Source: Candidatus Melainabacteria bacterium (GTDB lineage Bacteria > Cyanobacteriota > Vampirovibrionia > Obscuribacterales > Obscuribacteraceae). Taken from it: a DNA stretch of 64,000 bases. Location: contig QKMZ01000002.1 in NCBI GenBank assembly GCA_003242885.1, forward strand, positions 186,001 to 250,000, given 5' to 3'. The notes under the pieces are model-generated. The model worked only from the letters and a program-made list of their open reading frames with translations, ran no database searches and was not told the origin of the DNA. A program made the translations under genes and the position numbers. This document shows positions 1-64,000 of this stretch, piece by piece. The stretch's first letter is position 1. Every line of letters begins with the position of its first letter.

Positions 1-211
1 GATCATTTTTTGAATACCGGATGCGGGGGTCATTCTTTGCATATCGCTCAATGATTTCAAACGTGGCGTCTGACGAGCCATCATCTGAAATTATGAATTC
101 GAAATTCTGGTAAGTTTGCCCAAGAGCGCTTTCGATTGCCTGAGGCAAAAATTCGGCGCCGTTATAAGTCGGCAAGCATATTGAAACTAGGAATTCCACC
201 AGGCTGCCCAT
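1..211 (-). CDS. Family 2 glycosyltransferase, N-terminal part (cut by window edge)
   Basis: Reading leftwards from an ATG at 211, the frame is open to the window edge and gives about 70 residues. It holds the start of a GT-A fold: [13 protein letters not shown], then [13 protein letters not shown] and the nucleotide-binding [11 protein letters not shown]. These are the first two strands and the first acidic motif of GT2 enzymes, which move a sugar from a nucleotide-sugar donor to a glycan or lipid acceptor at the inner face of the membrane. The rest, including the second DXD motif, lies outside the window, so the acceptor cannot be guessed. No strong ribosome binding site precedes the ATG, so the start is tentative. 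The family call is firm. Confidence 0.85.
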
Positions 212-655
212 TCCATGGTAATCAATCGGACAATTATTACATGCCGATGGGTTGTGAATTCTCAGCCACAACAGTTAGACTTTCCTCATCGCGTCACGAT
301 CCTGCGGCCGGCGAGGCTTGAGCAGTCTATTGAAAAGCGCTAATAGTCACAATTTGAGCGAGCCCAAAACTATTGTCGCCCAATCCTTGCCGACCTGGCG
401 GACCAGCTGCGTGATCGCATAAATATCGAGTTTGTCGTTGTGGCACCACCGGTAGTGTTTTCTCATGAGTGTTTGCGACACTTTCTAGTTGGGTGTCAAA
501 AGAAACACCATATTGGATACGTGGCTAGCATCTGCTCAGTAGAATGTATTTTGGCGTGGCATAATGTGCAAAGCCGTGTGACAAAAGGTGGTTGTAAGAT
601 TGCTCAGTGACACGGATTGTCAGCACGGGAAGAAGAGGAAGCTTCTTAACCACTT
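212..655. other. Intergenic region, no gene seen
   Basis: About 440 bases between the leftward glycosyltransferase and the rightward response regulator. No frame has convincing coding character. The region must hold divergent promoters, but I see no clear -35/-10 pair. A small GAAGCTTC palindrome lies close to the regulator start. Confidence 0.5.
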
Positions 656-1339
656 ATGGCACGAGTTCTCTTTGTTGAAGACGATAAAGACCTTGCAACA
701 GCCGTAGAGATGGCGCTCGAGGCGCAAAATTTTGTCGTTGAAGTTGTGCATGATGGCAAGTCTGCTCTGGACCGGCTGACATTCGGGCATTACGACGTGG
801 CGATAGTCGATTGGATGTTGCCGCAAATGAGTGGATACGAAGTCTGCCAGGAATACAGGCGCAATGGCGGGCAAACGCCGATTCTTTTCTTGACCGGGCA
901 ATCTGATGTAATGCATCGCGTGCAGGCGCTTGATACGGGCGCTGATGACTATCTGTGCAAACCTTTCGCGTATGCCGAATTGATGTCGCGCGTGCGTGCG
1001 CTGCTTCGCCGTTTTCCAAAAATGGAGAATCAGGTGATTAGCCTCGGGCATCTTGAACTTGATGTTCAGCGCTGCCGAGCTAAAGTCGAAGGCAAGGATG
1101 TAGACCTGGCACCCAGCGAATTTGCCTTGTTAGAACTTTTGATGAAACACCAGGGGCGTATTTTTAGTGCCGACGATTTGCTTGACCGCGTCTTTAAGCT
1201 CGATCGAGAGGCGACTGGTGAGGCTGTCCGCCAGCGCATTTTACGTTTGCGGAAGAAAATCGACCTTGTCGGCAAACCGTCATTGATCAAAACTGTGAAA
1301 GGCCTCGGCTATTGCATGGAAGAAGCGGCTGAAAGTTAG
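656..1339 (+). CDS. OmpR/PhoB-family response regulator (orphan)
   Basis: A 227-residue two-domain regulator. Residues 1-120 are a receiver domain: acidic pocket VEDDKD, phospho-acceptor aspartate in IVDWMLP near residue 51, Thr/Ser position in LFLTGQ, and the conserved lysine in CKPFAYAEL. Residues about 130-225 form the winged-helix DNA-binding domain, ending with the typical recognition helix and wing (AVRQRILRLRKKI and IKTVKGLGYCM). When phosphorylated, such proteins bind direct-repeat promoter sites. No kinase lies next to it; the nearest are more than 7 kb away. It resembles the regulator at 41.2-41.8 kb, which suggests paralogy. The target is unknown. Confidence 0.9.
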   Translation: MARVLFVEDDKDLATAVEMALEAQNFVVEVVHDGKSALDRLTFGHYDVAIVDWMLPQMSGYEVCQEYRRNGGQTPILFLTGQSDVMHRVQALDTGADDYLCKPFAYAELMSRVRALLRRFPKMENQVISLGHLELDVQRCRAKVEGKDVDLAPSEFALLELLMKHQGRIFSADDLLDRVFKLDREATGEAVRQRILRLRKKIDLVGKPSLIKTVKGLGYCMEEAAES

Positions 1340-1507
1340 CAATTGGATGGACACAGCGTGTAAAGAACCGCACCAGATCGGCAATTGCGAGTGGCCAATA
1401 TCTAGTCGCTGTTACTTCAGCAATTGCTTGCATCGCAGCTTGTTTAGACCGTTGCTGGTGCGATGCGCCTAACCTTACCTTGCGGCAAGCTCCGAAATGA
1501 CCTGATC

Positions 1508-1545
1508 TAGGTGGTCTGAATTTCTCAAGAAATTCAGACCACCTA
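1508..1545. repeat. Perfect palindrome A (18-bp arms)
   Basis: The left arm TAGGTGGTCTGAATTTCT (1508-1525) is followed by CA and then its exact reverse complement (1528-1545). There is no T-tract on either side, so it is not a standard intrinsic terminator. The 17-base core recurs in palindrome B about 140 bases away. Confidence 0.9.
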
Positions 1546-1648
1546 TGCAGAAAGAAAAGCAGCGCCCCTGAGGCTTCTAGGGCTCAGGGTGAAATTGCTC
1601 AGAATGCAGCCGAAGCATAATCTGTGCTTGTATGGGGCTTTTAAGTCT

Positions 1649-1690
1649 TGCAGGTGGTCTGAATTTCTCGAGAAATTCAGACCACCTGCA
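1649..1690. repeat. Perfect palindrome B (21-bp arms, no spacer)
   Basis: A 42-base perfect inverted repeat centred on CTCGAG, with arms 1649-1669 and 1670-1690. It shares the core AGGTGGTCTGAATTTCT with palindrome A, but the outer bases differ (TGC/GCA here, T/A in A). The outer changes are paired in each copy, so the base pairing itself appears conserved. Confidence 0.9.
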
Positions 1691-1723
1691 ACCGCTCGCA
1701 TTTAGGGCCTGCCAGTCGGGAAC

Positions 1724-1759
1724 GAAAAAACCCCTGCTGGATCGCTCCTGCAGGGGTTC
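1724..1759 (-). terminator. Intrinsic terminator of murQ
   Basis: On the minus strand a 9-bp stem (arms 1750-1758 and 1729-1737, AACCCCTGC on the plus strand) with a 12-base loop is followed by six T residues (1730-1725). It lies about 60 bases beyond the murQ stop codon, in the right orientation. Confidence 0.85.
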
Positions 1760-1817
1760 TGTATTTCTATTGCATTCTCGCAACTGTTTGAGCAATGCGA
1801 GCCTATAGTCTATGCGC

Positions 1818-2768
1818 TTAGCAGCACTTTTCTGCTTGCGGCTTTGCGGAGCCCTCCGGTGCCGGAGAATTGGCGAGCGCTTTACGCAACGAGCCACCAT
1901 ACTTAGTGAGCAGCTCTTCAGCTTGCGCGCGGCCGAGTTTTCTCTTGGTCATCAAAATGGCCGTTTTTGCTTTGTTTTGCGATGCGACCAGCGCGCCTTC
2001 AGCGATGTGTCGTGGCACTTCGCCACAGATCGAGATGATCGAAACAGCACGCTCTCTCAATTTCTCATTGGTCGGTTTGAGGTCAACCATGAGGTTTTCG
2101 TAGACTTTTCCGAGACGAACCATCGTACAGGTCGTGAGAAGATTGAGAATCATCTTTTGAGCCGTACCGGCTTTCATGCGGGTTGAACCCGTCAAGGCTT
2201 CGGCTCCGACGACTGCAGTGATGGTCACATCACACAGTCCGTCCAGTCCGCCGAAGTTGTTGACGATACCGATTCTGGCTGCTCCAGCTTCGCGCGCTTG
2301 TTCGAGAGCGCCTATTACGTACGGTGTCCTGCCAGAGGCCGTGATCCCAACAACAATGTCTTTGTCCGTGATTTTTGCGGAGATTGCGTCTTGCTCGCCC
2401 ATCTCTTTTGAGTCTTCGGCATTTTCGAATGAGCGGAACATCGCTTCTTTGCCGCCGGCAATGTGCGCTGCTACCAATTCTGAATCGATGCCGAAAGTCG
2501 GCGAGCATTCGGTGGCGTCCAGAACGCCGAGGCGACCACTGGTGCCTGCTCCGAAATAAATGAGTCTTCCACCGTTGTGGAGTCTTTCTGTAATCAAGTC
2601 AACGGCTTTGGCGATGTCCGGCACTGCGGCTTTTACCGCTTCGGCTACCGCGAAATCTTCGTTTTGTACTCGAGAGACCAATTCGGTCGTATCAAGAAGA
2701 TCCAGGTCCATCGTGTGAGCATTGCGCTCTTCCGTGATCATCTTGTTGAACTCTTGCGTGAAACCCAT
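1818..2768 (-). CDS. murQ: N-acetylmuramic acid 6-phosphate etherase
   Basis: MurQ cleaves the lactyl ether of MurNAc-6-phosphate to GlcNAc-6-phosphate and D-lactate in cytoplasmic murein recycling. The 316-residue protein has a SIS domain with IYFGAGTSGRLGVLD followed directly by ATECSPTFG, whose glutamate is the family's catalytic acid. VVGITASGRTPYV and the STRMKAGTAQK segment complete the sugar-phosphate site. The C-terminal third (LTKYGGSLRKAL) is the usual helical tail. I start at the ATG at 2768 because GGAG lies 7 bases upstream. A GTG at 2795 would add nine residues without better support. There is no neighbouring PTS or AnmK gene, so the MurNAc-6-P source is not visible here. An intrinsic terminator follows. 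Confidence 0.95.
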   Translation of the reverse strand: MGFTQEFNKMITEERNAHTMDLDLLDTTELVSRVQNEDFAVAEAVKAAVPDIAKAVDLITERLHNGGRLIYFGAGTSGRLGVLDATECSPTFGIDSELVAAHIAGGKEAMFRSFENAEDSKEMGEQDAISAKITDKDIVVGITASGRTPYVIGALEQAREAGAARIGIVNNFGGLDGLCDVTITAVVGAEALTGSTRMKAGTAQKMILNLLTTCTMVRLGKVYENLMVDLKPTNEKLRERAVSIISICGEVPRHIAEGALVASQNKAKTAILMTKRKLGRAQAEELLTKYGGSLRKALANSPAPEGSAKPQAEKCC

Positions 2769-2941
2769 GTCTGATCTCCAAATGTTCCCAGGCACCCCAT
2801 TTCAATGAGTGTAGCGTACTTAATGAGAATAAGAGGGTTACACGCTCGAAGGATTGGTGAATCCCCGCTTTTAATCAATCTCATGAATTGTCATGCGGTG
2901 TGAGACTGGCAACCTGTGGCGCTGCCGAGGTTTTGTCCTGA

Positions 2942-2977
2942 TATCCGAACGGATACCGGATGTTGCAAGGTCGCAAC
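2942..2977. other. Two short adjacent hairpins between hydantoinase and murQ
   Basis: TATCCG-AA-CGGATA (2942-2955) is followed by GTTGC-N6-GCAAC (2962-2977). Both are perfect but short and lack a T-tract. They lie just past the end of the leftward dihydropyrimidinase gene, so they could stabilise the mRNA 3' end or bind a regulator. The function is open. Confidence 0.35.
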
Positions 2978-3037
2978 AACTTTGGCTGTCCGGCTCAATT
3001 TGTGGCGAAGGTAACCAGGCTGAGCTCTGCGCTCGAT

Positions 3038-4453
3038 TTACTTGACGCAAGCAGTCTCGGGCTCATTGTGTTTGAGTGAAACCCGTCCGCGCTTGATAAA
3101 CTTGCCGTCGCCGGCTTTGCCGACATATTTCTCGTTCTCTATGACGACTTTTCCACGTGAAAGCACTGTTTCCGTAACACCCTGAACCTCCATGCCCTCG
3201 TAGCAGTTGTAGTCCACGTTCATGTGATGGGTTTTGGCCGAAAGAATCATTTTTTTGTTAGGGTTGAAGATAACGATGTCAGCGTCTGAGCCGACTGCAA
3301 TAGTGCCCTTTTTCGGGAAGAGTCCGAAGATTTTCGCTGGGCTGGTCGAGGTCAATTCCACAAAACGGTTTACCGAAATACGCCCTTGCACGACACCGCC
3401 GTTGTAGATAAGGCTCATGCGAGTTTCGACGCCTGGTCCGCCGTTAGGAATCTTGCTGAAATCGTCTTTGCCGAGTTCCTTTTGGTCTTTGAAGCAGAAC
3501 GGACAGTGGTCAGTGGAGATGACTTGCAAGTCGTTCATTCGCAAACCGGTCCAGAGCTTTTCTTGATTCCACTTTTCTCGCAGCGCTGGCGTCATGACAT
3601 ATTTTGCGCCTTCGAAACCTTCTTTCTCATAGTGGGTGTAGTCGAGGAAAAGGTATTGCGGACAAGTCTCGGCGAATGCCGGAATGCCTTCATCGCGGGC
3701 TTCTACGACTTTCTTGAGGGCGTCATAGCAGCTCAAGTGGACGATGTAAACAGGCGAATTTGCCATTTCGGCTAGCGCAATGGAGCGGTTGACGCCTTCT
3801 GATTCGGCCTGGGTCGGTCGCGTGAGCGCGTGATATTTAGGCGCGGTGTGTCCTTTGGCTAACGCTCGTTGCACAATTTCGTTGATAACGATGCCGTTTT
3901 CCGCGTGCATGCAAACAAGCCCGCCTTCGTTGCCGCAGAATTCCATGGCTCTGAAGATGGTGGCATCGTCGACCAGCAAAACCCCTGGATAAGCCATAAA
4001 CATCTTGAAACTGGTTACGCCTTCATCGTGAATCAGGCGTTTCAAATCTTTCGTGCGCTCATGTGGCAGGTCCGTCACGATCATGTGAAAGGCGTAGTCG
4101 ATTGCGGTTTTGCCGGCAGCCTTTTCGTGCCAGGTGTCCAGAGCTTCCATAATCGCCTGCCCCTTAGTCTGGATAGCGAAGTCGATGATGGTTGTGGTTC
4201 CACCGTGCGCAGCCGCCAGTGTGCCTGTTTTGAAATCGTCGGCCGATGTCGTGCCGCCGAAAGGCATGTCCATATGGGTGTGAGCGTCGATGCCGCCGGG
4301 TATGACCAGGCGATCTTTCGCATCAATGACCTTGTCTGCTTCCATATCCAGCGTTTTGCCAATCACTGATATGGTTTCGCCGTCTATCAAAATGTCGGCT
4401 ACGTAATCGTCTACCGCTGTGACTATGCGACCGTTTTTGATCAGTGTCTTCAC
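3038..4453 (-). CDS. hydA: Dihydropyrimidinase / D-hydantoinase
   Basis: A cyclic amidohydrolase of about 471 residues that opens dihydrouracil, dihydrothymine or 5-substituted hydantoins to N-carbamoyl amino acids. The binuclear metal site is visible: GGIDAHTHMDMPFGG (about residue 60), the lysine to be carbamylated in TSFKMFMAYPG (about 150), VCMHAENG, YIVHLSC and the aspartate in ISTDHCPF. Length and the C-terminal beta-sandwich (ADIVIFNPN...) fit the family. I chose the GTG at 4453, which has AAGGTGG five bases upstream; the GTG at 4462 overlaps that site. No beta-ureidopropionase or dihydropyrimidine dehydrogenase is adjacent, so a full pyrimidine catabolic operon is not shown and the natural substrate is uncertain. 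Confidence 0.9.
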   Translation of the reverse strand: MKTLIKNGRIVTAVDDYVADILIDGETISVIGKTLDMEADKVIDAKDRLVIPGGIDAHTHMDMPFGGTTSADDFKTGTLAAAHGGTTTIIDFAIQTKGQAIMEALDTWHEKAAGKTAIDYAFHMIVTDLPHERTKDLKRLIHDEGVTSFKMFMAYPGVLLVDDATIFRAMEFCGNEGGLVCMHAENGIVINEIVQRALAKGHTAPKYHALTRPTQAESEGVNRSIALAEMANSPVYIVHLSCYDALKKVVEARDEGIPAFAETCPQYLFLDYTHYEKEGFEGAKYVMTPALREKWNQEKLWTGLRMNDLQVISTDHCPFCFKDQKELGKDDFSKIPNGGPGVETRMSLIYNGGVVQGRISVNRFVELTSTSPAKIFGLFPKKGTIAVGSDADIVIFNPNKKMILSAKTHHMNVDYNCYEGMEVQGVTETVLSRGKVVIENEKYVGKAGDGKFIKRGRVSLKHNEPETACVK

Positions 4454-4887
4454 TTGAACCACCTTTGTTGAAACGACGTCGTGTCTGGCTGGCGCCTGAT
4501 TTGAGCAAATGTCAGGCTAAAACGCCCTCGACCCTTGCTGTAGTCAAAACTACCCAGTGCGCGAAGAACTGAAAACCCTGTGTATCGAAGTAGTAGGACC
4601 GCAGATCCGGAAGGATGCCTGGTGGATATGCGATCGGCTCGCGGTGTTCCGCTTAGAAACTTTGGCTTGAAGGTTAATTTCGAGGTGTTGGCTAAATAAG
4701 ATCTGAGGTTGGAATCTGTAGAATTCACCATTTCGCCCGAGAGGCTCACCGAGTTATAAAACTGGCACCCTCACATTGCAAAATGACTCCGAGCGCCTTA
4801 AACCGCAAGCACTGGAAACAAGCGCAAGCATGTCCGATGATCACAATCTAGTTGCTTTGCCCTGTTTGTCCGAGGAGTTTCCAGTCT
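4454..4887. other. Divergent intergenic region between hydantoinase and dnaG
   Basis: About 430 bases with no convincing gene. Both flanking genes read outward, so promoters for both should be here. I could not pick a confident -35/-10 pair, operator or riboswitch. Confidence 0.4.
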
Positions 4888-6813
4888 GTGAAAGGTGTGA
4901 CGCCTGAAGTAATTTCCGAAGTTCGCCACCGAGCGAACATTGTCGACATCATCTCCGAAACAGTCGTCTTGAAGAAAGCCGGCAAGGAGTATCGCGGGCT
5001 TTGCCCGTTTCACAACGAAAAGTCAGGGTCTTTTTACGTCAATCCGGACAAAGGAATTTTTAAATGCTTTGGCTGCGGTGAAGGCGGTGATGTTTTCGCT
5101 TTTCTGCAAAAGGCGAAGGGCAACGATTTCATTGATACAGTGCGTGATCTTGCTAATCGCTATGGCATTCGATTGGTCGAAACGGTTGAGGAAAAACAGC
5201 ATTACGACCGGCGCGCGCAATTTTTCTCATTAAACGACGCCGCCTGCAACTATTTCTGTCAATTGCTGCAAGACCCTACTGATGGCGCTACTGCCAGGGC
5301 CTATCTGGAAGGGCGCGGTATCAGCGAGGAAATAATCGCTCGTTTCAAACTGGGCTTCGCGCCAAATTCTTGGGACGGTCTGCTGCGTTATTTGAACAGC
5401 ACGATGAAAGTTTCGGAAGCGACGCTTGAAGAAGCAGGGCTTGTCCGCCGCCGCGCGGAGTCGACTGGAGTGTATGACCTTTTCCGCAATCGTTTAATGG
5501 TTCCGATTATGGACGATCAGGGGCGTGTAGTGGCGTTTGGCGGACGTACTCTTGGCGACGATCAAGTGAAATATCTCAATTCCCCTGAGACCCCGATATA
5601 CGTAAAAGGGCAGCACCTTTACGGTTTTAACCTCGCAAAAGAGGCAATCAAAGCTAAGGACTCAGTTATTGTTGTCGAAGGATATTTCGATGCAATCAGT
5701 CTCCACCAGTACGGATTCACCAATTCCGTAGCGACTCTGGGAACAGCACTGACCGAGCAGCAAGCAAAAATGCTTGTTCGATACACCGATTCGAAACGTG
5801 TCTTTCTTTCATTCGATAGCGACCAGGCTGGACAGAAAGCCGTCGAACGCGGGGCTGAAGCCATCAATCAGATTGCCGAAGGCGTCGGTATCGAATTGCG
5901 AGTCATCCGCATTCCGGGCGGCAAAGATCCCGATGAGTGTTTGCGCAGCGAAGGCGGACCGGAAGCATTCGCAAGGGCAATGGATTCAGCGCCACCTTTT
6001 ATCGATCACGAACTTCGGACCGCTCTAAAAGACGCCGACCTGACGACACACACCGGGCGATTGGAGGCGGCAGGGCAGATTGTTCCTATCCTTGCGCAGA
6101 TCAAGAACCCCATGGTGCGTGGCGAGTATATTCGTTTGTTTGCAATGGAGATCGGAGCCAAAGAAGATGAGCTTGGGCATTCTGTCCGTGAACAAATGAA
6201 GCAAATCAGAAAGCCTTTCAAGCCGGACAGTTTCGGTAGCGGCGCCGCCAAAGTTATGAAAAGCCGCGGAACGGTTGGCACACCGGGCTCCGGTGGCTTG
6301 GCTGGAGTAATGGATGCAGAACGAAACTTGCTGGCGTTGTTGCTAACAAGCCGCGAAGACTATACGCAAGCATTTCCTGTTGTGATGAATATCGATTTCA
6401 ACGTGCCCGCGCATCGTACTCTCAAAGACGCATTTGAAGGTGTCGGCGACCAGTTTGCCACGGTCCAGGACCTGAGCGATCGCGTCATGGACCGTGCCGC
6501 GCCTGACAAAGCCGCTTCGTCGGCGATGGTCGACGTTATTCTCAAAGTAGAAGAGTTTCGCAAGCAGCAGCGTCCGTCCGATGTGGTTATCAAAGATTCT
6601 TTCGCCAGGCTTATTAAAGAGCGCATGGAGCTGGCCAGCCGCCAGATGCGCGCCACGCTGGCTTCAACTCTTCCTGAGGACGAGTTGATAGAGCTGCAGG
6701 GTAAAATATCCATGCTTCAGCGTCTGCAATCGAGCGATTTGCTCGCCGCTAGTTCTCTCGACGAACTCAACGAATTGACCTCAAAGATCAACGAAATAAT
6801 ACCGGTGAATTAA
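4888..6813 (+). CDS. dnaG: DNA primase DnaG
   Basis: DnaG makes the RNA primers for replication. The N-terminal CHC2 zinc finger is seen as CPFHNEKSGSF with a later CFGCGEGGD (about residues 38-67). The middle RNA-polymerase core has FRNRLMVPI and VAFGGR, then the TOPRIM metal site with EGYFDAI and FSFDSDQAG. The last 200 residues form the variable helicase-binding region. I start at the GTG at 4888, with GAGGAG ten bases upstream; an ATG at 4852 lacks such a site. The stop codon overlaps the start of the ZIP transporter gene (TAATG), so the two are probably cotranslated. No rpoD or rpsU is attached, unlike the classical macromolecular synthesis operon. Confidence 0.97.
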   Translation: MKGVTPEVISEVRHRANIVDIISETVVLKKAGKEYRGLCPFHNEKSGSFYVNPDKGIFKCFGCGEGGDVFAFLQKAKGNDFIDTVRDLANRYGIRLVETVEEKQHYDRRAQFFSLNDAACNYFCQLLQDPTDGATARAYLEGRGISEEIIARFKLGFAPNSWDGLLRYLNSTMKVSEATLEEAGLVRRRAESTGVYDLFRNRLMVPIMDDQGRVVAFGGRTLGDDQVKYLNSPETPIYVKGQHLYGFNLAKEAIKAKDSVIVVEGYFDAISLHQYGFTNSVATLGTALTEQQAKMLVRYTDSKRVFLSFDSDQAGQKAVERGAEAINQIAEGVGIELRVIRIPGGKDPDECLRSEGGPEAFARAMDSAPPFIDHELRTALKDADLTTHTGRLEAAGQIVPILAQIKNPMVRGEYIRLFAMEIGAKEDELGHSVREQMKQIRKPFKPDSFGSGAAKVMKSRGTVGTPGSGGLAGVMDAERNLLALLLTSREDYTQAFPVVMNIDFNVPAHRTLKDAFEGVGDQFATVQDLSDRVMDRAAPDKAASSAMVDVILKVEEFRKQQRPSDVVIKDSFARLIKERMELASRQMRATLASTLPEDELIELQGKISMLQRLQSSDLLAASSLDELNELTSKINEIIPVN

Positions 6814-7862
6814 TGGAAGCAGGTGCGCCAGCCAATTTGTTGATGGGTGTCATTGCCGGCGCCACCATTTTTCTGGGATTGCCTGTCGCTTTTTTGCGTG
6901 GTGTTGGTGAGAAAACCCGCGGCAGCCTGACGATGGCAGCGTGCGGTGTGCTCGTATTGCTGATTGTCGATGTCGGCTACCACATGATCGAATCGCTCGA
7001 AAGAACCGCCATGGAAGCCAATTGGCACAAGCTCGGTATCATGTCGGCAATTGTTTTTCTGGGCTTGATGTACGGACTTGTCGGTCTGGCAAAACTCGAA
7101 GAAAGGCGTGGCGCAATGAAAGGGGAAGGCGATCCGCTTTCGATAGCCACGATGATCGCAATCGGTATCGGCTTGCACAATTTCGCAGAAGGGCTGGCGA
7201 TCGGTCAGTCGTTCTCTGGCGGATCGATAAGTCTTGGCGTGGTTCTGGTTGTCGGTTTTGCCATGCACAACGCCACTGAAGGTTTTGGAATTGCCGCACC
7301 GCTTGCCGGCAAACCTGTAAGCTTTTGGCGCATTGCGCTGCTTGGATTGATCGGCGGAGGACCCACAGCCATCGGTGCGCTTATCGGCGGTTTTTTCGTC
7401 AATGAGTACGTCACACTTCTTTTCCTCACGCTCGCTGTCGGATCTTTGATTTATGTCGTGAGAGAGCTATTGCGCTTGCGTTTTGCTTCTTTGACGCCTT
7501 CAGGAGCCATGCTGGCGCTTAGCATGGGGCTTTTGTTTGGCATCTATACAGAAATTGCTGTCGAGGCAGCCACGAATTCGAGTCGTTCAACCACTGTGCA
7601 AAATGCTATCGAAATTGACTTTTCGCGCGCTACGGCGGGTAAATCAATGTCTGTGCCTGCCGGCTGCAACATTGTCATCAAAAACTCTGAATCCACGACA
7701 TTGGAGTTTGAATCAGATGGACTCTTTGCAGGCGAACTCTTTTTGAAGTCAGGAGAGCAAGCTTCCGTCTCAGTTACAAACAAGGCCGGTGAATACAAAT
7801 TGATTATCGAAGATACTGATTTTGCGCCGATCTCTGTAAAAGTAACACCGGTAAGCAAGTAA
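6813..7862 (+). CDS. ZIP-family metal transporter with C-terminal cupredoxin-like domain
   Basis: Residues 1 to about 255 are a ZIP-type carrier with around eight hydrophobic segments and both metal-site helices, GIGLHNFAEGLAIG and GFAMHNATEGFGIA. The histidine-glutamate pairs bind zinc or iron for uptake into the cytoplasm. Residues about 260-349 form an extra soluble beta-rich domain (VPAGCNIVIKNSES, then a GEYKLIIEDTDF segment) with the rhythm of a cupredoxin fold. It lacks the usual type-1 copper His/Cys/Met set; one cysteine is seen. I know of no standard ZIP protein with this tail. The ATG overlaps the dnaG stop by one base, so translation is coupled. The ZIP call is firm; the tail's fold is inferred. 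Confidence 0.85.
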   Translation: MEAGAPANLLMGVIAGATIFLGLPVAFLRGVGEKTRGSLTMAACGVLVLLIVDVGYHMIESLERTAMEANWHKLGIMSAIVFLGLMYGLVGLAKLEERRGAMKGEGDPLSIATMIAIGIGLHNFAEGLAIGQSFSGGSISLGVVLVVGFAMHNATEGFGIAAPLAGKPVSFWRIALLGLIGGGPTAIGALIGGFFVNEYVTLLFLTLAVGSLIYVVRELLRLRFASLTPSGAMLALSMGLLFGIYTEIAVEAATNSSRSTTVQNAIEIDFSRATAGKSMSVPAGCNIVIKNSESTTLEFESDGLFAGELFLKSGEQASVSVTNKAGEYKLIIEDTDFAPISVKVTPVSK

Positions 7863-7881
7863 GTTCTCTTTCTGAGCAGTA

Positions 7882-8313
7882 CTAATTGTGGCTGGAGTAA
7901 GGCGGTAACGCAACCGTCGAAAACCAGTATTCGAGTATGTTTTTTGCCACTCGTTTGTATTCTTCGAAGCGAATAGGTTTCACAATATAGCTGTTGCAAT
8001 AATTGTCATAGCAAAACGAAATGTCTTGCTCGAGGTTTGAAGTGCTCAAGATAACTACTGGAATGCGGCGCAGCTGCGGGTGCTCTTTGAGACGTTTTAA
8101 CATCTCGCGTCCGTCCATCTTGGGAAGATTCAGATCCAGAACGATGAGATCAGGTGTTGTTTCACCCTGATTTTGAATTCCTTCCTCCAGAACAATCAAT
8201 GCTTTTTTGGCGTCATGAGTCACTTGTACTGAGGCTTCGATGCCTATGCACTCGAACGCTTCTTTCAATAAATCCGAATCAGCACGATTATCTTCAACGT
8301 GGAGGATGTTCAT
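7882..8313 (-). CDS. Rcp1-like single-domain response regulator
   Basis: A stand-alone receiver of about 143 residues with no output domain. It has NILHVEDNRADSDLL at the start, the phospho-acceptor in LIVLDLNLPKMDGRE, VVILSTSN, and the lysine in YIVKPIRFEEY. The form, including the extended loop before the acceptor, matches Rcp1-type regulators that partner phytochrome-class kinases. The ATG at 8313 lies inside the end of the upstream kinase gene (20-base overlap), so the two form a translationally coupled pair. An upstream in-frame ATG at 8337 is possible. The output is unknown and would act through protein contact or a phosphorelay. Confidence 0.88.
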   Translation of the reverse strand: MNILHVEDNRADSDLLKEAFECIGIEASVQVTHDAKKALIVLEEGIQNQGETTPDLIVLDLNLPKMDGREMLKRLKEHPQLRRIPVVILSTSNLEQDISFCYDNYCNSYIVKPIRFEEYKRVAKNILEYWFSTVALPPYSSHN

Positions 8314-10570
8314 TCGCTGAAGAATCCCCCGTGGCATTTTGGGTTAATGGCAGTTGGACGAAGAAATCCGAACCTTTTCCAGGCTTTGATTTTACCCAGA
8401 TGGCACCATTGTGCCGGTCTACGATTCTTTTGCAAATTGCTAGTCCCATACCTGTTCCCGGATATTCATCGCGAGTATGGAGGCGCTGGAAAATGACAAA
8501 TATTCTCTCGAAATGTTCTTCTTCCATGCCAATACCGTTGTCCTTGAAATCCAGCGTAAGAACGCCGTTTTCCACAGTCGGGCTGATTGAGATTTGCGGG
8601 GTTTCCTTCCTTCTGTATTTGATGGCATTGCCGATCAAGTTTTGAAAGAGAAGCAGCATTTGTGAGCGATCTGCCTGTATCTTGGGCAGTTTGCTCGCCA
8701 TAACGATGGCATTGCTTTCTTCAATTGCTATACGCAAGTTTTTTGTAGCGGAGAGAAAAACCTCTTCAAGATCGACTACTGTGAATGGCTTTCCGTGAGT
8801 GTCTACACGGCTATAATGCAAGAGGTCTTGGATCAAGGCTTGCATTCTTTCCGAAGACTCGGCAATTCGGTTGATGTATTTTACCGCCCGCTCATCGAGA
8901 TTGGCAGCGTACCTGCTCGTTAGCAAATCGCTGTAATTCGCCATTGCTCTCAGCGGTTCTTGGAGGTCATGAGCGGCGGCAAAAGCAAACTGCTTTAACT
9001 CGTTGTTTGAGCGTTCTAAATCGCGAGAGAATTTTTTCAGTGCCTCTTCTGATTTTCTCTTTTCAGTGATGTCGCGTGATATGACGGAAATTTCTGTGAT
9101 TTTGTCCTTTTCGTTTCGAATGCAAGAGATAGTTAAGGCAACTGGAATTTCCACCCCGTCTTTGCGTTTGTGGACAGCCTCGAGCATCTTTGGCGGTGTG
9201 CCTGCCATTACCATTGTTCTTATTGCTTCGGTCTCAGGCGTGGGTCCATCATCGAGAGTAATTGTGTAAATCGAATTTCCGAGAATTTCTTCTTGCGAGT
9301 ATCCGTAGATTTTTTCCGCGCCGCTATTCCAACTCATTACATTGCTTTCGAGATCTACGCTGAAAATGGCATCGTTACTCTGTTCTACAATGTCGGCTAG
9401 CTTCAGTCTTTCTCTTTCGGCCGGCTCTAACTCTCTAATGCGTTCTTTGAGCATCATGTTGAGTTTTTGAATTTCCATTTTCCCGCGGCGACGCTCAACG
9501 ATCTCTGCGATTAAATGCGCCGCAGAGAGCAATCTTTTCTTTGACTGCTCAATGATGAAAGGCGGACGGCTGTGATACTTTTGCGATTGATTGGATAGCT
9601 CTTCGCTGCTTGTTTCATACTTAGCAGCGAGTTCGTCCAGCATAGTTTTATCTTTCGGAGGATCTCCGTATCCAATGTTGATTGATCCGACAATGTCATT
9701 GCCGGCCTTGATAGGAACAGCAAAGATGCGGATGCCGCCGTTGCAAGGTTGGTCGACTGGCATACCGCTTGCGACTGCGCTCATCGAGGTTTCGCGGCAA
9801 GACTGGTTGCAATGCCATTTGCCTGAATCTATAGCCTGCTGGTTGTCGCCGGGCGCCAATTGCCTGGAGCGCTCATCCATGAAGCGGCACCACTTCGAGG
9901 CTTTGATGCTCAATGCGCAATCGCCGTTTGCTTCGAAAATTGCCGCTGAAGTTTCCAGCAGATTGAGTCCATCGTCCAAAATTTCTTTCAAAAGCGAGTC
10001 ACCGACTGCCTCAAGAATTATGCGGCTAGTATTGAGCTCAGACAGATCTCCATAAGGTTGAGGCGCTCGACTGTCACTATCTGTGGTGCCAAGGCTTTTT
10101 TGCAATAGCCATTGAATTCGATTGAGCGCGTCGCGCGCTCCTGATTCGAGATCTTGCGACGGGGGATTTCCTTTGATGCGCATGCATGTCAGCGTCATCA
10201 GGTTTGTCGCCCTGTCCAGCAACACTTCAGTATCGATGCCCAGGTCTGCCGCTGTGCAGATGTGTTTGCAGACTTCACTGTTTAGCGATGTTATGGCTTT
10301 CAGGCACGGCTCGCTCTCGAAAAGAAGGCTTTCCAATAGCTCGCACAATACGACTGCGCAGTCCCGGGGCATCCTTAAGTCGGTAGAAAAGATCGCGTCG
10401 ACAAAGACTTGAGCGATTGTCTGGAATAGGTCTTCTTTGCCCGCGATATAGAGGGACTTTGCCCTCAGCTTTTTCATCCAGCCGCCACTCACTGCTGCAT
10501 CAAGAAGACCGCGTCGAAGCTCACTGACGCTGTTTTCAACAGGCTGAGTACTACTGGTTGAGTCTCGCAT
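8294..10570 (-). CDS. PocR-PAS sensor histidine kinase, phytochrome-class
   Basis: A soluble kinase of 758 residues with no clear membrane segment. The first 180 residues are helical and not recognised. About 185-310 is a PocR-type ligand-binding domain: WCRFMDERSR, W-H-C-N and CRETSMSA cysteine motifs, then the CNGGIRIFAVPI strand. About 395-510 is a PAS/PAC domain (SNDAIFSVDLES and ISRDITEKR). The dimerisation domain carries FAAAHDLQEPLRAM with the phospho-accepting histidine, the version found in Cph1-type kinases. The ATPase domain shows NLIGNAIKYR, DNGIGM and GTGMGLAICKR. The gene overlaps the Rcp1-like regulator that should receive its phosphate. The signal may be a small metabolite bound by PocR; this is inference. 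Confidence 0.9.
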   Translation of the reverse strand: MRDSTSSTQPVENSVSELRRGLLDAAVSGGWMKKLRAKSLYIAGKEDLFQTIAQVFVDAIFSTDLRMPRDCAVVLCELLESLLFESEPCLKAITSLNSEVCKHICTAADLGIDTEVLLDRATNLMTLTCMRIKGNPPSQDLESGARDALNRIQWLLQKSLGTTDSDSRAPQPYGDLSELNTSRIILEAVGDSLLKEILDDGLNLLETSAAIFEANGDCALSIKASKWCRFMDERSRQLAPGDNQQAIDSGKWHCNQSCRETSMSAVASGMPVDQPCNGGIRIFAVPIKAGNDIVGSINIGYGDPPKDKTMLDELAAKYETSSEELSNQSQKYHSRPPFIIEQSKKRLLSAAHLIAEIVERRRGKMEIQKLNMMLKERIRELEPAERERLKLADIVEQSNDAIFSVDLESNVMSWNSGAEKIYGYSQEEILGNSIYTITLDDGPTPETEAIRTMVMAGTPPKMLEAVHKRKDGVEIPVALTISCIRNEKDKITEISVISRDITEKRKSEEALKKFSRDLERSNNELKQFAFAAAHDLQEPLRAMANYSDLLTSRYAANLDERAVKYINRIAESSERMQALIQDLLHYSRVDTHGKPFTVVDLEEVFLSATKNLRIAIEESNAIVMASKLPKIQADRSQMLLLFQNLIGNAIKYRRKETPQISISPTVENGVLTLDFKDNGIGMEEEHFERIFVIFQRLHTRDEYPGTGMGLAICKRIVDRHNGAIWVKSKPGKGSDFFVQLPLTQNATGDSSANEHPPR

Positions 10571-10895
10571 ATACCTTTAGCTTAATCTTTTCCAGTTTAA
10601 GTTGGAGCGGCCTTTCGAGTGATCTCGATGTGTATTTTGTGCCCCAAATTAGTGATTTAACCGTTGAAGAAGCTCAAAAACAACGAGAGAGGGTTCCCCC
10701 CCTCTCGCCCCTCCGATATAAATTCTTTCCTCACTTGCCAGGTGGGCTTTCAGCCGCGACAGGCGTTCGTTTGAGGATGTTTCAAATATAAGGCGAGTTT
10801 TGCCCGGAGTTGTTATCAACTTGTAAACGAATTCGATACTGTACTGCTTTGTCGCCTGAGATGCTTGCCAAGGTTGTGTTTGGCGCAGTTTTGGC
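10571..10895. other. Intergenic region between kinase and 2H phosphoesterase
   Basis: About 325 bases with no credible gene. It contains one hairpin, listed separately, that could end the leftward transcript of the two small genes to the right. It should also carry the promoter of the PocR kinase. Confidence 0.45.
10675..10707 (-). terminator. Possible intrinsic terminator after the 2H phosphoesterase gene
   Basis: On the minus strand a GAGAGGG/CCCTCTC stem (plus-strand arms 10687-10693 and 10700-10706) is followed by a T-rich run interrupted by G. The stem is strong, but the run is imperfect and it lies about 190 bases beyond the stop codon. Confidence 0.45.
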
Positions 10896-11330
10896 TCAAT
10901 TGCCTTTTCGGCGCTCTAGCCAGGCTACGCGACCCTTTAGCTGTCTGGTGAAAGGCACTAGCGTGACGTTCAGAATTGCCTCATTTGCATGCGTAGACGG
11001 CACTCCGGGTTTTTTACTTACAGTAATGTGTAAGGTGCCGCCGTCGAAAGGTCTCTCGCTCGAACCGTCGATTGAGACGACCAGTACCTGAATTTCCTCA
11101 TTTACGGAAAAGCCTCTCGTTTCAAACTGGAGCGAGTCTCCAACGCAGCGCCCTCCCGGTATCCAGTCTGGCGAAAATGCCTCGCCATTGTGCGTGTAGG
11201 CAAGCGTTACGTGGTGGGCTCGCACCTCTTCGTAGAGAGCGAGCTCCCGCACTAATTTGCGGCTGTCTTCGTCCAGCTCAACAGCCAAATACTTGCTTTC
11301 GTCATTGCTTTGCGAGTATGGGGCGCTCAT
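10896..11330 (-). CDS. 2H phosphoesterase-like protein
   Basis: A 144-residue protein with the two signature motifs of the 2H (LigT/2'-5' RNA ligase-like) superfamily: HVTL at residues 40-43 and HITV at 101-104. In relatives the two histidines and following Thr/Ser act on 2',3'-cyclic phosphates or 2'-5' linkages in RNA or nucleotides. The order beta strand, H-x-T-h, long loop, H-x-T-h fits, though the protein is shorter than LigT. Its ATG overlaps the rqcP stop by four bases (ATGA), giving tight translational coupling with a ribosome-quality-control factor. An RNA substrate linked to stalled ribosomes is an attractive inference. Substrate identity cannot be read from the sequence. Confidence 0.7.
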   Translation of the reverse strand: MSAPYSQSNDESKYLAVELDEDSRKLVRELALYEEVRAHHVTLAYTHNGEAFSPDWIPGGRCVGDSLQFETRGFSVNEEIQVLVVSIDGSSERPFDGGTLHITVSKKPGVPSTHANEAILNVTLVPFTRQLKGRVAWLERRKGN

Positions 11331-11614
11331 TCCTCAAGCCACTCCAGGACTTCTGCCTGACGTTTTATCTCTTCTATCATCTCGTACAACGAAGAAGCGT
11401 CCTGAGCCGGAACAGAGCCCGTTGGTACGGTTATGACTTTGACCGTGACGGCTCGAGAGCCCAATTCCAGATGGACCAGGTCGCCATCTTTGAGTGTCAG
11501 CGATGATTTGGCGGGACGATCATTGACATAAACTCGATTCTGATCGCAGGCCATTTGCGCCACGGTACGGCGTTTTATCAATCTGGAGACTTTTAGCCAC
11601 TTATCTAGTCGCAT
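11327..11614 (-). CDS. rqcP: RqcP-like S4-domain RNA-binding protein
   Basis: A 95-residue S4-domain protein. The N-terminal MRLDKWLKVSRLIKRRTVAQ and the following VNDRPAKSS match the RqcP (YabO) group closely. In ribosome-associated quality control, RqcP binds the obstructed 50S subunit with peptidyl-tRNA and helps RqcH add alanine tails. The acidic C-terminus (SSLYEMIEEIKRQAEVLEWLEE region) is within family variation. RqcH itself is not in this window. The gene is first of a two-gene leftward unit with the 2H phosphoesterase. The Hsp15 group is the alternative, but the length and lack of a basic tail favour RqcP. Confidence 0.82.
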   Translation of the reverse strand: MRLDKWLKVSRLIKRRTVAQMACDQNRVYVNDRPAKSSLTLKDGDLVHLELGSRAVTVKVITVPTGSVPAQDASSLYEMIEEIKRQAEVLEWLEE

Positions 11615-11706
11615 TGAGAAAACTCTATCTCTATATAAAACCGAAAACGCGGATTATATCTGAGCGTGTCTCGAATTAGCTGTTTGTGTGGCGCTCGGTT
11701 AAGCAG

Positions 11707-14589
11707 CTAGTAAACAGAATGTTTTGCAGCAAAAGGATAAGCCGTCAGGCTAGTGATTTCCAATCGCACATTCTCGAACTGGCAACTAGAACGCTGCATC
11801 TCTTCCGGCTCGACAGGACGCGTCAGATTATGAAAGATAGGACTGAGAACATGCATGCGCACTTCCACGGAATTGAGTTTCCCTGGAAACGCCCGCGGTG
11901 TAAGCGGGCACGCTACATCGAATTGGCGCCATTCATTCGATGGAGGCAATACTTTCGGTGCCCATGGCGCATTGTAGGAGAATTCATCATTTTTCTCGGA
12001 TGACTTGGTGATTACTTCCACGCCTGGCGAGAGTTTGCCTTTTGTTTTATAACGCCCGGATACTCGAATCATCCACTGATCTCCGCTGGAATAATCCGGT
12101 ACCGGACTCAATTTCATCGTTTTGAAGATCTCGTTTGTCAGCGATAGCTTCGGTTCAACGTTTACTTCCTTGACTTCTTGAAAGGATAAAAGCTTTGATT
12201 GCTTTTGATTTTCGCCCGTTGGCTCAGGCAAAAGTAGTCGCACGTAGTGACCGGCGTCACCCTTTTGCGCATTTAGCTTGCGGTCGGTGCGGGGATCGCA
12301 AATTCCGCCTCGACGTTCTACTCCGTAGAAAGCTTTGTCCCAGCTGGAATATTGCCAGTCTGGCACAATCAGTTCAGCATCGTCGCGAGTCAGTGCTTTA
12401 AACAATCGCGTGCGTCCGTGAGTCGTTCGTTTCACTGTTATCCGCATGGAATGGCTGCCTTCCTGGCTGGCACGAGAACCAGCCATCAGTGACGGCTCTG
12501 TCTCGGCCGGAATAGCAACGAGAAACCATTGCCGAACATCATTATTGCCAACGCCGACTACGCTGGAAAAGCTCTCGAAGCAACATTCGGCCACACGTGT
12601 GAGTTCGTTGCCACGCCTTTCGAAATTGTCTTGATCGTCCAGCAATGAAAGTCCCGGGACATAGGGGCCAGTCAAACTTTTGCCATCGATTGTAATGGAG
12701 AGCCCATTGGTAAGACTGTCCAGACTTTCGGAATCGACCATCAAATAAGCTTTGCCGTCCCGCACGTACTTAGCCACTGCAGGTGGTGCTACTAGTTCGA
12801 ATGTGACTCCGTCTCCTGCTCTGTTGAATGTGACCGCACGCTCAAACCATCTGCCATTGGCTCGTACTGGTAAACAGAGCGATGAGAACGTAAGAATCAT
12901 TATGCTGAAGAGCAAAATATTAGTCAGCGAGCGGGAATACGATCCTGCTTGCCTCTTATTGATAAGTACATAGGTCATGCCGCCGAGAAAGAGAAATAGA
13001 ACGATCTTCAGTCCAATCGTGGTCATAATGCCGATTTCGGCGGCGCCACGTTCGCCAAAAGCATTGACCAGCATCGCTAACGGATCGGCCAATACAAAGA
13101 TAGTAAAGAGCAAATAGATGGATGGATAAGCCAGTTCCAGAACATCTGTCTTTTCCCTGTTCAAATTTCCTAAATGCCTTAGGCGGCGTAATCCCCAGGC
13201 ACCAAAGACTATGAGAAACGGCATGGCTGTAAGGTTATATCGTCCAACCGTGATGAAAAACATGTATGGCAAATGCATCAGCAGTACGAGCACCATAAAG
13301 ATGACACCCGTCATGCGTCCTCTCCACTTATTGGTTTTTTCTTTGACGCCGTCGAGACTGAGAATTATTCCTGCAGCAGCAAAAGCAATAATGAATTGAT
13401 GCAATACGTCTTGTGCAGGCGGCGAAAAGAGCCCCAGCCAGGTTTTGAAATCGTTCCAGCCGCACTTGAATAGTCGAGGAATTTTGTCCTGCAAGAGCCA
13501 TAGAAATGGAAGGGGGTCATCAGATAAATGAGTGATCAACTGCAGGTTGACCGTGCGGTCCATAATCGGTTTGAAGTGCAGCGGGAAGCCCGTCCATCCT
13601 TGCGTTTGGGACGACGTGCCCAAGCCGAAATTGAGACGGCTGACACGATCTATAACTAGGTTGGATTCCCCGACAATCAATTCTTGTGCTGCAAACCACG
13701 GCATGACGACAAGAGCAAATCCAACCACGAAGGAAGCCAGTGACCCAATTCGCATTTTGCCGTTCAGTCTGAAAAACAGCATAAGGAATACAACAGCAGA
13801 CAAGGGCAAAAGGGTTGTGCGTGCCAGCGACAGGCAAGCTGCGACACATCCGAGAAAAATTGCAGCGGGAAGGATTTTTAGAAAAAGAAGTCTTTCTCCA
13901 GTCCTTTCTTCTGACGAACGATTTTGAGTTTGCGCGACAAAAAGGAAGACATAGGAGAACAAAACAAGCAAAAATGCAGCATAGGTTTCTGTGCAAGCGC
14001 GCCCGCAATTGATAATAAACGGCGGATAAATTGCAGCTATGGCACCAGCCATAACGCCGGTCTTGCGGTCGAAGAGCTGACGTCCAATTGCCGCGACAAG
14101 AACAACCATCACAGACGAAATCATGCACTGCGCTGCTACTGGCTTCACCCAATCATTGGGATCGTAAGCAGACATAGTCAAAATATTGGAAAGGACAAGA
14201 AACACTGGATAGGAAGGGCCCGACAACATCAAAGGTTGTAATGCCGATAATCTTTCGTGCACATATGAGGCAACAGCCGCATTAGCACTGCCAGTCAGCA
14301 ATGCCAGGCAGTCTTTCGCGAAACTTGCAGGAAGAGTGTTAAGCTCGGCAATTGCCTTAGCAGCATTTATATATCCAACCGCGTCAAAGCCTGCATATGC
14401 ATTGATGTGAGTGTGGAAGAAGCAGAACCAGAGACGAATCAGCAGCGCGATGGCGAACAACCAAAAGAGCGCGCCGCGCACACCCTGCTTGGAGATATCT
14501 CCTTTATCTTCCTGAGGCAAAAACGGCTCAGAATCTTCGTTTGTAAGCAGTCGATACACTGATATGTCGGGTTCGCCAATCGGGCGCAT
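11707..14589 (-). CDS. Large PMT/ArnT-like membrane glycosyltransferase
   Basis: A 960-residue protein. The first 570 or so residues hold ten or more hydrophobic helices. Soon after the first is an acidic loop (YAGFDAVGYINAAKA), placed like the catalytic aspartate of the PMT/ArnT GT-C family, which moves sugars from polyprenyl-phosphate on the outer side of the inner membrane. The last 380 residues are hydrophilic, probably periplasmic and rich in beta strands, larger than the tail of ArnT; their function is not recognised. The ATG lies in one arm of a perfect hairpin (listed separately) and has no clear ribosome binding site. The gene is divergent from the metal-efflux operon. Family membership is probable; the sugar and acceptor are unknown. 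Confidence 0.7.
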   Translation of the reverse strand: MRPIGEPDISVYRLLTNEDSEPFLPQEDKGDISKQGVRGALFWLFAIALLIRLWFCFFHTHINAYAGFDAVGYINAAKAIAELNTLPASFAKDCLALLTGSANAAVASYVHERLSALQPLMLSGPSYPVFLVLSNILTMSAYDPNDWVKPVAAQCMISSVMVVLVAAIGRQLFDRKTGVMAGAIAAIYPPFIINCGRACTETYAAFLLVLFSYVFLFVAQTQNRSSEERTGERLLFLKILPAAIFLGCVAACLSLARTTLLPLSAVVFLMLFFRLNGKMRIGSLASFVVGFALVVMPWFAAQELIVGESNLVIDRVSRLNFGLGTSSQTQGWTGFPLHFKPIMDRTVNLQLITHLSDDPLPFLWLLQDKIPRLFKCGWNDFKTWLGLFSPPAQDVLHQFIIAFAAAGIILSLDGVKEKTNKWRGRMTGVIFMVLVLLMHLPYMFFITVGRYNLTAMPFLIVFGAWGLRRLRHLGNLNREKTDVLELAYPSIYLLFTIFVLADPLAMLVNAFGERGAAEIGIMTTIGLKIVLFLFLGGMTYVLINKRQAGSYSRSLTNILLFSIMILTFSSLCLPVRANGRWFERAVTFNRAGDGVTFELVAPPAVAKYVRDGKAYLMVDSESLDSLTNGLSITIDGKSLTGPYVPGLSLLDDQDNFERRGNELTRVAECCFESFSSVVGVGNNDVRQWFLVAIPAETEPSLMAGSRASQEGSHSMRITVKRTTHGRTRLFKALTRDDAELIVPDWQYSSWDKAFYGVERRGGICDPRTDRKLNAQKGDAGHYVRLLLPEPTGENQKQSKLLSFQEVKEVNVEPKLSLTNEIFKTMKLSPVPDYSSGDQWMIRVSGRYKTKGKLSPGVEVITKSSEKNDEFSYNAPWAPKVLPPSNEWRQFDVACPLTPRAFPGKLNSVEVRMHVLSPIFHNLTRPVEPEEMQRSSCQFENVRLEITSLTAYPFAAKHSVY

Positions 14590-14599
14590 ACGATGCGCC
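14583..14599. promoter_or_regulatory. Inverted repeat holding the start codon of the GT-C gene
   Basis: GGCGCAT-ACG-ATGCGCC is a perfect 7-3-7 inverted repeat. Read leftwards, its second arm starts with the ATG of the GT-C gene. In RNA it could hide the start codon; in DNA it could be an operator. The role is inferred. Confidence 0.4.
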
Positions 14600-14720
14600 G
14601 CTACATCATCTGGTTATAACGCACTTCACAGAATAAGCGCCCAGTCTACTTCTTTGATAGTGTATGCTCATAACTGGCGGTCAAACTATTTTTAGTGCTT
14701 GTCCGCAATCGGAGACTCTA

Positions 14721-16166
14721 ATGTGCAGACAACACCTCATAAATACGCCTCGTGAAGGTTCGATTCAAGGTGTATCTAGACCCGGCAATTTCCTAGCCAG
14801 TGTTTTTCTTTCGGTAATTGCTGTCGTGAGCCTTTCTTCTTGCGGCACCAAGAGCGATTCTGCGGATGCATCGCTTTCCAATCATTCAGTCCCGTCCGGT
14901 CCGAAATTAATAAAAGTTAGTGAGAAAGTTGCACAGCAAATAGATATCCAGCATGAGGTCATTGAGAAACGGTCGCTGACTATTCCCATGCATGTGACTG
15001 GAAAAATCGAGCCCGATCTCGGCAAGGAAGTTGATGTCACCAGCCGTATTAGCGGCCGCGTGAAAGAGATTCGCGTTGCACCCGGTCAAGAGGTCAAACG
15101 CGGGCAAATTATGGCTGTTCTCGACAGCCAAGAAATTTCCGACCTGCAAGCTGAACTCATTGAAGCAAAAGCCAAGTTGAATATCGCCGAGGCTCACGAA
15201 GAGCGAGAGCGGATGATTTACGCTGAATTGTTGGTTCGTCCCAAGTCGCTAATCGAGGCTCAAACTCAATTTGATGCCATCCAAGTCCAGAAGGATTTAG
15301 CCGAGACTGAATTTCACCGTCAGGAAGGTTTGTACAAAGAAAAAATTTCCGCTCAAAAGGACTACCTGGCAGCGAAAGCTGCGTCGGCGACTGCAAATGC
15401 CAACTACGAGCAAGCCCGCATCGCTTACGAGCGCGAAAAGAATTTGTTCAAGAACAAGGCAATGCTCAGAAAAGACTTGCAGTTGGCAGAAGCAGAAACT
15501 GCCAAGGAGAGACAGCACTACAACACGCTTAAGCAAAGACTTGATTTCTTGGGCGCCGATGTCAGCATCCTTTCAAATGTATTGAGTACTGGGCATATCA
15601 GTGGACTTGTCCGTATCGTAGCTCCGGTCGCTGGAATCGTAAGCCACCATGATCTGGCAGTAGGAGAGCTTGTCCATCCAGACAAGAGCATTTTCAAAGT
15701 CACCGATTTATCCTCGGTCGCTGTGAAGGCGGACCTTCCGGAAGTAGATATCTCGCGTGTCAAACTTGGCGGCAAAGTGAAGGTCAACGTGCCGAGCTAC
15801 CCGAACGAACAGTTCTACGCAACGGTCAGTTTTATTAGTGAGCACGTTAATCCAGAGACCCGCACAGTATCGGTGCGTGCGCGCTTGCCTAATACAGCGC
15901 GCAAGTTCAAATTGCAGATGTTCGCAGAAATTGACCTGGAAGGGGCGGCACGAGATTTGCTCGCCTGTCCGAAATCAGCCATTCAAGAACTCGATGGCAA
16001 GCCGGTAGTCTTTGTCAAAAGGGCGGAAGGCTATGAAGAAAGACATATCAAAACCGGTGTCGATACAGAAAAGTATGTCGAGGTTCTCTCAGGATTGGAG
16101 CAAGGTGAAGACGTGGTCACGCAGGGAAGTTTGATGCTTCGCACGGAGCTTACCTATAAGCACTAG
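14721..16166 (+). CDS. RND metal-efflux periplasmic adaptor (CzcB/CusB type), lipoprotein
   Basis: A membrane-fusion protein of 481 residues linking an inner-membrane RND pump to an outer-membrane channel. A hydrophobic stretch ends in the lipobox LSSC with the cysteine at residue 41, so the mature protein is lipid-anchored. Next come a barrel-sandwich half (TGKIEPDLGKEVDVTSRISG), an unusually long coiled-coil hairpin (roughly residues 130-270), the second lipoyl half (IVAPVAGIVSHHDLAVGE) and beta-barrel domains. The ATG at 14721 has GGAGA five bases upstream; an earlier in-frame ATG at 14664 lacks this. The gene heads an operon with two pumps, 50 bases before the first. Substrates are probably divalent metals, judged from the pumps. 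No Met-rich copper tail is visible. Confidence 0.92.
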   Translation: MCRQHLINTPREGSIQGVSRPGNFLASVFLSVIAVVSLSSCGTKSDSADASLSNHSVPSGPKLIKVSEKVAQQIDIQHEVIEKRSLTIPMHVTGKIEPDLGKEVDVTSRISGRVKEIRVAPGQEVKRGQIMAVLDSQEISDLQAELIEAKAKLNIAEAHEERERMIYAELLVRPKSLIEAQTQFDAIQVQKDLAETEFHRQEGLYKEKISAQKDYLAAKAASATANANYEQARIAYEREKNLFKNKAMLRKDLQLAEAETAKERQHYNTLKQRLDFLGADVSILSNVLSTGHISGLVRIVAPVAGIVSHHDLAVGELVHPDKSIFKVTDLSSVAVKADLPEVDISRVKLGGKVKVNVPSYPNEQFYATVSFISEHVNPETRTVSVRARLPNTARKFKLQMFAEIDLEGAARDLLACPKSAIQELDGKPVVFVKRAEGYEERHIKTGVDTEKYVEVLSGLEQGEDVVTQGSLMLRTELTYKH

Positions 16167-16216
16167 CTCAATCAAAAAGAGACAGGTAGATTCAGGAGGG
16201 GGCTGAAAGTTACTAA

Positions 16217-19200
16217 ATGATCGACAAGATCATTACCTTTGCTATGCGGGAGCGACTCCTGACCATTGCTGCATTCGTTGGCATGGCCATGTTTGGAGCC
16301 TGGTGTACGCTGACTTTGCCTGTTGATTCGTTTCCGGACGTGAGTAACGTTCAGGTGCAAATCATCTCCGATTGCGAAACGCTGGCAACAGAAGAAGTCG
16401 AGAGCTTGATTACGTTTCCGATTGAAAACGGGCTCAATGGCTTGCCCAAGGTAAATAAGATCCGCTCCAACTCGAGTTTTGGCCTCTCGGTTGTTACTGT
16501 AATTTTTGACGACGACACTGATGTGTATTGGGCTCGCAATCTCGTTCAGCAGAGACTGAGCCAGATCGAACTGCCGGCATGGGCGCCTACGCCCCACCTG
16601 GGTCCGGTTGTATCTACTTTCAGTAACGTATTCAATTACTATCTTGTCTCCGATCGTCATGACATGATCGAGTTGCGCACTATCCAAGATTGGCAGGTGG
16701 CGCGGCGTTTGAAGTCCGTACAGGGCGTCGGCAACGTTGTCAGCTACGGCGGTTTCGTCAAGCAGTATCAAGTGCTCGTCGATCCTAACGTGCTAAAAGG
16801 CTACGGGGTGACGATTCCCGACGTAAAGAATGCGCTTACGCACAACAATATAAATGCCGGTGGAAACTTCATCGAGCGCGGCGGCGAGGAAATTATTATT
16901 CGCGGGCTGGGCCGGATCGAAAACGAAAATGACATCAAGAACGTTGTTTTGAAAACGGTTGGCGGTACTCCTGTAAAAGTGGGACAAGTTGCTCAGGTTG
17001 TTGTCGGACCAGCTTTCAGGCGTGGTTCGGCTTCAATGAATGGCAAGGGCGAAGTTGTCACAGGCATGGTGCTTACTCGCAAGGGTGTCAACACAAAAGA
17101 CGTTGTAGAGAAAGTGCGTCACCGCATCGATGAAATTCGCAAAGAGCTGCCGGCCGGCGTCACACTGCATTCTTACTACGATCAAACCGAGCTTGTTGAG
17201 AAAACGATTGAAACAGTAAAAGAGATTTTGATGTTCTCTGGTGGTTTGGTTATCGTCATTCTGACCGCCATCATGCTGCACATTCCCAGTGGTTTGATCG
17301 TTGCCGTCATCATTCCGCTGTCACTGCTGTTCTCCTTCATTCTTATGAAGTACACAGGACTGACGGCTAACCTGATGACCCTGGGGGCGGTGGATTTCGG
17401 CGTCATTGTCGATGCAGGTGTGGTTATGGTTGAAAACATATTTCGCCAACTTTCTATTGCCAATGAGCATAAGAAAGAAGGCGAGAAGATCAACCACTAT
17501 CAAATAATCATTACCGCAGCGCGCGAGGTCGGTCGACCGATTGCATTTGCAGTCATAATCATTGTTTCTGTCTATCTGCCGCTTTTCACGCTTGAGGGCG
17601 TCGAGGGGCGGATGTTCCACCCCCTGGCGCTGACTTTTATTTATGCCATCTTGGGCGCCTTGATTGCCTCTTTGACTGTCATTCCAATTCTTTGCTATTG
17701 GTTCTTGAAGGGCAATATTAGAGAAAAGCACAATCCTTTGGTGGAAAAGATTCACCAGTGGCACGAGCCTTTGCTTGCAAAATCAATGGATCATCCTTAC
17801 TTTACTGTTCTGATTGCAGTAGGTGTCCTCGTCGCCAGCTTTGCTGCAATTCCTTTTTTAGGCTCCGAGTTCATTCCTACTCTGGATGAAGGTTCGATTC
17901 TACTGCGTACCAAGCTATCGCCTAGCGTCGCGCACTCTGAGTCTATGCGCGTTGCCGGTGAAGTCGAGGAGATGATCAAGAAATTTCCGGAAGTGACCGT
18001 TGTCGTGTCTCGTATCGGTCGCTCCGGCATGGGCTCCGACCTTGAAGGCGTGGACAATGCCGACGTCTATATCGGGTTGAAACCAAAGAAAGAATGGACT
18101 TCTGCTCATGACAAAGAAGACCTTGTCAATCTGATGTCGAAAGAAGTCGAAGGTATTCCAGGTCTTATCCACTCATTCTCTCAACCGATCGGCGACATGA
18201 TCGATGACCTGGTCGCCGGTATCAAAGCCGACCTCGGGATCAAAATCTTTGGCGAGGATTTGAAGGTCCTTGACAAGACCGCAAAGCAAGTTGAGAACAT
18301 CGTGTCGAAAGTGCCTGGTGCGGCGGACATGCAGCGCGAGCATATCTTGGGCTTGCCGCAGATGACCATCAAGATGAAACGCGACGTAATCGCGCGATAT
18401 GGGCTTAATGTCGCCGACATTCAAGAAGTTATTGAAACCGCGGTTGCAGGAAAGGTTGTCACTGATGTTGTTGAAGACAACAGGCGATTCGGATTGCTAA
18501 TTCGTCTGCCCAGCCAATTCCGCGAGACAGAAAACGATATCGAAAATATTCTCATCGACACGCCGGATGGAGCCAAAGTGCCTCTTAAGCAATTGGCCGA
18601 CATAAAGTTGCCGCGCGGAACCGTGATGATTAACCGCGAGGATGGTCAGAGAAGAACTGCTGTCTTAGCCAATGTGCGGGGCCGCGACTTGGGTTCTTTC
18701 GTTGAAGAAGCTCAACAGAGAATCAATCAGGAGCTTCAGTTGCCGAAGGGCTATCGCATTGTCTGGGGTGGACAATTTGAAAACCAACAGCGCGCCATGA
18801 CTCGATTGGCGGTTGTTGTGCCGGTCGTCCTTCTTCTTATCTTCATTCTACTTTTTGCATCTTTCAATTCGCTTAAGAACGCCGCGCTCATCATGATGAA
18901 TGTTCCGTTTGCTCTAATTGGCGGAATTCTAGCCTTGCTCATTTCAAGGCAAACGCTCTCCGTCCCTGCGATTATCGGCTTTATCTCGCTGTTTGGTGTG
19001 GCAGTGCAGAACGGTGTCATTCTTGTCAGCTATATCATGCAACTGCAAAATCGCGGATACAAAGTTCGAGAGGCTGCAATGGAAGGCGTCAGCGTGCGGC
19101 TGCGCCCGGTGCTTATGACCGCGCTCGTTGCCATTATGGGATTTATGCCGCTCATTCTTTCCCACGGCACCGGCGCTGAGGTGCAGCGTCCTCTTGCGAC

Positions 19201-19312
19201 TGTCGTAGTCGGGGGACTGGTTTCAGCTACCCTTCTGACTTTGTTCGTGCTGCCGACTGTCTACACCCTCATCAATAAAGACAGTGATGAAGAGGAACAG
19301 CCGAGTGGCTAG
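16217..19312 (+). CDS. Heavy-metal RND efflux pump (CzcA/CusA family), copy 1
   Basis: A 1031-residue proton-driven metal exporter. Features: N-terminal helix followed by LPVDSFPDVSNVQVQI, porter domains with TFPIENGLNGLPKV, and a first bundle of membrane helices. The fourth helix, DFGVIVDAGVVMVEN, carries the acidic residues of the proton relay typical of heavy-metal RND pumps. A second porter half and second helix bundle follow (NVPFALIGGILALLI, PVLMTALVAIMGF). The D-F-G/V-D/E-N pattern is closer to divalent-cation pumps (CzcA-like) than to CusA; this is a reading of motifs, not proof. It lies between the adaptor and a close paralogue, with AGGAGG upstream though rather far (16 bases) from the ATG. 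No outer-membrane gene is in the operon. Confidence 0.95.
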   Translation: MIDKIITFAMRERLLTIAAFVGMAMFGAWCTLTLPVDSFPDVSNVQVQIISDCETLATEEVESLITFPIENGLNGLPKVNKIRSNSSFGLSVVTVIFDDDTDVYWARNLVQQRLSQIELPAWAPTPHLGPVVSTFSNVFNYYLVSDRHDMIELRTIQDWQVARRLKSVQGVGNVVSYGGFVKQYQVLVDPNVLKGYGVTIPDVKNALTHNNINAGGNFIERGGEEIIIRGLGRIENENDIKNVVLKTVGGTPVKVGQVAQVVVGPAFRRGSASMNGKGEVVTGMVLTRKGVNTKDVVEKVRHRIDEIRKELPAGVTLHSYYDQTELVEKTIETVKEILMFSGGLVIVILTAIMLHIPSGLIVAVIIPLSLLFSFILMKYTGLTANLMTLGAVDFGVIVDAGVVMVENIFRQLSIANEHKKEGEKINHYQIIITAAREVGRPIAFAVIIIVSVYLPLFTLEGVEGRMFHPLALTFIYAILGALIASLTVIPILCYWFLKGNIREKHNPLVEKIHQWHEPLLAKSMDHPYFTVLIAVGVLVASFAAIPFLGSEFIPTLDEGSILLRTKLSPSVAHSESMRVAGEVEEMIKKFPEVTVVVSRIGRSGMGSDLEGVDNADVYIGLKPKKEWTSAHDKEDLVNLMSKEVEGIPGLIHSFSQPIGDMIDDLVAGIKADLGIKIFGEDLKVLDKTAKQVENIVSKVPGAADMQREHILGLPQMTIKMKRDVIARYGLNVADIQEVIETAVAGKVVTDVVEDNRRFGLLIRLPSQFRETENDIENILIDTPDGAKVPLKQLADIKLPRGTVMINREDGQRRTAVLANVRGRDLGSFVEEAQQRINQELQLPKGYRIVWGGQFENQQRAMTRLAVVVPVVLLLIFILLFASFNSLKNAALIMMNVPFALIGGILALLISRQTLSVPAIIGFISLFGVAVQNGVILVSYIMQLQNRGYKVREAAMEGVSVRLRPVLMTALVAIMGFMPLILSHGTGAEVQRPLATVVVGGLVSATLLTLFVLPTVYTLINKDSDEEEQPSG

Positions 19313-19379
19313 GTGTCCCGTTTTACATATTATTCATTGGCAACGGCAAGGAGTTGTCTGACGACCGGCGGCGATAAAG

Positions 19380-22300
19380 TTGATAGACAAACTAATCACC
19401 TTTGCTCTCACGCAGCGCTTACTCACATGCGCCGCGGTCATTTTAATGGCGACTTTTGGCGTGTTTTGCATGATGAGCTTGCCGGTGGACTCTTTTCCGG
19501 ACGTGAGCAACGTGCAGGTGCAGGTAATCACCGACTGCGAAACGCTTGCCACAGAGGAAGTTGAAAGTCTCATTACTTATCCCATCGAGTATGTAATGAG
19601 CGGGCTGCACAAGGTGACCAATATCCGCTCCAACTCGAGTTTCGGCTTGTCGGTTGTGACAGTGATTTTCGAGGACGATACCGACGTCTACTGGGCTCGC
19701 AATCTTGTTCAGCAGAGGCTCATGCAAGTGGAACTGCCCAACTGGGCGCCGACTCCGCAGCTGGGTCCTGTAGTTTCTACATTCAGTAATGTCTACAACT
19801 ATTATCTTAAGAGCGATCGTCACGATCTTACCGAGTTGCGCACCATTCAAGACTGGTATCTGGCCAAACGCTTACGCGCTGTGCAGGGCGTGGGTAACGT
19901 CGTTAGTTACGGCGGCTACGTAAAACAGTATCAAGTGCAAGTCAATCCGCGCCTCATGGCAGGCTATGGAATCACGCTTCACGAGCTGGTTGTTGCACTG
20001 ACCCGCAACAACATCAATGCGGGTGGCAACTTTTTAGAGCGAGCCAATGAAGAAATAATTGTGCGTGGAATTGGTCGCATCGAAACGACCAAAGACATAG
20101 AGGAAATTGTTCTAAAAGCTGTAGATGGAACACCGGTGAAGGTAGGCGAAGTCGCTAAAGTCGTTATTGGTCCAGCCTTCCGCCGCGGTTCTGCTTCGAT
20201 GGACGGAAAAGGTGAGGTGGTCACCGGCATGGTTCTCACGCGCAAAGGTGTGAACACAAAAGCTGTTGTTGAGAAAGTTCGTGAGCGAATTGAAGAACTG
20301 AAGAAAGAGCTGCCGCCTGGTGTTGAGCTGGTTTCGTACTATGACCAAACAGAATTGGTCGAGAAGACTATTGAAACAGTAAAAGAGATTTTGATGTTCA
20401 GCGGCGGGCTGGTCATTGTTGTTCTAACCGCAATCTTGCTGCATATTCCAAGCGGTTTAATCGTCTCTGTCATTATTCCGCTGTCACTTCTCTTTTCTTT
20501 CATCCTGATGAAGTACACCGGATTGTCAGCCAATTTGATGACTCTGGGCGCAGTTGATTTCGGCGTTATTGTCGATGCTGGTGTTGTTATGGTGGAAAAC
20601 ATCTACCGGCAACTGGCAATCGCGCACGAGCATGAAACGGAAGATCGCCATGCCAACCACTTTCAGGTAGTTCTCAACGCGGCAAGAGAAGTGGGGCGTC
20701 CGATTGTTTTTGCCATCTTTATCATTGTCTCAGTCTACTTGCCGCTCTTCTCTTTAGAAGGGATCGAAGGCAAGATGTTCCACCCTCTAGCGCTCACGTT
20801 TATCTATGCAATTCTTGGCGCGTTGCTGTTGTCTTTGACGATTGTTCCTGTGCTTTGCTACTGGTTCCTTCGCGGCACTATAAGAGAAAAGCACAACCCA
20901 TTTGTAGAAGCTGCAAAAAACCTCCACCAGCCCGCCCTTCAGCGGACTATGAATCACCCCTGGGCAACTGGTTTTGTTTGTATTGGTGCTCTGCTCGGAA
21001 GCTTTTGCCTTGTTCCTTTTCTAGGCTCAGAGTTTATTCCAACGCTTGATGAAGGCTCCATTCTCTTGCGAACAAAACTTTCACCCAGCGTTGCACACAC
21101 TGAATCAATGCGCGTAGCGCAGCGTGTAGAAGAGTCGATGAAAAAGTTTCCGGAAGTGACCGTTGTGGTGTCGCGTATTGGTCGCTCCGGCATGGGCTCT
21201 GACCTTGAAGGCGTCGAAAATGCTGACGTCTATATAGGTTTGAAGCCGAAAGAGCAGTGGACGACCACACATGATAAAGAGAAGCTCGTCATGTTGATGG
21301 CGAAGGAATTGGAAGGGATTCCTGGCTTGATTTTCTCGTTCTCTCAACCGATTGCGGACATGATCGATGACCTTGTCGCCGGTATTAAAGCCGACCTTGG
21401 CATCAAGATCTTTGGTGATGATTTGGAAACTTTGGATAAGCTTGCTTCAGACATTGAAACTTCAATTTCGGCGGTGCCTGGTTGTGCTGATTTGCAGAGA
21501 GAGCACATTCTTGGCTTGCCTCAAATGACTCTAAAACTGGACCGCAACGTGATGGCGAGATATGGACTCAACGTTACCGACATCCAGGATGTTCTGCAAA
21601 ACGAAATTGCAGGCAATGTAATTACCGACGTTATTGAAGGCAATATGCGGTTTGGATTGCTCACTAGACTGCCTGTACAGATGAGAGACACAAAAGAAAA
21701 AATTGAAGCGCTGATGATCGATACTCCAACTGGAGCGCGAGTGCCGTTGAAACAATTGGCGAAAATCGATTTGCCCAGAGGAACAGCGATGATCAATCGA
21801 GAGGAAACATATCGGCGTACTGCTGTTCTTGCCAATGTTCGCGGACGCGATTTGGGATCATTCGTAGGCGAAGCACAAGAGAGGATTAAGAAAGACGTGA
21901 AAATTCCCAAGGGCTATCGGCTCGTTTGGGGGGGGACATTTGAGAACCAGCAACGAGCTATGGTGCGGCTTTCGATTGTTGTGCCGATTGTTTTATTGCT
22001 GATTTTCTTGTTGCTCTATGCGTCCTTTAATTCGTTCAAGAACGCCGGACTAATCATGTTGAACGTGCCGTTCGCGATGATAGGCGGGATTGTGGCGCTG
22101 TTCTTATCGCATCAAACAGTATCAGTGCCTGCAATCATCGGCTTTATCGCATTGTTTGGCGTGTCCGTACAGAACGGTGTGATACTTGTGACTTATATCA
22201 TGCACTTGCAGCGGCGGGGCGTGCCTGTTGCTCAGGCTGCTGTTGAAGGCGCTGCCATTCGTTTGCGTCCGGTTTTGATGACCGCATTGGTGGCAATTAT

Positions 22301-22481
22301 GGGTCTAATTCCAAAAATCGTTTCTAACGGCACCGGCGCTGAGGTGCAACGTCCACTCGCTACAGTCGTTCTCGGCGGGCTTGTGTCGGCGACCCTATTG
22401 ACGCTTGTTGTGCTGCCGACTGTTTATGCGCAAATCAACAAGGACGACGACCTGCCGCCAGAGCAGTCGGAAACCGTTTGA
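19380..22481 (+). CDS. Heavy-metal RND efflux pump (CzcA/CusA family), copy 2
   Basis: A 1033-residue paralogue of the preceding gene, colinear along its whole length and, by eye, about three quarters identical. The start is a TTG at 19380, chosen because its first residues (MIDKLITFA) align exactly with the ATG start of copy 1; the ribosome binding site is weak. The proton-relay helix DFGVIVDAGVVMVEN is identical in both copies. Differences collect in the cytoplasmic loop after that helix (HEHETEDRHANHF versus HKKEGEKINHY) and at both ends. The 67-base gap suggests one transcript. The copies may form hetero-trimers or have separate metal ranges; neither can be decided here. Confidence 0.94.
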   Translation: MIDKLITFALTQRLLTCAAVILMATFGVFCMMSLPVDSFPDVSNVQVQVITDCETLATEEVESLITYPIEYVMSGLHKVTNIRSNSSFGLSVVTVIFEDDTDVYWARNLVQQRLMQVELPNWAPTPQLGPVVSTFSNVYNYYLKSDRHDLTELRTIQDWYLAKRLRAVQGVGNVVSYGGYVKQYQVQVNPRLMAGYGITLHELVVALTRNNINAGGNFLERANEEIIVRGIGRIETTKDIEEIVLKAVDGTPVKVGEVAKVVIGPAFRRGSASMDGKGEVVTGMVLTRKGVNTKAVVEKVRERIEELKKELPPGVELVSYYDQTELVEKTIETVKEILMFSGGLVIVVLTAILLHIPSGLIVSVIIPLSLLFSFILMKYTGLSANLMTLGAVDFGVIVDAGVVMVENIYRQLAIAHEHETEDRHANHFQVVLNAAREVGRPIVFAIFIIVSVYLPLFSLEGIEGKMFHPLALTFIYAILGALLLSLTIVPVLCYWFLRGTIREKHNPFVEAAKNLHQPALQRTMNHPWATGFVCIGALLGSFCLVPFLGSEFIPTLDEGSILLRTKLSPSVAHTESMRVAQRVEESMKKFPEVTVVVSRIGRSGMGSDLEGVENADVYIGLKPKEQWTTTHDKEKLVMLMAKELEGIPGLIFSFSQPIADMIDDLVAGIKADLGIKIFGDDLETLDKLASDIETSISAVPGCADLQREHILGLPQMTLKLDRNVMARYGLNVTDIQDVLQNEIAGNVITDVIEGNMRFGLLTRLPVQMRDTKEKIEALMIDTPTGARVPLKQLAKIDLPRGTAMINREETYRRTAVLANVRGRDLGSFVGEAQERIKKDVKIPKGYRLVWGGTFENQQRAMVRLSIVVPIVLLLIFLLLYASFNSFKNAGLIMLNVPFAMIGGIVALFLSHQTVSVPAIIGFIALFGVSVQNGVILVTYIMHLQRRGVPVAQAAVEGAAIRLRPVLMTALVAIMGLIPKIVSNGTGAEVQRPLATVVLGGLVSATLLTLVVLPTVYAQINKDDDLPPEQSETV

Positions 22482-22534
22482 GTCGAACCTACGGAAATGG
22501 CGGCCCACACAATCGCGCGCGCCGATGACTTCTT

Positions 22535-22564
22535 TGCGCTAGGGCCCCGGGCGACACTAGCGCA
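22535..22564. other. Hairpin after the tandem pump operon
   Basis: TGCGCTAG and CTAGCGCA arms flank a 14-base GC-rich loop. It lies 54 bases after the second pump gene but has no T-tract. It could slow polymerase or protect the mRNA end; a true terminator is not shown. Confidence 0.35.
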
Positions 22565-22611
22565 CAGGCTTTACACGCCGCCCAGCGGGGCCGTCTCGTG
22601 CGAAGCAAATC

Positions 22612-22640
22612 TGTATATCGATTATACATACAAATGTATG
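22612..22640. promoter_or_regulatory. Two overlapping short palindromes upstream of the TPR gene
   Basis: TGTATA-TCGAT-TATACA (22612-22628) shares its end with CATACA-AA-TGTATG (22627-22640). Both are perfect. They sit in an AT-rich patch about 80-110 bases before the TPR gene start, next to much more GC-rich DNA, as expected for an operator at a promoter. No regulator is identified. Confidence 0.4.
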
Positions 22641-22721
22641 ATGGTCAACTAAATTTGCGCAATTTGGGTGAAATTAAAGTATCGGATACGTCAAATTTGC
22701 TGCGAGGAAACTTTGATCTCG

Positions 22722-23342
22722 ATGTGCTGGCGCCCTCACCCACTGCTGCTCACATTTGCTCTAGGCGTCGCCGTTTCTTTTCAGATGGAAGCTGTCGCAT
22801 TTAGGTATAAAACTCCGGAAAAAACAGACTCTACTTTGGCCCGGGCAAAAACGCTTCTCGCTCACGAAGATGTTGAAGAGGCTGCCAGAGAGTTTCGCAA
22901 ACTGATCAAAAGCGAACCGCAAAACTTCGAAGGCTATCTCGGAATTGCTGATTGTTCGTACCTCCAAAACGATTACCTGAAGGCTAGGGAGTCCGCCGAC
23001 AAAGCTCTCAAGCTCAATCCCAAATCCGCAGAGACTTTCAGAAGGCGCGGCAAAATCAATGAAAAGCTAAACCAGCTAGTTCCAGCTATCGAAGACTACA
23101 CGCATGCAATTGCACTTTCGCCTAACAATCATCTGTATTTGAGCGACAGGGCAGAAGTCTATAGCAAGAAAGGCGAGTATTCAAAAGCAATTGCAGACTT
23201 AGACAAGTATTTGAAACTTGTGAAGAGCCCCAACCCGAGGACGTTTTATGCACGCTCGGCCCTCTATGCGAAACTGGGAAAGAAGGCTCAAGCGGATGCG
23301 GAAAGAAAGCGCGGCGACATGATTATCGACAGGAATTATTGA
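22722..23342 (+). CDS. Exported TPR-repeat protein
   Basis: About 206 residues. The ATG at 22722 opens a basic-hydrophobic leader (WRPHPLLLTFALGVAV), so the protein is probably secreted or membrane-tethered. From about residue 40 to the end there are four to five tetratricopeptide repeats with the usual G-Y and A-P spacing, for example YLGIADCSYLQNDYLKARE and GKINEKLNQLVPAIEDY. TPRs are protein-binding scaffolds, so no catalytic role is expected. GAGG lies about 17 bases before the ATG, a loose fit; a GTG at 22668 would extend the leader and is less likely. Its 3' end overlaps the convergent EamA gene by 20 bases. The partner is unknown. Confidence 0.75.
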   Translation: MCWRPHPLLLTFALGVAVSFQMEAVAFRYKTPEKTDSTLARAKTLLAHEDVEEAAREFRKLIKSEPQNFEGYLGIADCSYLQNDYLKARESADKALKLNPKSAETFRRRGKINEKLNQLVPAIEDYTHAIALSPNNHLYLSDRAEVYSKKGEYSKAIADLDKYLKLVKSPNPRTFYARSALYAKLGKKAQADAERKRGDMIIDRNY

Positions 23343-24306
23343 TCCCTGCTCCGACTGGTTGCTTCTCACTTGTTTGGATTTGAGATTGCACAGCAGCGGA
23401 CTTATCCGGTTTCGGGCCGATTGCAAAAGCGGGCATTTTCCTTTTCACCTGCGCGATTTGAACACCGGCAATGGTCAGAACTATTCCGAGAATTTGCCAC
23501 ATTGATGCGGGTTCGTTCAATGCAACAACCGCGAGAATCAAGAGCAGGGGGCGTTGCAGAAGCGATATTATCGAGACTCGTGTAGAGCCGATAAGAGCCA
23601 TCGCACTCAGGAATGCGATGTTTGCCAGAGCAGCAGCCGAGCCGGTAATCGCTCCCACTTTGACTGCTTCAAAGGTGAGGGCCGGAGTGAAGAACATCAG
23701 TGGAATGCAATACATTGCACACAGTGGAAATTGATAAGACGAGATGGTGAGCGGTTTCATCACGCTTGTTGCTGTTTCCATATTGACTCGATAGATGCTC
23801 GACGAAACTACTGCCGCAAGCACTGCGAGAATTCCCATGGGCGTGCCGGACAAAGTTTTCACTTCCAGCATCAGGACTACTCCAAGCAGGCAAAGTGCGA
23901 ACCCGCCCCAAAACTTCGCAGTCAGCTTGTCTCGCCCGATGACCGAGTTAATGATTGCCACCAAAGCCGGTGTCGTTGTAACTAACGTCATTACCACTAC
24001 TGCAGGTACGAGAGTCAGCGACAGCAAGATCAATCCGTTTGTGCAGAACAGAAGAAATGCGAGAAACATTAGTCGCGGCAGGTTGTTCCAGCCCACCCAC
24101 TTAAAGGCACGAGTGAGCGGCAGAACAATCAGCGCAGCGCAGACGTTCTTCAAAACAAAAACTTGCAGAGGCGTAACGCCCGCTGAATAGCCGAGTTTCA
24201 CAAAGATAGGCTCTGCCGAAGCGGCGAAAATTGCCGCTGTCAGCCACAACGTGACGGCAGCTTCGCCTTTAAGAATTGAGGAATCGAACGATTTCACTCT
24301 GGTCAA
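23323..24306 (-). CDS. EamA/DMT-family transporter (possible opine exporter)
   Basis: A 327-residue membrane protein with ten hydrophobic helices in two EamA halves. The conserved proline-containing helix ends (VFVLKNVCAALIVLPL, LQRPLLLILAVVALNEP) are visible. Members export or import small metabolites such as amino acids. The gene overlaps the opine dehydrogenase gene by 38 bases, so the two are translationally coupled. In pseudopaline-type metallophore loci an EamA protein (CntI) exports the opine made by the adjacent dehydrogenase (CntM), which supports a similar role here by analogy. The likely start is the TTG at 24306, close behind GGGAG; a GTG three codons later is possible. Confidence 0.82.
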   Translation of the reverse strand: MTRVKSFDSSILKGEAAVTLWLTAAIFAASAEPIFVKLGYSAGVTPLQVFVLKNVCAALIVLPLTRAFKWVGWNNLPRLMFLAFLLFCTNGLILLSLTLVPAVVVMTLVTTTPALVAIINSVIGRDKLTAKFWGGFALCLLGVVLMLEVKTLSGTPMGILAVLAAVVSSSIYRVNMETATSVMKPLTISSYQFPLCAMYCIPLMFFTPALTFEAVKVGAITGSAAALANIAFLSAMALIGSTRVSIISLLQRPLLLILAVVALNEPASMWQILGIVLTIAGVQIAQVKRKMPAFAIGPKPDKSAAVQSQIQTSEKQPVGAGINNSCR

Positions 24307-25534
24307 AATCTCCCAACCCGAGACTTTCTAGCGTCCTGCCAGTTTTGCGGAAGTCCTCGCCGACGACGCATGTCGCAAGGCTAATCATCGAGCTCAGTAT
24401 TGGAGTCTCTTTTCCTGCCAACCGTGCCAATTGTTCAAAAGGCACAAGACTGCAGGCAACGTCTTCATAGAAGAAGCGGTGATTTAGGGTTTTTGGAGAC
24501 AGGCTATGTCTGTAATTCGGCACTGTTGTCATCGCCGAATAAAGGTCGCTCGCATCGCAACCGTAATAGCGATCGAGCAAGTCTTTCATTGGAATCAAAT
24601 CGCATCCGTATGCTTTTGCAATGGTTCGAAACTCCTCTTCCATCTGCTCAAGAATAGCGACAGTGCGGGGCGTCATGCCCTGATAGTAGAAGAGAAATTC
24701 TTCGGCGCGGTCGATTGAGTGCATGTTAGTCAATGCAATCGGCGCGTGCGCAAGCGCTCCAAAATCTGTTAGTCCTCTTTGAACTAGATTGGTAGCCGGT
24801 GTTAGACCCGGGAAGTAAGCATTAATGATTGGTGCGCAGACTTCGGTTTGGGATTTCGTGACGGATGAAAACAGCGTCCAGCGTTTGATGCCGCGTATCC
24901 AAACGCGCGAATCAGCAACTAGTCGGCATGCGAAAAGGGAGTCCGTTTCTACTATCTTGGGCAAATCGCTAAGACCCTTCGCGAGCAATTGCAATTGAAA
25001 CTCGCGAGCGCCTCCGAATTTTCCCGAAAAAAGAATTATCGTGTGCGAGCTGTTCAAGTAAGGTGCCAGGGTTTCCGCTACTTCTCGATAGGCGGTGGCG
25101 ACGGTGGCTACAAAAATAGTTTTGCAATGCTTGGCGAAGTCGCGAGGGGCTGAATAAGCACCCTTGAGTTCAAACCTGCCCAGGATGCGATCTTCGGAAT
25201 AAACGTGCCGAATGGAGTTGATGTGATCTGCTTTGATCGGGCTGCGGCTGTACATTCTTACATCGCAGCCAGCCGCTGAAAGATAGGATGCAAGCGCATG
25301 AGCGGAGTTGCCGGTACCCACGATACCGGTCGATAGAATAGATTTATCCGGATGAGCACGCAGTTCTGGAATCGCAATACCAGCAGCCGGCGATACGCAG
25401 GTCGTGCGGGTACTGAGCAACTCCGCAATTTGCCTTTGCGTTTCGGCGATTGTGGCCAAACGCGCTTCCAACGCGGAGACGTCGGATTGACTGCGGAGTT
25501 TTTGAGAAACTGCAAATGCTGAGACGTCACCCAT
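24269..25534 (-). CDS. Opine dehydrogenase-family protein
   Basis: A 421-residue protein. Residues 1-45 are a helical, possibly coiled-coil lead (VSALEARLATIAETQRQIAEL), not usual for the family. A Rossmann NAD(P) site follows: GIVGTGNSAHALASYLSAAG, then the R-S tail of the second strand. The C-terminal half matches the octopine/nopaline dehydrogenase domain, with HAPIALTN carrying the conserved histidine near the active site and RFFYEDVACSLVPFEQLARLAG. Such enzymes reductively join an amino acid to an alpha-keto acid; in CntM relatives the product is a metallophore. No nicotianamine-synthase-like CntL is in the window, so the substrate is open. The ATG at 25534 has GAGG eight bases upstream. 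Confidence 0.8.
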   Translation of the reverse strand: MGDVSAFAVSQKLRSQSDVSALEARLATIAETQRQIAELLSTRTTCVSPAAGIAIPELRAHPDKSILSTGIVGTGNSAHALASYLSAAGCDVRMYSRSPIKADHINSIRHVYSEDRILGRFELKGAYSAPRDFAKHCKTIFVATVATAYREVAETLAPYLNSSHTIILFSGKFGGAREFQLQLLAKGLSDLPKIVETDSLFACRLVADSRVWIRGIKRWTLFSSVTKSQTEVCAPIINAYFPGLTPATNLVQRGLTDFGALAHAPIALTNMHSIDRAEEFLFYYQGMTPRTVAILEQMEEEFRTIAKAYGCDLIPMKDLLDRYYGCDASDLYSAMTTVPNYRHSLSPKTLNHRFFYEDVACSLVPFEQLARLAGKETPILSSMISLATCVVGEDFRKTGRTLESLGLGDFDQSEIVRFLNS

Positions 25535-25581
25535 AAGACGCACCTCAGTTTATAAAGCTTACCGCCAGCTAATCCAGTATA

Positions 25582-25597
25582 TGTGACGCCTCTCACC
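25582..25597. promoter_or_regulatory. CRP/FNR-like site upstream of the opine dehydrogenase gene
   Basis: TGTGA-CGCCTC-TCACC differs from the CRP consensus half-site pair TGTGA-N6-TCACA in one base. It lies about 50 bases before the opine dehydrogenase ATG. A single short match of this kind can occur by chance. Confidence 0.35.
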
Positions 25598-25736
25598 ATT
25601 GGTAATTAAATTCGAGGGTTAGCCACTTCGATGACAAGCTGTCGCACATTCTTGTGCCGAAAGGTTTTTCGGAAATTGTGACGGGCGCCGATTCCCCGTC
25701 CATCGCATTCGCGCACTTGCTGATCATTAGTCTTGC

Positions 25737-27554
25737 TTAAGCTTGGTTGGTCGGTATGACGACAATAAATTTACTGCCCTGACCAAGGACGCTGTCGACT
25801 TTAATCGTTCCTTTATGCGCATCGCAAATCAGTTTGCAAATCGCCAAGCCCAGTCCTGTTCCTTCTCCTTTGCTCACTGCTTCGGGAGTCTGCTCGAAGG
25901 CTTCGAAAATCCGCTTCTTATGCTCATCGGCAATGCCTGGACCATTATCGGTAACGGAAATTTCGACGCTTTCCTTGTCTTGCTTCCAGGCGACCGCAAT
26001 GTGTCCTTCTTTGGGCGTGTAGTTAATTGCATTCGCAAGCAGATTTGTCAAAAGTTGAACGAGTTTTTTCGGGTCGCACCACAAAATTATTTCGTCGCCC
26101 GTCGATTCGATTTCAATATTTTTGGCTTGCAATGCTGGTTTTACAAGATCAATGGCAGATTGAACCATGCTCTCAATGCTGGCATTGTCGTGTTCGAGCT
26201 GCAGTGCTCCGTGTTTCAACTTTTGGAAGTCGAGCAAATCATTGACGAAATCCAGCAGTCTGTCGAGGTTTCGACTCGCGCCTCTAACCTCTTTCAGTGC
26301 CTCTTCGCTCAGCGGTCCATAGACCTCTTGCCCGATCATGTCTAGAGATACTTGCATTGATGAAAGTGGGCTGCGCAGGTCATGGCTGACCATGTCTACA
26401 AAATCCTGCTTCAATTTCTCCAGTATTTTTTCTTGTTCGATGTTATGCACGACTGCGAAAAGTTCTTCTGTCTCCCGCGAAAAGAGGCATGACCAGCGCG
26501 TATGCACCGGGGTTTCTGCGTTCTTACCCTGGACTCGCAGTTCAAATGACTTGCTCTCTTCGTCGCTTATTGCGTTTTTAAAACTCGCTTCTGCCGCGTT
26601 TCGTTCTTCAGATTCGACAAAATCGAGAAACGATTTGCCCACGATCGTCTGCGGTGCTTCGTTGAAAAACTGCATGGTGGAAGCATTGGCGCGCAAGAAC
26701 TTTCCGTCTTTACTGAGCGCGCAGATCAAGTCGTTGGTGTTCTCGACCATCGATTTTTCGCGCTCTTGCTCTTCAACCGTTGCTGCTCTTATGCCGTGCA
26801 ATATCGAATCGATATTAGAAAATTCGCTGCCGTCAGCGAGCACAGGCAATAACTCTTCCTGTCTGGAGATGCGCAGGCAGTTGGCGCCTAAGTGCTTTAG
26901 TGGAATCAGGATATCTCTTATATAAATTGCAGCCATCACAAAAGCCGCCGCAATTGTCAACCCAATTGCACCAGTCAAAAACATATTCAAGGTTTGAAAC
27001 TGAGTATTTGTCGCTTCCTCGCTGCCCTGCCGTTTGGCTTCTTCGTATTGAACGACGCTGTCGGCTGCATTGAGCAGACGATTGCAAGCATAGATGAGCG
27101 CTATTTCAAAATTTTCGTGCACGTGCTTCCAATACTTCCAACCCCTTTGCTGGTTGTCTCGCAGCTCGTTAAGGCGCAGAAGCGTTTCCTGTCCCGCATT
27201 CACTAAGTAGGAGATTTTTTTGCGCTGCACCTCGTCCTGCTCCTCTCGAGAGCTGATTTGCTCCAATTTGTCATTGATGACGGCGAACATTCTTTTGTCG
27301 CCGGTCACTGTTGCGAGCCTGCTGTGAGCCGACGGGAAGAAGTACTGAGGTTGATGACTTATGTAGCCCAGGTTGATGGATGACGAAATCAATGAAATGG
27401 TTTTGGTGATCAACTCGCAAGAGCGAGATTGTTTCACAATGTTGGATTGAATGCTCCAGAGTTGTGCCGTGAGAAAAACGACGAAGACGATTTGGCAGGC
27501 GAGCGGAAACAGCACCAGCAAAAACCCTCTTTCTTCGATACTGAGCTTTTTCAT
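25737..27554 (-). CDS. Membrane sensor histidine kinase (second of tandem pair)
   Basis: A 605-residue kinase. A membrane helix near residues 10-32 and another near 195-220 enclose a helical periplasmic sensor of about 160 residues. Next come a HAMP-like linker, a PAS domain (NTNDLICALSKDG), the phospho-accepting MVSHDLRSPLSS, and an ATPase domain with NLLANAINYT, DNGPGI and GTGLGLAICK. The ATG at 27554 shares one base with the stop codon of the upstream kinase gene (TGATG). The two kinases have the same architecture and clear similarity in the first 30 residues. No response regulator gene is adjacent. Confidence 0.93.
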   Translation of the reverse strand: MKKLSIEERGFLLVLFPLACQIVFVVFLTAQLWSIQSNIVKQSRSCELITKTISLISSSINLGYISHQPQYFFPSAHSRLATVTGDKRMFAVINDKLEQISSREEQDEVQRKKISYLVNAGQETLLRLNELRDNQQRGWKYWKHVHENFEIALIYACNRLLNAADSVVQYEEAKRQGSEEATNTQFQTLNMFLTGAIGLTIAAAFVMAAIYIRDILIPLKHLGANCLRISRQEELLPVLADGSEFSNIDSILHGIRAATVEEQEREKSMVENTNDLICALSKDGKFLRANASTMQFFNEAPQTIVGKSFLDFVESEERNAAEASFKNAISDEESKSFELRVQGKNAETPVHTRWSCLFSRETEELFAVVHNIEQEKILEKLKQDFVDMVSHDLRSPLSSMQVSLDMIGQEVYGPLSEEALKEVRGASRNLDRLLDFVNDLLDFQKLKHGALQLEHDNASIESMVQSAIDLVKPALQAKNIEIESTGDEIILWCDPKKLVQLLTNLLANAINYTPKEGHIAVAWKQDKESVEISVTDNGPGIADEHKKRIFEAFEQTPEAVSKGEGTGLGLAICKLICDAHKGTIKVDSVLGQGSKFIVVIPTNQA

Positions 27555-29377
27555 CAAGCTTCACTCTCCGGCGAGCTTGATAGTCTGGGTATTCTCAAGA
27601 AAAAGATGCTGCCGCCTGGAGGAGAGTCTACGACCCCTGCGGACCCGTTGTGTGCTTCGGCAACGGCTTTCACGATGGCCAAGCCAATGCCGCTGCTCTT
27701 TCCTTTGATATTTGACTTTACTGCGGTCTGTTTGAATTTGTCGAAAACATGCGGTTTGTCTTTCTCCGGTACGCCTGGGCCCTGATCGATGACCTGAAGT
27801 TCTGCCATGTCATCGCTCAGCTTTACTTCGAGGCGTACTGTCGAGCCCCTAGGCGAAAATTTTATCGCGTTAGACACCAGGTTGGTCAAAGCTTGCGTCA
27901 GGCGCAACTCGTCTGCCCAGAGCGAGCAATCGGTGTCCGCTACAACTAGGCTGATTCCGGCTGAGTCGGCAAGACCGACCAGCACATCACGCACTCTAGT
28001 AAAAATATCACGCGCACTGACTATCGAAGAATTGAGCGACATTTTTCCGGCTTCTAATTTGTTCAAGTCTAGAAGTTCATTGACCAGCACGGTGAGAGTG
28101 GAGAGACTGCCTTCTGCTCGTTCAAGCACGGCTGACGCCTTTTCCGGCATCTCACCACGTTTTCCTTGCGACAATAAATTGAATGAAATGCCAATTGATG
28201 TAATTGGTGCGCGCAAGTCATGGCTGACAATCGAAAGAAACTTTTCTTTCAGCCGCTCAACTGCACGAAGCTCCGTGACGTCGTGAACCGTGCAGAAATA
28301 ACGCTTTTCCTCTCTTGACCAGCGAACACTCCATTGAAAATCTGCAACTGAATCATCCGACAATTCAATTCTGGTTTCGAATTCTCCGCTTCCTTCTTTC
28401 GCGATTTTCTTCAGTGCTTCGATGGTTGGCTCGATCGAGTCTTCCTTTAGAATCGTTGCTAGCGGTGCTCCAATCAAATCTCGCTCTGATTTGTGCCAGC
28501 GCTTTTCGGCGACCGCGCTCACGCCGACAAACTTGTATTTTGCATCGAGCGAACAAATAACGTCCGCCGCATTGTGCAAAATGGCTTGCTCTCTCAATCT
28601 TGCCTGACGATGCTGTTCTGCGGCTTTGTGCAGGGTCTTATCGAGCTGTGCAATTTCATCGTTGCCAGTTTGTACTGCGCCAAGATCTTTGCCCTGAAAG
28701 ACATTTTGCGCTTCGTTGGAAATTGTTTTCAATCTGCTGGTGATGTCTCGCGAAAACGCCTTCATCAGAAGGAATGACAGCAGGCAGCCGACTGCTGTTC
28801 CTATAGTAAGTATTGAGAGCATGCGGGTTTGAATTGCCGACAACTCTGCCGGAATGCGCGTTTCGAATTGCTTTTCGACCCTGTCGATCTTGTGCATGAA
28901 GCGACGATTTTCCGAGAAAGCATTGACCATAAGAAATGGATTCAGGTGCTGATTACGGCGTCCGGATGGAATTGTAGGGTCGAGTATGACTTCTTTTGCT
29001 AGTTTGAATCCTTCCGTAAGAACGGTCAGTATTTTGTCGAATTGATTGCATACATCGCTAACTTCGGGCGAAACGGAAGTGAGATGTGCAATGCGCTCTT
29101 GCATGTCCTTTGCGCGCCCAGTCTCCATGTCAATCATCTGAAGTGTGCGCGGATCATCCTTTGGTCCTGGGGTGAATATGCGGATCATTGTGCGCATAAG
29201 GGACACGTTGATCTGGTTGAGTTGAACGATCATTGAGCGTTCTTTGAGGATTGTCTGCAATCCTGTCTGTGCTCTGTTCAACTCTGTCGATAAGAGAAAG
29301 ACGAAAAAGAGCTCGAAAATTACTGGTAGTAAAACCAGCAGAACTCCCTTTTGTGTGACTGTAAGTCGGTTTAGCAA
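27554..29377 (-). CDS. Membrane sensor histidine kinase (first of tandem pair)
   Basis: A 607-residue kinase built like its downstream neighbour: helix near 10-32 (GVLLVLLPVIFELFFVFLL), a periplasmic region of about 155 residues, a second helix near 187-208, a linker, a PAS domain (NAADVICSLDAKYKF), SIVSHDLRAPITSIG with the phospho-accepting histidine, and an ATPase domain with NLVSNAIKFS, DQGPGVP and SSGIGLAIVK. The start is taken as the TTG at 29377; no strong ribosome binding site is seen. It is divergent from the flavodoxin gene, and a palindromic operator-like site plus one Fur-like box lie in its upstream region. It is coupled to the second kinase by TGATG. The signal is unknown. Confidence 0.92.
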   Translation of the reverse strand: MLNRLTVTQKGVLLVLLPVIFELFFVFLLSTELNRAQTGLQTILKERSMIVQLNQINVSLMRTMIRIFTPGPKDDPRTLQMIDMETGRAKDMQERIAHLTSVSPEVSDVCNQFDKILTVLTEGFKLAKEVILDPTIPSGRRNQHLNPFLMVNAFSENRRFMHKIDRVEKQFETRIPAELSAIQTRMLSILTIGTAVGCLLSFLLMKAFSRDITSRLKTISNEAQNVFQGKDLGAVQTGNDEIAQLDKTLHKAAEQHRQARLREQAILHNAADVICSLDAKYKFVGVSAVAEKRWHKSERDLIGAPLATILKEDSIEPTIEALKKIAKEGSGEFETRIELSDDSVADFQWSVRWSREEKRYFCTVHDVTELRAVERLKEKFLSIVSHDLRAPITSIGISFNLLSQGKRGEMPEKASAVLERAEGSLSTLTVLVNELLDLNKLEAGKMSLNSSIVSARDIFTRVRDVLVGLADSAGISLVVADTDCSLWADELRLTQALTNLVSNAIKFSPRGSTVRLEVKLSDDMAELQVIDQGPGVPEKDKPHVFDKFKQTAVKSNIKGKSSGIGLAIVKAVAEAHNGSAGVVDSPPGGSIFFLRIPRLSSSPESEA

Positions 29378-29444
29378 GTGAATTAGAAGAAGGTTCGGAC
29401 CGCGACCTCAATTTTAGTCGGATCGGCCTTATATAAGTACCGCC

Positions 29445-29462
29445 CTGAACAAACAGGTTCAG
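29445..29462. promoter_or_regulatory. Palindromic operator-like site before the kinase pair
   Basis: CTGAAC-AAACAG-GTTCAG is a perfect 6-6-6 inverted repeat. Read leftwards it lies where a -35 element would be for a -10-like TATATAA at about 29430-29436. It resembles LexA-type GAAC/GTTC sites, but the spacer is six rather than four bases, so the identity of the binder is not clear. Confidence 0.4.
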
Positions 29463-29500
29463 CTTTTCGCAAACAGACTCAATAATATGTATATCCTTAT

Positions 29501-29515
29501 TGAAAATGATTGTCA
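29501..29515. promoter_or_regulatory. Fur-like box 1
   Basis: TGAAAATGATTGTCA matches the 7-1-7 Fur consensus TGATAATNATTATCA at 12 of 14 defined positions. It lies 124 bases upstream of the kinase-pair start and 249 bases upstream of the flavodoxin ATG, so it may serve the kinase side. Confidence 0.6.
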
Positions 29516-29628
29516 TATTTTATTGCCTGTCTTTGCAAATTTTTCTGGCGTCTGTGGCGATTTGAAGTTTTTTTTGAAATTTGCCCTTCTTTTTTGAAAC
29601 TTTAAGTGGACAGGATTTGCAAAATAGT

Positions 29629-29643
29629 TGAGAATAAGTCTCA
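29629..29643. promoter_or_regulatory. Fur-like box 2, upstream of flavodoxin
   Basis: TGAGAATAAGTCTCA matches the 7-1-7 Fur consensus at 12 of 14 positions. It is part of a perfect 7-bp inverted repeat GTTGAGA-ATAAG-TCTCAAC. It lies 120 bases before the flavodoxin start, where Fur with iron could block polymerase. Confidence 0.6.
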
Positions 29644-29763
29644 ACAAATTCGAACTCAGTTCCGGCAGTATTTTGCTCTGCCGGGATGGTTCTTGCGCTT
29701 TGTGGGTGAATGACATCGCGTGCGCTTTCGCGTGCTTATGCGGCCGCGCTCAAGGAGACAAAA

Positions 29764-30285
29764 ATGGGAAAACTTTTCTACGGAACACAGACTGGCACCA
29801 CAGAAGGTGTTGCTGATGTAATTAAAAAGCACTTGCCAAACTTAGTATCTGAAATCAAATGCATCCAGTTTGCCAAGAAAGAAGAACTCGAAGCCTGCGA
29901 CTTCTTGGTTTTGGGCGGTTCTACCTGGGGCGACGGTGAACTCACCGACGATTGGCTGGACTTCTTTCCTCAAATGGATCTGATCGATTTCACTGGAAAG
30001 AAGGTTGCTCTCTTTTCTTTAGGCGATCAAGTCGGCTATTCCTACAACTTCGTTAGCGCTATGAAGTTGCTCTATGACAAGGTTATTGAGCGCGGCGGCG
30101 AAGTCGTTGCATCTAGAATTTCCAGAGAAGGATTTGAATTCGACCACTCCGAGTCGATCGTGGACGGGCATTTTGTCGGACTGGTAACTGACGAAGTCAA
30201 CGAACCTGAATTGACCGAACAGCGTGTGAGCATTTGGGCTCAAGCGGTTCTTGCTGCCGTCGGTGGCACAGCGGTGGCGGTTTAG
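29764..30285 (+). CDS. fldA: Flavodoxin, long-chain type
   Basis: A 173-residue FMN electron carrier. The FMN phosphate loop YGTQTGTTEGVAD is at residues 6-18, and the two flavin-stacking loops are visible (GGSTWGDGELTDDW and SLGDQVGYSYNF). Length fits the long-chain group, which replaces ferredoxin when iron is scarce. The ATG at 29764 has AAGGAG seven bases upstream. Two Fur-like boxes lie upstream, consistent with iron-starvation induction. A 49-residue protein with a strong ribosome binding site begins 35 bases downstream and probably shares the transcript. The redox partner is not in the window. Confidence 0.95.
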   Translation: MGKLFYGTQTGTTEGVADVIKKHLPNLVSEIKCIQFAKKEELEACDFLVLGGSTWGDGELTDDWLDFFPQMDLIDFTGKKVALFSLGDQVGYSYNFVSAMKLLYDKVIERGGEVVASRISREGFEFDHSESIVDGHFVGLVTDEVNEPELTEQRVSIWAQAVLAAVGGTAVAV

Positions 30286-30320
30286 TCGTCTTTTCGGGCG
30301 TGTCGATTAGGAGGTGCTTC

Positions 30321-30470
30321 ATGAACGCAACGATCACTTTCGCCACTCGCACTCGCCCAAACAAAGCGGCGCAGCATAAAAAACCCCGGAATGCGCGCCG
30401 CTCAATTTTCTCTTTGATCGAGAACTCGATTCTCAACTGGCTTATGTCCTACCCGATTGAGATCATTTAG
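30321..30470 (+). CDS. Small basic-amphipathic protein downstream of flavodoxin
   Basis: A 49-residue frame starting at an ATG with a near-perfect AGGAGG six bases upstream, which is the main evidence that it is translated. The first half is basic (RTRPNKAAQHKKPRNARR). The second is hydrophobic or amphipathic (SIFSLIENSILNWLMSYP) and could lie on a membrane. The stop codon is followed at once by the next ATG, so it forms a unit with the following gene. I do not recognise the family. Co-transcription with flavodoxin suggests an iron-stress role; this is inferred from position only. Confidence 0.6.
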   Translation: MNATITFATRTRPNKAAQHKKPRNARRSIFSLIENSILNWLMSYPIEII

Positions 30471-30833
30471 ATGAAAGAAACATCCAGTCACCGCCAGTGG
30501 TTGCACACTCGATTTCCCGTTAGTCCGGTTGGACCTGCTTCCGACCTTACTAGACAGCAGTCGCACAACAATTTGCGCGGGCGGCGAGTCTGGTCGAAGA
30601 CGCCATTCATAGATTGGGGAAATGCGCTTACGACAAGCGTTATTGTTCCCAGCGAAGTAGGCGGGACTGTCGTTTTTCACGGCTCTGACGATATCTTCGT
30701 CGTTCGCTGGGATAACGGTCGTGTAGCCATGCACAGAAAAGATGATTTGCTCAGAGCGGCAGTGTTAATTGGTGCGCATGAGAGTTTGAAGAGTTATCTC
30801 AATGGCATGAGGCAGCACGCATGCACGCCTTAG
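30471..30833 (+). CDS. Hypothetical protein with SH3-like beta segment
   Basis: A 120-residue protein that starts directly after the stop of the small gene before it, with no spacer. The first 50 residues are polar. Residues about 55-95 read as a compact beta barrel (VIVPSEVGGTVVFHG, then IFVVRWDNGRVAMHRKDDL), similar in rhythm to KOW or SH3-like nucleic-acid or protein-binding modules. I do not recognise a family. It is the third gene of the flavodoxin cluster and overlaps the next frame by 13 bases. Confidence 0.55.
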   Translation: MKETSSHRQWLHTRFPVSPVGPASDLTRQQSHNNLRGRRVWSKTPFIDWGNALTTSVIVPSEVGGTVVFHGSDDIFVVRWDNGRVAMHRKDDLLRAAVLIGAHESLKSYLNGMRQHACTP

Positions 30834-31192
30834 CCAGCGTCAGATCGGCGGAAGCCGGCTTTACAGCTTGGTTGGAAGGGTTTCCCAACTCTTCCATCTT
30901 GCGCTTGAAGGCGATCAACACAAGCACTTCGTCCAGTCGGCATATAATTTTGGCGCTGGCCTATGGATTGACAGATTTCAGGATAGCCAAATTGAACGGG
31001 CTTATCACCGGCCTTATGCTCCGGCGCATGCAGGCCGAGCGACGGGGAGATAAAGCCAGGATAGAACGTATAGAAAAGGTTCTCCACTCACTGCACCTGG
31101 CAATTGATAAAGTGACCGGCTTCGAGGCGTCTAAAGTCCACGGTGACGGTCAAGTCTGCCGAGCCGTAACCAAGTCTAAGAAAGCCTCATAG
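30821..31192 (+). CDS. Hypothetical small protein, end of flavodoxin cluster
   Basis: A 123-residue frame that overlaps the previous gene by 13 bases and ends two bases before the convergent channel gene. The middle is helical and basic (NGLITGLMLRRMQAERRGDKARIERIEKVLHSLHLAIDKV), a plausible helical hairpin. The first 40 residues are low in complexity (TSTSSSR), and a second open frame runs through the same DNA, so the true reading frame is less certain. No family is recognised. Confidence 0.42.
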   Translation: MHALASVRSAEAGFTAWLEGFPNSSILRLKAINTSTSSSRHIILALAYGLTDFRIAKLNGLITGLMLRRMQAERRGDKARIERIEKVLHSLHLAIDKVTGFEASKVHGDGQVCRAVTKSKKAS

Positions 31193-31194
31193 CG

Positions 31195-32970
31195 TTACTG
31201 AAGCACTGTTCCGATTGACTGTTCTAAGTCAGTGAATGCCTGCTGGTATGAATTAACCGCGTCCAAATACTGATTGCGAATTTGAATATTCGCTTGTTGC
31301 GTCAAAAGAGTTGAAGTAATGTCGGACTGACCAACTTCATAACTGCGTCTTGCCAGTCGAGCCACTTCATTCGAGTCGTTGAGCAGTTTTTGCTGATACG
31401 TCAAAATCCGTTGTCTGGCAGCCAGCACTCTTTGGTATGCGGCAGAAACTTCCTGTTGAATGACGTTTTCTTGCGATGTTACCTGCGAGTTCAATGCACG
31501 GATTGTCGCTCTATATTTGCTGATGTCGCCCTGATTCAAATCGAATATCGGCAATGGTTGGAAGACCTGGATAAAGTAACCATGGAAAACGTTTTTCGGC
31601 AGTGGCTTGTCCGGGTCTAATTGGGACGGATCAAGAGGCGGACCGTTGACCACGGAACTACCAACACCAAGAGTAGGGTTTGGCAGTATTTCTCCGTATG
31701 CAACTTTCAGTTGCGCTTTGGCAGCAGCAATTGCTCTTTCCAAGACCTTCAGCTCAAGCCTGTTTTGCTTGGCTGCTGCAAGCAGGACATCCAACTTCGG
31801 CATCTCTTTATTGAAGTCTGGCAGCAAGTCTATGATTTCGGCACGCAGCTTAAACGGCTGCAGGCGCGGAACCTCAACTTGCGTGTCGACGTTTCGCCCC
31901 AGCAAAATCGCCAGTGCTTGCCTCGCTTGCACGACTCTTCTGGCACCCACATCGCGCTCGATACCGTTTTGACCATTCAAAAGGCGAGCTTTGAGAACGT
32001 CCAACTCCGGAACGTCACCAGCTTGGAAGCGTTTTGCCGCAACCTCGTAAAGCCTGGCGCTAAGGTCATACAAGTCGACAAGAGTTTCATATGTCTCTTG
32101 CGCAACAACCAGCTCCGTATAAGCTTTTCTGATATCACCGCGAAGCTGCCAGAGCGCATTGCGAATTTCAAAATCAGTTTGTTTGATCTGTTTTTTCGCA
32201 GCCAAGATTCTAAAGACCAGCTTCCATGGCGGCTCGATTGGAATCGTTACGCCATAGCGGTATGTGAATTCAGCTTTGTAACCGCTGTCCATAAAGATTG
32301 TCGGATTCGGCAATTCTGTGGCGCGAATCAGTTCTGACTTCGTGATTCCCAAATTGAAACGCACGGCTGCTGCTCGCGGGCTATTGATGAGCGTTTCGTT
32401 CATCGCTTGCCCAATGGTCATCGAGTCACCCATCGGTCCGCGCAGGTTAAGTGCGTCCTGCGGAGTCACTGATGGAGGAGTATGTGCGCCCTGCTCCGGG
32501 ATGCCGGATGGATTACTTTCCCCGCGCGATGCTGGGTCGATCGGGGACGTCACCGGGGTATTGCTCAATGGAGTCGTGGGCGTGGGTTTAGGCGTAAATC
32601 GTTCCTTCGGATCGACTGTGCTGCCTGGTCCACCTGGACCCTCCACGCCCTCTGAGGGCACCTTGGTGCCTTCGCCCGGGATGCCAATCGGCAGATTAAG
32701 CGACGGCTGCGTGGGAGCCTCGACTGGTTTTATAACTTGTGGGGAGGCGGACGGCAGGATTACTGGAGGCGCGTCCGAATAGCTTGGTGTGGAAGCTCTC
32801 TTTGCCGCAGCGATTTTTAAGCGCGACCGCAGGCTTAGCGGTTGCCTGAAATTGGGGCTAAAAGTCTTGTCGGAACTTGTGTCGCCAGCTATTGCCGCTT
32901 CCGGGATGGAAGCAGCGAAAAGGTTTAGGACTAAGAATCCAACAAAGCGTTGTCTGGTAAAGGGGCTCAT
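31195..32970 (-). CDS. TolC-family outer-membrane channel with proline-rich insert
   Basis: A 591-residue outer-membrane factor for RND or similar pumps. After a signal peptide (residues about 1-28), residues 45-165 are rich in Pro, Gly, Ser and Thr (GPGGPGSTVDP, PTPTTPLS). This is a long flexible insert not normal in TolC. From about 195 to the end are the two tandem OEP repeats that form barrel strands and alpha-tunnel, for example RKAYTELVVAQETYETLVDLY and QEVSAAYQRVLAARQRIL. Length beyond the usual 420-480 is due to the insert. The ATG at 32970 is used; a TTG two codons earlier is possible. It is not in an operon with either RND system here, yet is the only such channel in the window and may serve both. 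Confidence 0.88.
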   Translation of the reverse strand: MSPFTRQRFVGFLVLNLFAASIPEAAIAGDTSSDKTFSPNFRQPLSLRSRLKIAAAKRASTPSYSDAPPVILPSASPQVIKPVEAPTQPSLNLPIGIPGEGTKVPSEGVEGPGGPGSTVDPKERFTPKPTPTTPLSNTPVTSPIDPASRGESNPSGIPEQGAHTPPSVTPQDALNLRGPMGDSMTIGQAMNETLINSPRAAAVRFNLGITKSELIRATELPNPTIFMDSGYKAEFTYRYGVTIPIEPPWKLVFRILAAKKQIKQTDFEIRNALWQLRGDIRKAYTELVVAQETYETLVDLYDLSARLYEVAAKRFQAGDVPELDVLKARLLNGQNGIERDVGARRVVQARQALAILLGRNVDTQVEVPRLQPFKLRAEIIDLLPDFNKEMPKLDVLLAAAKQNRLELKVLERAIAAAKAQLKVAYGEILPNPTLGVGSSVVNGPPLDPSQLDPDKPLPKNVFHGYFIQVFQPLPIFDLNQGDISKYRATIRALNSQVTSQENVIQQEVSAAYQRVLAARQRILTYQQKLLNDSNEVARLARRSYEVGQSDITSTLLTQQANIQIRNQYLDAVNSYQQAFTDLEQSIGTVLQ

Positions 32971-33293
32971 TATCAAGGTTAGTATAGCCCAGAGACGGTG
33001 AAAGTCCTGGGAAAGAGGCAGCCCGAACGCGCCCGTACAGCGAAGCTTGTTATCGAATTGACGTAAAAGACGGTGAAAAACCTCAAAGCTGGGCTGTTAC
33101 ACAGTAAGTCGAACGGGAAGATCGCCTATAGATGGCTGCTTCCCGCCTGCGGACGGCTAATGCGCTTGCGCCAGCGCACTTATAATTTGCTAACATTGGG
33201 CCGGTCGGCGCATGGCTAACTATTTAAAGGGTGTCCGAGATTGACTGAAATCCGTATATACATCCTTTTGGAGTCGCCGGGCAGACGGGGGAT
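32971..33293. other. Divergent region upstream of the sigma factor
   Basis: About 320 bases with no gene. It contains TGCGCT-TGCGCC-AGCGCA, an inverted repeat at about 33162-33179, next to TATAAT (33182-33187) facing right, about 105 bases before the sigma-factor start. This looks like a -10 element with an operator over the spacer, but I cannot place a good -35. Confidence 0.4.
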
Positions 33294-34040
33294 ATGAAGG
33301 ACAGCGAAAGTAGGGCTTTTTTAAGAGGGGAGATGGATTTCACTCCCCAGCGCATGATGCGGTACATCCGTTCACGCGCTCGCCTTGCCACGGATGAAGA
33401 TATCGAGGACATTCTCCAAAATGCCCTCGTATTGGTCTGTCAGCACTTCGACCCCACCCACCCGGACGCAAACCTATCCTTATATTGTCTGGGAGCCTGC
33501 AACAAGGCCATTGCTCAGAATCTCGAGCGCTATCACAAGGTTCAGCTGAAAAAACGCGACCCAAACGCAAAAGACAAGCCGCGCGTCGCGCCTGTCGGTG
33601 TTTCCAGCTCCGAGACCGAAATGGATGGACAGGCAATGAAGGTGACTGGGCTTGCCCCTGGCAAGTCTTTTGACGATACGCCGGGAAATTCGACCCAATG
33701 GCGGACCACATCCTTAGATAGTATGTTCGACGAAGACGACGGCAGAAATCCCGAAGACGTATTGGGCTGGGAGCTTTCTGTTCTGGCAGGTGATTCTGAG
33801 ACATCTGACCCGGCGATTAAGGCCTTAATTAATGATCTGATCGAACAGATTCTGGCCGAGTTGCCCACCCAATTGCACCGTACCTGCTTCCTTTTGAAGT
33901 ATGTGGAAGGTCATAAAAGAGAAGATTTGATTTCGTGTCTAAAAATGGACCCCAAGAGTATAGATACGGTCGACAAGAAGATCGTCCGAACGCTGAAAGC
34001 ATTCAAAGAAAAACTCGACAGGGACGAGGCACGAATTTAG
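33294..34040 (+). CDS. ECF-like RNA polymerase sigma factor
   Basis: A 248-residue protein with a sigma-70 layout reduced to regions 2 and 4. Region 2 (residues about 20-70) has the helix ARLATDEDIEDILQNALVLVCQ, typical of ECF core-binding helices. A long acidic linker of about 85 residues rich in Asp/Ser/Gly separates it from region 4 at about 180-245 (ILAELPTQLHRTCFLLKYVEGHKREDLISCL and a basic recognition helix). The linker is longer than in common ECF sigmas. No transmembrane anti-sigma is adjacent; the next gene, nine bases on, encodes a soluble protein. The start at 33294 follows a G-rich run; an ATG at 33333 is possible. The target promoter is unknown. Confidence 0.75.
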   Translation: MKDSESRAFLRGEMDFTPQRMMRYIRSRARLATDEDIEDILQNALVLVCQHFDPTHPDANLSLYCLGACNKAIAQNLERYHKVQLKKRDPNAKDKPRVAPVGVSSSETEMDGQAMKVTGLAPGKSFDDTPGNSTQWRTTSLDSMFDEDDGRNPEDVLGWELSVLAGDSETSDPAIKALINDLIEQILAELPTQLHRTCFLLKYVEGHKREDLISCLKMDPKSIDTVDKKIVRTLKAFKEKLDRDEARI

Positions 34041-34049
34041 GAGATGACC

Positions 34050-34742
34050 ATGAACACCCTTCAAGAAAAACTGGCAAAGATTCTCTCTATAAAGGATGAG
34101 CGTGCGTGCGCTGAGACTTTCGAATCGTTCTGCCAGGAGCATGCAGATGTTCTGCCGATGCCCGGCGAAAACAGCATGTTCGACAAAGCCATGTGGGCTG
34201 CCTCTAAGCACACAACTTTGTCCAAGAAGGACGAAGCGATTCTCAAGCGTGTCACCGGAAGAATGATTCAAGAGTCTGTTGTTAAGCCGGTCGTGGCTAA
34301 GGCAGAGTCTGCAGTGCTCATGCTCAAGGACCTTGTCGGCAGTACGAAAGAAAGTGCAATTGGTGCATGGCAAGATATGCTCGACGCTATGCAATGGCAA
34401 CAAATGGTCCCGGCTGGCGCGCTGCGGGGGGTGGGAACCCAATTGGTTTCTCTGGGTACTTTCCAAAAACAGATTGATGATGCGACTGTGCAAGTCAATC
34501 TCGGATGGTTGGTAGACAAAGACCAGTTGCGCGTTCTCTTGCAAGCAAAAGATAAAGAAGAAAATGCCCTTGCCGATGTTGAAGTTAGAGTTACAGAGAT
34601 GGAACGTGGCGTCGTTTTCTCTCGCAAAACCAACGAAGACGGCTCTGTTGTTGCACCCAGCGTGCAATGCGGTCCTGGTCAATATCAGATCCAAGTGATC
34701 TGGCTTGATAAGGTCGTTGAGACTCCGTTCTTTAGAATTTAG
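34050..34742 (+). CDS. Hypothetical partner of the sigma factor
   Basis: A 230-residue soluble protein. Residues 1 to about 130 look helical (LQEKLAKILSIKDERACAETF and onward, with a segment like KPVVAKAESAVLMLKDLVG). Residues 140-230 form a beta-rich module (VRVTEMERGVVFSRKTNEDG, then GPGQYQIQVIW) resembling an immunoglobulin-like or carboxypeptidase-regulatory fold. No family is recognised. The ATG at 34050 has AGGAG six bases upstream, the A and G of which fall in the sigma-factor stop codon, so the two are coupled. A terminator follows. It may regulate the sigma factor or be its main target; both are inference. Confidence 0.65.
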   Translation: MNTLQEKLAKILSIKDERACAETFESFCQEHADVLPMPGENSMFDKAMWAASKHTTLSKKDEAILKRVTGRMIQESVVKPVVAKAESAVLMLKDLVGSTKESAIGAWQDMLDAMQWQQMVPAGALRGVGTQLVSLGTFQKQIDDATVQVNLGWLVDKDQLRVLLQAKDKEENALADVEVRVTEMERGVVFSRKTNEDGSVVAPSVQCGPGQYQIQVIWLDKVVETPFFRI

Positions 34743-34803
34743 AAGTCAAATCTAAATCTAGATTCTCAGTCGCATCTACCTCGGCAGCAGATGAGACTAG
34801 ATA

Positions 34804-34840
34804 CAAAGTCCCCGGATAAAACCGGGGACTTTGCCTTTTG
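34804..34840 (+). terminator. Intrinsic terminator of the sigma-factor operon
   Basis: A 12-bp perfect stem (34804-34815 with 34822-34833) around a six-base loop ATAAAA, followed by CCTTTTG. It lies about 60 bases after the stop codon. Confidence 0.85.
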
Positions 34841-34956
34841 TAGCTTCCTTACCATAGTGTAAACATCAGACACGTATAATCGACCATTTTTGCATTGGTG
34901 GTATGCTTGGCCGCCAAAATGCGCTTGGTGGCCGAATATTAAAGAATTAGTTAGTA

Positions 34957-36534
34957 ATGCAATTGGATGCAAGGGATACACTCGAAAAGGACTCTTTGCC
35001 TGCAGCACGGAAGCATAGAGGACTAACCGGTTTTAATAGATTCGCGACTGCCATCGCGTGCGCCGTATTCATCGCCATAAGCGTGGCTGTCCTAGGAGAC
35101 AGAATTTTTGTTCCATATCTGGAAGATCAAAATTTTCTGGTTTCCAGAGCCTGGAAAGAAGATACTTGGAAAATTGCGCAGATGTCTTATCAGCGCTGGC
35201 AGCGGCCAGGCGGTTGCACAGTCCTTCAATCTGTAGGTATTCCGACGGTTGAGAAAAAGCCAAAGTCGAAAAGAATTCTAGTAGCAGGTGACTCGTTCTG
35301 CGCCGGATATGTACAGGCGAATATCAATGATGCTTGGTGGCGTGCTCTGCATCGGGAGCTGATAAGACGAGGTTACAACGATGTCGATGTAATAGCGCTT
35401 TGCGGGTACTATGGTTCGACTGCTTCAACATTGGAAAAGCTGGAGCGATGGGGGAAGCAGTACAATCCCGATCTAATTCTTTTCGGATATGTTTGTGACG
35501 ATCCAGAAGAATTTGAAGGAAAGCACTACATCGTTCCCTATTTAAGAACATACGAGCCCGATGCGCCAACCAAATTGGTAAGGCGAATTCTTCGCTCCCT
35601 ACTTCCGAATATTGCCGAAATATATATTGGCTGGCAGGACAAACAAGAAAACTCAAGATTGTCCGGAACAGAGCGAGGATTTGATTACAACCAGCGTGAA
35701 CTCGAACTGTTAAAGGGCAAAAATATCAACCAATATCAAAAGACTCTCCAGCACATGAGCGATTTGATGAAACGTTGGAATTTGCCTTGTTATGTGATTA
35801 CGCTTCCTTGTGTGGCTGGTTTTTATCCCGAGTTCGATGTAAGCATTGGCCACCGCGAGTTTGTCCCATACGTGCACAATTACTATAAGGAGCGTTATGA
35901 CACAGTTGCGCCCTACTTTGAAAAGGCCAGGCTTGAATTTGTAAACCTGCTCGAACCATATATTGCGATGCTTAAGGCTGAGCCTAAGTTGAAGAGCGGG
36001 AGTAATTCTGCCCTTTTGAGCGCTACGCCGGCGGATGGTCATCCAGGGGGTTTAGTCACGCACTTTTACGCCTGCCAAGTCGTCGACTTGTTAGAGCGAA
36101 AATGCCCGTCGGTACTGGGGAGAAAGTCGGACGCCGTAGAAAAATTTCCCATAAACATCAATGATTGGATGCCTCCCAATACCAACGTTTATAAGGTGTC
36201 CGACTCAAGCTATATCTTTATGGTGCCACCCTTCGCCGCAAATCAACTCTATATGCCAGTCCGGCAACCGCATGTTCAATTAAATTTTGAAATGCCAGCT
36301 GAGCTCAAAAAAATTCGACTGAACGGACCCGGGCTCAAGAAAAGCACGATCTGGCTGAGTTCTGTAGACCCTAAGGACGGCTATGACAGCAGAGTTCTTC
36401 ACCCGCTAGGCACACTGAAAGGTCATGACGTAACCTGGCAGCTTCCGGACGAAGCGTGGGCTCAAAACGTTAACACGGTAAAGATTTCGGCAGAAGTGAA
36501 TGGTCCAGATCGTCGCGTAGCCGTCTCATTTTAG
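34957..36534 (+). CDS. Membrane-anchored SGNH/GDSL hydrolase-like protein
   Basis: A 525-residue protein. One hydrophobic helix near residues 30-47 (TAIACAVFIAISVAVLG) should anchor it with the rest outside the cytoplasm. RILVAGDSFCAGY near residue 110 is block I of SGNH hydrolases with the serine nucleophile. DGHPGG near residue 360 gives the Asp and His of block V. Residues 400-525 add a beta-sandwich. Relatives are esterases or O-acetyl transferases acting on surface glycans. The start ATG at 34957 lacks a strong ribosome binding site. It is a single gene between terminators and its substrate is unknown. It has the same SGNH type as the fusion protein at 61-63 kb. Confidence 0.75.
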   Translation: MQLDARDTLEKDSLPAARKHRGLTGFNRFATAIACAVFIAISVAVLGDRIFVPYLEDQNFLVSRAWKEDTWKIAQMSYQRWQRPGGCTVLQSVGIPTVEKKPKSKRILVAGDSFCAGYVQANINDAWWRALHRELIRRGYNDVDVIALCGYYGSTASTLEKLERWGKQYNPDLILFGYVCDDPEEFEGKHYIVPYLRTYEPDAPTKLVRRILRSLLPNIAEIYIGWQDKQENSRLSGTERGFDYNQRELELLKGKNINQYQKTLQHMSDLMKRWNLPCYVITLPCVAGFYPEFDVSIGHREFVPYVHNYYKERYDTVAPYFEKARLEFVNLLEPYIAMLKAEPKLKSGSNSALLSATPADGHPGGLVTHFYACQVVDLLERKCPSVLGRKSDAVEKFPININDWMPPNTNVYKVSDSSYIFMVPPFAANQLYMPVRQPHVQLNFEMPAELKKIRLNGPGLKKSTIWLSSVDPKDGYDSRVLHPLGTLKGHDVTWQLPDEAWAQNVNTVKISAEVNGPDRRVAVSF

Positions 36535-36689
36535 GTACTGGCTGCTGTCCTGAATGATTTGTTGTCACATCAGAACACATTTGCCGCCTGTATAGTGACG
36601 GGCAGGCTGCTTTCGGGAATGAGTAGAATGAGAATTACTGAGTCTCACGGAGTCTGGATCCTGGTTGTTACGGTAACTCTGGAGGCAGC

Positions 36690-37952
36690 TTGGACAGAAA
36701 TGTCGCTGAACGCCCCATTGGTGACTGGCTGGTCGAATGGGGACTGATTTCCGAGAAGCAACTGCAAGTTGCCCTTAATGACTCGCGTGCGCATTTGCTT
36801 CCTGTTGGAATGTGCCTCGTTTTGCGCGAACAGGTCGATTCCGAGTTGATTCAGTCGGGGGTCATTGCTCAGTCGTATTTGCGAGACGGCGCTATTTCGG
36901 CTCAAGACGCCACCAATGCCATGGCTCTTGCTAAAAGAAAACATGTCTCAATCGGCGTTGCCTTCAACCTGCTGGCGATTCAGCCCGAGCCTATTCCTCG
37001 CAACCGGCTCGGTGATTTGCTTACTGCCTCCGGCGCCATCTCTACCGGTGAGCTGAAGGTTGTGCTCAACCTGGCAAAAGCAACCGGTTTGCCTCTTGGG
37101 CGCATTCTTCTCAATCATGGCAGTATCACTGAAGACTTGATTCAGCTTGCCCTTGGTCTGCAGCGAAATATTCGCAGTGGTGAAATTGACAGAAATGGCG
37201 CTTTTGAAAAACTCAGCCAGTACGTCGAAGACGGCGCCAGAAATTCTATTTTGGCAGGCATCGGTTTGCATGCCGAAACCTTGACCGGCTGTCTGCTTGT
37301 GAAGTCCGGAGTGATCTCGGAAGGCAACATCAAAGACGCTCTTAGATCCGGCACGAAAGAGGGAGCCAGACTTGGAGAGGTTCTTGTCGGCAAAGGCATG
37401 GTCAAGCAGGACATGATCGAATCGACTTTGGAAGTGCAAAAGCTGATTCGTGCTCACAAATTCACGGTCCCTCAAGGGCTGAGTGTGTTGCGCAATGTCC
37501 ATGCCGCTCAGCGCCGCGAAGAGATAAAGTCTGAATTCGGGAATCACGGACAGCGAAATAAAGCATTGGTGATGTCCTTTTACAGATATTTGAAATTAAC
37601 CCGAGCCCTTCCGGATGTAATTTTGCGTGGCGGCATTAATCATGATCCCGCGACTCAAGAAGCGGTTCAAAGCGAAATGGAAATGACGTGGCAGGAGCTC
37701 AGGGCCGTTTCACCGCTGGCAGAGCCTGTTGTTCCTTCTCTTCCTGAAGATGTTCGCTCGCTTTTGCAGCGCTGCGGATTCATCTCGGATGAGCAGCTGG
37801 TAGTCGCACAGCGAGCCGCTTACACGTATAAGCTGGTTCTTGATCAGGTTCTTTCAATCGAACAATCTTTGATTGAGTTTCACCGACTGAAGATGGAGGA
37901 AGTGCAGCCAAAAGACTGGACGGGCACATTCCCGAATCTGTCGGCAATATAA
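36690..37952 (+). CDS. Protein of tandem MshEN/GspE N-terminal-like repeats
   Basis: A 420-residue protein with no hydrophobic segment and no ATPase motif. It contains at least four copies of a 50-70 residue helical unit like the N-terminal MshEN domain of type II secretion and type IV pilus ATPases. Examples are IGDWLVEWGLISEKQLQVAL, LGDLLTASGAISTGELKVVL, LTGCLLVKSGVISEGNIKDA and LLQRCGFISDEQLVVA. In some relatives the unit binds cyclic-di-GMP. The start is a TTG at 36690, well supported by GGAGG four bases upstream. It stands alone with no pilus or secretion genes nearby. A nucleotide-sensing adaptor is the best guess, and it is only a guess. Confidence 0.65.
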   Translation: MDRNVAERPIGDWLVEWGLISEKQLQVALNDSRAHLLPVGMCLVLREQVDSELIQSGVIAQSYLRDGAISAQDATNAMALAKRKHVSIGVAFNLLAIQPEPIPRNRLGDLLTASGAISTGELKVVLNLAKATGLPLGRILLNHGSITEDLIQLALGLQRNIRSGEIDRNGAFEKLSQYVEDGARNSILAGIGLHAETLTGCLLVKSGVISEGNIKDALRSGTKEGARLGEVLVGKGMVKQDMIESTLEVQKLIRAHKFTVPQGLSVLRNVHAAQRREEIKSEFGNHGQRNKALVMSFYRYLKLTRALPDVILRGGINHDPATQEAVQSEMEMTWQELRAVSPLAEPVVPSLPEDVRSLLQRCGFISDEQLVVAQRAAYTYKLVLDQVLSIEQSLIEFHRLKMEEVQPKDWTGTFPNLSAI

Positions 37953-37964
37953 AGTGCATTAAGA

Positions 37965-37997
37965 AAGGGCGATGCTGTTGCACCGCCCTTCTAGATT
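37965..37997 (+). terminator. Possible terminator after the MshEN-repeat gene
   Basis: An AAGGGCG/CGCCCTT stem (37965-37971 with 37984-37990) with a partly paired loop, followed by a weak T-rich tail. It sits between two convergent genes, where a terminator is expected. Confidence 0.55.
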
Positions 37998-38015
37998 TCT
38001 GTATTGCCGCGCGCC

Positions 38016-39734
38016 TTAAGCGTGACGTCTGTGTTGCCAGCCGTTCAGGTGTGCATGGCGCATGCAGCTTGCATCTTTTGAATGCATTCTTAATAGCTCC
38101 AGTCCGGTGATTTCCACTTCTAATTTGCCGGTTCTATGACATTCGGATTGGAAAGCCAGGATGTTGGAAGCGCTTGTGTGATCGACAAGACCCACAGATG
38201 GAGCGAAGATGAGCTTCAGTTGAGTGCAGTTGGCTGGAATCTTTTCGAGTTCTTTCTGAACATGCAAAGCGTTGAAGCAAACTACTGGTCCGTTGAAGCG
38301 AATCTTGTGCACGCCGTCTTGAGTATCGTGCATGGTGACTGGATTACGGAAGAGTTTCACAAACTCCACCCAAAGCGTTTTTGCAGTCACTGGTCCGTGT
38401 CCATGGTGTCTTTCCAGTGTGCTTGATAAAGAGTAGACCCATGCAATAACCAGTTTTGCAGCCATGCCGTAGATCAAGCCCCAGAGCAAGTCGGTGTAGA
38501 GCGTGACGGCAATAGTTGAAGCGAATAAGAACAATTGTTCTTTGCCCACGGACGCTGCGTAGAACCATTTCTTAGGTTCGCAGAGTTTGTAACCAATGTG
38601 GATGAGAACAGCTGCCAGTGCCGCAAGCGGGATCATATTGATGCATTCGCGTGCAACCAAAAGATAGCAAATCAGGAAGCATGCATTGTAGAAGTTCGCC
38701 CACAATGTTTTTCCTCCGGACAAGATGTTGGTTGTGCTCTTGATTCCGCCCGGAATGATTGTCAGACCGCCTGCCAGACTGGAGCAGATGTTGGACATGC
38801 CCATTGCAAAGAGAGTGCGGTCGGGATTGGACTTTCTGTGAAAGGGGTCAATTCTGTCGACAGCCATGATGGTAGCCAGCGATTCAAAACCATCGATCAA
38901 AGTAAGAGTAAGAACGCAGCCTGCGATCGTCCACCACATGCTGGGCTCACTGAAGAGCCCGACGAAATTTGGCATTACGATTCCGTGCTTGAGCGGGTCA
39001 GCAGGAATATTGATCAAGAATTTGGGATCGATATTCATGACCTGACCGAGTACAGCACCAACAACGACAGCAATCAACTGAGGTGGCACCATGCGCAGTT
39101 TTGTCTTGGCCAAAAGTTTTGGAAAGGAAAACAGAATGAGCAGGCAGACGACGCCGATAAATAGAACTGATGCGTTCGATTGCATTAGATTGGAAGGTGC
39201 TTCAGCCATGAGCCCGAAGAACTCGTGTGCATGACCCTTGTGACCGACCAGCGCCGGGATTTGTTTGGCGATGATCATCAAGCCTATTGAGGCAAGCATT
39301 GCTTCCACGGCGATTACAGGGAACATCGCGCTGAATCTTGCCGCTTTCATTTGGCTAAGAATGAGCTGAACAATTCCTGCCATCGTCATTACGCCTAAGA
39401 CGAGCGTATAACCGTATTCCATGTTGCCTTTGCCGAGCACCATTATGCAAGCCATAACGGCGGGAGCCAGACCGGCGGCCGGTCCGCTTATCGTGCAGTA
39501 GGCGCCGCCCAGCAGGGGAAACACTAGACCAGCAATAATTGCAGAAATTAGTCCACACACAGGCGGCGCGCCCGAGGCGATAGCAATGCCTAACGAAAGA
39601 GGCACCGACACGAGGGATACGATTAATCCCGCGACAAGATCGTGCCTCCAGTGTTTCAGACCCTTAATACCGTTTTCCGGTTTTTCCGTAGACGATGCGG
39701 CCTTGGGTGTGACCCTGGTGACTGTGAGTTCCAT
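38016..39734 (-). CDS. SulP-family anion transporter with STAS domain
   Basis: A 572-residue carrier. Residues 25-430 hold the SulP membrane core: HDLVAGLIVSLVSVPLSLGIA, the SGAPPVCGLISAIIAG loop, and TISGPAAGLAPAV at the anion site. The last 110 residues are a STAS domain (HKIRFNGPVVCFNALHV, VGLVDHTSASNIL). Family members move sulfate, bicarbonate or dicarboxylates; the motifs do not settle which. A histidine-rich end (HAHLNGWQHRRHA) is unusual. The ATG at 39734 is chosen over a TTG at 39749. The upstream region has a palindrome and three 11-bp-spaced TGTGA repeats, which point to control by an OmpR/PhoB-type regulator; one such gene lies 1.4 kb upstream. Confidence 0.9.
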   Translation of the reverse strand: MELTVTRVTPKAASSTEKPENGIKGLKHWRHDLVAGLIVSLVSVPLSLGIAIASGAPPVCGLISAIIAGLVFPLLGGAYCTISGPAAGLAPAVMACIMVLGKGNMEYGYTLVLGVMTMAGIVQLILSQMKAARFSAMFPVIAVEAMLASIGLMIIAKQIPALVGHKGHAHEFFGLMAEAPSNLMQSNASVLFIGVVCLLILFSFPKLLAKTKLRMVPPQLIAVVVGAVLGQVMNIDPKFLINIPADPLKHGIVMPNFVGLFSEPSMWWTIAGCVLTLTLIDGFESLATIMAVDRIDPFHRKSNPDRTLFAMGMSNICSSLAGGLTIIPGGIKSTTNILSGGKTLWANFYNACFLICYLLVARECINMIPLAALAAVLIHIGYKLCEPKKWFYAASVGKEQLFLFASTIAVTLYTDLLWGLIYGMAAKLVIAWVYSLSSTLERHHGHGPVTAKTLWVEFVKLFRNPVTMHDTQDGVHKIRFNGPVVCFNALHVQKELEKIPANCTQLKLIFAPSVGLVDHTSASNILAFQSECHRTGKLEVEITGLELLRMHSKDASCMRHAHLNGWQHRRHA

Positions 39735-39847
39735 ATTTATTGATTCCAACGCAAATTGAGGGAAGCCATCTTGGTAGGATGGCTCTGCACTTCGGTATTC
39801 AGTTCAGGAGGAGCAAGCCACGTACCTGGCTTGTTTCATGGATAATC

Positions 39848-39866
39848 TAACAACAGTATGTTGTTA
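39848..39866. promoter_or_regulatory. Inverted repeat upstream of sulP
   Basis: TAACAAC-AGTAT-GTTGTTA is a perfect 7-bp inverted repeat about 115 bases before the transporter ATG. It lies directly next to the TGTGA direct repeats. It could be an operator. Confidence 0.4.
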
Positions 39867-39869
39867 ACT

Positions 39870-39896
39870 TGTGATCGCCATGTGACGGTTTTGTGA
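39870..39896. promoter_or_regulatory. Three TGTGA direct repeats at exact 11-bp spacing
   Basis: TGTGA begins at 39870, 39881 and 39892. Direct repeats with an 11-bp period are the usual binding pattern of OmpR/PhoB-family regulators, which bind head-to-tail on one DNA face. The site lies 136-162 bases upstream of the leftward sulP ATG and behind the leftward kinase gene. Confidence 0.55.
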
Positions 39897-39941
39897 TCAA
39901 AACAAAATTCTGTCGTGGAATTCCCACTGAGGTCTTCCTGT

Positions 39942-41174
39942 TTAAGCCAGCGGGATGGTGACTTTGAACGTGCTGCCGCGCCCGACTTCGCTGGTTACGC
40001 TGATATTTCCCTTGTGCGATTCCACGACTGCTTTCACGATAGAAAGTCCGAGACCCGCTCCGCCGGCGGCTCTTGCGCGAGCTTTGTCGACGCGGTAGAA
40101 ACGATCGAAGACGTGATCTATGCTTTCAGGGGGAATTCCAATGCCTGTATCGCTTACTTTTATCGCGAGATTTCGACCTTCCGGTTCTGACCAAATAATA
40201 ATGGTTCCGCCCGCATCAGTGTAACGAAGCGCGTTACTTGCAAGGTTTGTCACCATTCTTCTAAGGAATTCCAGATTGCCCATTACCTCTAAATCCGTGA
40301 CGGCGCCCAGCTTAAACTGAATATCGCGCGTTTTTGCCAGGGTCGAGAAATCTTCGCAGACATCTTCGAGCAGCTTTCTCACGCTGACCGGTGCCATCAC
40401 ATAGTGCGAAATGGGATTTTCTACACGGGCAAGAAAGATCAAATCGGAAGCCAATTCGCTCATTCTGGCGCTGGCTTTGGCGATGATATCGGTAAGGTCC
40501 TCTTTGACATTGTTCTCCCGTAAAATCTCCGTTAGAGCCTCCAGGCTGGCTTCTATGATGGCTATGGGGGTGTTCAGTTCGTGCCCGGCATCGGCAACAA
40601 AGCGTCGCGTCAATTGCATAGCTTGTTCGGCGGGCTTCAATGCTAATCCTGAAAATAGATACCCGGCAATGGCGACGAGTGCGCCGAGAAACGGCATAGC
40701 CACAATGGCTGCGTAAATCGCCAGCTCGCTAGCTTGGTCGTTCTGTTTTGTAGAAACCTGCACTTGCAAATAGCCGCACAATTTTCCAGCGGAATTGATC
40801 CTTTCATTTAGCGACCTGACGGTTATTCTGCCCGATTGATCACGCTCTTCCAGTCTGCCTTTAGCCAGCTTTTCGATTCCATCGCTGCCATATTTTTCGA
40901 GCAAATTCTTGTCTTTGTCAAAGACTTGAATACTCGCTGTCACCATGGAGTGGGCTTCGTCAGCGCGTTCTGCCCAGTCTTTCAAAGTAGGGCGACCGTT
41001 CTCAACTTTTATTGACGGACGAATTTCTGAAACAAGATCGGCAAGAAGTGCTTCATTCGATCGAACCAGACTTGCTGAAAACAGAACATAAAACGCGGTC
41101 GCACCGACCGTGTGCAGAACCAGAACCAGACACATAAAGTAAAGCGCGAGCTTTACCCGCATCTGATTAAGCAT
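39942..41174 (-). CDS. Membrane sensor histidine kinase (CusS-like)
   Basis: A 410-residue kinase. Membrane helices near residues 8-32 and 152-175 enclose a periplasmic sensor of about 115 residues. The phospho-acceptor motif is VADAGHELNTPIAIIEA, with Ala-Gly where many kinases have Val-Ser before the histidine. The ATPase domain shows NLASNALRYT, DTGIGIP, FDRFYRVDKARARAAGGAGLGLSIVK. Its ATG at 41174 lies inside the last codons of the regulator gene (8-base overlap), so the pair is coupled. Position next to a PII-like protein, adaptor and metal pump on the same strand suggests it senses periplasmic metal. That substrate is inference. Confidence 0.93.
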   Translation of the reverse strand: MLNQMRVKLALYFMCLVLVLHTVGATAFYVLFSASLVRSNEALLADLVSEIRPSIKVENGRPTLKDWAERADEAHSMVTASIQVFDKDKNLLEKYGSDGIEKLAKGRLEERDQSGRITVRSLNERINSAGKLCGYLQVQVSTKQNDQASELAIYAAIVAMPFLGALVAIAGYLFSGLALKPAEQAMQLTRRFVADAGHELNTPIAIIEASLEALTEILRENNVKEDLTDIIAKASARMSELASDLIFLARVENPISHYVMAPVSVRKLLEDVCEDFSTLAKTRDIQFKLGAVTDLEVMGNLEFLRRMVTNLASNALRYTDAGGTIIIWSEPEGRNLAIKVSDTGIGIPPESIDHVFDRFYRVDKARARAAGGAGLGLSIVKAVVESHKGNISVTSEVGRGSTFKVTIPLA

Positions 41175-41847
41175 CTTCAATTCCTAATTTGTAACCGACG
41201 CCGTGCACGGTAACAATGATGGACGGACCTTCGTCATTGTCGAGCTTCTTGCGCAGTCTTGTGACGTGCCCGCGGACAGTGTCGTGATGGGCATTGGAAT
41301 CCATTTCCCACACGCTGTCCAGAATTTCGTCTGCACTGAAAACTCGTTGAGGATGGCGCAGCAGAAATTCAAGGAGGCGAAACTCTTTCGGCAGCAAATG
41401 CACTTCTTTGCCGTCTTTTAGCACCCTGTGATTTTCGATGTCCAACTCGATGTTGCGAAGCGACAGCTTCGTGTGATGCTCGGATGAAGAACGCCTGAGC
41501 AGCGCCTTGACACGCATTGCCAGCTCTTTGAGCTGGAACGGTTTTGTCAAATAATCATCAGCACCTGATTCGAATCCTTCCGCCTTGTCGTCTAATGATT
41601 GCTTGGCTGTAAGCATGATTATGGCTGCATTGCCGCCGCTTTGTCTGTAGCGTCTGCATACTTCTATGCCCTGCATTTCCGGGAGCATCCAGTCTAAAAC
41701 AACTACGTCAAAACTTGTGCCGGTCATTTGCAAGAGCGCAGATTTGCCGTCGTAGACTTGTTCTACAAGATGATGGTCGCGCTTGAGCCAATCGGCTATA
41801 AGCCTGGAAAGATCCTTTTCGTCTTCAACAACCAGTATGCGAGCCAT
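41167..41847 (-). CDS. OmpR-family response regulator (CusR/CopR-like)
   Basis: A 226-residue regulator. Its receiver has VVEDEKDLSRLI, the phospho-accepting aspartate in VVLDWMLPEM, IMLTAK, and the lysine in LTKPFQLKEL. The winged helix follows (HLLPKEFRLLEFLLRH, the recognition helix VRGHVTRLRKKLD, and wing VHGVGYKLG). It is coupled to the kinase by overlap. It probably controls the neighbouring efflux genes, and the 11-bp repeats upstream of sulP would also suit a protein of this family. It resembles the orphan regulator at 0.7-1.3 kb. Confidence 0.94.
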   Translation of the reverse strand: MARILVVEDEKDLSRLIADWLKRDHHLVEQVYDGKSALLQMTGTSFDVVVLDWMLPEMQGIEVCRRYRQSGGNAAIIMLTAKQSLDDKAEGFESGADDYLTKPFQLKELAMRVKALLRRSSSEHHTKLSLRNIELDIENHRVLKDGKEVHLLPKEFRLLEFLLRHPQRVFSADEILDSVWEMDSNAHHDTVRGHVTRLRKKLDNDEGPSIIVTVHGVGYKLGIEDA

Positions 41848-41875
41848 TCAGCAGCTTATTTCTATAGAACCGATA

Positions 41876-42205
41876 CTATTCTGGCGAGATCTTGAGCGCG
41901 TCTGCGCCACGTTTTCCTGAGGCTATGTCGACTACTTGATCGATATTGGTTACGAAAAGCAGTCCATCGCCGTCCTGGTGCGTGCCGACAGCGTGGAGAA
42001 TGATATTGATCAATTCCTCTACGTGCTCTTCTCTGATGACGATTTCGACTTTCGAGCGTGGCACCAAATACTGTGGATTGGACATGTCGGGCTTGGCGGA
42101 GCCTTGTGACTCGGTTACGGTATAACCACTGATAGGCGCCTTGAAAAGCGCGCGTGCCAATCTGTCGATCATAAACGGCTGGATAATCGCCGTCACGAGC
42201 TTCAT
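41876..42205 (-). CDS. PII-like protein of the metal-efflux-associated group (PII-NG)
   Basis: A 109-residue PII-superfamily protein. MKLVTAIIQPFMIDRLARAL is the first strand and helix of the PII ferredoxin-like fold. YTVTESQG begins a T-loop that differs from GlnB and lacks its uridylylation context. The end, TNIDQVVDIASGKRGADAL, has the C-loop style motif. A group of PII proteins linked to CusA/CzcA pumps is known (PII-NG), and here the gene lies between the adaptor and the two-component pair. The ATG at 42205 has AAGGAG six bases upstream; the frame is open further upstream without comparable support. It may gate pump activity or sense nucleotides or metal; the mechanism is open. Confidence 0.85.
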   Translation of the reverse strand: MKLVTAIIQPFMIDRLARALFKAPISGYTVTESQGSAKPDMSNPQYLVPRSKVEIVIREEHVEELINIILHAVGTHQDGDGLLFVTNIDQVVDIASGKRGADALKISPE

Positions 42206-42303
42206 CGCGGGCTCCTTTTCTTTGTCGCCGTATTTCGTATTTTGAGATGCCGGCTGCAGCCCTGTGTAAGAGCGCGATGCCACTGATGCGTTAAAACCTG
42301 AGC

Positions 42304-43611
42304 TCATTCGGATAACTGCTTCAACATTTGTCCCTGCAACTGCAAACTTCCGTGTGCAACCACAGTTTCGCCCGGACGCAGACCTTTCAAAATTTCCACG
42401 CTGCCACCGAGTCTCCTGCCTACCTCTATCTTTCGTTCCTCGAAACGGTTATTACCGAGCACCACATACGCCACCGTCGCTTCACCCGTTTTTCGCACCG
42501 ATTCGAAAGGAATCGAAAGCGCTTGGGTTTCTCCTATTTCAACGCGCATATTGGCAAACATCTCCGGCTTAAGAATAATCTGGGGATTTTGCACCGTAGC
42601 GCGCACCGGCATCGTACGTGAGTCCGTATCGAGCATGACGCCAGTATAATCGACTTTGCCAGGAAAAACCTTGTCAGGGTAGCTATTGACAGTTACCGCG
42701 ACGCGCTGACCTTTCTTGATGTAGTGGATGTCTTTCTCAAACGCCTGCGCAGTGAGCCATACCTGCTTCAGGTCGGTAACGACGAAAATATTGTGCGCGT
42801 TGTCAATAAGCTGTCCGACGTCCGCATTTCTTTCGGTGATGATTCCATCGCGCGGAGAAAGCATATAGAAATCGTCGTCGATTTTTTTCTTCGCCAACAC
42901 TCTATCAAGCTCGTCTTTTTCCACTCCGTAGAGCCTTAGTCTCTCTCGAGCCGTCGTAATTAGTGCTTCGCGCTTGTCTTTCAATGTTTCGAGAGCCACT
43001 TGAGCTTTTTGATATTCGTTTTCTGCCGAGTCGAGATCGGCTCTGGCACTAATTCCTTCGCTAAATAATTGTTTGTGGCGTCCATAGATTTTTTCTGTCA
43101 AAGCAAGCTGAAAACGCGCCTGATCTATATCCGCTTCGAAATCAAGGACATTCTTCAACAGCTCTGCTTCGATTTGAGCGATGTCGTCGCTTCTGATGAA
43201 GGCTAGTTTTTGACCTTCTTTGACTACGTCGCCGAGCTGCACAAAGCACTTCTCTATGCGCCCCGGTACGAGCGAAATAACAGGCGTTGTTATGTTTGCA
43301 TCAGGCTCGACCTGTCCGGTCAGGCAAACTTCTTTGATCATCTTATGTTGCTGAACGACTTCAGTGGTCAAATGTATTTCGTTCATTTGATCCGGCCTTA
43401 TCGTCACGTAGCCGGTTGATGGAACGCTTTCGTCCATATCGACGTCGCCTTTGTGAGGCTGTTTCAAGTTTGAAACCATGGCACTTTGCGCGCCGTGATC
43501 GCAGCCTGTGACTAAGAACGGCAGAACTAGCATGCCGAGAGCCATGAGCGGCGAGACTTTAGGCACTTGATTCGAAAATCGCTTCTTTTCGATCTTCCTT
43601 GACTTGCTCAT
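42304..43611 (-). CDS. RND metal-efflux periplasmic adaptor, lipoprotein (second system)
   Basis: A 435-residue membrane-fusion protein. The leader ends with the lipobox LVTGC, cysteine at 37. Domains in order: lipoyl half (GQVEPDANITTPVISLVPG), coiled-coil hairpin near 150-225, second lipoyl half (MLSPRDGIITERNADVGQ), beta-barrel (GQRVAVTVNSYPDKVFPGKV) and membrane-proximal domain. It differs clearly from the adaptor at 14.7-16.2 kb and has a shorter hairpin. Its ATG overlaps the pump stop by four bases (ATGA), so the pump is translated first and the adaptor follows. No channel gene is adjacent. Confidence 0.93.
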   Translation of the reverse strand: MSKSRKIEKKRFSNQVPKVSPLMALGMLVLPFLVTGCDHGAQSAMVSNLKQPHKGDVDMDESVPSTGYVTIRPDQMNEIHLTTEVVQQHKMIKEVCLTGQVEPDANITTPVISLVPGRIEKCFVQLGDVVKEGQKLAFIRSDDIAQIEAELLKNVLDFEADIDQARFQLALTEKIYGRHKQLFSEGISARADLDSAENEYQKAQVALETLKDKREALITTARERLRLYGVEKDELDRVLAKKKIDDDFYMLSPRDGIITERNADVGQLIDNAHNIFVVTDLKQVWLTAQAFEKDIHYIKKGQRVAVTVNSYPDKVFPGKVDYTGVMLDTDSRTMPVRATVQNPQIILKPEMFANMRVEIGETQALSIPFESVRKTGEATVAYVVLGNNRFEERKIEVGRRLGGSVEILKGLRPGETVVAHGSLQLQGQMLKQLSE

Positions 43612-46600
43612 ACTTCCTCTGTGGGCGGCTCTTTTGGACGTGATTTAGGTTCGACTTTTACTGCCTTGCCCACCTGACCAGGTCTGGACGGTCTCGGTTG
43701 GAATTTTATGTATAAGACTGGCAGAACATAAAGTGTTAGAAGAGTACACGATACCAAACCGCCAATTATCACTATAGCGAAAGGTTTTTGTGTCTGGGAT
43801 CCGATTTCATTCGAAAGCGCCGCCGGTAGTAATCCTGCGGCCGCGATAACAGCAGTCATTAGCACTGGTCTCAGGCGAATGAGCGCACCTTTGTAGACAG
43901 CCTCTTCTATTGCTAGTCCCTCTTGCCGGAGCTCGTTAACGAATGACACAAGCAAAATTCCGTTTTTCACCGCCAGTCCGAACAAGGCAATAAAGCCGAC
44001 TCCGGCTGAAATTGAGAAGTATGTTCCAGTCAAGTACATTGCCAAAATCGCGCCGATTGCTGCGAGAGGAACGACCGAGAACATCACCATGGCGCCTCTG
44101 AACGTTCCGCAAGACAAGTAGAGAATAGTTATGATGACGACGAGTGTGACGGGGACAACAATCGCCAACTGGTGCGAAGCTTCTTTCTGTCTTTGAAATT
44201 CGCCGCTCCACGAAACCCTGTAGCCCGGTGGAAAACTAACTTCCTTATTCACTCTTTCCTGCGCATCTTCCACTGCGGTTGCGAGATCTCGTCCGCGTAC
44301 GTTGGCACGAATTGTAGCTAAGCGCGAACCCTGCTCTCGCCAGATTTGCGTGGCGCCGGAGATCTCCTTCAAGCTGGCAAATTGCGATAAGGGTACCTTT
44401 TGACCATTGGGAGTGTCTACGAAGATATTGCCTAGCGATTCTTCAGTAGAGCGATCCTCCTTCGCTAGCCTGACTATGAGGTCAAACTTTCGCTCACCCT
44501 CAATCACCTTAGTCGCCGAGGCGCCGGCGATGGCTATTTCAACTAATCTCTTTAAATCATCGACATTCAATTGATAGCGCGCCGCTGCATCGCGATCGAT
44601 TTCAATTGCGAATTGGGGCTGCCCTACAAGCGGGTCGACGATAACATCTACAATTCCTGGCGTTTTGTCCATTACGCCGCCGACTTTGTGGCCAAGCCCT
44701 TCCAGCATATACAAGTCGGGTCCTGAGATCTTCGCGACAAGGGAGCCTTGGACTCCGGAGAGCGCTTCGTCGACGGTAGTTTGAATGTATTGCGTGAAGT
44801 AATAACCGACGCCAGGTATCTCTTCGAGCTCCTTTTTCATGCTGGCAATCAGCTCGTCCTTCTTCTCGTGGAATTCTGGACGCCACTCTTTGGCAGGTTT
44901 CAGTCCAATGTAATATTCTTGGTCTGCGAACTTTGCCGGGTCGGTTCCGTCATCCGGACCGCCGGCTTGGGAGAGGACTTGAGTCACTTCAGGATATTTG
45001 AGGACTCGTTCGCGAATTTTTCTTGCCACCTTGACCGATTCATCCAATGTGACAGAGCCAGGCTTTACGGTTGCACGCAGCCAGATGTTGCCCTCTTCAA
45101 GGTGAGGCAAGAATTCGCTTCCCAGGTTTGCAAACAGCAATGCTGACCCTAGAAAGGCTACGGTTGCAATGAAGATGACAAGCCCTTTGACCTTTAGCGC
45201 CCACTTTAGGGTTGGTTTATAGATCAGCAAGGAAAGGCTGATGAGCGGACTCGTGCGTTCTGTGACCGGTTTCTTGGTCAGTATAAGTGAGCAAAGAACT
45301 GGAACCAAAGTAAGTGCGACTAGCCCTGCGCCAATCAATGCACAGACCATTGTGGTGGCTAGCGGGCGAAACAGTTTGCCCTCGACGCCTTGAAATGTAA
45401 ATATCGGCAGGAATGTTGCGACGATGACTGCGATACCAAAAAGGATAGGTGCGCCTACTTCTCGGGCGGATTCGTTCAGAAGCATCAGCCGGTGATTTAC
45501 AGATAAATCACGCCCTTCCTCCGATAGTCTGCGGATAATGTTTTCCACCATGACCACCGAGCTGTCGACTAAGATGCCGAAGTCGATGGCGCCAAGGCTG
45601 AGCAAGTTTGCCGGCACGCCAAAGAGATTCAAACATATGAAGGCGACCAGCATGGCCAGCGGAATTGGAATGGCCGTAATAATCGCTGCCGGGATGTCCA
45701 GAAGGAACAGGCATAACAGGACGACAACCAGACCAATGCCAAATTGGATATTGGTGCTAATGGTTTTGATCGTTTGATTAATCAGGTCCATCCGATCATA
45801 AAGGACTTCCATGTTGACGCCTGGTGGTAGTCGTTTCACTATTTCCGGCAGGCGTTCGTAAACTCTTTCCAATACTTGCGAAGGGTTTTCTCCTCGTCGC
45901 AGAAGAATAATTCCTTCGACGACGTCGTCTTCATGACCTTTTCCAACCTGACCGCGTCGGACCAGCGAGCCGATCTTGACCTGCGCGACATCTCTGATTC
46001 GAATCGGCGTTCCCTTTTTATCCGCGCTCACCACGACCGATTCAATATCACCAATATCTTCGAGCAGTCCGAGTTCTCGCACGATCAGAGCCGTCCCGCT
46101 CTTTTCTATAAAGCCACCACCTGAGGTTGCGTTTGCCTTAGTCAGACTGTCAAATACTTGTTGCAGTGTGATGCCATAGGACTTAAGGGCGTACTGATTG
46201 ACGTTAACTTCATAGGCCTTTGTCGGTCCGCCTTCACTGATTACTCCAATGACTCCCGGGATTTGACGGAATAGTTTTTCCATCTCCCACTGTTGCATCG
46301 AGCGTAAGCCCATAGCTGAGTAATAGGGGCTGTGTAAGCAATAACGAAAAATTTCCCTGAGTGAGCCGACGTCAGGTTCCAAATGCGGGTGGCAATCTGA
46401 CGGAATATCCGTCTGGTCCAGTCGTTCCAACACTTGCTGGCGGGCCAATGTGGTTGGAGTTGCTTCCGTAAATGTTGTGGTTACAACCGATAATCCGTAG
46501 AGCGATAAGGAGCGCAAGCTTGTCTGTCCCGGGATGCCGTTCAGCTCTTTTTCCAGTGGAACGGTAACAATGCGCTCCATTTCTTCCGCGCCCTTGCCAG

Positions 46601-46769
46601 GATAGAGTGTTATTACTCTAACCTGAGGGTTGGTCAGTTCTGGATAAGCTTCCAGAGGCAGCATCTTTACTGCCACAAGTCCGGCTATTATGACGAGAAT
46701 TGTCGCGACAAGCGTCAGGTAGCGCCCTTTTAGGGCGCTATTGATCAATTTGTCTATCCAGGAATTCAT
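43608..46769 (-). CDS. Heavy-metal RND efflux pump (CzcA family, second system)
   Basis: A 1053-residue pump. It has the N-terminal PLEAYPELTNPQVRVIT, the proton-relay helix DFGILVDSSVVMVENIIRRLS, the porter segment TVPLEKELNGIPG and the second bundle (PVLMTAVIAAAGLLPAAL). It diverges from the tandem pumps at 16-22 kb (DSS rather than DAG in the relay helix), so it is a different HME subgroup, probably with another metal range. A basic, proline-containing tail of about 30 residues follows the last helix. It is the first gene of a leftward operon with adaptor and PII-like protein, followed by regulator and kinase. Confidence 0.95.
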   Translation of the reverse strand: MNSWIDKLINSALKGRYLTLVATILVIIAGLVAVKMLPLEAYPELTNPQVRVITLYPGKGAEEMERIVTVPLEKELNGIPGQTSLRSLSLYGLSVVTTTFTEATPTTLARQQVLERLDQTDIPSDCHPHLEPDVGSLREIFRYCLHSPYYSAMGLRSMQQWEMEKLFRQIPGVIGVISEGGPTKAYEVNVNQYALKSYGITLQQVFDSLTKANATSGGGFIEKSGTALIVRELGLLEDIGDIESVVVSADKKGTPIRIRDVAQVKIGSLVRRGQVGKGHEDDVVEGIILLRRGENPSQVLERVYERLPEIVKRLPPGVNMEVLYDRMDLINQTIKTISTNIQFGIGLVVVLLCLFLLDIPAAIITAIPIPLAMLVAFICLNLFGVPANLLSLGAIDFGILVDSSVVMVENIIRRLSEEGRDLSVNHRLMLLNESAREVGAPILFGIAVIVATFLPIFTFQGVEGKLFRPLATTMVCALIGAGLVALTLVPVLCSLILTKKPVTERTSPLISLSLLIYKPTLKWALKVKGLVIFIATVAFLGSALLFANLGSEFLPHLEEGNIWLRATVKPGSVTLDESVKVARKIRERVLKYPEVTQVLSQAGGPDDGTDPAKFADQEYYIGLKPAKEWRPEFHEKKDELIASMKKELEEIPGVGYYFTQYIQTTVDEALSGVQGSLVAKISGPDLYMLEGLGHKVGGVMDKTPGIVDVIVDPLVGQPQFAIEIDRDAAARYQLNVDDLKRLVEIAIAGASATKVIEGERKFDLIVRLAKEDRSTEESLGNIFVDTPNGQKVPLSQFASLKEISGATQIWREQGSRLATIRANVRGRDLATAVEDAQERVNKEVSFPPGYRVSWSGEFQRQKEASHQLAIVVPVTLVVIITILYLSCGTFRGAMVMFSVVPLAAIGAILAMYLTGTYFSISAGVGFIALFGLAVKNGILLVSFVNELRQEGLAIEEAVYKGALIRLRPVLMTAVIAAAGLLPAALSNEIGSQTQKPFAIVIIGGLVSCTLLTLYVLPVLYIKFQPRPSRPGQVGKAVKVEPKSRPKEPPTEEV

Positions 46770-46909
46770 CTGGAGTTGGAGCGCTCGGTAATGTCTCCTT
46801 CAATAGTAGCGAGTCTTCTACGTAAAACGCATTGATAATCTCTTGATTGTCATTAGCATCTAAAAGTGAAAGAATCCCCTCTCGCCTGTTTCTGTGAGTG
46901 CATAGCTTG

Positions 46910-47833
46910 ATGCTGGAAGTCAAGAAGATTCGTGATTTGACGATGAATAAAGGTGATTTGGGTGCCGCTTATGTTTCTGCCGCCAGTGGTATTGCCGTAG
47001 CCGGCAAATACGCCTATGTCGTAGCAGATGACCAGATGTGTCTTGCCTGTTTTGATTTTGACGCCGGTACGCCAGGCGACTGGATACGGCTTTTCAGTGG
47101 CGATTTACCCCATGACCACATGGCGCGCAAGTCGAAAAAGCCCGATCTTGAGGCAATTTGTGTTTTGCCACCAAACAAATATGCGGCGCACGGTGCACTG
47201 CTGGTGGTGCCATCTGGATCAAAGGAATGGCGAAGTAAAGGTTGTCTTTTGCCTATTGATACGAATGGAAAGATCGCCAGTGAGCTTTTGCCACTGAGCT
47301 TTTCTGGGCTTTTCAGTTTTTTGGGAACCAAAGTTAGCAAGCTCAATATTGAAGGGGCTGCGGTTTTGGGTGAAAAACTACTATTAGCCAATCGAGGCAA
47401 TTCGAGAGATGGCGACAATGCAGTCATTGTCTTGAGTTTAAATGACTTTCTCTATCAGGCTTATGACACCCACGAGATTAACAGCAAGTCGTTTTTGGCT
47501 GTTCACCATAAAGAATTAGGTAAGGTGAACGGTGTTGCGCTTTCTTTTACAGATCTTTGCGTCCTTCCTGGTGATCGCATCATCTATTGTGCTGCGGCTG
47601 AGGCAACGAATGACGACTATATGGATGGCGCGTGTGCCGGTTCGGCAATTGCCATTGGTGACGGAAAGTTTCAAGATTTGCGCATGCAGATTCTCAATAC
47701 CCGCCTCAAGGTTGAGGGCGTGTACGCTCGCTCTGTCCCCGGTAAGCCGGGCGTTGCGGAATTAATTCTTGTTACGGATGGTGACGCTGATGCCTCAATC
47801 GGCGGAATGCTTTCTACTTTCGTTACTTTATAA
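46910..47833 (+). CDS. Uncharacterised predicted beta-propeller protein
   Basis: A 307-residue protein without leader or membrane helix. Repeating beta-strand segments suggest a propeller: ASGIAVAGKYAYVVADDQ, LEAICVLPPNKYAAHGALLVVPSG, IEGAAVLGEKLLLANRG and VEGVYARSVPGKPGVAELILVTDGD. The LEAI and IEGA strands with acidic residues recall phytase-like or esterase-like propellers and DUF6929-type proteins, but I cannot fix a family. The start is the ATG at 46910; a GTG at 46898 is possible. It is divergent from the metal pump and about 110 bases before the malic enzyme gene on the same strand. Confidence 0.6.
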   Translation: MLEVKKIRDLTMNKGDLGAAYVSAASGIAVAGKYAYVVADDQMCLACFDFDAGTPGDWIRLFSGDLPHDHMARKSKKPDLEAICVLPPNKYAAHGALLVVPSGSKEWRSKGCLLPIDTNGKIASELLPLSFSGLFSFLGTKVSKLNIEGAAVLGEKLLLANRGNSRDGDNAVIVLSLNDFLYQAYDTHEINSKSFLAVHHKELGKVNGVALSFTDLCVLPGDRIIYCAAAEATNDDYMDGACAGSAIAIGDGKFQDLRMQILNTRLKVEGVYARSVPGKPGVAELILVTDGDADASIGGMLSTFVTL

Positions 47834-47942
47834 ATCGTGAAATATGGCTTGGTGACAGGCGCTAGGCATAACGTTGTCGGTTAGACTGTGCTGGCTTGAG
47901 TTTTGCACTTGAGTTCATGTGCCACGCCCCGGGAGGCTTTTA

Positions 47943-49274
47943 ATGGTCGCGACCACGCCGGTTAGAGCAAACGCAAAATTACTGCGCATTATTCGTCTGC
48001 GCGTTACAGACAAGCCGGGTTTCCTCGGCAAGATTGCCACGCTTCTGGGTGAGCTGGATGCGAATATCGGTGAGATCACTATCGTCACTCAAGGGCACGA
48101 CTTCATCATCCGCGAATTTAGTTTGCAAATCGATGATGACACCCACCTTCAATGCATTCTCGAAGGACTGAAGGTTCTCGAAGGTGTGCAGGTGGAAGCT
48201 GTAATCGATCCGGTGCAACACATACACGAGGGCGGCAAAATTGAGATGCGCAGCCGCGTCAAACTCGACAGCGTGGGAGAGATGCACAAAATCTACACGC
48301 CGGGCGTCGCGCAAATTTGCAAGTTGATCGAGAAGGAACCGCAGGCAAGCAAGGTTTACACTTCTATCTCGAATACTGTAGCGGTCGTGACAAACGGAAC
48401 TGCCATTCTCGGACTGGGCAATATCGGTGCCGTCGCCGGAATGCCTGTCATGGAAGGAAAGTCTGTGCTTTACCAACAGTTGGTCGGCATTAGCGCGGTG
48501 CCTATACTTTTGAATTCGACAGATACTGATGTAATCGTAAATACGGTCGCAGAGATTGCTCCCACTTTTGCAGCGATTCATTTGGAAGATATTGCCGCTC
48601 CTGAATGTTTCGCCATCGAAGAGCAACTGCAAAAGCGCCTGAACATCCCGGTTCTCCACGATGATCAACATGCAACGGCCGTCGTCGTACTCGGCGCCTT
48701 AATGACTGTTACGCAAAGAACCGGCATCGATTTGGGCACTGCAAAGGTAGGCATCATCGGGCTCGGTGCTGCCGGCTTTGGTATCGCTAGTTTGTTGAAG
48801 GCCTTTGGTGTCAGTGAAATTTGGGGCACCGACCTTAAGAAAGAAGCAATGGAGAGGCTCAAAAAAGCTGGCGGCAAGCCAGTTGACCTTAGCGTTTTGA
48901 TGGCGAATGCAGACGTAGTTGTTGCCACGACAGGTGTTCCGGGTTTGATTAAGCCAGATATGGTGCGCAAAGGACAAGTAATTTTGGCGCTCTCGAATCC
49001 GGACCCGGAGATTGATCCTGAGGTTGCCATCAAATGTGGTGCAGAATTCGCTGCTGATGGACGTACAATCAATAATGCTTTAGCTTTTCCCGGCTTATTC
49101 CGCGGCGCTCTCAAAATCGGTGCAACTCACTTTACTGATGCGATGAAGATTGCTGCTGCGCATGCCATCGCCGGACAGACAAAAATGGATTCGCTCGTGC
49201 CTAGTATCTTGGATAAAGATACTCACCAGGCGGTTGCAGAAGCGGTCATGCAAGCGTGGCTGGACGGCAATTAG
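47943..49274 (+). CDS. Malic enzyme with N-terminal ACT domain
   Basis: A 443-residue enzyme that oxidatively decarboxylates malate to pyruvate with NAD(P). Residues 15-90 are an ACT domain (LRIIRLRVTDKPGFLGKIATLLGE), a small-ligand allosteric module. The malic core follows: catalytic tyrosine in KIYTPGVAQIC, VAVVTNGTAILGLGNIG, metal-binding acids in HLEDIAAPECF and VLHDDQHATAVV. The Rossmann site is VGIIGLGAAGFGIASLL. It is a short bacterial form without a phosphotransacetylase tail. The ATG at 47943 has GGGAGG six bases upstream; the frame is open further back without such support. The ACT ligand is not predictable. Confidence 0.93.
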   Translation: MVATTPVRANAKLLRIIRLRVTDKPGFLGKIATLLGELDANIGEITIVTQGHDFIIREFSLQIDDDTHLQCILEGLKVLEGVQVEAVIDPVQHIHEGGKIEMRSRVKLDSVGEMHKIYTPGVAQICKLIEKEPQASKVYTSISNTVAVVTNGTAILGLGNIGAVAGMPVMEGKSVLYQQLVGISAVPILLNSTDTDVIVNTVAEIAPTFAAIHLEDIAAPECFAIEEQLQKRLNIPVLHDDQHATAVVVLGALMTVTQRTGIDLGTAKVGIIGLGAAGFGIASLLKAFGVSEIWGTDLKKEAMERLKKAGGKPVDLSVLMANADVVVATTGVPGLIKPDMVRKGQVILALSNPDPEIDPEVAIKCGAEFAADGRTINNALAFPGLFRGALKIGATHFTDAMKIAAAHAIAGQTKMDSLVPSILDKDTHQAVAEAVMQAWLDGN

Positions 49275-49288
49275 TCCAATTAATCAGG

Positions 49289-49405
49289 CTAGTTGGTTCC
49301 GAAGAAATTCGTCCGTACAGCTAACAGAAATCCGATCAAAGCGAGAGCCGTGACGATTGAGAGGAAGCCGCTAGGAGTGAGCCAGAACGGAGTTTTATTC
49401 GACAT
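49289..49405 (-). CDS. 38-residue single-helix membrane protein
   Basis: A short frame from ATG at 49405 to TAG at 49289 giving 38 residues: polar start MSNKTPFWLTPSG, then one hydrophobic helix (FLSIVTALALIGFLLAV) and a short end RTNFFGTN. The helix with positive Arg after it suggests a single membrane span. It begins 10 bases after the stop of the Ser/Thr kinase gene and ends 14 bases before the convergent malic enzyme gene, so it neatly fills the gap. No strong ribosome binding site is seen, so it may rely on reinitiation. No family is recognised; it could be a small regulator of the membrane kinase. It is below the usual length for gene callers. Confidence 0.5.
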   Translation of the reverse strand: MSNKTPFWLTPSGFLSIVTALALIGFLLAVRTNFFGTN

Positions 49406-49415
49406 CTAAGCTACG

Positions 49416-50693
49416 CTACTGCGGTGCGAATACGTTGCGCAAAAGCTGAAGGAAGAACAAGATTGAAACGGCTGTCACTACGATAGCTATTATTGACTGG
49501 ACAAACCATGCCGGCAATTTTGTAGGCGTCTCTTCCTTAATCGCGGCTGGTTTCTCCGTGCCTGCCGTTTGGGGGTCGCCTACATTTGCCTTCGATGTCG
49601 GAGGAGTTGCGACCGGCGGCTCATTGTCAAGTTGAACATTTGTCGCCTCACCACTCTTTGTTTTTGCACCAAGCACATCTCGCATTTCTGTAGCGTTTTC
49701 ATATCGATCTTCCGGGCTCTTCGACAAGCCACGCATGATTATTGATTCAAGAATCGCTCCCTCTGCGCCTTCCAGGTTCAACGGTGCTGGTTGTGCAGAG
49801 CGGTGCATGCTCATTGTCATAACCGGTGTTTCGCCGTGGAATGGTGGTCTGCCGCTTAGACATTCGTACATCGTGCAGCATGAAGAATAAACATCTGAGC
49901 GAGCATCCGTTGTTCTTCCTTCGCACTGCTCTGGGCTCATGTAGAGTGGACTTCCGAATACCATGCCCTTCGCCGTCAGCCGCTGAATTTCTTCTGCAGT
50001 TGCTAAACGCTGGGCGATTCCGAAATCTACCAACTTGATTTGTTCCTCACCATCTGCGGTTTTCGTGACGATGATGTTACTTGGTTTTATATCTCTGTGG
50101 ATAATGCCGAGTTGATGTGCGACTGAAAGTGCGCTCGTCAGTTGAATGAGGATCGCCTTGGTTCGCGCTACCGATAGCCCATGCGTCTCTGCAATGATGT
50201 CAGCTAAGCTGCGGCCCTCGACGAATTCCATCACGTAATATGGGCATCCGTTGTCGGTTATGCCAATGTCGGAAACCGCAATCAGATTTGGGTGCTTGAG
50301 TGCAGCGACCGAACCGATTTCGCGCATGAAGCGATAGACGCTTTCTCGCTTTTCCGTGAGGTTTTTCGAAAGAACCTTAATAGCGACCGGCTGGTTAGTC
50401 TTTTCGTTTTTGCCTTTATAAACTTCGCCCATGCCGCCTTTGGCGATGAGCGAAACTATGCGATAGCGTCCATACAGCAATTCGCCAACAAATGCTTTAC
50501 CTGATTTTGCAGGCAAATAGGCAACTTCGTCATCATCTTCTAGTTCTGGATGACCGGGATTATGTATTTCCGAAGTTTCGCCTTGATCAGAAACCGCCTG
50601 CGGCTCGATCGAGTTCGTCAGGTCAGTTACAGGCTCATCACCATGATTTTCAGTCATTGAGGATAACAATACCGCCTGAAATGAGTTGCGCAT
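49416..50693 (-). CDS. Transmembrane Ser/Thr protein kinase (PknB-like)
   Basis: A 425-residue Hanks-type kinase. The kinase domain spans about 75-345: glycine loop IAKGGMGEVYKG, lysine in QPVAIKVLSK, catalytic loop HRDIKPSNIIV, LVDFGIAQR and GSPLYMSPEQC. A Pro/Thr-rich linker follows, then one membrane helix at 392-415 (FVQSIIAIVVTAVSILFFLQLL). The end after the helix is only about ten residues, so there is no external sensor domain. The gene is 13 bases after a two-helix membrane protein and belongs to the leftward rml run. A start at 50657 would remove 12 residues. Targets might include glycan enzymes; this is inferred from context. Confidence 0.93.
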   Translation of the reverse strand: MRNSFQAVLLSSMTENHGDEPVTDLTNSIEPQAVSDQGETSEIHNPGHPELEDDDEVAYLPAKSGKAFVGELLYGRYRIVSLIAKGGMGEVYKGKNEKTNQPVAIKVLSKNLTEKRESVYRFMREIGSVAALKHPNLIAVSDIGITDNGCPYYVMEFVEGRSLADIIAETHGLSVARTKAILIQLTSALSVAHQLGIIHRDIKPSNIIVTKTADGEEQIKLVDFGIAQRLATAEEIQRLTAKGMVFGSPLYMSPEQCEGRTTDARSDVYSSCCTMYECLSGRPPFHGETPVMTMSMHRSAQPAPLNLEGAEGAILESIIMRGLSKSPEDRYENATEMRDVLGAKTKSGEATNVQLDNEPPVATPPTSKANVGDPQTAGTEKPAAIKEETPTKLPAWFVQSIIAIVVTAVSILFFLQLLRNVFAPQ

Positions 50694-50706
50694 ACTTTTA
50701 GAATGG

Positions 50707-51003
50707 TTAACTAAAGAGAGGCGCGTTCGGATTGCAAGCGAATAGGTAGTTGAAAATCGGCGCGAGGGCGATGGCGAAAATCATCAACAAAATTCCAATC
50801 ACCAGTTTTTTCGAAAATCGGTGAGCTGACTTGTCACTGACAGATTTCGCCAGAAGCACGGCGCCAGCAACAAAGAGAAGGGCTGAGGTACCAAGCAGGC
50901 AATAGTCGAGTCCGCTTAGCTTGGCGTCACGCACTGTTCCGGCGGTCTGAGCAATAAATGTAATTGCTTCAGTATCCGCGCAGGTGGAGCTTTTGTTGCT
51001 CAT
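50707..51003 (-). CDS. Small two-helix membrane protein
   Basis: A 98-residue protein with two hydrophobic helices (YCLLGTSALLFVAGAVLLA at about 34-52 and LVIGILLMIFAIALAPIFNYLF at about 67-88) joined by a basic loop KSVSDKSAHRFSKK. The basic loop suggests both ends face outward. Cysteines occur at positions 8, 35 and 90. It lies 10 bases after rmlC and 13 bases before the Ser/Thr kinase gene, so it is part of the same transcript. No family is recognised; with the 38-residue protein it brackets the kinase gene. Confidence 0.7.
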   Translation of the reverse strand: MSNKSSTCADTEAITFIAQTAGTVRDAKLSGLDYCLLGTSALLFVAGAVLLAKSVSDKSAHRFSKKLVIGILLMIFAIALAPIFNYLFACNPNAPLFS

Positions 51004-51013
51004 GAATCAGGCT

Positions 51014-51592
51014 CTAGCCTTTCTTGATTTCCCAGAAATCACTGCCGAGGGCGTCCCACGGAAGTCTGTGTTCATCCGGTTCGTCTGGATTGAAGCATTG
51101 ATTGACGAAATAAATCATGCTTGCTGGCTTTTGCCAAACATTAGCCAAGCCGTGAGCAACTCCACGCGGAATATACAGAGCTTGAGCGCGACCTGCACCG
51201 AGAACAAAGCGCATTGTCTTGTTGTAGGTCGGCGAATCTTTGCGGGCATCGAACAAGCCGACGAGCACTCTGTCTGTCGGAATGACGAACCAGACATCTT
51301 CCTGGTTGTAATGGAGGTGGAAAGCTTTGATAGTCCCCGGAAGCATTTGCGAGAACGTGCTCTGCTTTACTTTGAAATTCGGCAAGATTTGCAGATTGCC
51401 GCTGTCATCCAGGCGGACGATTTCAGCGAGTTGACCGCCGTCGTCGACGAACATATTCAAATTAATGAGCTGCACACCATCAATCGGTGTTTTCTTCGTG
51501 TAGTCCTGTACGGACAGATCTGACACGTAGTCTTTGCCAATGGCGTCTTTTGTTAGCGGTTTGAGCATGTCGTTGGATGAGATCGTATTCAT
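51014..51592 (-). CDS. rmlC: dTDP-4-dehydrorhamnose 3,5-epimerase-like protein
   Basis: A 192-residue cupin that should epimerise C3 and C5 of dTDP-4-keto-6-deoxyglucose. The core shows FHLHYNQEDVWFVI with the base histidine position, VGLFDARKDSPTY, and YIPRGVAHGLANV. The usual D-x-R-G near the start is FVDDGGQLAEI here, a divergent form. Context settles the call: rmlD, rmlB and rmlA lie directly upstream in order. The start is uncertain; the ATG at 51592 gives a length near the family norm, while the frame extends to 51697. A two-helix membrane protein follows after 10 bases. Confidence 0.82.
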   Translation of the reverse strand: MNTISSNDMLKPLTKDAIGKDYVSDLSVQDYTKKTPIDGVQLINLNMFVDDGGQLAEIVRLDDSGNLQILPNFKVKQSTFSQMLPGTIKAFHLHYNQEDVWFVIPTDRVLVGLFDARKDSPTYNKTMRFVLGAGRAQALYIPRGVAHGLANVWQKPASMIYFVNQCFNPDEPDEHRLPWDALGSDFWEIKKG

Positions 51593-51777
51593 GTGTGTCG
51601 CGGTTAGCTGGTCTGCACCTTGCTTCTGCAAGATGCCCACGGTTGGTCTTATAAACCACCGCTGCATAGAATAGCATGTAGCGCCGAGAAGCTCCAATGG
51701 CGCGGGTTAATCGGCAAACCGGTGTTTACAAGCTGCTCGCTGCAGAAGTCTTGCGCTGGAAAGCTCAAATATTGCTG

Positions 51778-52623
51778 TTATACGGGCTGTTTCTTCAGAT
51801 CTAAATATGCGCGCAAGGATTCTTTCCACGGCTGCAGCTCGCGACCAATTGTGTTAACGGTTGTGGTTTTGTCCAAAACCGAATATTTAGGGCGAGTGGC
51901 TGGGCGCGGCATATCCTTTGTTTCGATAGGAATGACTTGCACTGGAAGACCTGAAACAATCTCTTTGGCAAACTCGTACCAGCTTGTCACCCCGTCATCG
52001 CAGGCATGATAGATGCCCCAACGGTTGGTAACGATCAAATCGGCGATAGTTTCCGAGAGGCTGAGCGTGCAAGTAGGAGTGCCGATTTGGTCGCTGACGA
52101 CACGCAAGGTATCTCTTTCCTGCGCCATCGAATGGATGGTGTCGACAAAATTGCGTCCATTAGGACCATAAAGCCAGCTTGTACGGACGATATAAAAACG
52201 AGTCAGGTGCCGCTGGACAGCCTTCTCGCCGGCTAATTTCGATTTGCCGTAAACAGAAAGCGGGCGGGTTCTATCCCAGGTGGTGTAGGGAGTGTTTTGC
52301 TCGCCGTCGAAAACATAGTCCGAGCTGACATACAGCATTGGAATATTATGATTGGCGCAAGCAACGGCAATATTTTCCGTACCATACCCATTGATTAGGT
52401 AAGCCAGCCCAGGTTCGGATTCTGCCTGGTCGACCTTTGTATAAGCTGCACAGTGAACGACCAGGTCAGGCTTTTCTTTGCCGATCACCTCTAAAACTTG
52501 GTCGTAGTGCGTGACGTCCAGTTTTTCTTTTGGCAGGTCAATAACCTGGTGATCTCTTGCTTCGAGGCAAGGCACGAGCGCTTGCCCGAGCATGCCACCG
52601 GCGCCGGTGACCATCAGTTTCAT
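51778..52623 (-). CDS. rmlD: dTDP-4-dehydrorhamnose reductase
   Basis: A 281-residue short-chain reductase that uses NADPH to make dTDP-L-rhamnose. The N-terminus is LMVTGAGGMLGQALVP (nucleotide loop). The active site is YVSSDYVFDG and YGKSKLAGEKAV with the catalytic Tyr-Lys pair. The substrate segment is RTSWLYGPNGRNFVDTI. It lies 30 bases after rmlB on the same strand. Its length is typical. Confidence 0.95.
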   Translation of the reverse strand: MKLMVTGAGGMLGQALVPCLEARDHQVIDLPKEKLDVTHYDQVLEVIGKEKPDLVVHCAAYTKVDQAESEPGLAYLINGYGTENIAVACANHNIPMLYVSSDYVFDGEQNTPYTTWDRTRPLSVYGKSKLAGEKAVQRHLTRFYIVRTSWLYGPNGRNFVDTIHSMAQERDTLRVVSDQIGTPTCTLSLSETIADLIVTNRWGIYHACDDGVTSWYEFAKEIVSGLPVQVIPIETKDMPRPATRPKYSVLDKTTTVNTIGRELQPWKESLRAYLDLKKQPV

Positions 52624-52653
52624 AATTTCTATCTAGCTCCGTATTGCGTGAGT

Positions 52654-53766
52654 TTAGCCAATCACATTTACTGGATTTGCTGGTTGTCCGACCGGTACTG
52701 CCACTGCAGGTGGTGTGGCGTCGAATGCTGCTTGTTTGGGCTGCTTGGTGACAGCTTGCATCCAGGCTTGGTTATCCAGATACCATTGAATGGTCGAGTG
52801 AATGCCCGTCTCAAACGTGTACGTTGGCGTCCAGCCCAATTCTTCTTGCAGTTTTGAGGAGTCGATTGCGTAACGGCGATCGTGTCCCAGTCTGTCGGCG
52901 ACGTATTTGATCGACTCTTCGCCTTTGCCCATCTCTGACAAGATCAGTCTGGTGATTTGCATATTGGTGCGCTCGTTGCTGCCGCCTACGTTGTAGACTT
53001 CGCCGGGCACGCCGCGGTGGAAAGCCAGATCGATCGCTTTGCAGTGATCTTCAACGTGCAACCAATCTCTGACGTTCAATCCATCGCCATATACAGGTAC
53101 TTGCTTGCCATTGAGCAATTGCAAGATGAAGTACGGGATCAGTTTTTCAGGGTGCTGATAAGGACCATAGTTGTTCGAGCAGCGTGTGATTATTGCGGGG
53201 AAACCGTAGGTTTCGAAATAAGCTCGGCAGAGAAGATCGGCGCCGGCTTTGGAGGATGAATAAGGGCTGTTCGGTTGAAGCGGTGTTGTTTCGGTGAAAT
53301 ACCCTTCCGGTCCGAGAGTTCCATAAACTTCGTCTGTGGATACTTGCACGTAGCGGATAGAGAATTCTTTCTTGTTTTCAGCGGCATCAACTGCGGTGCG
53401 CCCATAGCGGAATGCAGCGTCGAGCAATACTTGAGTGCCCAGAACGTTGGTTTTGACAAAAACTTGCGGATCGCTGATCGAACGGTCTACGTGCGTTTCT
53501 GCAGCCAGGTTGATGATGCCGTCGATGCGACCGAAACGATTACCGCTGACGATATCGTCGACAATGGCAGCATCTTCGATGCGTCCTTGCACATATTTGT
53601 AGCGCGGATCATCGGCTACGTCGGCGAGGTTTTCTGGGTGACCGGCATAAGTCGCGGCGTCGAGATTGATGATGGTGTAATTCGGATATGTCTTGAGCAA
53701 GTGCCGAACCAGGTTGCTTCCGATGAAGCCCAACCCACCAGTGACAAGCAATTGCATGGCTCGCAT
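52654..53766 (-). CDS. rmlB: dTDP-glucose 4,6-dehydratase
   Basis: A 370-residue dehydratase making dTDP-4-keto-6-deoxyglucose. Motifs: LLVTGGLGFIGSNLVRHLL (NAD loop), AAETHVDRSI, VSTDEVYG with the catalytic Thr-Asp-Glu, YSSSKAGADLL with the Tyr-Lys pair, TRCSNNYGPYQHPEKLIP and the substrate-binding NVRDWLHVEDH. The C-terminal 40 residues (from about 330) are Pro/Ala-rich and longer than usual. The ATG at 53766 has GAGGG nine bases upstream. A 151-base gap with a hairpin separates it from rmlA, so it may have its own promoter. Confidence 0.96.
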   Translation of the reverse strand: MRAMQLLVTGGLGFIGSNLVRHLLKTYPNYTIINLDAATYAGHPENLADVADDPRYKYVQGRIEDAAIVDDIVSGNRFGRIDGIINLAAETHVDRSISDPQVFVKTNVLGTQVLLDAAFRYGRTAVDAAENKKEFSIRYVQVSTDEVYGTLGPEGYFTETTPLQPNSPYSSSKAGADLLCRAYFETYGFPAIITRCSNNYGPYQHPEKLIPYFILQLLNGKQVPVYGDGLNVRDWLHVEDHCKAIDLAFHRGVPGEVYNVGGSNERTNMQITRLILSEMGKGEESIKYVADRLGHDRRYAIDSSKLQEELGWTPTYTFETGIHSTIQWYLDNQAWMQAVTKQPKQAAFDATPPAVAVPVGQPANPVNVIG

Positions 53767-53903
53767 GAACGATTTCCCTCGCTGTGAATGAGATGCTCGG
53801 CAGCGCTGACAAAATAGCGCTATTGAAAAGTGAATTGTCGCTTGACAGACGTCATTAGATCAACGTCCATCAAATAATCTTCGAAGCTGCAGAATGAAAA
53901 TTG

Positions 53904-53923
53904 GTTTAGGTTTTGACCTAAAC
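53904..53923 (-). terminator. Hairpin over the rmlA stop codon
   Basis: GTTTAGGT-TTTG-ACCTAAAC is a perfect 8-bp hairpin that contains the rmlA stop codon. Read leftwards it is followed by AATTTTC, a short T-run. It could give partial termination between rmlA and rmlB. Confidence 0.45.
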
Positions 53924-54991
53924 TACTTCGACTTTACTGTCGTCCCCGAGCATCAGGCGGAACGCTACAGGCTTGCTCTGACTGCGAGTAAGTTCAACAT
54001 TTACTCCAATTAAGCTGTCTTCAATGCGGCCATTGAAGTCCAGAATTTGGCATTTTTCGCGCAAGATCGAATGTTCGATTTCTGCATGCGAAACCCGGGC
54101 TCCGTCGCCGATTGAAGTAAACGGTCCAACATAGCTGTTTTCCAAGACGCAATCGTCACCGATTACCGCCGGTCCTCTGACCGTGCAGTTCTTCAAAATG
54201 CTTCCTTTGCCTACGTGGACGCGTCCTGAAAGGCGCGACTGTTCGTCGAGATTGCCCAACATAGATACATCTGTCATCTCATCGAGCACGACACGATTGG
54301 CTTCGAGCATGTCGTCTTTCTTCCCTGTATCGAGCCACCAGCTGGTTAATACATGGCTGTCGACGTGTTCGTTCTTTGTGATCATGCGCTGGATTGCATC
54401 GGTAATTTCCAGCTCGCCGCGCTTCGACGGTTTGATTTCGTCGATGGCATCGTGAATTTTCGAGGTGAAGAGATAAACGCCAACCAGCGCCAGGTTTGAT
54501 TTGGGTTTTGCCGGCTTTTCTTCAAGGCAGAGAATGCGCCCGTTGCCGTTCAGTTCGGCAACGCCGAAAGAGGTGGGGTTTGGCACTTCTTTGAGCAAAA
54601 TTTGCGCATCGGGCTTGTTCTTCTTAAAACGTTCGACAAGCGGTGCTACGCCGTCTTTGATCAAGTTGTCACCGAGATACATGACGAAGGTGTCGTCTTT
54701 CAGATAGTCTCGGGCAGTTTTCACCGCATGTGCCAGACCAAGAGGCTGGTCCTGCAGGATATATTTGATTTCGATGTTCCAGCGCTCGCCGTCTCCGACG
54801 CACTGGCGGACTTCTTCGCCAGTTTCGGGGCTGATGATGATACCGATCGATTTAATACCGGCTTCTATCAGCGCTTCAACGGCATAGAAGAGAATCGGCT
54901 TGTTCGCCACAGGCAATAGCTGTTTTGCTGCCGTGTGGGTGATAGGCCGCATACGCGTGCCTTTTCCGCCGCTGAGAATAAGTCCTTTCAT
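53918..54991 (-). CDS. rmlA: Glucose-1-phosphate thymidylyltransferase, long form
   Basis: A 357-residue nucleotidyltransferase that forms dTDP-glucose. The signature LSGGKGTRMRPITHTAAKQL is at the start, then LLPVANKPI, MYLGDNLI with the metal-binding aspartate, and LEEKPAKPKSN. Residues 250-357 are left-handed beta-helix repeats (VRGPAVIGDDCVLENSYVG), so this is the long type rather than the 290-residue RmlA. It starts 23 bases after the priming transferase gene. An alternative is a related sugar-1-phosphate transferase, but the rmlBDC neighbours support dTDP-glucose. Confidence 0.93.
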   Translation of the reverse strand: MKGLILSGGKGTRMRPITHTAAKQLLPVANKPILFYAVEALIEAGIKSIGIIISPETGEEVRQCVGDGERWNIEIKYILQDQPLGLAHAVKTARDYLKDDTFVMYLGDNLIKDGVAPLVERFKKNKPDAQILLKEVPNPTSFGVAELNGNGRILCLEEKPAKPKSNLALVGVYLFTSKIHDAIDEIKPSKRGELEITDAIQRMITKNEHVDSHVLTSWWLDTGKKDDMLEANRVVLDEMTDVSMLGNLDEQSRLSGRVHVGKGSILKNCTVRGPAVIGDDCVLENSYVGPFTSIGDGARVSHAEIEHSILREKCQILDFNGRIEDSLIGVNVELTRSQSKPVAFRLMLGDDSKVEVV

Positions 54992-55014
54992 CCAAATGCA
55001 CCTATGTATTTACG

Positions 55015-55578
55015 TCAAAAAGCACCGCGTTTGCTAAACACGGCACCAAAAGTGGAGAACATGATTTTCCAGTCGAGCCAGTAAGTCCAATTGTCGCAAT
55101 ACCACTTATCAGCCTCGACTTTGACGTCGTCCGGCAATTCGTCACGACCGTTGATCTGGGCCCATCCCGTAATTCCGGGTGGAAACCGCAATACACCAGC
55201 CGCCTCACGTTTGGCGGTCAGTTCGGTCTGATTATACAGAGCGGGACGAGGTCCAACGAGGCTCATTTCGCCCTTAAGCACGTTAAACAATTGGGGCAGC
55301 TCGTCGATGCTGTACTTCCTTAGCCGCGCTCCGACCGCGGTTATAGGGCTAGGCAATTTGAGCATCTCTTCCGTAGACACATTTGGGGCACCTACATTCA
55401 TGGTGCGAAATTTATAAATTTGAAAGAATTCGCCGTTTAAGCCGACTCTCTTCTGTTGAAATATGATCGGACCGTTGGAGTCGAGCTTGATAGCTATGGC
55501 TGCCAAGACGAACAACCAAGACAGCCCGGTGAGCGCCGCCAGTGAAATTACTATGTCTGTGAGTCGTTTCAAAAACAT
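55015..55578 (-). CDS. Undecaprenyl-phosphate sugar-1-phosphate transferase (priming enzyme)
   Basis: A 187-residue monotopic phosphoglycosyl transferase. It has one N-terminal hydrophobic helix (IVISLAALTGLSWLFVLAAIAI), then FQQKRVGLNGEFFQIYKFRTM, the catalytic region KYSIDELPQLFNVLKGEMSLVGPRPAL, and PPGITGWAQINGRDELP. It lacks the four-helix N-terminal part of WcaJ and so resembles the short PglC type. It places the first sugar phosphate on the lipid carrier for surface-glycan assembly. The ATG at 55578 is used rather than a TTG at 55599. It heads the leftward rml run and is divergent from a glycosyltransferase gene. Confidence 0.92.
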   Translation of the reverse strand: MFLKRLTDIVISLAALTGLSWLFVLAAIAIKLDSNGPIIFQQKRVGLNGEFFQIYKFRTMNVGAPNVSTEEMLKLPSPITAVGARLRKYSIDELPQLFNVLKGEMSLVGPRPALYNQTELTAKREAAGVLRFPPGITGWAQINGRDELPDDVKVEADKWYCDNWTYWLDWKIMFSTFGAVFSKRGAF

Positions 55579-55670
55579 GAATGATTCGTATTCAATCAAC
55601 AGCGTTATTTTACGGTACGCTTGGTGCCTGCAAGAAAACTGATCGAATTAGAATTTCAATCAAAACGTAA

Positions 55671-56552
55671 ATGGATCTCTCGGTAGTCATAGTTAGTTGG
55701 AACACCTGTGGACTGCTCCGCAAGTGCTTAACCACATTGAAGGCAGAGCTCGACAGCTTTGGAGACTCTCTCAAGTGGGAAGTTTTCCTCGTCGATAATA
55801 ATTCGGCGGATGGCTCTGCGGACATGGCTCGCAGTGAGCACCCTTGGGTGAAGTTGATTGCCAATGACGATAACCTCGGGTTCGCCAAAGCGAACAATCA
55901 GGCTTTCAAGCAAGCAACAGGCAAACTTGTCTTGCTTTTGAATCCGGACACAGAAGTTCAGCCTGGGGCAATAAAGATATTGATCGACTTTATGGATGCG
56001 CACCCGAATGCCGCCATTGTCGCTCCGCAGTTGTTGAACACCGATGGCAGCGTGCAGAGATCTTGCCGTGAGTTTCCCACCTTTATTGGTATGGTTTATG
56101 AGTTGATCGGGCTCAGTAAGATGTTTCCCGACAACAAGACTTTCGGCAGATACAAAATGCTCGATTGGAATCATGACGATGTTCGCCAAGTTGATCAACC
56201 AGAAGGCGCATGTTTACTAGTCCGGCGTCAGGTCATGGACAAAGTCGGTTTGCTCGACGAAGGCTTCTTTATGCTTTTTGAGGAAGTCGACTGGTGCTAT
56301 CGCATTATCGAAGCCGGCTATGAGATTTGGTTTACGCCAGCTGCCAAAGTCATCCATCACTACGGGCAGTCGATAAAGCAAGTAAAGGTGAGGATGATTC
56401 TTTCATCACACCGAGGGCTTTACCGCTTTTGGCACAAGCACTATCAGAAGGGGCGCTGGTATCTCGACCCGTTCGCGTATGCCGGGCTGATGAGCCTGGC
56501 TTACATGCGTATATTTGCTTATTCGCTGAAATCCATGCTTTCGAAAGCTTAA
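55671..56552 (+). CDS. Family 2 glycosyltransferase, rhamnosyltransferase-like
   Basis: A 293-residue GT2 enzyme. SVVIVSWNTCGLLRKCL opens the GT-A fold, VDNNSADGS binds the nucleotide, LLLNPDTEV is the metal DXD-type motif, and GACLLVRRQVMDKVGLLDEGFFMLFEEVDWCYRI is the acceptor region typical of WbbL-like rhamnosyltransferases. One short hydrophobic patch near the C-terminus may touch the membrane. It is divergent from the priming transferase with about 90 bases between, so both may share control. The dTDP-rhamnose genes next door support L-rhamnose as donor. Confidence 0.92.
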   Translation: MDLSVVIVSWNTCGLLRKCLTTLKAELDSFGDSLKWEVFLVDNNSADGSADMARSEHPWVKLIANDDNLGFAKANNQAFKQATGKLVLLLNPDTEVQPGAIKILIDFMDAHPNAAIVAPQLLNTDGSVQRSCREFPTFIGMVYELIGLSKMFPDNKTFGRYKMLDWNHDDVRQVDQPEGACLLVRRQVMDKVGLLDEGFFMLFEEVDWCYRIIEAGYEIWFTPAAKVIHHYGQSIKQVKVRMILSSHRGLYRFWHKHYQKGRWYLDPFAYAGLMSLAYMRIFAYSLKSMLSKA

Positions 56553-56646
56553 AAACCAAGCTGGCGCCTTCAGTAGCTGTTTAGTAACAAGTTCGGCATA
56601 ACTTAGATGCACCCGGTACGCCGCAAACATTCTAAGGAGCTGGCGA

Positions 56647-57435
56647 ATGTCTCTCTGTTTCGAACATGATCATAATCCCTCGCCGGTGCTCGATCAGCCG
56701 GGGTTTCTCTTCCCGGAAGAAGGACGCCCTGACCTACTTCCCGCGCAACTAAAAGAGTGCGAGGACAATACGTTGCACACGGAGGCTTATCAGTTTGATG
56801 CAGAGCCTGGGGTCGCACCTGTCATTGAAGGCGCTGATGAAACATTGCCATCAGGTGAGTCCGTAGAATCTGCAGAACTAGCTGAGTCCGAGCAATCTGA
56901 GGCAACCGTTGCTGCATCAGGTTCATCTGTTGATAGGCTCTATAGCTATTTATCCAGTGACTTCGGAAGTATTGATTCCAATAAGGACGGAAAGCTGGAG
57001 AAAAAAGAATTGGACGATTCGCTTGCGACCATGACGAACAAAGATGAGCTTCAGCTATTGGCCTGGATGGGCAAGAATCTTGACGCTCTGGAAAAGTTGG
57101 GCGACAAAGAGTCCGGTATTTCGATGAACGATCTCGCCGGGCTTAACACCGCAATCAATAAAGGTACTGATGATATTGGATTTGCTTTCCGAAATACAGA
57201 TTGGCTCAATCGCGGGACCAGTAGTGTCGTTGGTGGTATGGGCGGCGCGTTTGGTTTAGCGAAATTAGAAAAGACAGCATTCTCCGTGAAAGGAGGACTG
57301 GGTTGGACCGCTGCTGTTTTTGGCGGTTTGACTGCAATTGACGCAATTGGCTACTACATATTCGATAAGCCTAAACTGGACCAGGCGTTGAAGGAACTCA
57401 ACGAGATTCCCACTGCGAACGCAAATCGAAGCTAA
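56647..57435 (+). CDS. EF-hand protein with hydrophobic C-terminal region
   Basis: A 262-residue protein. Residues 1-95 are acidic and low in complexity (ESVESAELAESEQSEATV). At about 113-124 there is a clear EF-hand loop, DSNKDGKLEKKE, with Asp/Asn/Asp and a final Glu for calcium. A second, degenerate helical pair follows (GDKESGISMNDLAGLN). Residues 190-245 are Gly/Ala-rich and hydrophobic (SVVGGMGGAFGLA, LGWTAAVFGGLTAIDAIGYYIF), perhaps one or two membrane-inserting hairpins. AAGGAG lies seven bases before the ATG and a strong terminator follows, so it is a single transcript. No family is recognised; calcium-responsive surface or membrane function is inferred. Confidence 0.72.
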   Translation: MSLCFEHDHNPSPVLDQPGFLFPEEGRPDLLPAQLKECEDNTLHTEAYQFDAEPGVAPVIEGADETLPSGESVESAELAESEQSEATVAASGSSVDRLYSYLSSDFGSIDSNKDGKLEKKELDDSLATMTNKDELQLLAWMGKNLDALEKLGDKESGISMNDLAGLNTAINKGTDDIGFAFRNTDWLNRGTSSVVGGMGGAFGLAKLEKTAFSVKGGLGWTAAVFGGLTAIDAIGYYIFDKPKLDQALKELNEIPTANANRS

Positions 57436-57485
57436 TAGTTTTAAAACAGTGCCCACGCGCTGGAAAAACGAGTAACTGGGGAGAT

Positions 57486-57521
57486 AGCCAGCCGGTCGAA
57501 AGATCGGCTGGCTGCGTTTTT
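57486..57521 (+). terminator. Intrinsic terminator of the EF-hand gene
   Basis: A 12-bp stem (57486-57497 with 57502-57513, one G-T pair) capped by a GAAA tetraloop, then GCG and five T residues. It lies 50 bases after the stop codon. Confidence 0.92.
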
Positions 57522-57658
57522 AAGCACGCAACATTAATTGTGCGGGAGGAACCGTAATATCCGAATCACCGTCGAATAATTTTGTATGATGTCCGTAAAG
57601 GCTGAATTGGAGCCGGTTTTGGCGCTAGTCCTTGTCTAAATTTAGAATGGTGGTTGTG

Positions 57659-58528
57659 ATGGCTGATCCTTTGAAAATCGTATCCAGCAACGTGCCTGGA
57701 AATTTCTTCGTTGATACGACCTGTATAAATTGCGACACGTGTCGTCAACTCGCGCCTGAGACTTTTGTAGACGCCGGTGAATTCTCCGCTGTTTTTCATC
57801 AGCCAAAAACTGATGAAGATGTACTTGCTGCTACTAGAGCTCTTTTATGTTGTCCGACCGGTTCGATTGGGACAAAAGAGAAGAACAACGCCAAAGTCGT
57901 TCGCTGCGAGTTTCCACTTTTGATTGAAGATAATGTCTACTACTCCGGATTCAACTCTCCGCGGTCGTATGGTGGCAATAGTTTTTTCATCAAGTCTCCA
58001 GGCGGCAACTGGCTCATTGATTCTCCGAAGTTTCTACCGTTTTTGGCAGAGCAAATTGCAACCATGGGTGGTATCAAGTATATTTTTCTGACCCATCGTG
58101 ATGATGTTGCCGATGCTCAAAAATATGCAGAGTATTTTGCTGCCAGTCGAATTATTCATCGAGATGAATTGAGCGCGCAGCCAGGCGCAGAGATAGTTAT
58201 AGACGGATATGACGCGCAGAAATTCGAAGCCGACTTCACGGTAATTCCAGTGCCTGGTCACACTAAAGGACATATGGTGCTTCTCTATAAAAACAAGTTT
58301 TTGTTCACCGGCGATCACCTGGCTTTCAACTCTGAAGATGGGTGCCTTTACGCGTTTTCCGACTACTGCTGGTACTCATGGGCAGAACAAACGAAGTCTA
58401 TGAAGAGGCTGAGCGAATATGAATTCGAATGGGTGCTTGCCGGACATGGCGATCGCGGAAAACTTTCGTATGCGGAAATGAGAAAGCAAATGATCGAACT
58501 TGTGAAAAGAATGGAGAAATTACATTAG
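57659..58528 (+). CDS. Ferredoxin-metallo-beta-lactamase fusion protein
   Basis: A 289-residue protein. Residues about 18-75 are a ferredoxin-like domain: CINCDTCRQLAP gives C-x2-C-x2-C and CCPTGSIG supplies further cysteines, as in 4Fe-4S ferredoxins with one cluster. Residues 90-289 are a metallo-beta-lactamase fold: FLTHRDDVADAQ, PGHTKGHMVL, FTGDHLAF and LAGHGDR. The first metal motif is H-x-D-D-x-x-D rather than H-x-H-x-D-H, so at least one ligand differs and the metal centre may be altered. The ATG at 57659 follows GGTGG; the frame is open back to 57632. Similar fusions exist in cyanobacteria and plants as far as I recall. The substrate is unknown. Confidence 0.85.
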   Translation: MADPLKIVSSNVPGNFFVDTTCINCDTCRQLAPETFVDAGEFSAVFHQPKTDEDVLAATRALLCCPTGSIGTKEKNNAKVVRCEFPLLIEDNVYYSGFNSPRSYGGNSFFIKSPGGNWLIDSPKFLPFLAEQIATMGGIKYIFLTHRDDVADAQKYAEYFAASRIIHRDELSAQPGAEIVIDGYDAQKFEADFTVIPVPGHTKGHMVLLYKNKFLFTGDHLAFNSEDGCLYAFSDYCWYSWAEQTKSMKRLSEYEFEWVLAGHGDRGKLSYAEMRKQMIELVKRMEKLH

Positions 58529-58658
58529 TTTCTTGTTCGCAAAGGAAAGCGGCAACTGAGCAGCACTTTCAGGTTTAATCTCGGAATTTGAACCTTTTGT
58601 CCGTTTGCGACGTACTAGCAAGTAGAACTTACAAATTTTCTCTCGGAGGGACCGAACT

Positions 58659-58760
58659 ATGGATTCTCTGCTGCCTGCCTTCGCCGTCGTTTCTTCAATA
58701 CTTGCACTTGTTTCGTACGCCGCCTTGTTCATCTCGGGGTTGCTGGACAATGAGTTCTAG
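58659..58760 (+). CDS. 33-residue single-helix membrane protein
   Basis: A short frame from ATG at 58659 to TAG at 58760, with GGAGGG eight bases upstream. The product is almost all one hydrophobic helix (FAVVSSILALVSYAALFISGLL) with ends MDSLLPA and DNEF. In size and ending it recalls KdpF-like or cytochrome-oxidase small subunits, but no kdp or oxidase gene is nearby, so the name is not justified. It fits the gap between the ferredoxin fusion and the next glycosyltransferase gene. The ribosome binding site and clean helix are the main evidence for translation. Confidence 0.55.
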   Translation: MDSLLPAFAVVSSILALVSYAALFISGLLDNEF

Positions 58761-58864
58761 TTTGTTCTCATACTTCATACCTTTTGAGATCTTATTAAGG
58801 ATGATCTACATCAGGTAGTTGACAATGTTCCAAACGAAACGCAACTGGGGACGCTCTTGTCAAG

Positions 58865-59845
58865 ATGATGAAGGCTTGCGTCGTTATACCGACCAAGAAC
58901 GGCGGCTCACTCTTCGAAAAGGTTTTGAAAGAGACACTATCGCAAGTGACCGGCTTTGCCTTTGAAGTTTTGATCGTAGACTCAGGTTCGACTGATCAGA
59001 CGATTTCAGCCGTTAAGCGCTCGAAAGCAAAATTGCTCTCTGTCAAACCTGAAGAGTTTCAGCACGGCGCCACGCGCAATTTTGCTGTTTCTCAAACTGA
59101 TGCCGAGTTCGTAGCTTTTCTCACGCACGATGCGCTGCCCGCCAGCAAGTTCTGGCTGCGCAACTTGATTTTGAAAATGGAGTCAGACAGCAGTATTGCC
59201 GGAGCCTTCGGCAGACATCGCGCGTATCCTGATTGTGATCCCTTTACTGCAGACGAACTAGAGAGACATTTTGATCATTTGAAATCTCTTGAGCCACTCC
59301 AAAAAATTGACGACAAAGAGCGCTATTCAAACGACATTGGCTACCGTCAGCTGCTTCATTTCTTTTCCAACAACAACAGTTGCTTGCGTCGCTCGGTTTG
59401 GGAGAAGATCCCGTTTCCATCTGTCAATTTCGCAGAAGATCAAGCCTGGGCGCAGCAAGTAGTTGAAGCTGGCTATGCGAAAGCTTACGCAGACGACGCG
59501 GTCGTTTATCACTCTCATTCGTTCAATACTGTGGAAACCTTTCGACGTGCATTTGATGAATCGAAAGCAATGAAGGAGCTCTTTGACTACAGATTAGTTC
59601 CATCGCGTTCATTCATTTTCAAGAACTGTATCCATCAACTGCGAATTGATCGGCGTTTGATCGAAAGCCGCCGATTGATGAAAACAGCCCCTCTGTGCGT
59701 GTTCAAAAGACCGATTCGAGTATTGGCAAAACAGCTGGGCAGCTTTGCAGGACAAAGAGCTAACTCTTTGGGGCGAGCGCAGCATGTCCTTTCTCTGGAC
59801 CAGAGCAAGAAGCGAAGCAATAATCACAAAAGTACCGAAGAGTAA
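58865..59845 (+). CDS. Family 2 glycosyltransferase, rhamnosyltransferase-like
   Basis: A 326-residue GT2 enzyme. VVIPTKNGGSLFEKVL and VDSGSTDQTI form the donor nucleotide site. EFQHGATRNFAVSQTD is typical of RfbF/RfbN-like rhamnosyltransferases. FLTHDALPAS supplies the metal-binding motif and FAEDQAWAQQVVEAGY the catalytic acid region. The C-terminal 90 residues are basic, perhaps for membrane contact. It starts a rightward run with the next genes at short spacing (17 bases to the next). The donor is probably dTDP-L-rhamnose. Confidence 0.9.
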   Translation: MMKACVVIPTKNGGSLFEKVLKETLSQVTGFAFEVLIVDSGSTDQTISAVKRSKAKLLSVKPEEFQHGATRNFAVSQTDAEFVAFLTHDALPASKFWLRNLILKMESDSSIAGAFGRHRAYPDCDPFTADELERHFDHLKSLEPLQKIDDKERYSNDIGYRQLLHFFSNNNSCLRRSVWEKIPFPSVNFAEDQAWAQQVVEAGYAKAYADDAVVYHSHSFNTVETFRRAFDESKAMKELFDYRLVPSRSFIFKNCIHQLRIDRRLIESRRLMKTAPLCVFKRPIRVLAKQLGSFAGQRANSLGRAQHVLSLDQSKKRSNNHKSTEE

Positions 59846-59862
59846 GCAGAGGTTTGAAGAGC

Positions 59863-61095
59863 GTGGGCAAGTTGAAAACTTTTGGCCAACGAGTTCTGCG
59901 CCGGCTGCGCAGAGACTTTCTTGGCGAGAATGCCTCTCCCGTTGCAGTTGTTGAAGATGTTTTCGGTTATGTGACTGAAATTCCATTCGGGCAGTCAGTG
60001 TCGATGCGCGATGTGTCTGAGAACACTATCAACTGGATAATGCCTGACTTCGGGATCGGCAGTGGTGGGCATCTAAATATCTTTCGGATGATTTCGCGTT
60101 TGCAGAAATTGGGTTTTGAGAGTCGCATCATTATTCCTGAACTGGTTTGGTCTGAATCTGCAGCAGATGCCGAAGCTCGAATCAATGAGCATTTTTTGAA
60201 ACTTGATGCGCGAGTGTTTGTTGGACGTGAAAATATTCCCTCGGCGTGTTTCTCCTTTGCGACCGCATGGACTACTGCCTATTATTTGCGCGACTTTCAA
60301 TCAACAGTGCACAAGTGCTACTTCGTGCAGGATTTTGAGCCCTATTTCTATGCTCGCAGCACCGAGTCCGTTCTATCGGAAGAAACTTACCGATTCGGGT
60401 TCAAAGGTTTTGCCGCTGGGGACTGGCTAGCTTCCAAGCTTCTCCGCGAATTCAGCATGGACGTAGATAAGTTTAGCTTCTCATACGACAAAGACAGATA
60501 TTTTCCGCCGATACAACCTCGTCAGCCCACAAAAAAGATACTTTTCTACTCTCGTCCACCAACTCCTCGTCGAGGATTTGAGCTGGGATATTTAGCACTG
60601 AAGCAATTGCTTGCTCTTAGACCTGACCTGCAGATACTGATGGCCGGCTGGGATGTTTCAGGTTATCGCTTGCCGAAGGGGATGGAGAACTTAGGAATTG
60701 TGCCCCTGAAAGACCTCCGCGAGCTTTACCAGCAATGCGACGCCGCGCTTGTGCTTTCCTTTACCAATCTATCGTTAGTGCCGCTTGAGTTGATGGCTTG
60801 CGGATGTCCTGTGGTGAGCAATCGCGGAGAGAACGTTGAATGGTTACTCAACAATGAGATTGCAGTTCTAGCGGAACCTACTGTTCATGGAATTGTGACC
60901 GCACTTCTAAAAGTTATTGAAGATCGAGCCGGTGCGCAAGCCAAGGCGGACGCTGCATTGAACTACGTTCAATCAACTGACTGGGACACGGAGACCTTAA
61001 AGTTAGCTTCTTCGCTCAGAAAGATGAATGAACGAGAGAAGCAAGAAGTCTGCCGAGAGGAGATGAACGATGCGCAGCTCCAATCTCGAATATAA
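59863..61095 (+). CDS. Family 4 glycosyltransferase, WsaF-like
   Basis: A 410-residue enzyme of GT-B fold. The N-terminal half has NWIMPDFGIGSGGHLNIFRM, the acceptor-side glycine loop, and YFVQDFEPYFYA. The C-terminal half has ILFYSRPPTPRRGFEL and the donor site FTNLSLVPLELMACGCPVVSNRGEN, whose E-x7-like pattern marks GT4. Both halves match the WsaF type of rhamnosyltransferase. I use the GTG at 59863, with AGAGG ten bases upstream; a TTG at 59854 is too close to that site. The end overlaps the next gene by 26 bases, so the genes are coupled. Confidence 0.88.
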   Translation: MGKLKTFGQRVLRRLRRDFLGENASPVAVVEDVFGYVTEIPFGQSVSMRDVSENTINWIMPDFGIGSGGHLNIFRMISRLQKLGFESRIIIPELVWSESAADAEARINEHFLKLDARVFVGRENIPSACFSFATAWTTAYYLRDFQSTVHKCYFVQDFEPYFYARSTESVLSEETYRFGFKGFAAGDWLASKLLREFSMDVDKFSFSYDKDRYFPPIQPRQPTKKILFYSRPPTPRRGFELGYLALKQLLALRPDLQILMAGWDVSGYRLPKGMENLGIVPLKDLRELYQQCDAALVLSFTNLSLVPLELMACGCPVVSNRGENVEWLLNNEIAVLAEPTVHGIVTALLKVIEDRAGAQAKADAALNYVQSTDWDTETLKLASSLRKMNEREKQEVCREEMNDAQLQSRI

Positions 61096-63385
61096 CGAGA
61101 AGCTAGATCATTTGCGTCTTCTCGCTTTCCTGATGGTTTTGGTTTATCACACCTATCATCCGGTGTTCAATTGGCTGACTAAGCCAGGGGGCCTGCTCTC
61201 TTACACTGACCCTGTCAACACTCTTTCAGTCTTCGTGGTCGACGGGCATACGGGCGTCGCGCTATTTCTGACTTTGAGTGGTTTCTTGTTTGCACGCATT
61301 TGCCGCAAAGGCTCCTTTAGTACGAAGAACTTCTATTTGAATCGCATTTTGCGGATCTATCCTTTGTTTGTTTTCGTTCTGTTGCTGTCGATCGTGTGGG
61401 GTGAAGCAGCCAACCCCTGGCCGTCCTTGTTCTACTCTTTGCTAACTTTACAGAACATGCCGGAAGCCTTGCACGTCGAGCTTAATGCTCATTTGTGGAC
61501 GCTTTCTTGCGAACTCCAATTTTACTTGCTATTCCCGATACTTCTCTGGTTGTTTCGATGTAAGCATGGTCTTTCTCTGCTCTTGCTGTTCATGGGCATT
61601 GATGTATTGGCTCTCTCCACAGTTTGGCTTCAGGATGGGCAGGTTATGTCGCTTGCGTATGGAACCACGTGGGGGCGCATCAACCAATGCATCGTGGGCA
61701 TGATTCTTGGTTTTACTTTGGATAAGTTCGAGTCTCGCTTGCGTAATCCACTGTATTTACTCCTATCTGTTGCAACACTCTCAGGACTTTTACAGATAGG
61801 TCATAGTTGCGGCGGCACAGTATTCGGACATACGCAGCCAATCTGGATTGTGTACCCAACTTTAGAAGCAATTGCATGGTCTGGCGTGATTGCCACTTAC
61901 GTTAGTTGCAGCGCCCAGTTTCCACGTGGGCTTTCGCGAGTCCTCGCCGCAGGCGGTGCTCTAAGCTATTCCCTTTATGTTTGGCATTTTTATTTTTGCG
62001 TAATCCTATATCGAACTTCTGTGCCTCTTTTGCTAAATAAGAGTCATGGCCTGACATGGTTGACGCCGCTTCAGGATTGGCTTTTGGCTCATCCATTTTT
62101 CACTGCAATCGCTTTTGCCTTGCTGGTGGTTTTTCCCGTTACGCTCATCATTTCCATCATCACGTATAACTTAGTTGAAGTTCCATTCTTCAGTTTGAGG
62201 CAAAGGTATGTTTTCGAGAACGAGCAAGCGAAGAAGGTGGCAGTGAATTGGACGCAGTCCATACTAATTGCGATATCCACGTTCAAAAAAAACATAACCC
62301 ATTGCTCCAAGGTTGCAGCGATAGCGGGCGCTCTGATTCTATTGATTCTTGCTTGCGGCGAAACTGTCTGTATCGCTCAAGGTAAGAAGCTGGATGCATT
62401 TACTCAGCCAGATGAGAGACTCGGCTCGATTTATATTCCTGGTCGAAAAATTGAATGGTCCGATAACGAGTATTCAACTGGTGTTCTATCTTCAGCGGGC
62501 TTACGGGATGTTGAACATAGGACGGAAAAGCCGGCTGGCGTAAAGAGAATTCTTTTGCTCGGCGATTCAATGGTGGAAGGGTTGCAAATACCACTCTCGC
62601 AGATTGTTGCTCGTCGCTTGCAAGAAGAGTTTGACGCCGAATTTGACAAGAGAATTGAAGTGATAAATGGCGGTCATATCGAATACTCGCTCGGGCAAAC
62701 GGTGCGTTTGTACGATAGGCTTTCGCGTGACTATAAGCCGGATGAAGTATTTCTTGTCTTGGATAACTTTGCTGTTGAGACGAATTGCCGTAACTGCGCA
62801 GATTATTCTGGTGACTCTCGTCCCTACTTCTTCGTTAAGAACAACATTTTGTTCGAAGATAACATGCTCCTTCCCGCTAGGTCTTACTGCGACTGTTGGC
62901 GATTTTTGCTGCAACACAGTCGTTTAGCGAATTGGCTGGTCAACGAAGACTTGCGCCTGCAGCGGACCAGTTACGCCTACCGAACAGTAAAAAAAGAATG
63001 CCAGATTGCGTGGCGTGGCGTTAGCGCAACTCGCATTGCTTATCCAAACCCTGATCGACGTGAAGTGCGGGATGCATTACTCAGTTTTCTAAATCGAGTA
63101 GCTCGAATGCAGGGCACGAAGCTGACCGTATTTACTATGTTTCAGCCTTGTTTAGATCCAGCAAGAAAAGATTTCGAGGAAGTGAAGGCTCAAAGCAAAC
63201 GAGAATTCTACGATGTTGTGTCTCTGAACGACGCGCTGACAAAGGCAGGATCGAAGTGTTTTAGTTCATGCGGTATGACACAACAGGGGCACGCAGTCGT
63301 GGCGCAGACTATGTATGATTCTTTTGTGCGCAAAAACACAGCGATTGCTGGCAATCATCTCAAGCAGCCGGAAATGGTGGAGTAG
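61070..63385 (+). CDS. OafA-like acyltransferase fused to SGNH domain
   Basis: A 771-residue membrane protein. Residues about 5-375 are an acyltransferase-3 domain of about ten helices, with the essential histidine in FLMVLVYHTYHPVF and arginine-rich RILRIYPLFVF. After a linker and an extra helix (IAGALILLILACGETVCI, about 420-440) comes a periplasmic SGNH domain with LLLGDSMVEGLQ and a C-terminal TQQGHAVVA. OafA-type enzymes move acetyl groups across the membrane and onto glycans. The ATG at 61070 has GAGGAG seven bases upstream inside the previous gene. It probably O-acylates the rhamnose-containing polymer made by its neighbours. Confidence 0.93.
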   Translation: MRSSNLEYNEKLDHLRLLAFLMVLVYHTYHPVFNWLTKPGGLLSYTDPVNTLSVFVVDGHTGVALFLTLSGFLFARICRKGSFSTKNFYLNRILRIYPLFVFVLLLSIVWGEAANPWPSLFYSLLTLQNMPEALHVELNAHLWTLSCELQFYLLFPILLWLFRCKHGLSLLLLFMGIDVLALSTVWLQDGQVMSLAYGTTWGRINQCIVGMILGFTLDKFESRLRNPLYLLLSVATLSGLLQIGHSCGGTVFGHTQPIWIVYPTLEAIAWSGVIATYVSCSAQFPRGLSRVLAAGGALSYSLYVWHFYFCVILYRTSVPLLLNKSHGLTWLTPLQDWLLAHPFFTAIAFALLVVFPVTLIISIITYNLVEVPFFSLRQRYVFENEQAKKVAVNWTQSILIAISTFKKNITHCSKVAAIAGALILLILACGETVCIAQGKKLDAFTQPDERLGSIYIPGRKIEWSDNEYSTGVLSSAGLRDVEHRTEKPAGVKRILLLGDSMVEGLQIPLSQIVARRLQEEFDAEFDKRIEVINGGHIEYSLGQTVRLYDRLSRDYKPDEVFLVLDNFAVETNCRNCADYSGDSRPYFFVKNNILFEDNMLLPARSYCDCWRFLLQHSRLANWLVNEDLRLQRTSYAYRTVKKECQIAWRGVSATRIAYPNPDRREVRDALLSFLNRVARMQGTKLTVFTMFQPCLDPARKDFEEVKAQSKREFYDVVSLNDALTKAGSKCFSSCGMTQQGHAVVAQTMYDSFVRKNTAIAGNHLKQPEMVE

Positions 63386-63389
63386 GAAG

Positions 63390-64000
63390 ATGCGCACGAT
63401 TCTATTCTTACTTCCGTCACGTGCGCTTTCCGGCGGTGTCTTGGTGGCTCGTCATCATGCTATGTTGCTTGCGGCGAAAGGCTATGAGGTCACAGTCGCC
63501 TATCTTCATGCGTCTGATTTGGACAATGGATCGGTGTTGCCGAGCATTTTTCCAGCGCATGAGATTTTTCATTCAGAGCTAGACCAGCGCAGCACCTATG
63601 ATGCGGTTGTTGCGACATGGTGGGAAACCGCTTATCATGCCGCGCAAATTACAGCGAGAAGCTATTTCTATTTTGTCCAAGGATTTGAAGAAAGACTATA
63701 CCCTTCAGATTCTGCTTGGCCGTTGGTTGTGCAGCGAACATACCAGTCTGGATTTCACTTCATCACTGTCAACTCCGGTTTGCAACGATATCTTCAGAGT
63801 CAGTTTGGGCAATCTGCGGTTGTAATTCCACCCGGCATCAATCTGGAAGATTATGAATGTGAGCCAAGAATTCCGCGCAATTCTGATTCATTGCGAGTGC
63901 TTGTCGAAGGAGCACCGGACGCCGAGTATAAACGCGTTGCGCTAGCTTTTGACGCACTATCTAAAGTTGCTGCAATTGAGACTGTGTACGTATCTCCAAA
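63390..64000 (+). CDS. Family 4 glycosyltransferase, N-terminal part (cut by window edge)
   Basis: The frame opens with an ATG at 63390, four bases after the acyltransferase stop, and is open to the window end (203 codons). The start ILFLLPSRALSGGVLVARHHAMLLAAKGYEVTV is the acceptor-side domain of GT-B enzymes with the glycine loop. FVQGFEERLYP resembles the matching segment of the WsaF-like gene before it, and IPPGINLEDYE is the hinge before the donor domain. The donor-binding half lies outside the window. It belongs to the same surface-glycan run. Confidence 0.88.
   Translation, partial: MRTILFLLPSRALSGGVLVARHHAMLLAAKGYEVTVAYLHASDLDNGSVLPSIFPAHEIFHSELDQRSTYDAVVATWWETAYHAAQITARSYFYFVQGFEERLYPSDSAWPLVVQRTYQSGFHFITVNSGLQRYLQSQFGQSAVVIPPGINLEDYECEPRIPRNSDSLRVLVEGAPDAEYKRVALAFDALSKVAAIETVYVSP

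Follow-up and report, generated by a model that had tools for sequence, protein, structure and literature searches.

Conserved pairing of a CENDH-type opine dehydrogenase gene with an overlapping EamA-family transporter gene in the Obscuribacterales

The stretch of DNA analyzed here (the window, 64,000 nt) belongs to an assembly of 6.73 Mb; the host genome was placed in the Obscuribacterales (Vampirovibrionia/Melainabacteria), and its nearest relatives were Obscuribacterales/Melainabacteria genomes. Two genes on the minus strand were studied: ODH1 (24269–25534, ATG start, 421 aa), an opine dehydrogenase gene of the PF02317/CENDH type, and EamA1 (23323–24297, probable GTG start), which encodes an EamA-family (DMT) transporter, a probable opine exporter, and matched PF00892 at E = 7e-22. 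Two histidine-kinase-type genes lie on the same strand, 200 bp upstream of the module. An upstream alignment of five genus loci identified a leader at 25554–25590 (minus strand), made up of a TATACT-like box followed by GATTAGCTGGCGGTAAGCTTT, which was strongly conserved in the genus. No second copy of the leader motif was found in the genome, and a shared regulon was ruled out on that count; a riboswitch in the leader was ruled out because Rfam gave no match. The N-terminal lead of ODH1 (about residues 1–60; 25355–25534, minus strand) was kept within the genus only, as judged by eye, and was shorter or different in other genera. A preliminary description of this DNA had called the lead unusual and helical; AlphaFold did place a helix at residues 2–42 of this genus-conserved segment, at low confidence (pLDDT about 43–59).

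The longest EamA1 open reading frame (23323–24306, minus strand) starts with TTG at 24306, with GGGAG a few bases upstream, and the 38 nt overlap with ODH1 first described from the sequence is correct for this start. A GTG nine bases inside it (24297), which shortens the overlap to 29 nt (24269–24297, minus strand), was found in 5/6 genus loci, and the sixth locus had a GTG giving 32 nt instead. Being the better conserved of the two across the genus, this GTG was taken as the likelier EamA1 start. The EamA reading frame offered a start codon inside or at the ODH stop codon, so that the genes could overlap, in 20/20 ODH1 pairs and in 5/5 pairs of the paralog ODH2 examined, and the commonest overlap among them was 8 nt with an ATG start. 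Translation of ODH1 and EamA1 is probably coupled through this overlap.

ODH1 matched Octopine_DH (PF02317) at E = 8e-37 (126.9 bits, cut-off 30), and a Rossmann N-domain was also present. The family profile, which also took in the paralogs ODH2 and ODH3, matched Arthrobacter CENDH (1BG6) over its full length (E = 1.5e-70), staphylopine dehydrogenase (CntM) in the N-domain only (E = 4.7e-11), and octopine dehydrogenase at E = 5e-9. For the AlphaFold model of ODH1 (mean pLDDT 88.5, pTM 0.84), the best Foldseek match was again 1BG6 (TM 0.92 on target), followed by octopine dehydrogenase, the yersinopine/pseudopaline dehydrogenases (CntM enzymes) and ketopantoate reductase, in that order. Profile and predicted structure together assign ODH1 to the octopine/CENDH-type (PF02317) opine dehydrogenases. 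Ketopantoate-reductase-like placement, which the preliminary description had named as an objection to itself, was checked and rejected: ODH1 lay nearer the opine dehydrogenases, with ketopantoate reductase structures ranked under CENDH, octopine dehydrogenase and CntM, and 2-dehydropantoate reductase models far below cut-off. Membership of the CntM family was also rejected (NF033600, 15.1 bits against a cut-off of 675; no match to PF10100; similarity in the N-domain only; partners missing). The pseudopaline-type kinship proposed at the outset was therefore not borne out, as ODH1 belongs to another Pfam family and resembles CntM only in the Rossmann domain. CntM/CntI-type systems (pseudopaline, yersinopine, staphylopine) share with the pair the opine dehydrogenase fold and an EamA gene encoded with the dehydrogenase, the latter seen at 22/25 ODH1 loci. 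They differ in that CntM is a PF10100 protein with a NAS gene upstream and, in most systems, import genes, whereas ODH1 is a PF02317 protein with none of these linked: no NAS gene (cntL) was seen directly upstream at the ODH1 loci examined, and no TonB/ABC import genes were recognized around ODH1. Plasmid relatives were discarded as context models: these homologs, at <30% identity, had transporter genes of other families next to them, with no EamA neighbor in the five inspected and a MATE gene following one.

Active-site residues were mapped by alignment to 1BG6, the letters of which agree with those of ArODH in PMC10787698. The catalytic residues H263/D358 (ArODH H202/D297), the NADPH-type R97 (ArODH Arg35), the pocket residues K172/G259 (ArODH Lys111/Gly198), and Arg292 and His291 (ArODH numbering) were each present in 25/25 orthologs; loss of key residues, a further objection raised earlier, was thus checked, and the His-Asp dyad was intact throughout. 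In that paper, R111/G198 accompanies Asp preference and A111/N198 Phe preference in characterized opine dehydrogenases. The substitutions A111R/N198G shift the preference of ArODH to aspartate from phenylalanine, the converse substitutions in mODH-582 have the opposite effect, and Arg35 marks NADPH use (PMC10787698). Because the Lys111/Gly198 and Arg35 equivalents were found in 25/25 orthologs, we infer that ODH1 is an NADPH-dependent enzyme for an acidic L-amino acid, with the qualification that position 111 is Lys in the ODH1 orthologs, whereas the mutational test used Arg only. The metagenomic opine dehydrogenases (mODHs) described there resemble ODH1 in the positive charge at 111, Gly198, mostly Arg35, and NADPH preference, a likeness drawn from the described residues; they carry Arg at 111 and ODH1 Lys. 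CENDH/ArODH of Arthrobacter sp. 1C (N-(1-D-carboxylethyl)-L-norvaline dehydrogenase, 1BG6) shares with ODH1 the Pfam family, full-length homology at about 27% identity, and an identical catalytic His-Asp dyad and Arg292, but it has A111/N198 (Phe) in the pocket against K/G in ODH1, and Ile (NADH) at position 35 against Arg. CENDH/ArODH is not known to be paired with an EamA protein. Among CntM enzymes, the equivalent of SaCntM Asp150 sets the choice of keto acid, Ala corresponding to 2-oxoglutarate (PMC7438024). ODH1 orthologs had Ala (22) or Pro (3) at this position, and carrying the rule across families to suggest 2-oxoglutarate for ODH1 would be a guess by analogy.

Orthologs of ODH1 (45–88% identity) were found in 25/53 genomes of the order, in both represented families, and an EamA gene of one clade lay directly after ODH1 at 22/25 sampled loci. 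The ODH1–EamA1 pair is a genuine module, conserved far beyond the genus. The distance matrices of ODH1 and EamA were correlated (Mantel r = 0.91; 0/5000 permutations as high), which indicates shared inheritance and would also result from plain vertical descent. The EamA clade was present in 25/27 genomes with ODH1 or ODH2 vs. 5/26 without, five genomes thus having EamA alone (Fisher P = 4e-8, with genomes treated as independent and relatedness and genome incompleteness uncorrected). Most relatives are incomplete metagenome assemblies, and absences are soft. dN/dS was well below 1 for both the ODH and the EamA genes, and no conserved neighbors beyond ODH1 and EamA were found between genera. Three genomes departed from the pairing: EamA was 18 kb away in G412, on another contig in G389, and missing in G434. 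The G412 ODH1 region (L059, L072; G412:C13:159000-193500), with its EamA ortholog at that distance and none adjacent, contained a NicO nickel-transport gene, several CooC/CbiA-type ATPases, methyltransferases and a PALP-rhodanese fusion gene. In G389 (L060:6095-8248), the place of EamA after ODH1 was taken by genes for an ArsR-family regulator and a SulP transporter.

At E ≤ 1e-3, EamA1 had a single other homolog in the genome, EamA2 (L019:6359-7279, contig C1), the partner of ODH2 (L019:7272-8441, same contig), a paralog confined to the genus. In the ODH2 copies examined, the catalytic His was replaced by Tyr and the Asp by Ile or Ser; ODH2 was nonetheless under purifying selection (dN 0.10–0.27, dS 1.25–1.94; dN/dS well below 1), and the 8 nt overlap of ODH2 and EamA2 was retained. 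From these sequences, ODH2 is possibly a pseudoenzyme partner of the exporter. A third, divergent paralog, ODH3 (L018:7489-8694, contig C4), had Arg for the catalytic His and retained the Asp, with no EamA gene alongside; panC and a DUF2520 gene precede it, and its relatives occur in several genera of the order.

Family, catalytic, cofactor and pocket residues, gene coupling and co-inheritance are all read from the sequences themselves, and on these, with analogy to known systems, we favor with moderate confidence a two-gene operon in which ODH1 would use NADPH to form an acidic opine for export by EamA1. An alpha-keto acid and an acidic L-amino acid of the aspartate or glutamate type would be joined by ODH1, and the imine reduced by NADPH, with His263-Asp358 as the catalytic dyad; EamA1, translated in step from the overlapping start, would carry the resulting N-(carboxyalkyl) acidic amino acid out of the cell. 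EamA-family proteins may import as well; we infer export because of the EamA family together with CntI-type precedents. The product may serve as a weak metal ligand, a public good, a signal, or a nitrogen/carbon overflow. Of the two products suggested in the preliminary description, the simpler opine is the better.

A metal role for ODH1–EamA1 is a weak, minority reading. The three RND pumps reported in the window are real, whereas the ZIP-like gene (6813–7862), 15 kb from the pair, fell just under the Pfam cut-off (34.3 vs. 35.1 bits) and the Fur boxes were unsupported: consensus palindromes occurred in the window at chance level, and no Fur/Zur-type palindrome was found upstream of ODH1. Nor did the metal context claimed for the module hold up, as the neighborhood was unconserved, the Fur/Zur site absent, and TonB and NAS genes did not co-occur with the pair. 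The metal neighborhood was set aside as evidence, its synteny being restricted to part of the genus, and RND neighbors of the pair were absent outside it. It is unlikely that the acidic opine, an iminodiacetate-type polycarboxylate, acts as a NAS-independent chelator which binds zinc, nickel or iron, or buffers excess metal. The predicted product class would have at least three carboxylates round one amine, heavy-metal-type RND pumps adjoin the pair in most genus genomes, and a NicO nickel-transport gene lies near ODH1 in one distant genome; however, the neighbors differ between genera, a methionine synthase gene replaces the pump in one genus genome, and the pair has no metal-regulator site and no co-occurring receptor. 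A pseudopaline-like metallophore encoded in trans, in which a NAS amine and a keto acid are joined by ODH1, exported by EamA1 and taken up again through a Fur-linked TonB receptor, is improbable, even though opine dehydrogenases are paired with EamA in CntM-type loci (PMC7438024). CntL/NAS and TonB genes, described as missing, were not seen near the pair and were both present elsewhere in the genome. A search for CntL-like genes recovered one unlinked NAS-family gene, nearly confined to the genus (G000:C9:2356-3348, also L017:2356-3348; 61.5 bits, above the Pfam cut-off of 27.1), with an archaeal thermonicotianamine synthase as the nearest PDB entry and no match among NCBIfam models; 5/8 genus genomes and, above cut-off, one other had such a gene. 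An amine made elsewhere, as the preliminary description offered, thus has a candidate source, but genera lacking NAS have an identical ODH1 pocket. NAS was found in 5/27 genomes with ODH1 or ODH2, and in the stretches read of five genus genomes it lay apart from ODH and exporter genes. In several genus genomes (L051–L055) its neighbor was a gene for a DUF5134-like membrane protein, and in G417 (L077) it was followed by a methyltransferase and an alanine-racemase-type gene. The one TonB receptor found in the genome is on contig C1, another contig than ODH1, where L020:5481-9742 holds a Fur-family gene, directly followed by the receptor with a TGAAAACGATTTCCA site upstream, and a His-rich MerC-family gene; this arrangement suggests metal uptake genes under Zur or Fur control. 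TonB receptors occurred in 9/27 genomes with ODH1 or ODH2 vs. 10/26 without (P = 0.78), and NAS and TonB were rejected as partners of ODH1/2 for lack of a co-occurrence association.

Opine dehydrogenases have been described as maintaining glycolytic flux under hypoxia (PMC6033044), and an exporter would suit an end product, so that the pair could be a redox valve as in marine invertebrates, with opine formation regenerating oxidized cofactor in fermentation and EamA exporting the waste opine; the Arg at ArODH position 35 in 25/25 orthologs marks NADPH acceptance, not NADH use, and makes this improbable. Much the same probability attaches to the use of opines or other N-substituted amino acids, with ODH1 working oxidatively and EamA as importer. 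Other CENDH-type genes do have importer-type neighbors (sodium symporter, AbgT, TRAP), but those loci have recognized importer families, no conserved downstream catabolic gene was found beside the pair, and CntM-linked EamA proteins have been described as efflux systems (PMC7438024). A more specific version of opine synthesis and export, in which a NAS-free opine made across the Obscuribacterales by a CENDH-type NADPH enzyme and exported by a dedicated EamA clade acts as metal ligand or shared metabolite, with the pair duplicated in one genus and ODH2, its catalytic dyad lost, turned into a non-catalytic partner or sensor of the exporter, is doubtful.

CntM homologs, the mark of opine-like zincophore clusters, have been mapped to only four phyla (PMC7438024), and no published ODH–EamA pair outside CntM was found in the literature searched. 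Under the favored reading of synthesis and export of an acidic opine, the enzyme-plus-exporter logic would recur in non-photosynthetic cyanobacteria with opine dehydrogenases of another branch, and without NAS. The pocket residues would offer a direct and cheap prediction of substrate. Provided that the product is made, secretion of opines would extend beyond what the CntM family indicates, and the pair would escape searches based on CntM or NAS.
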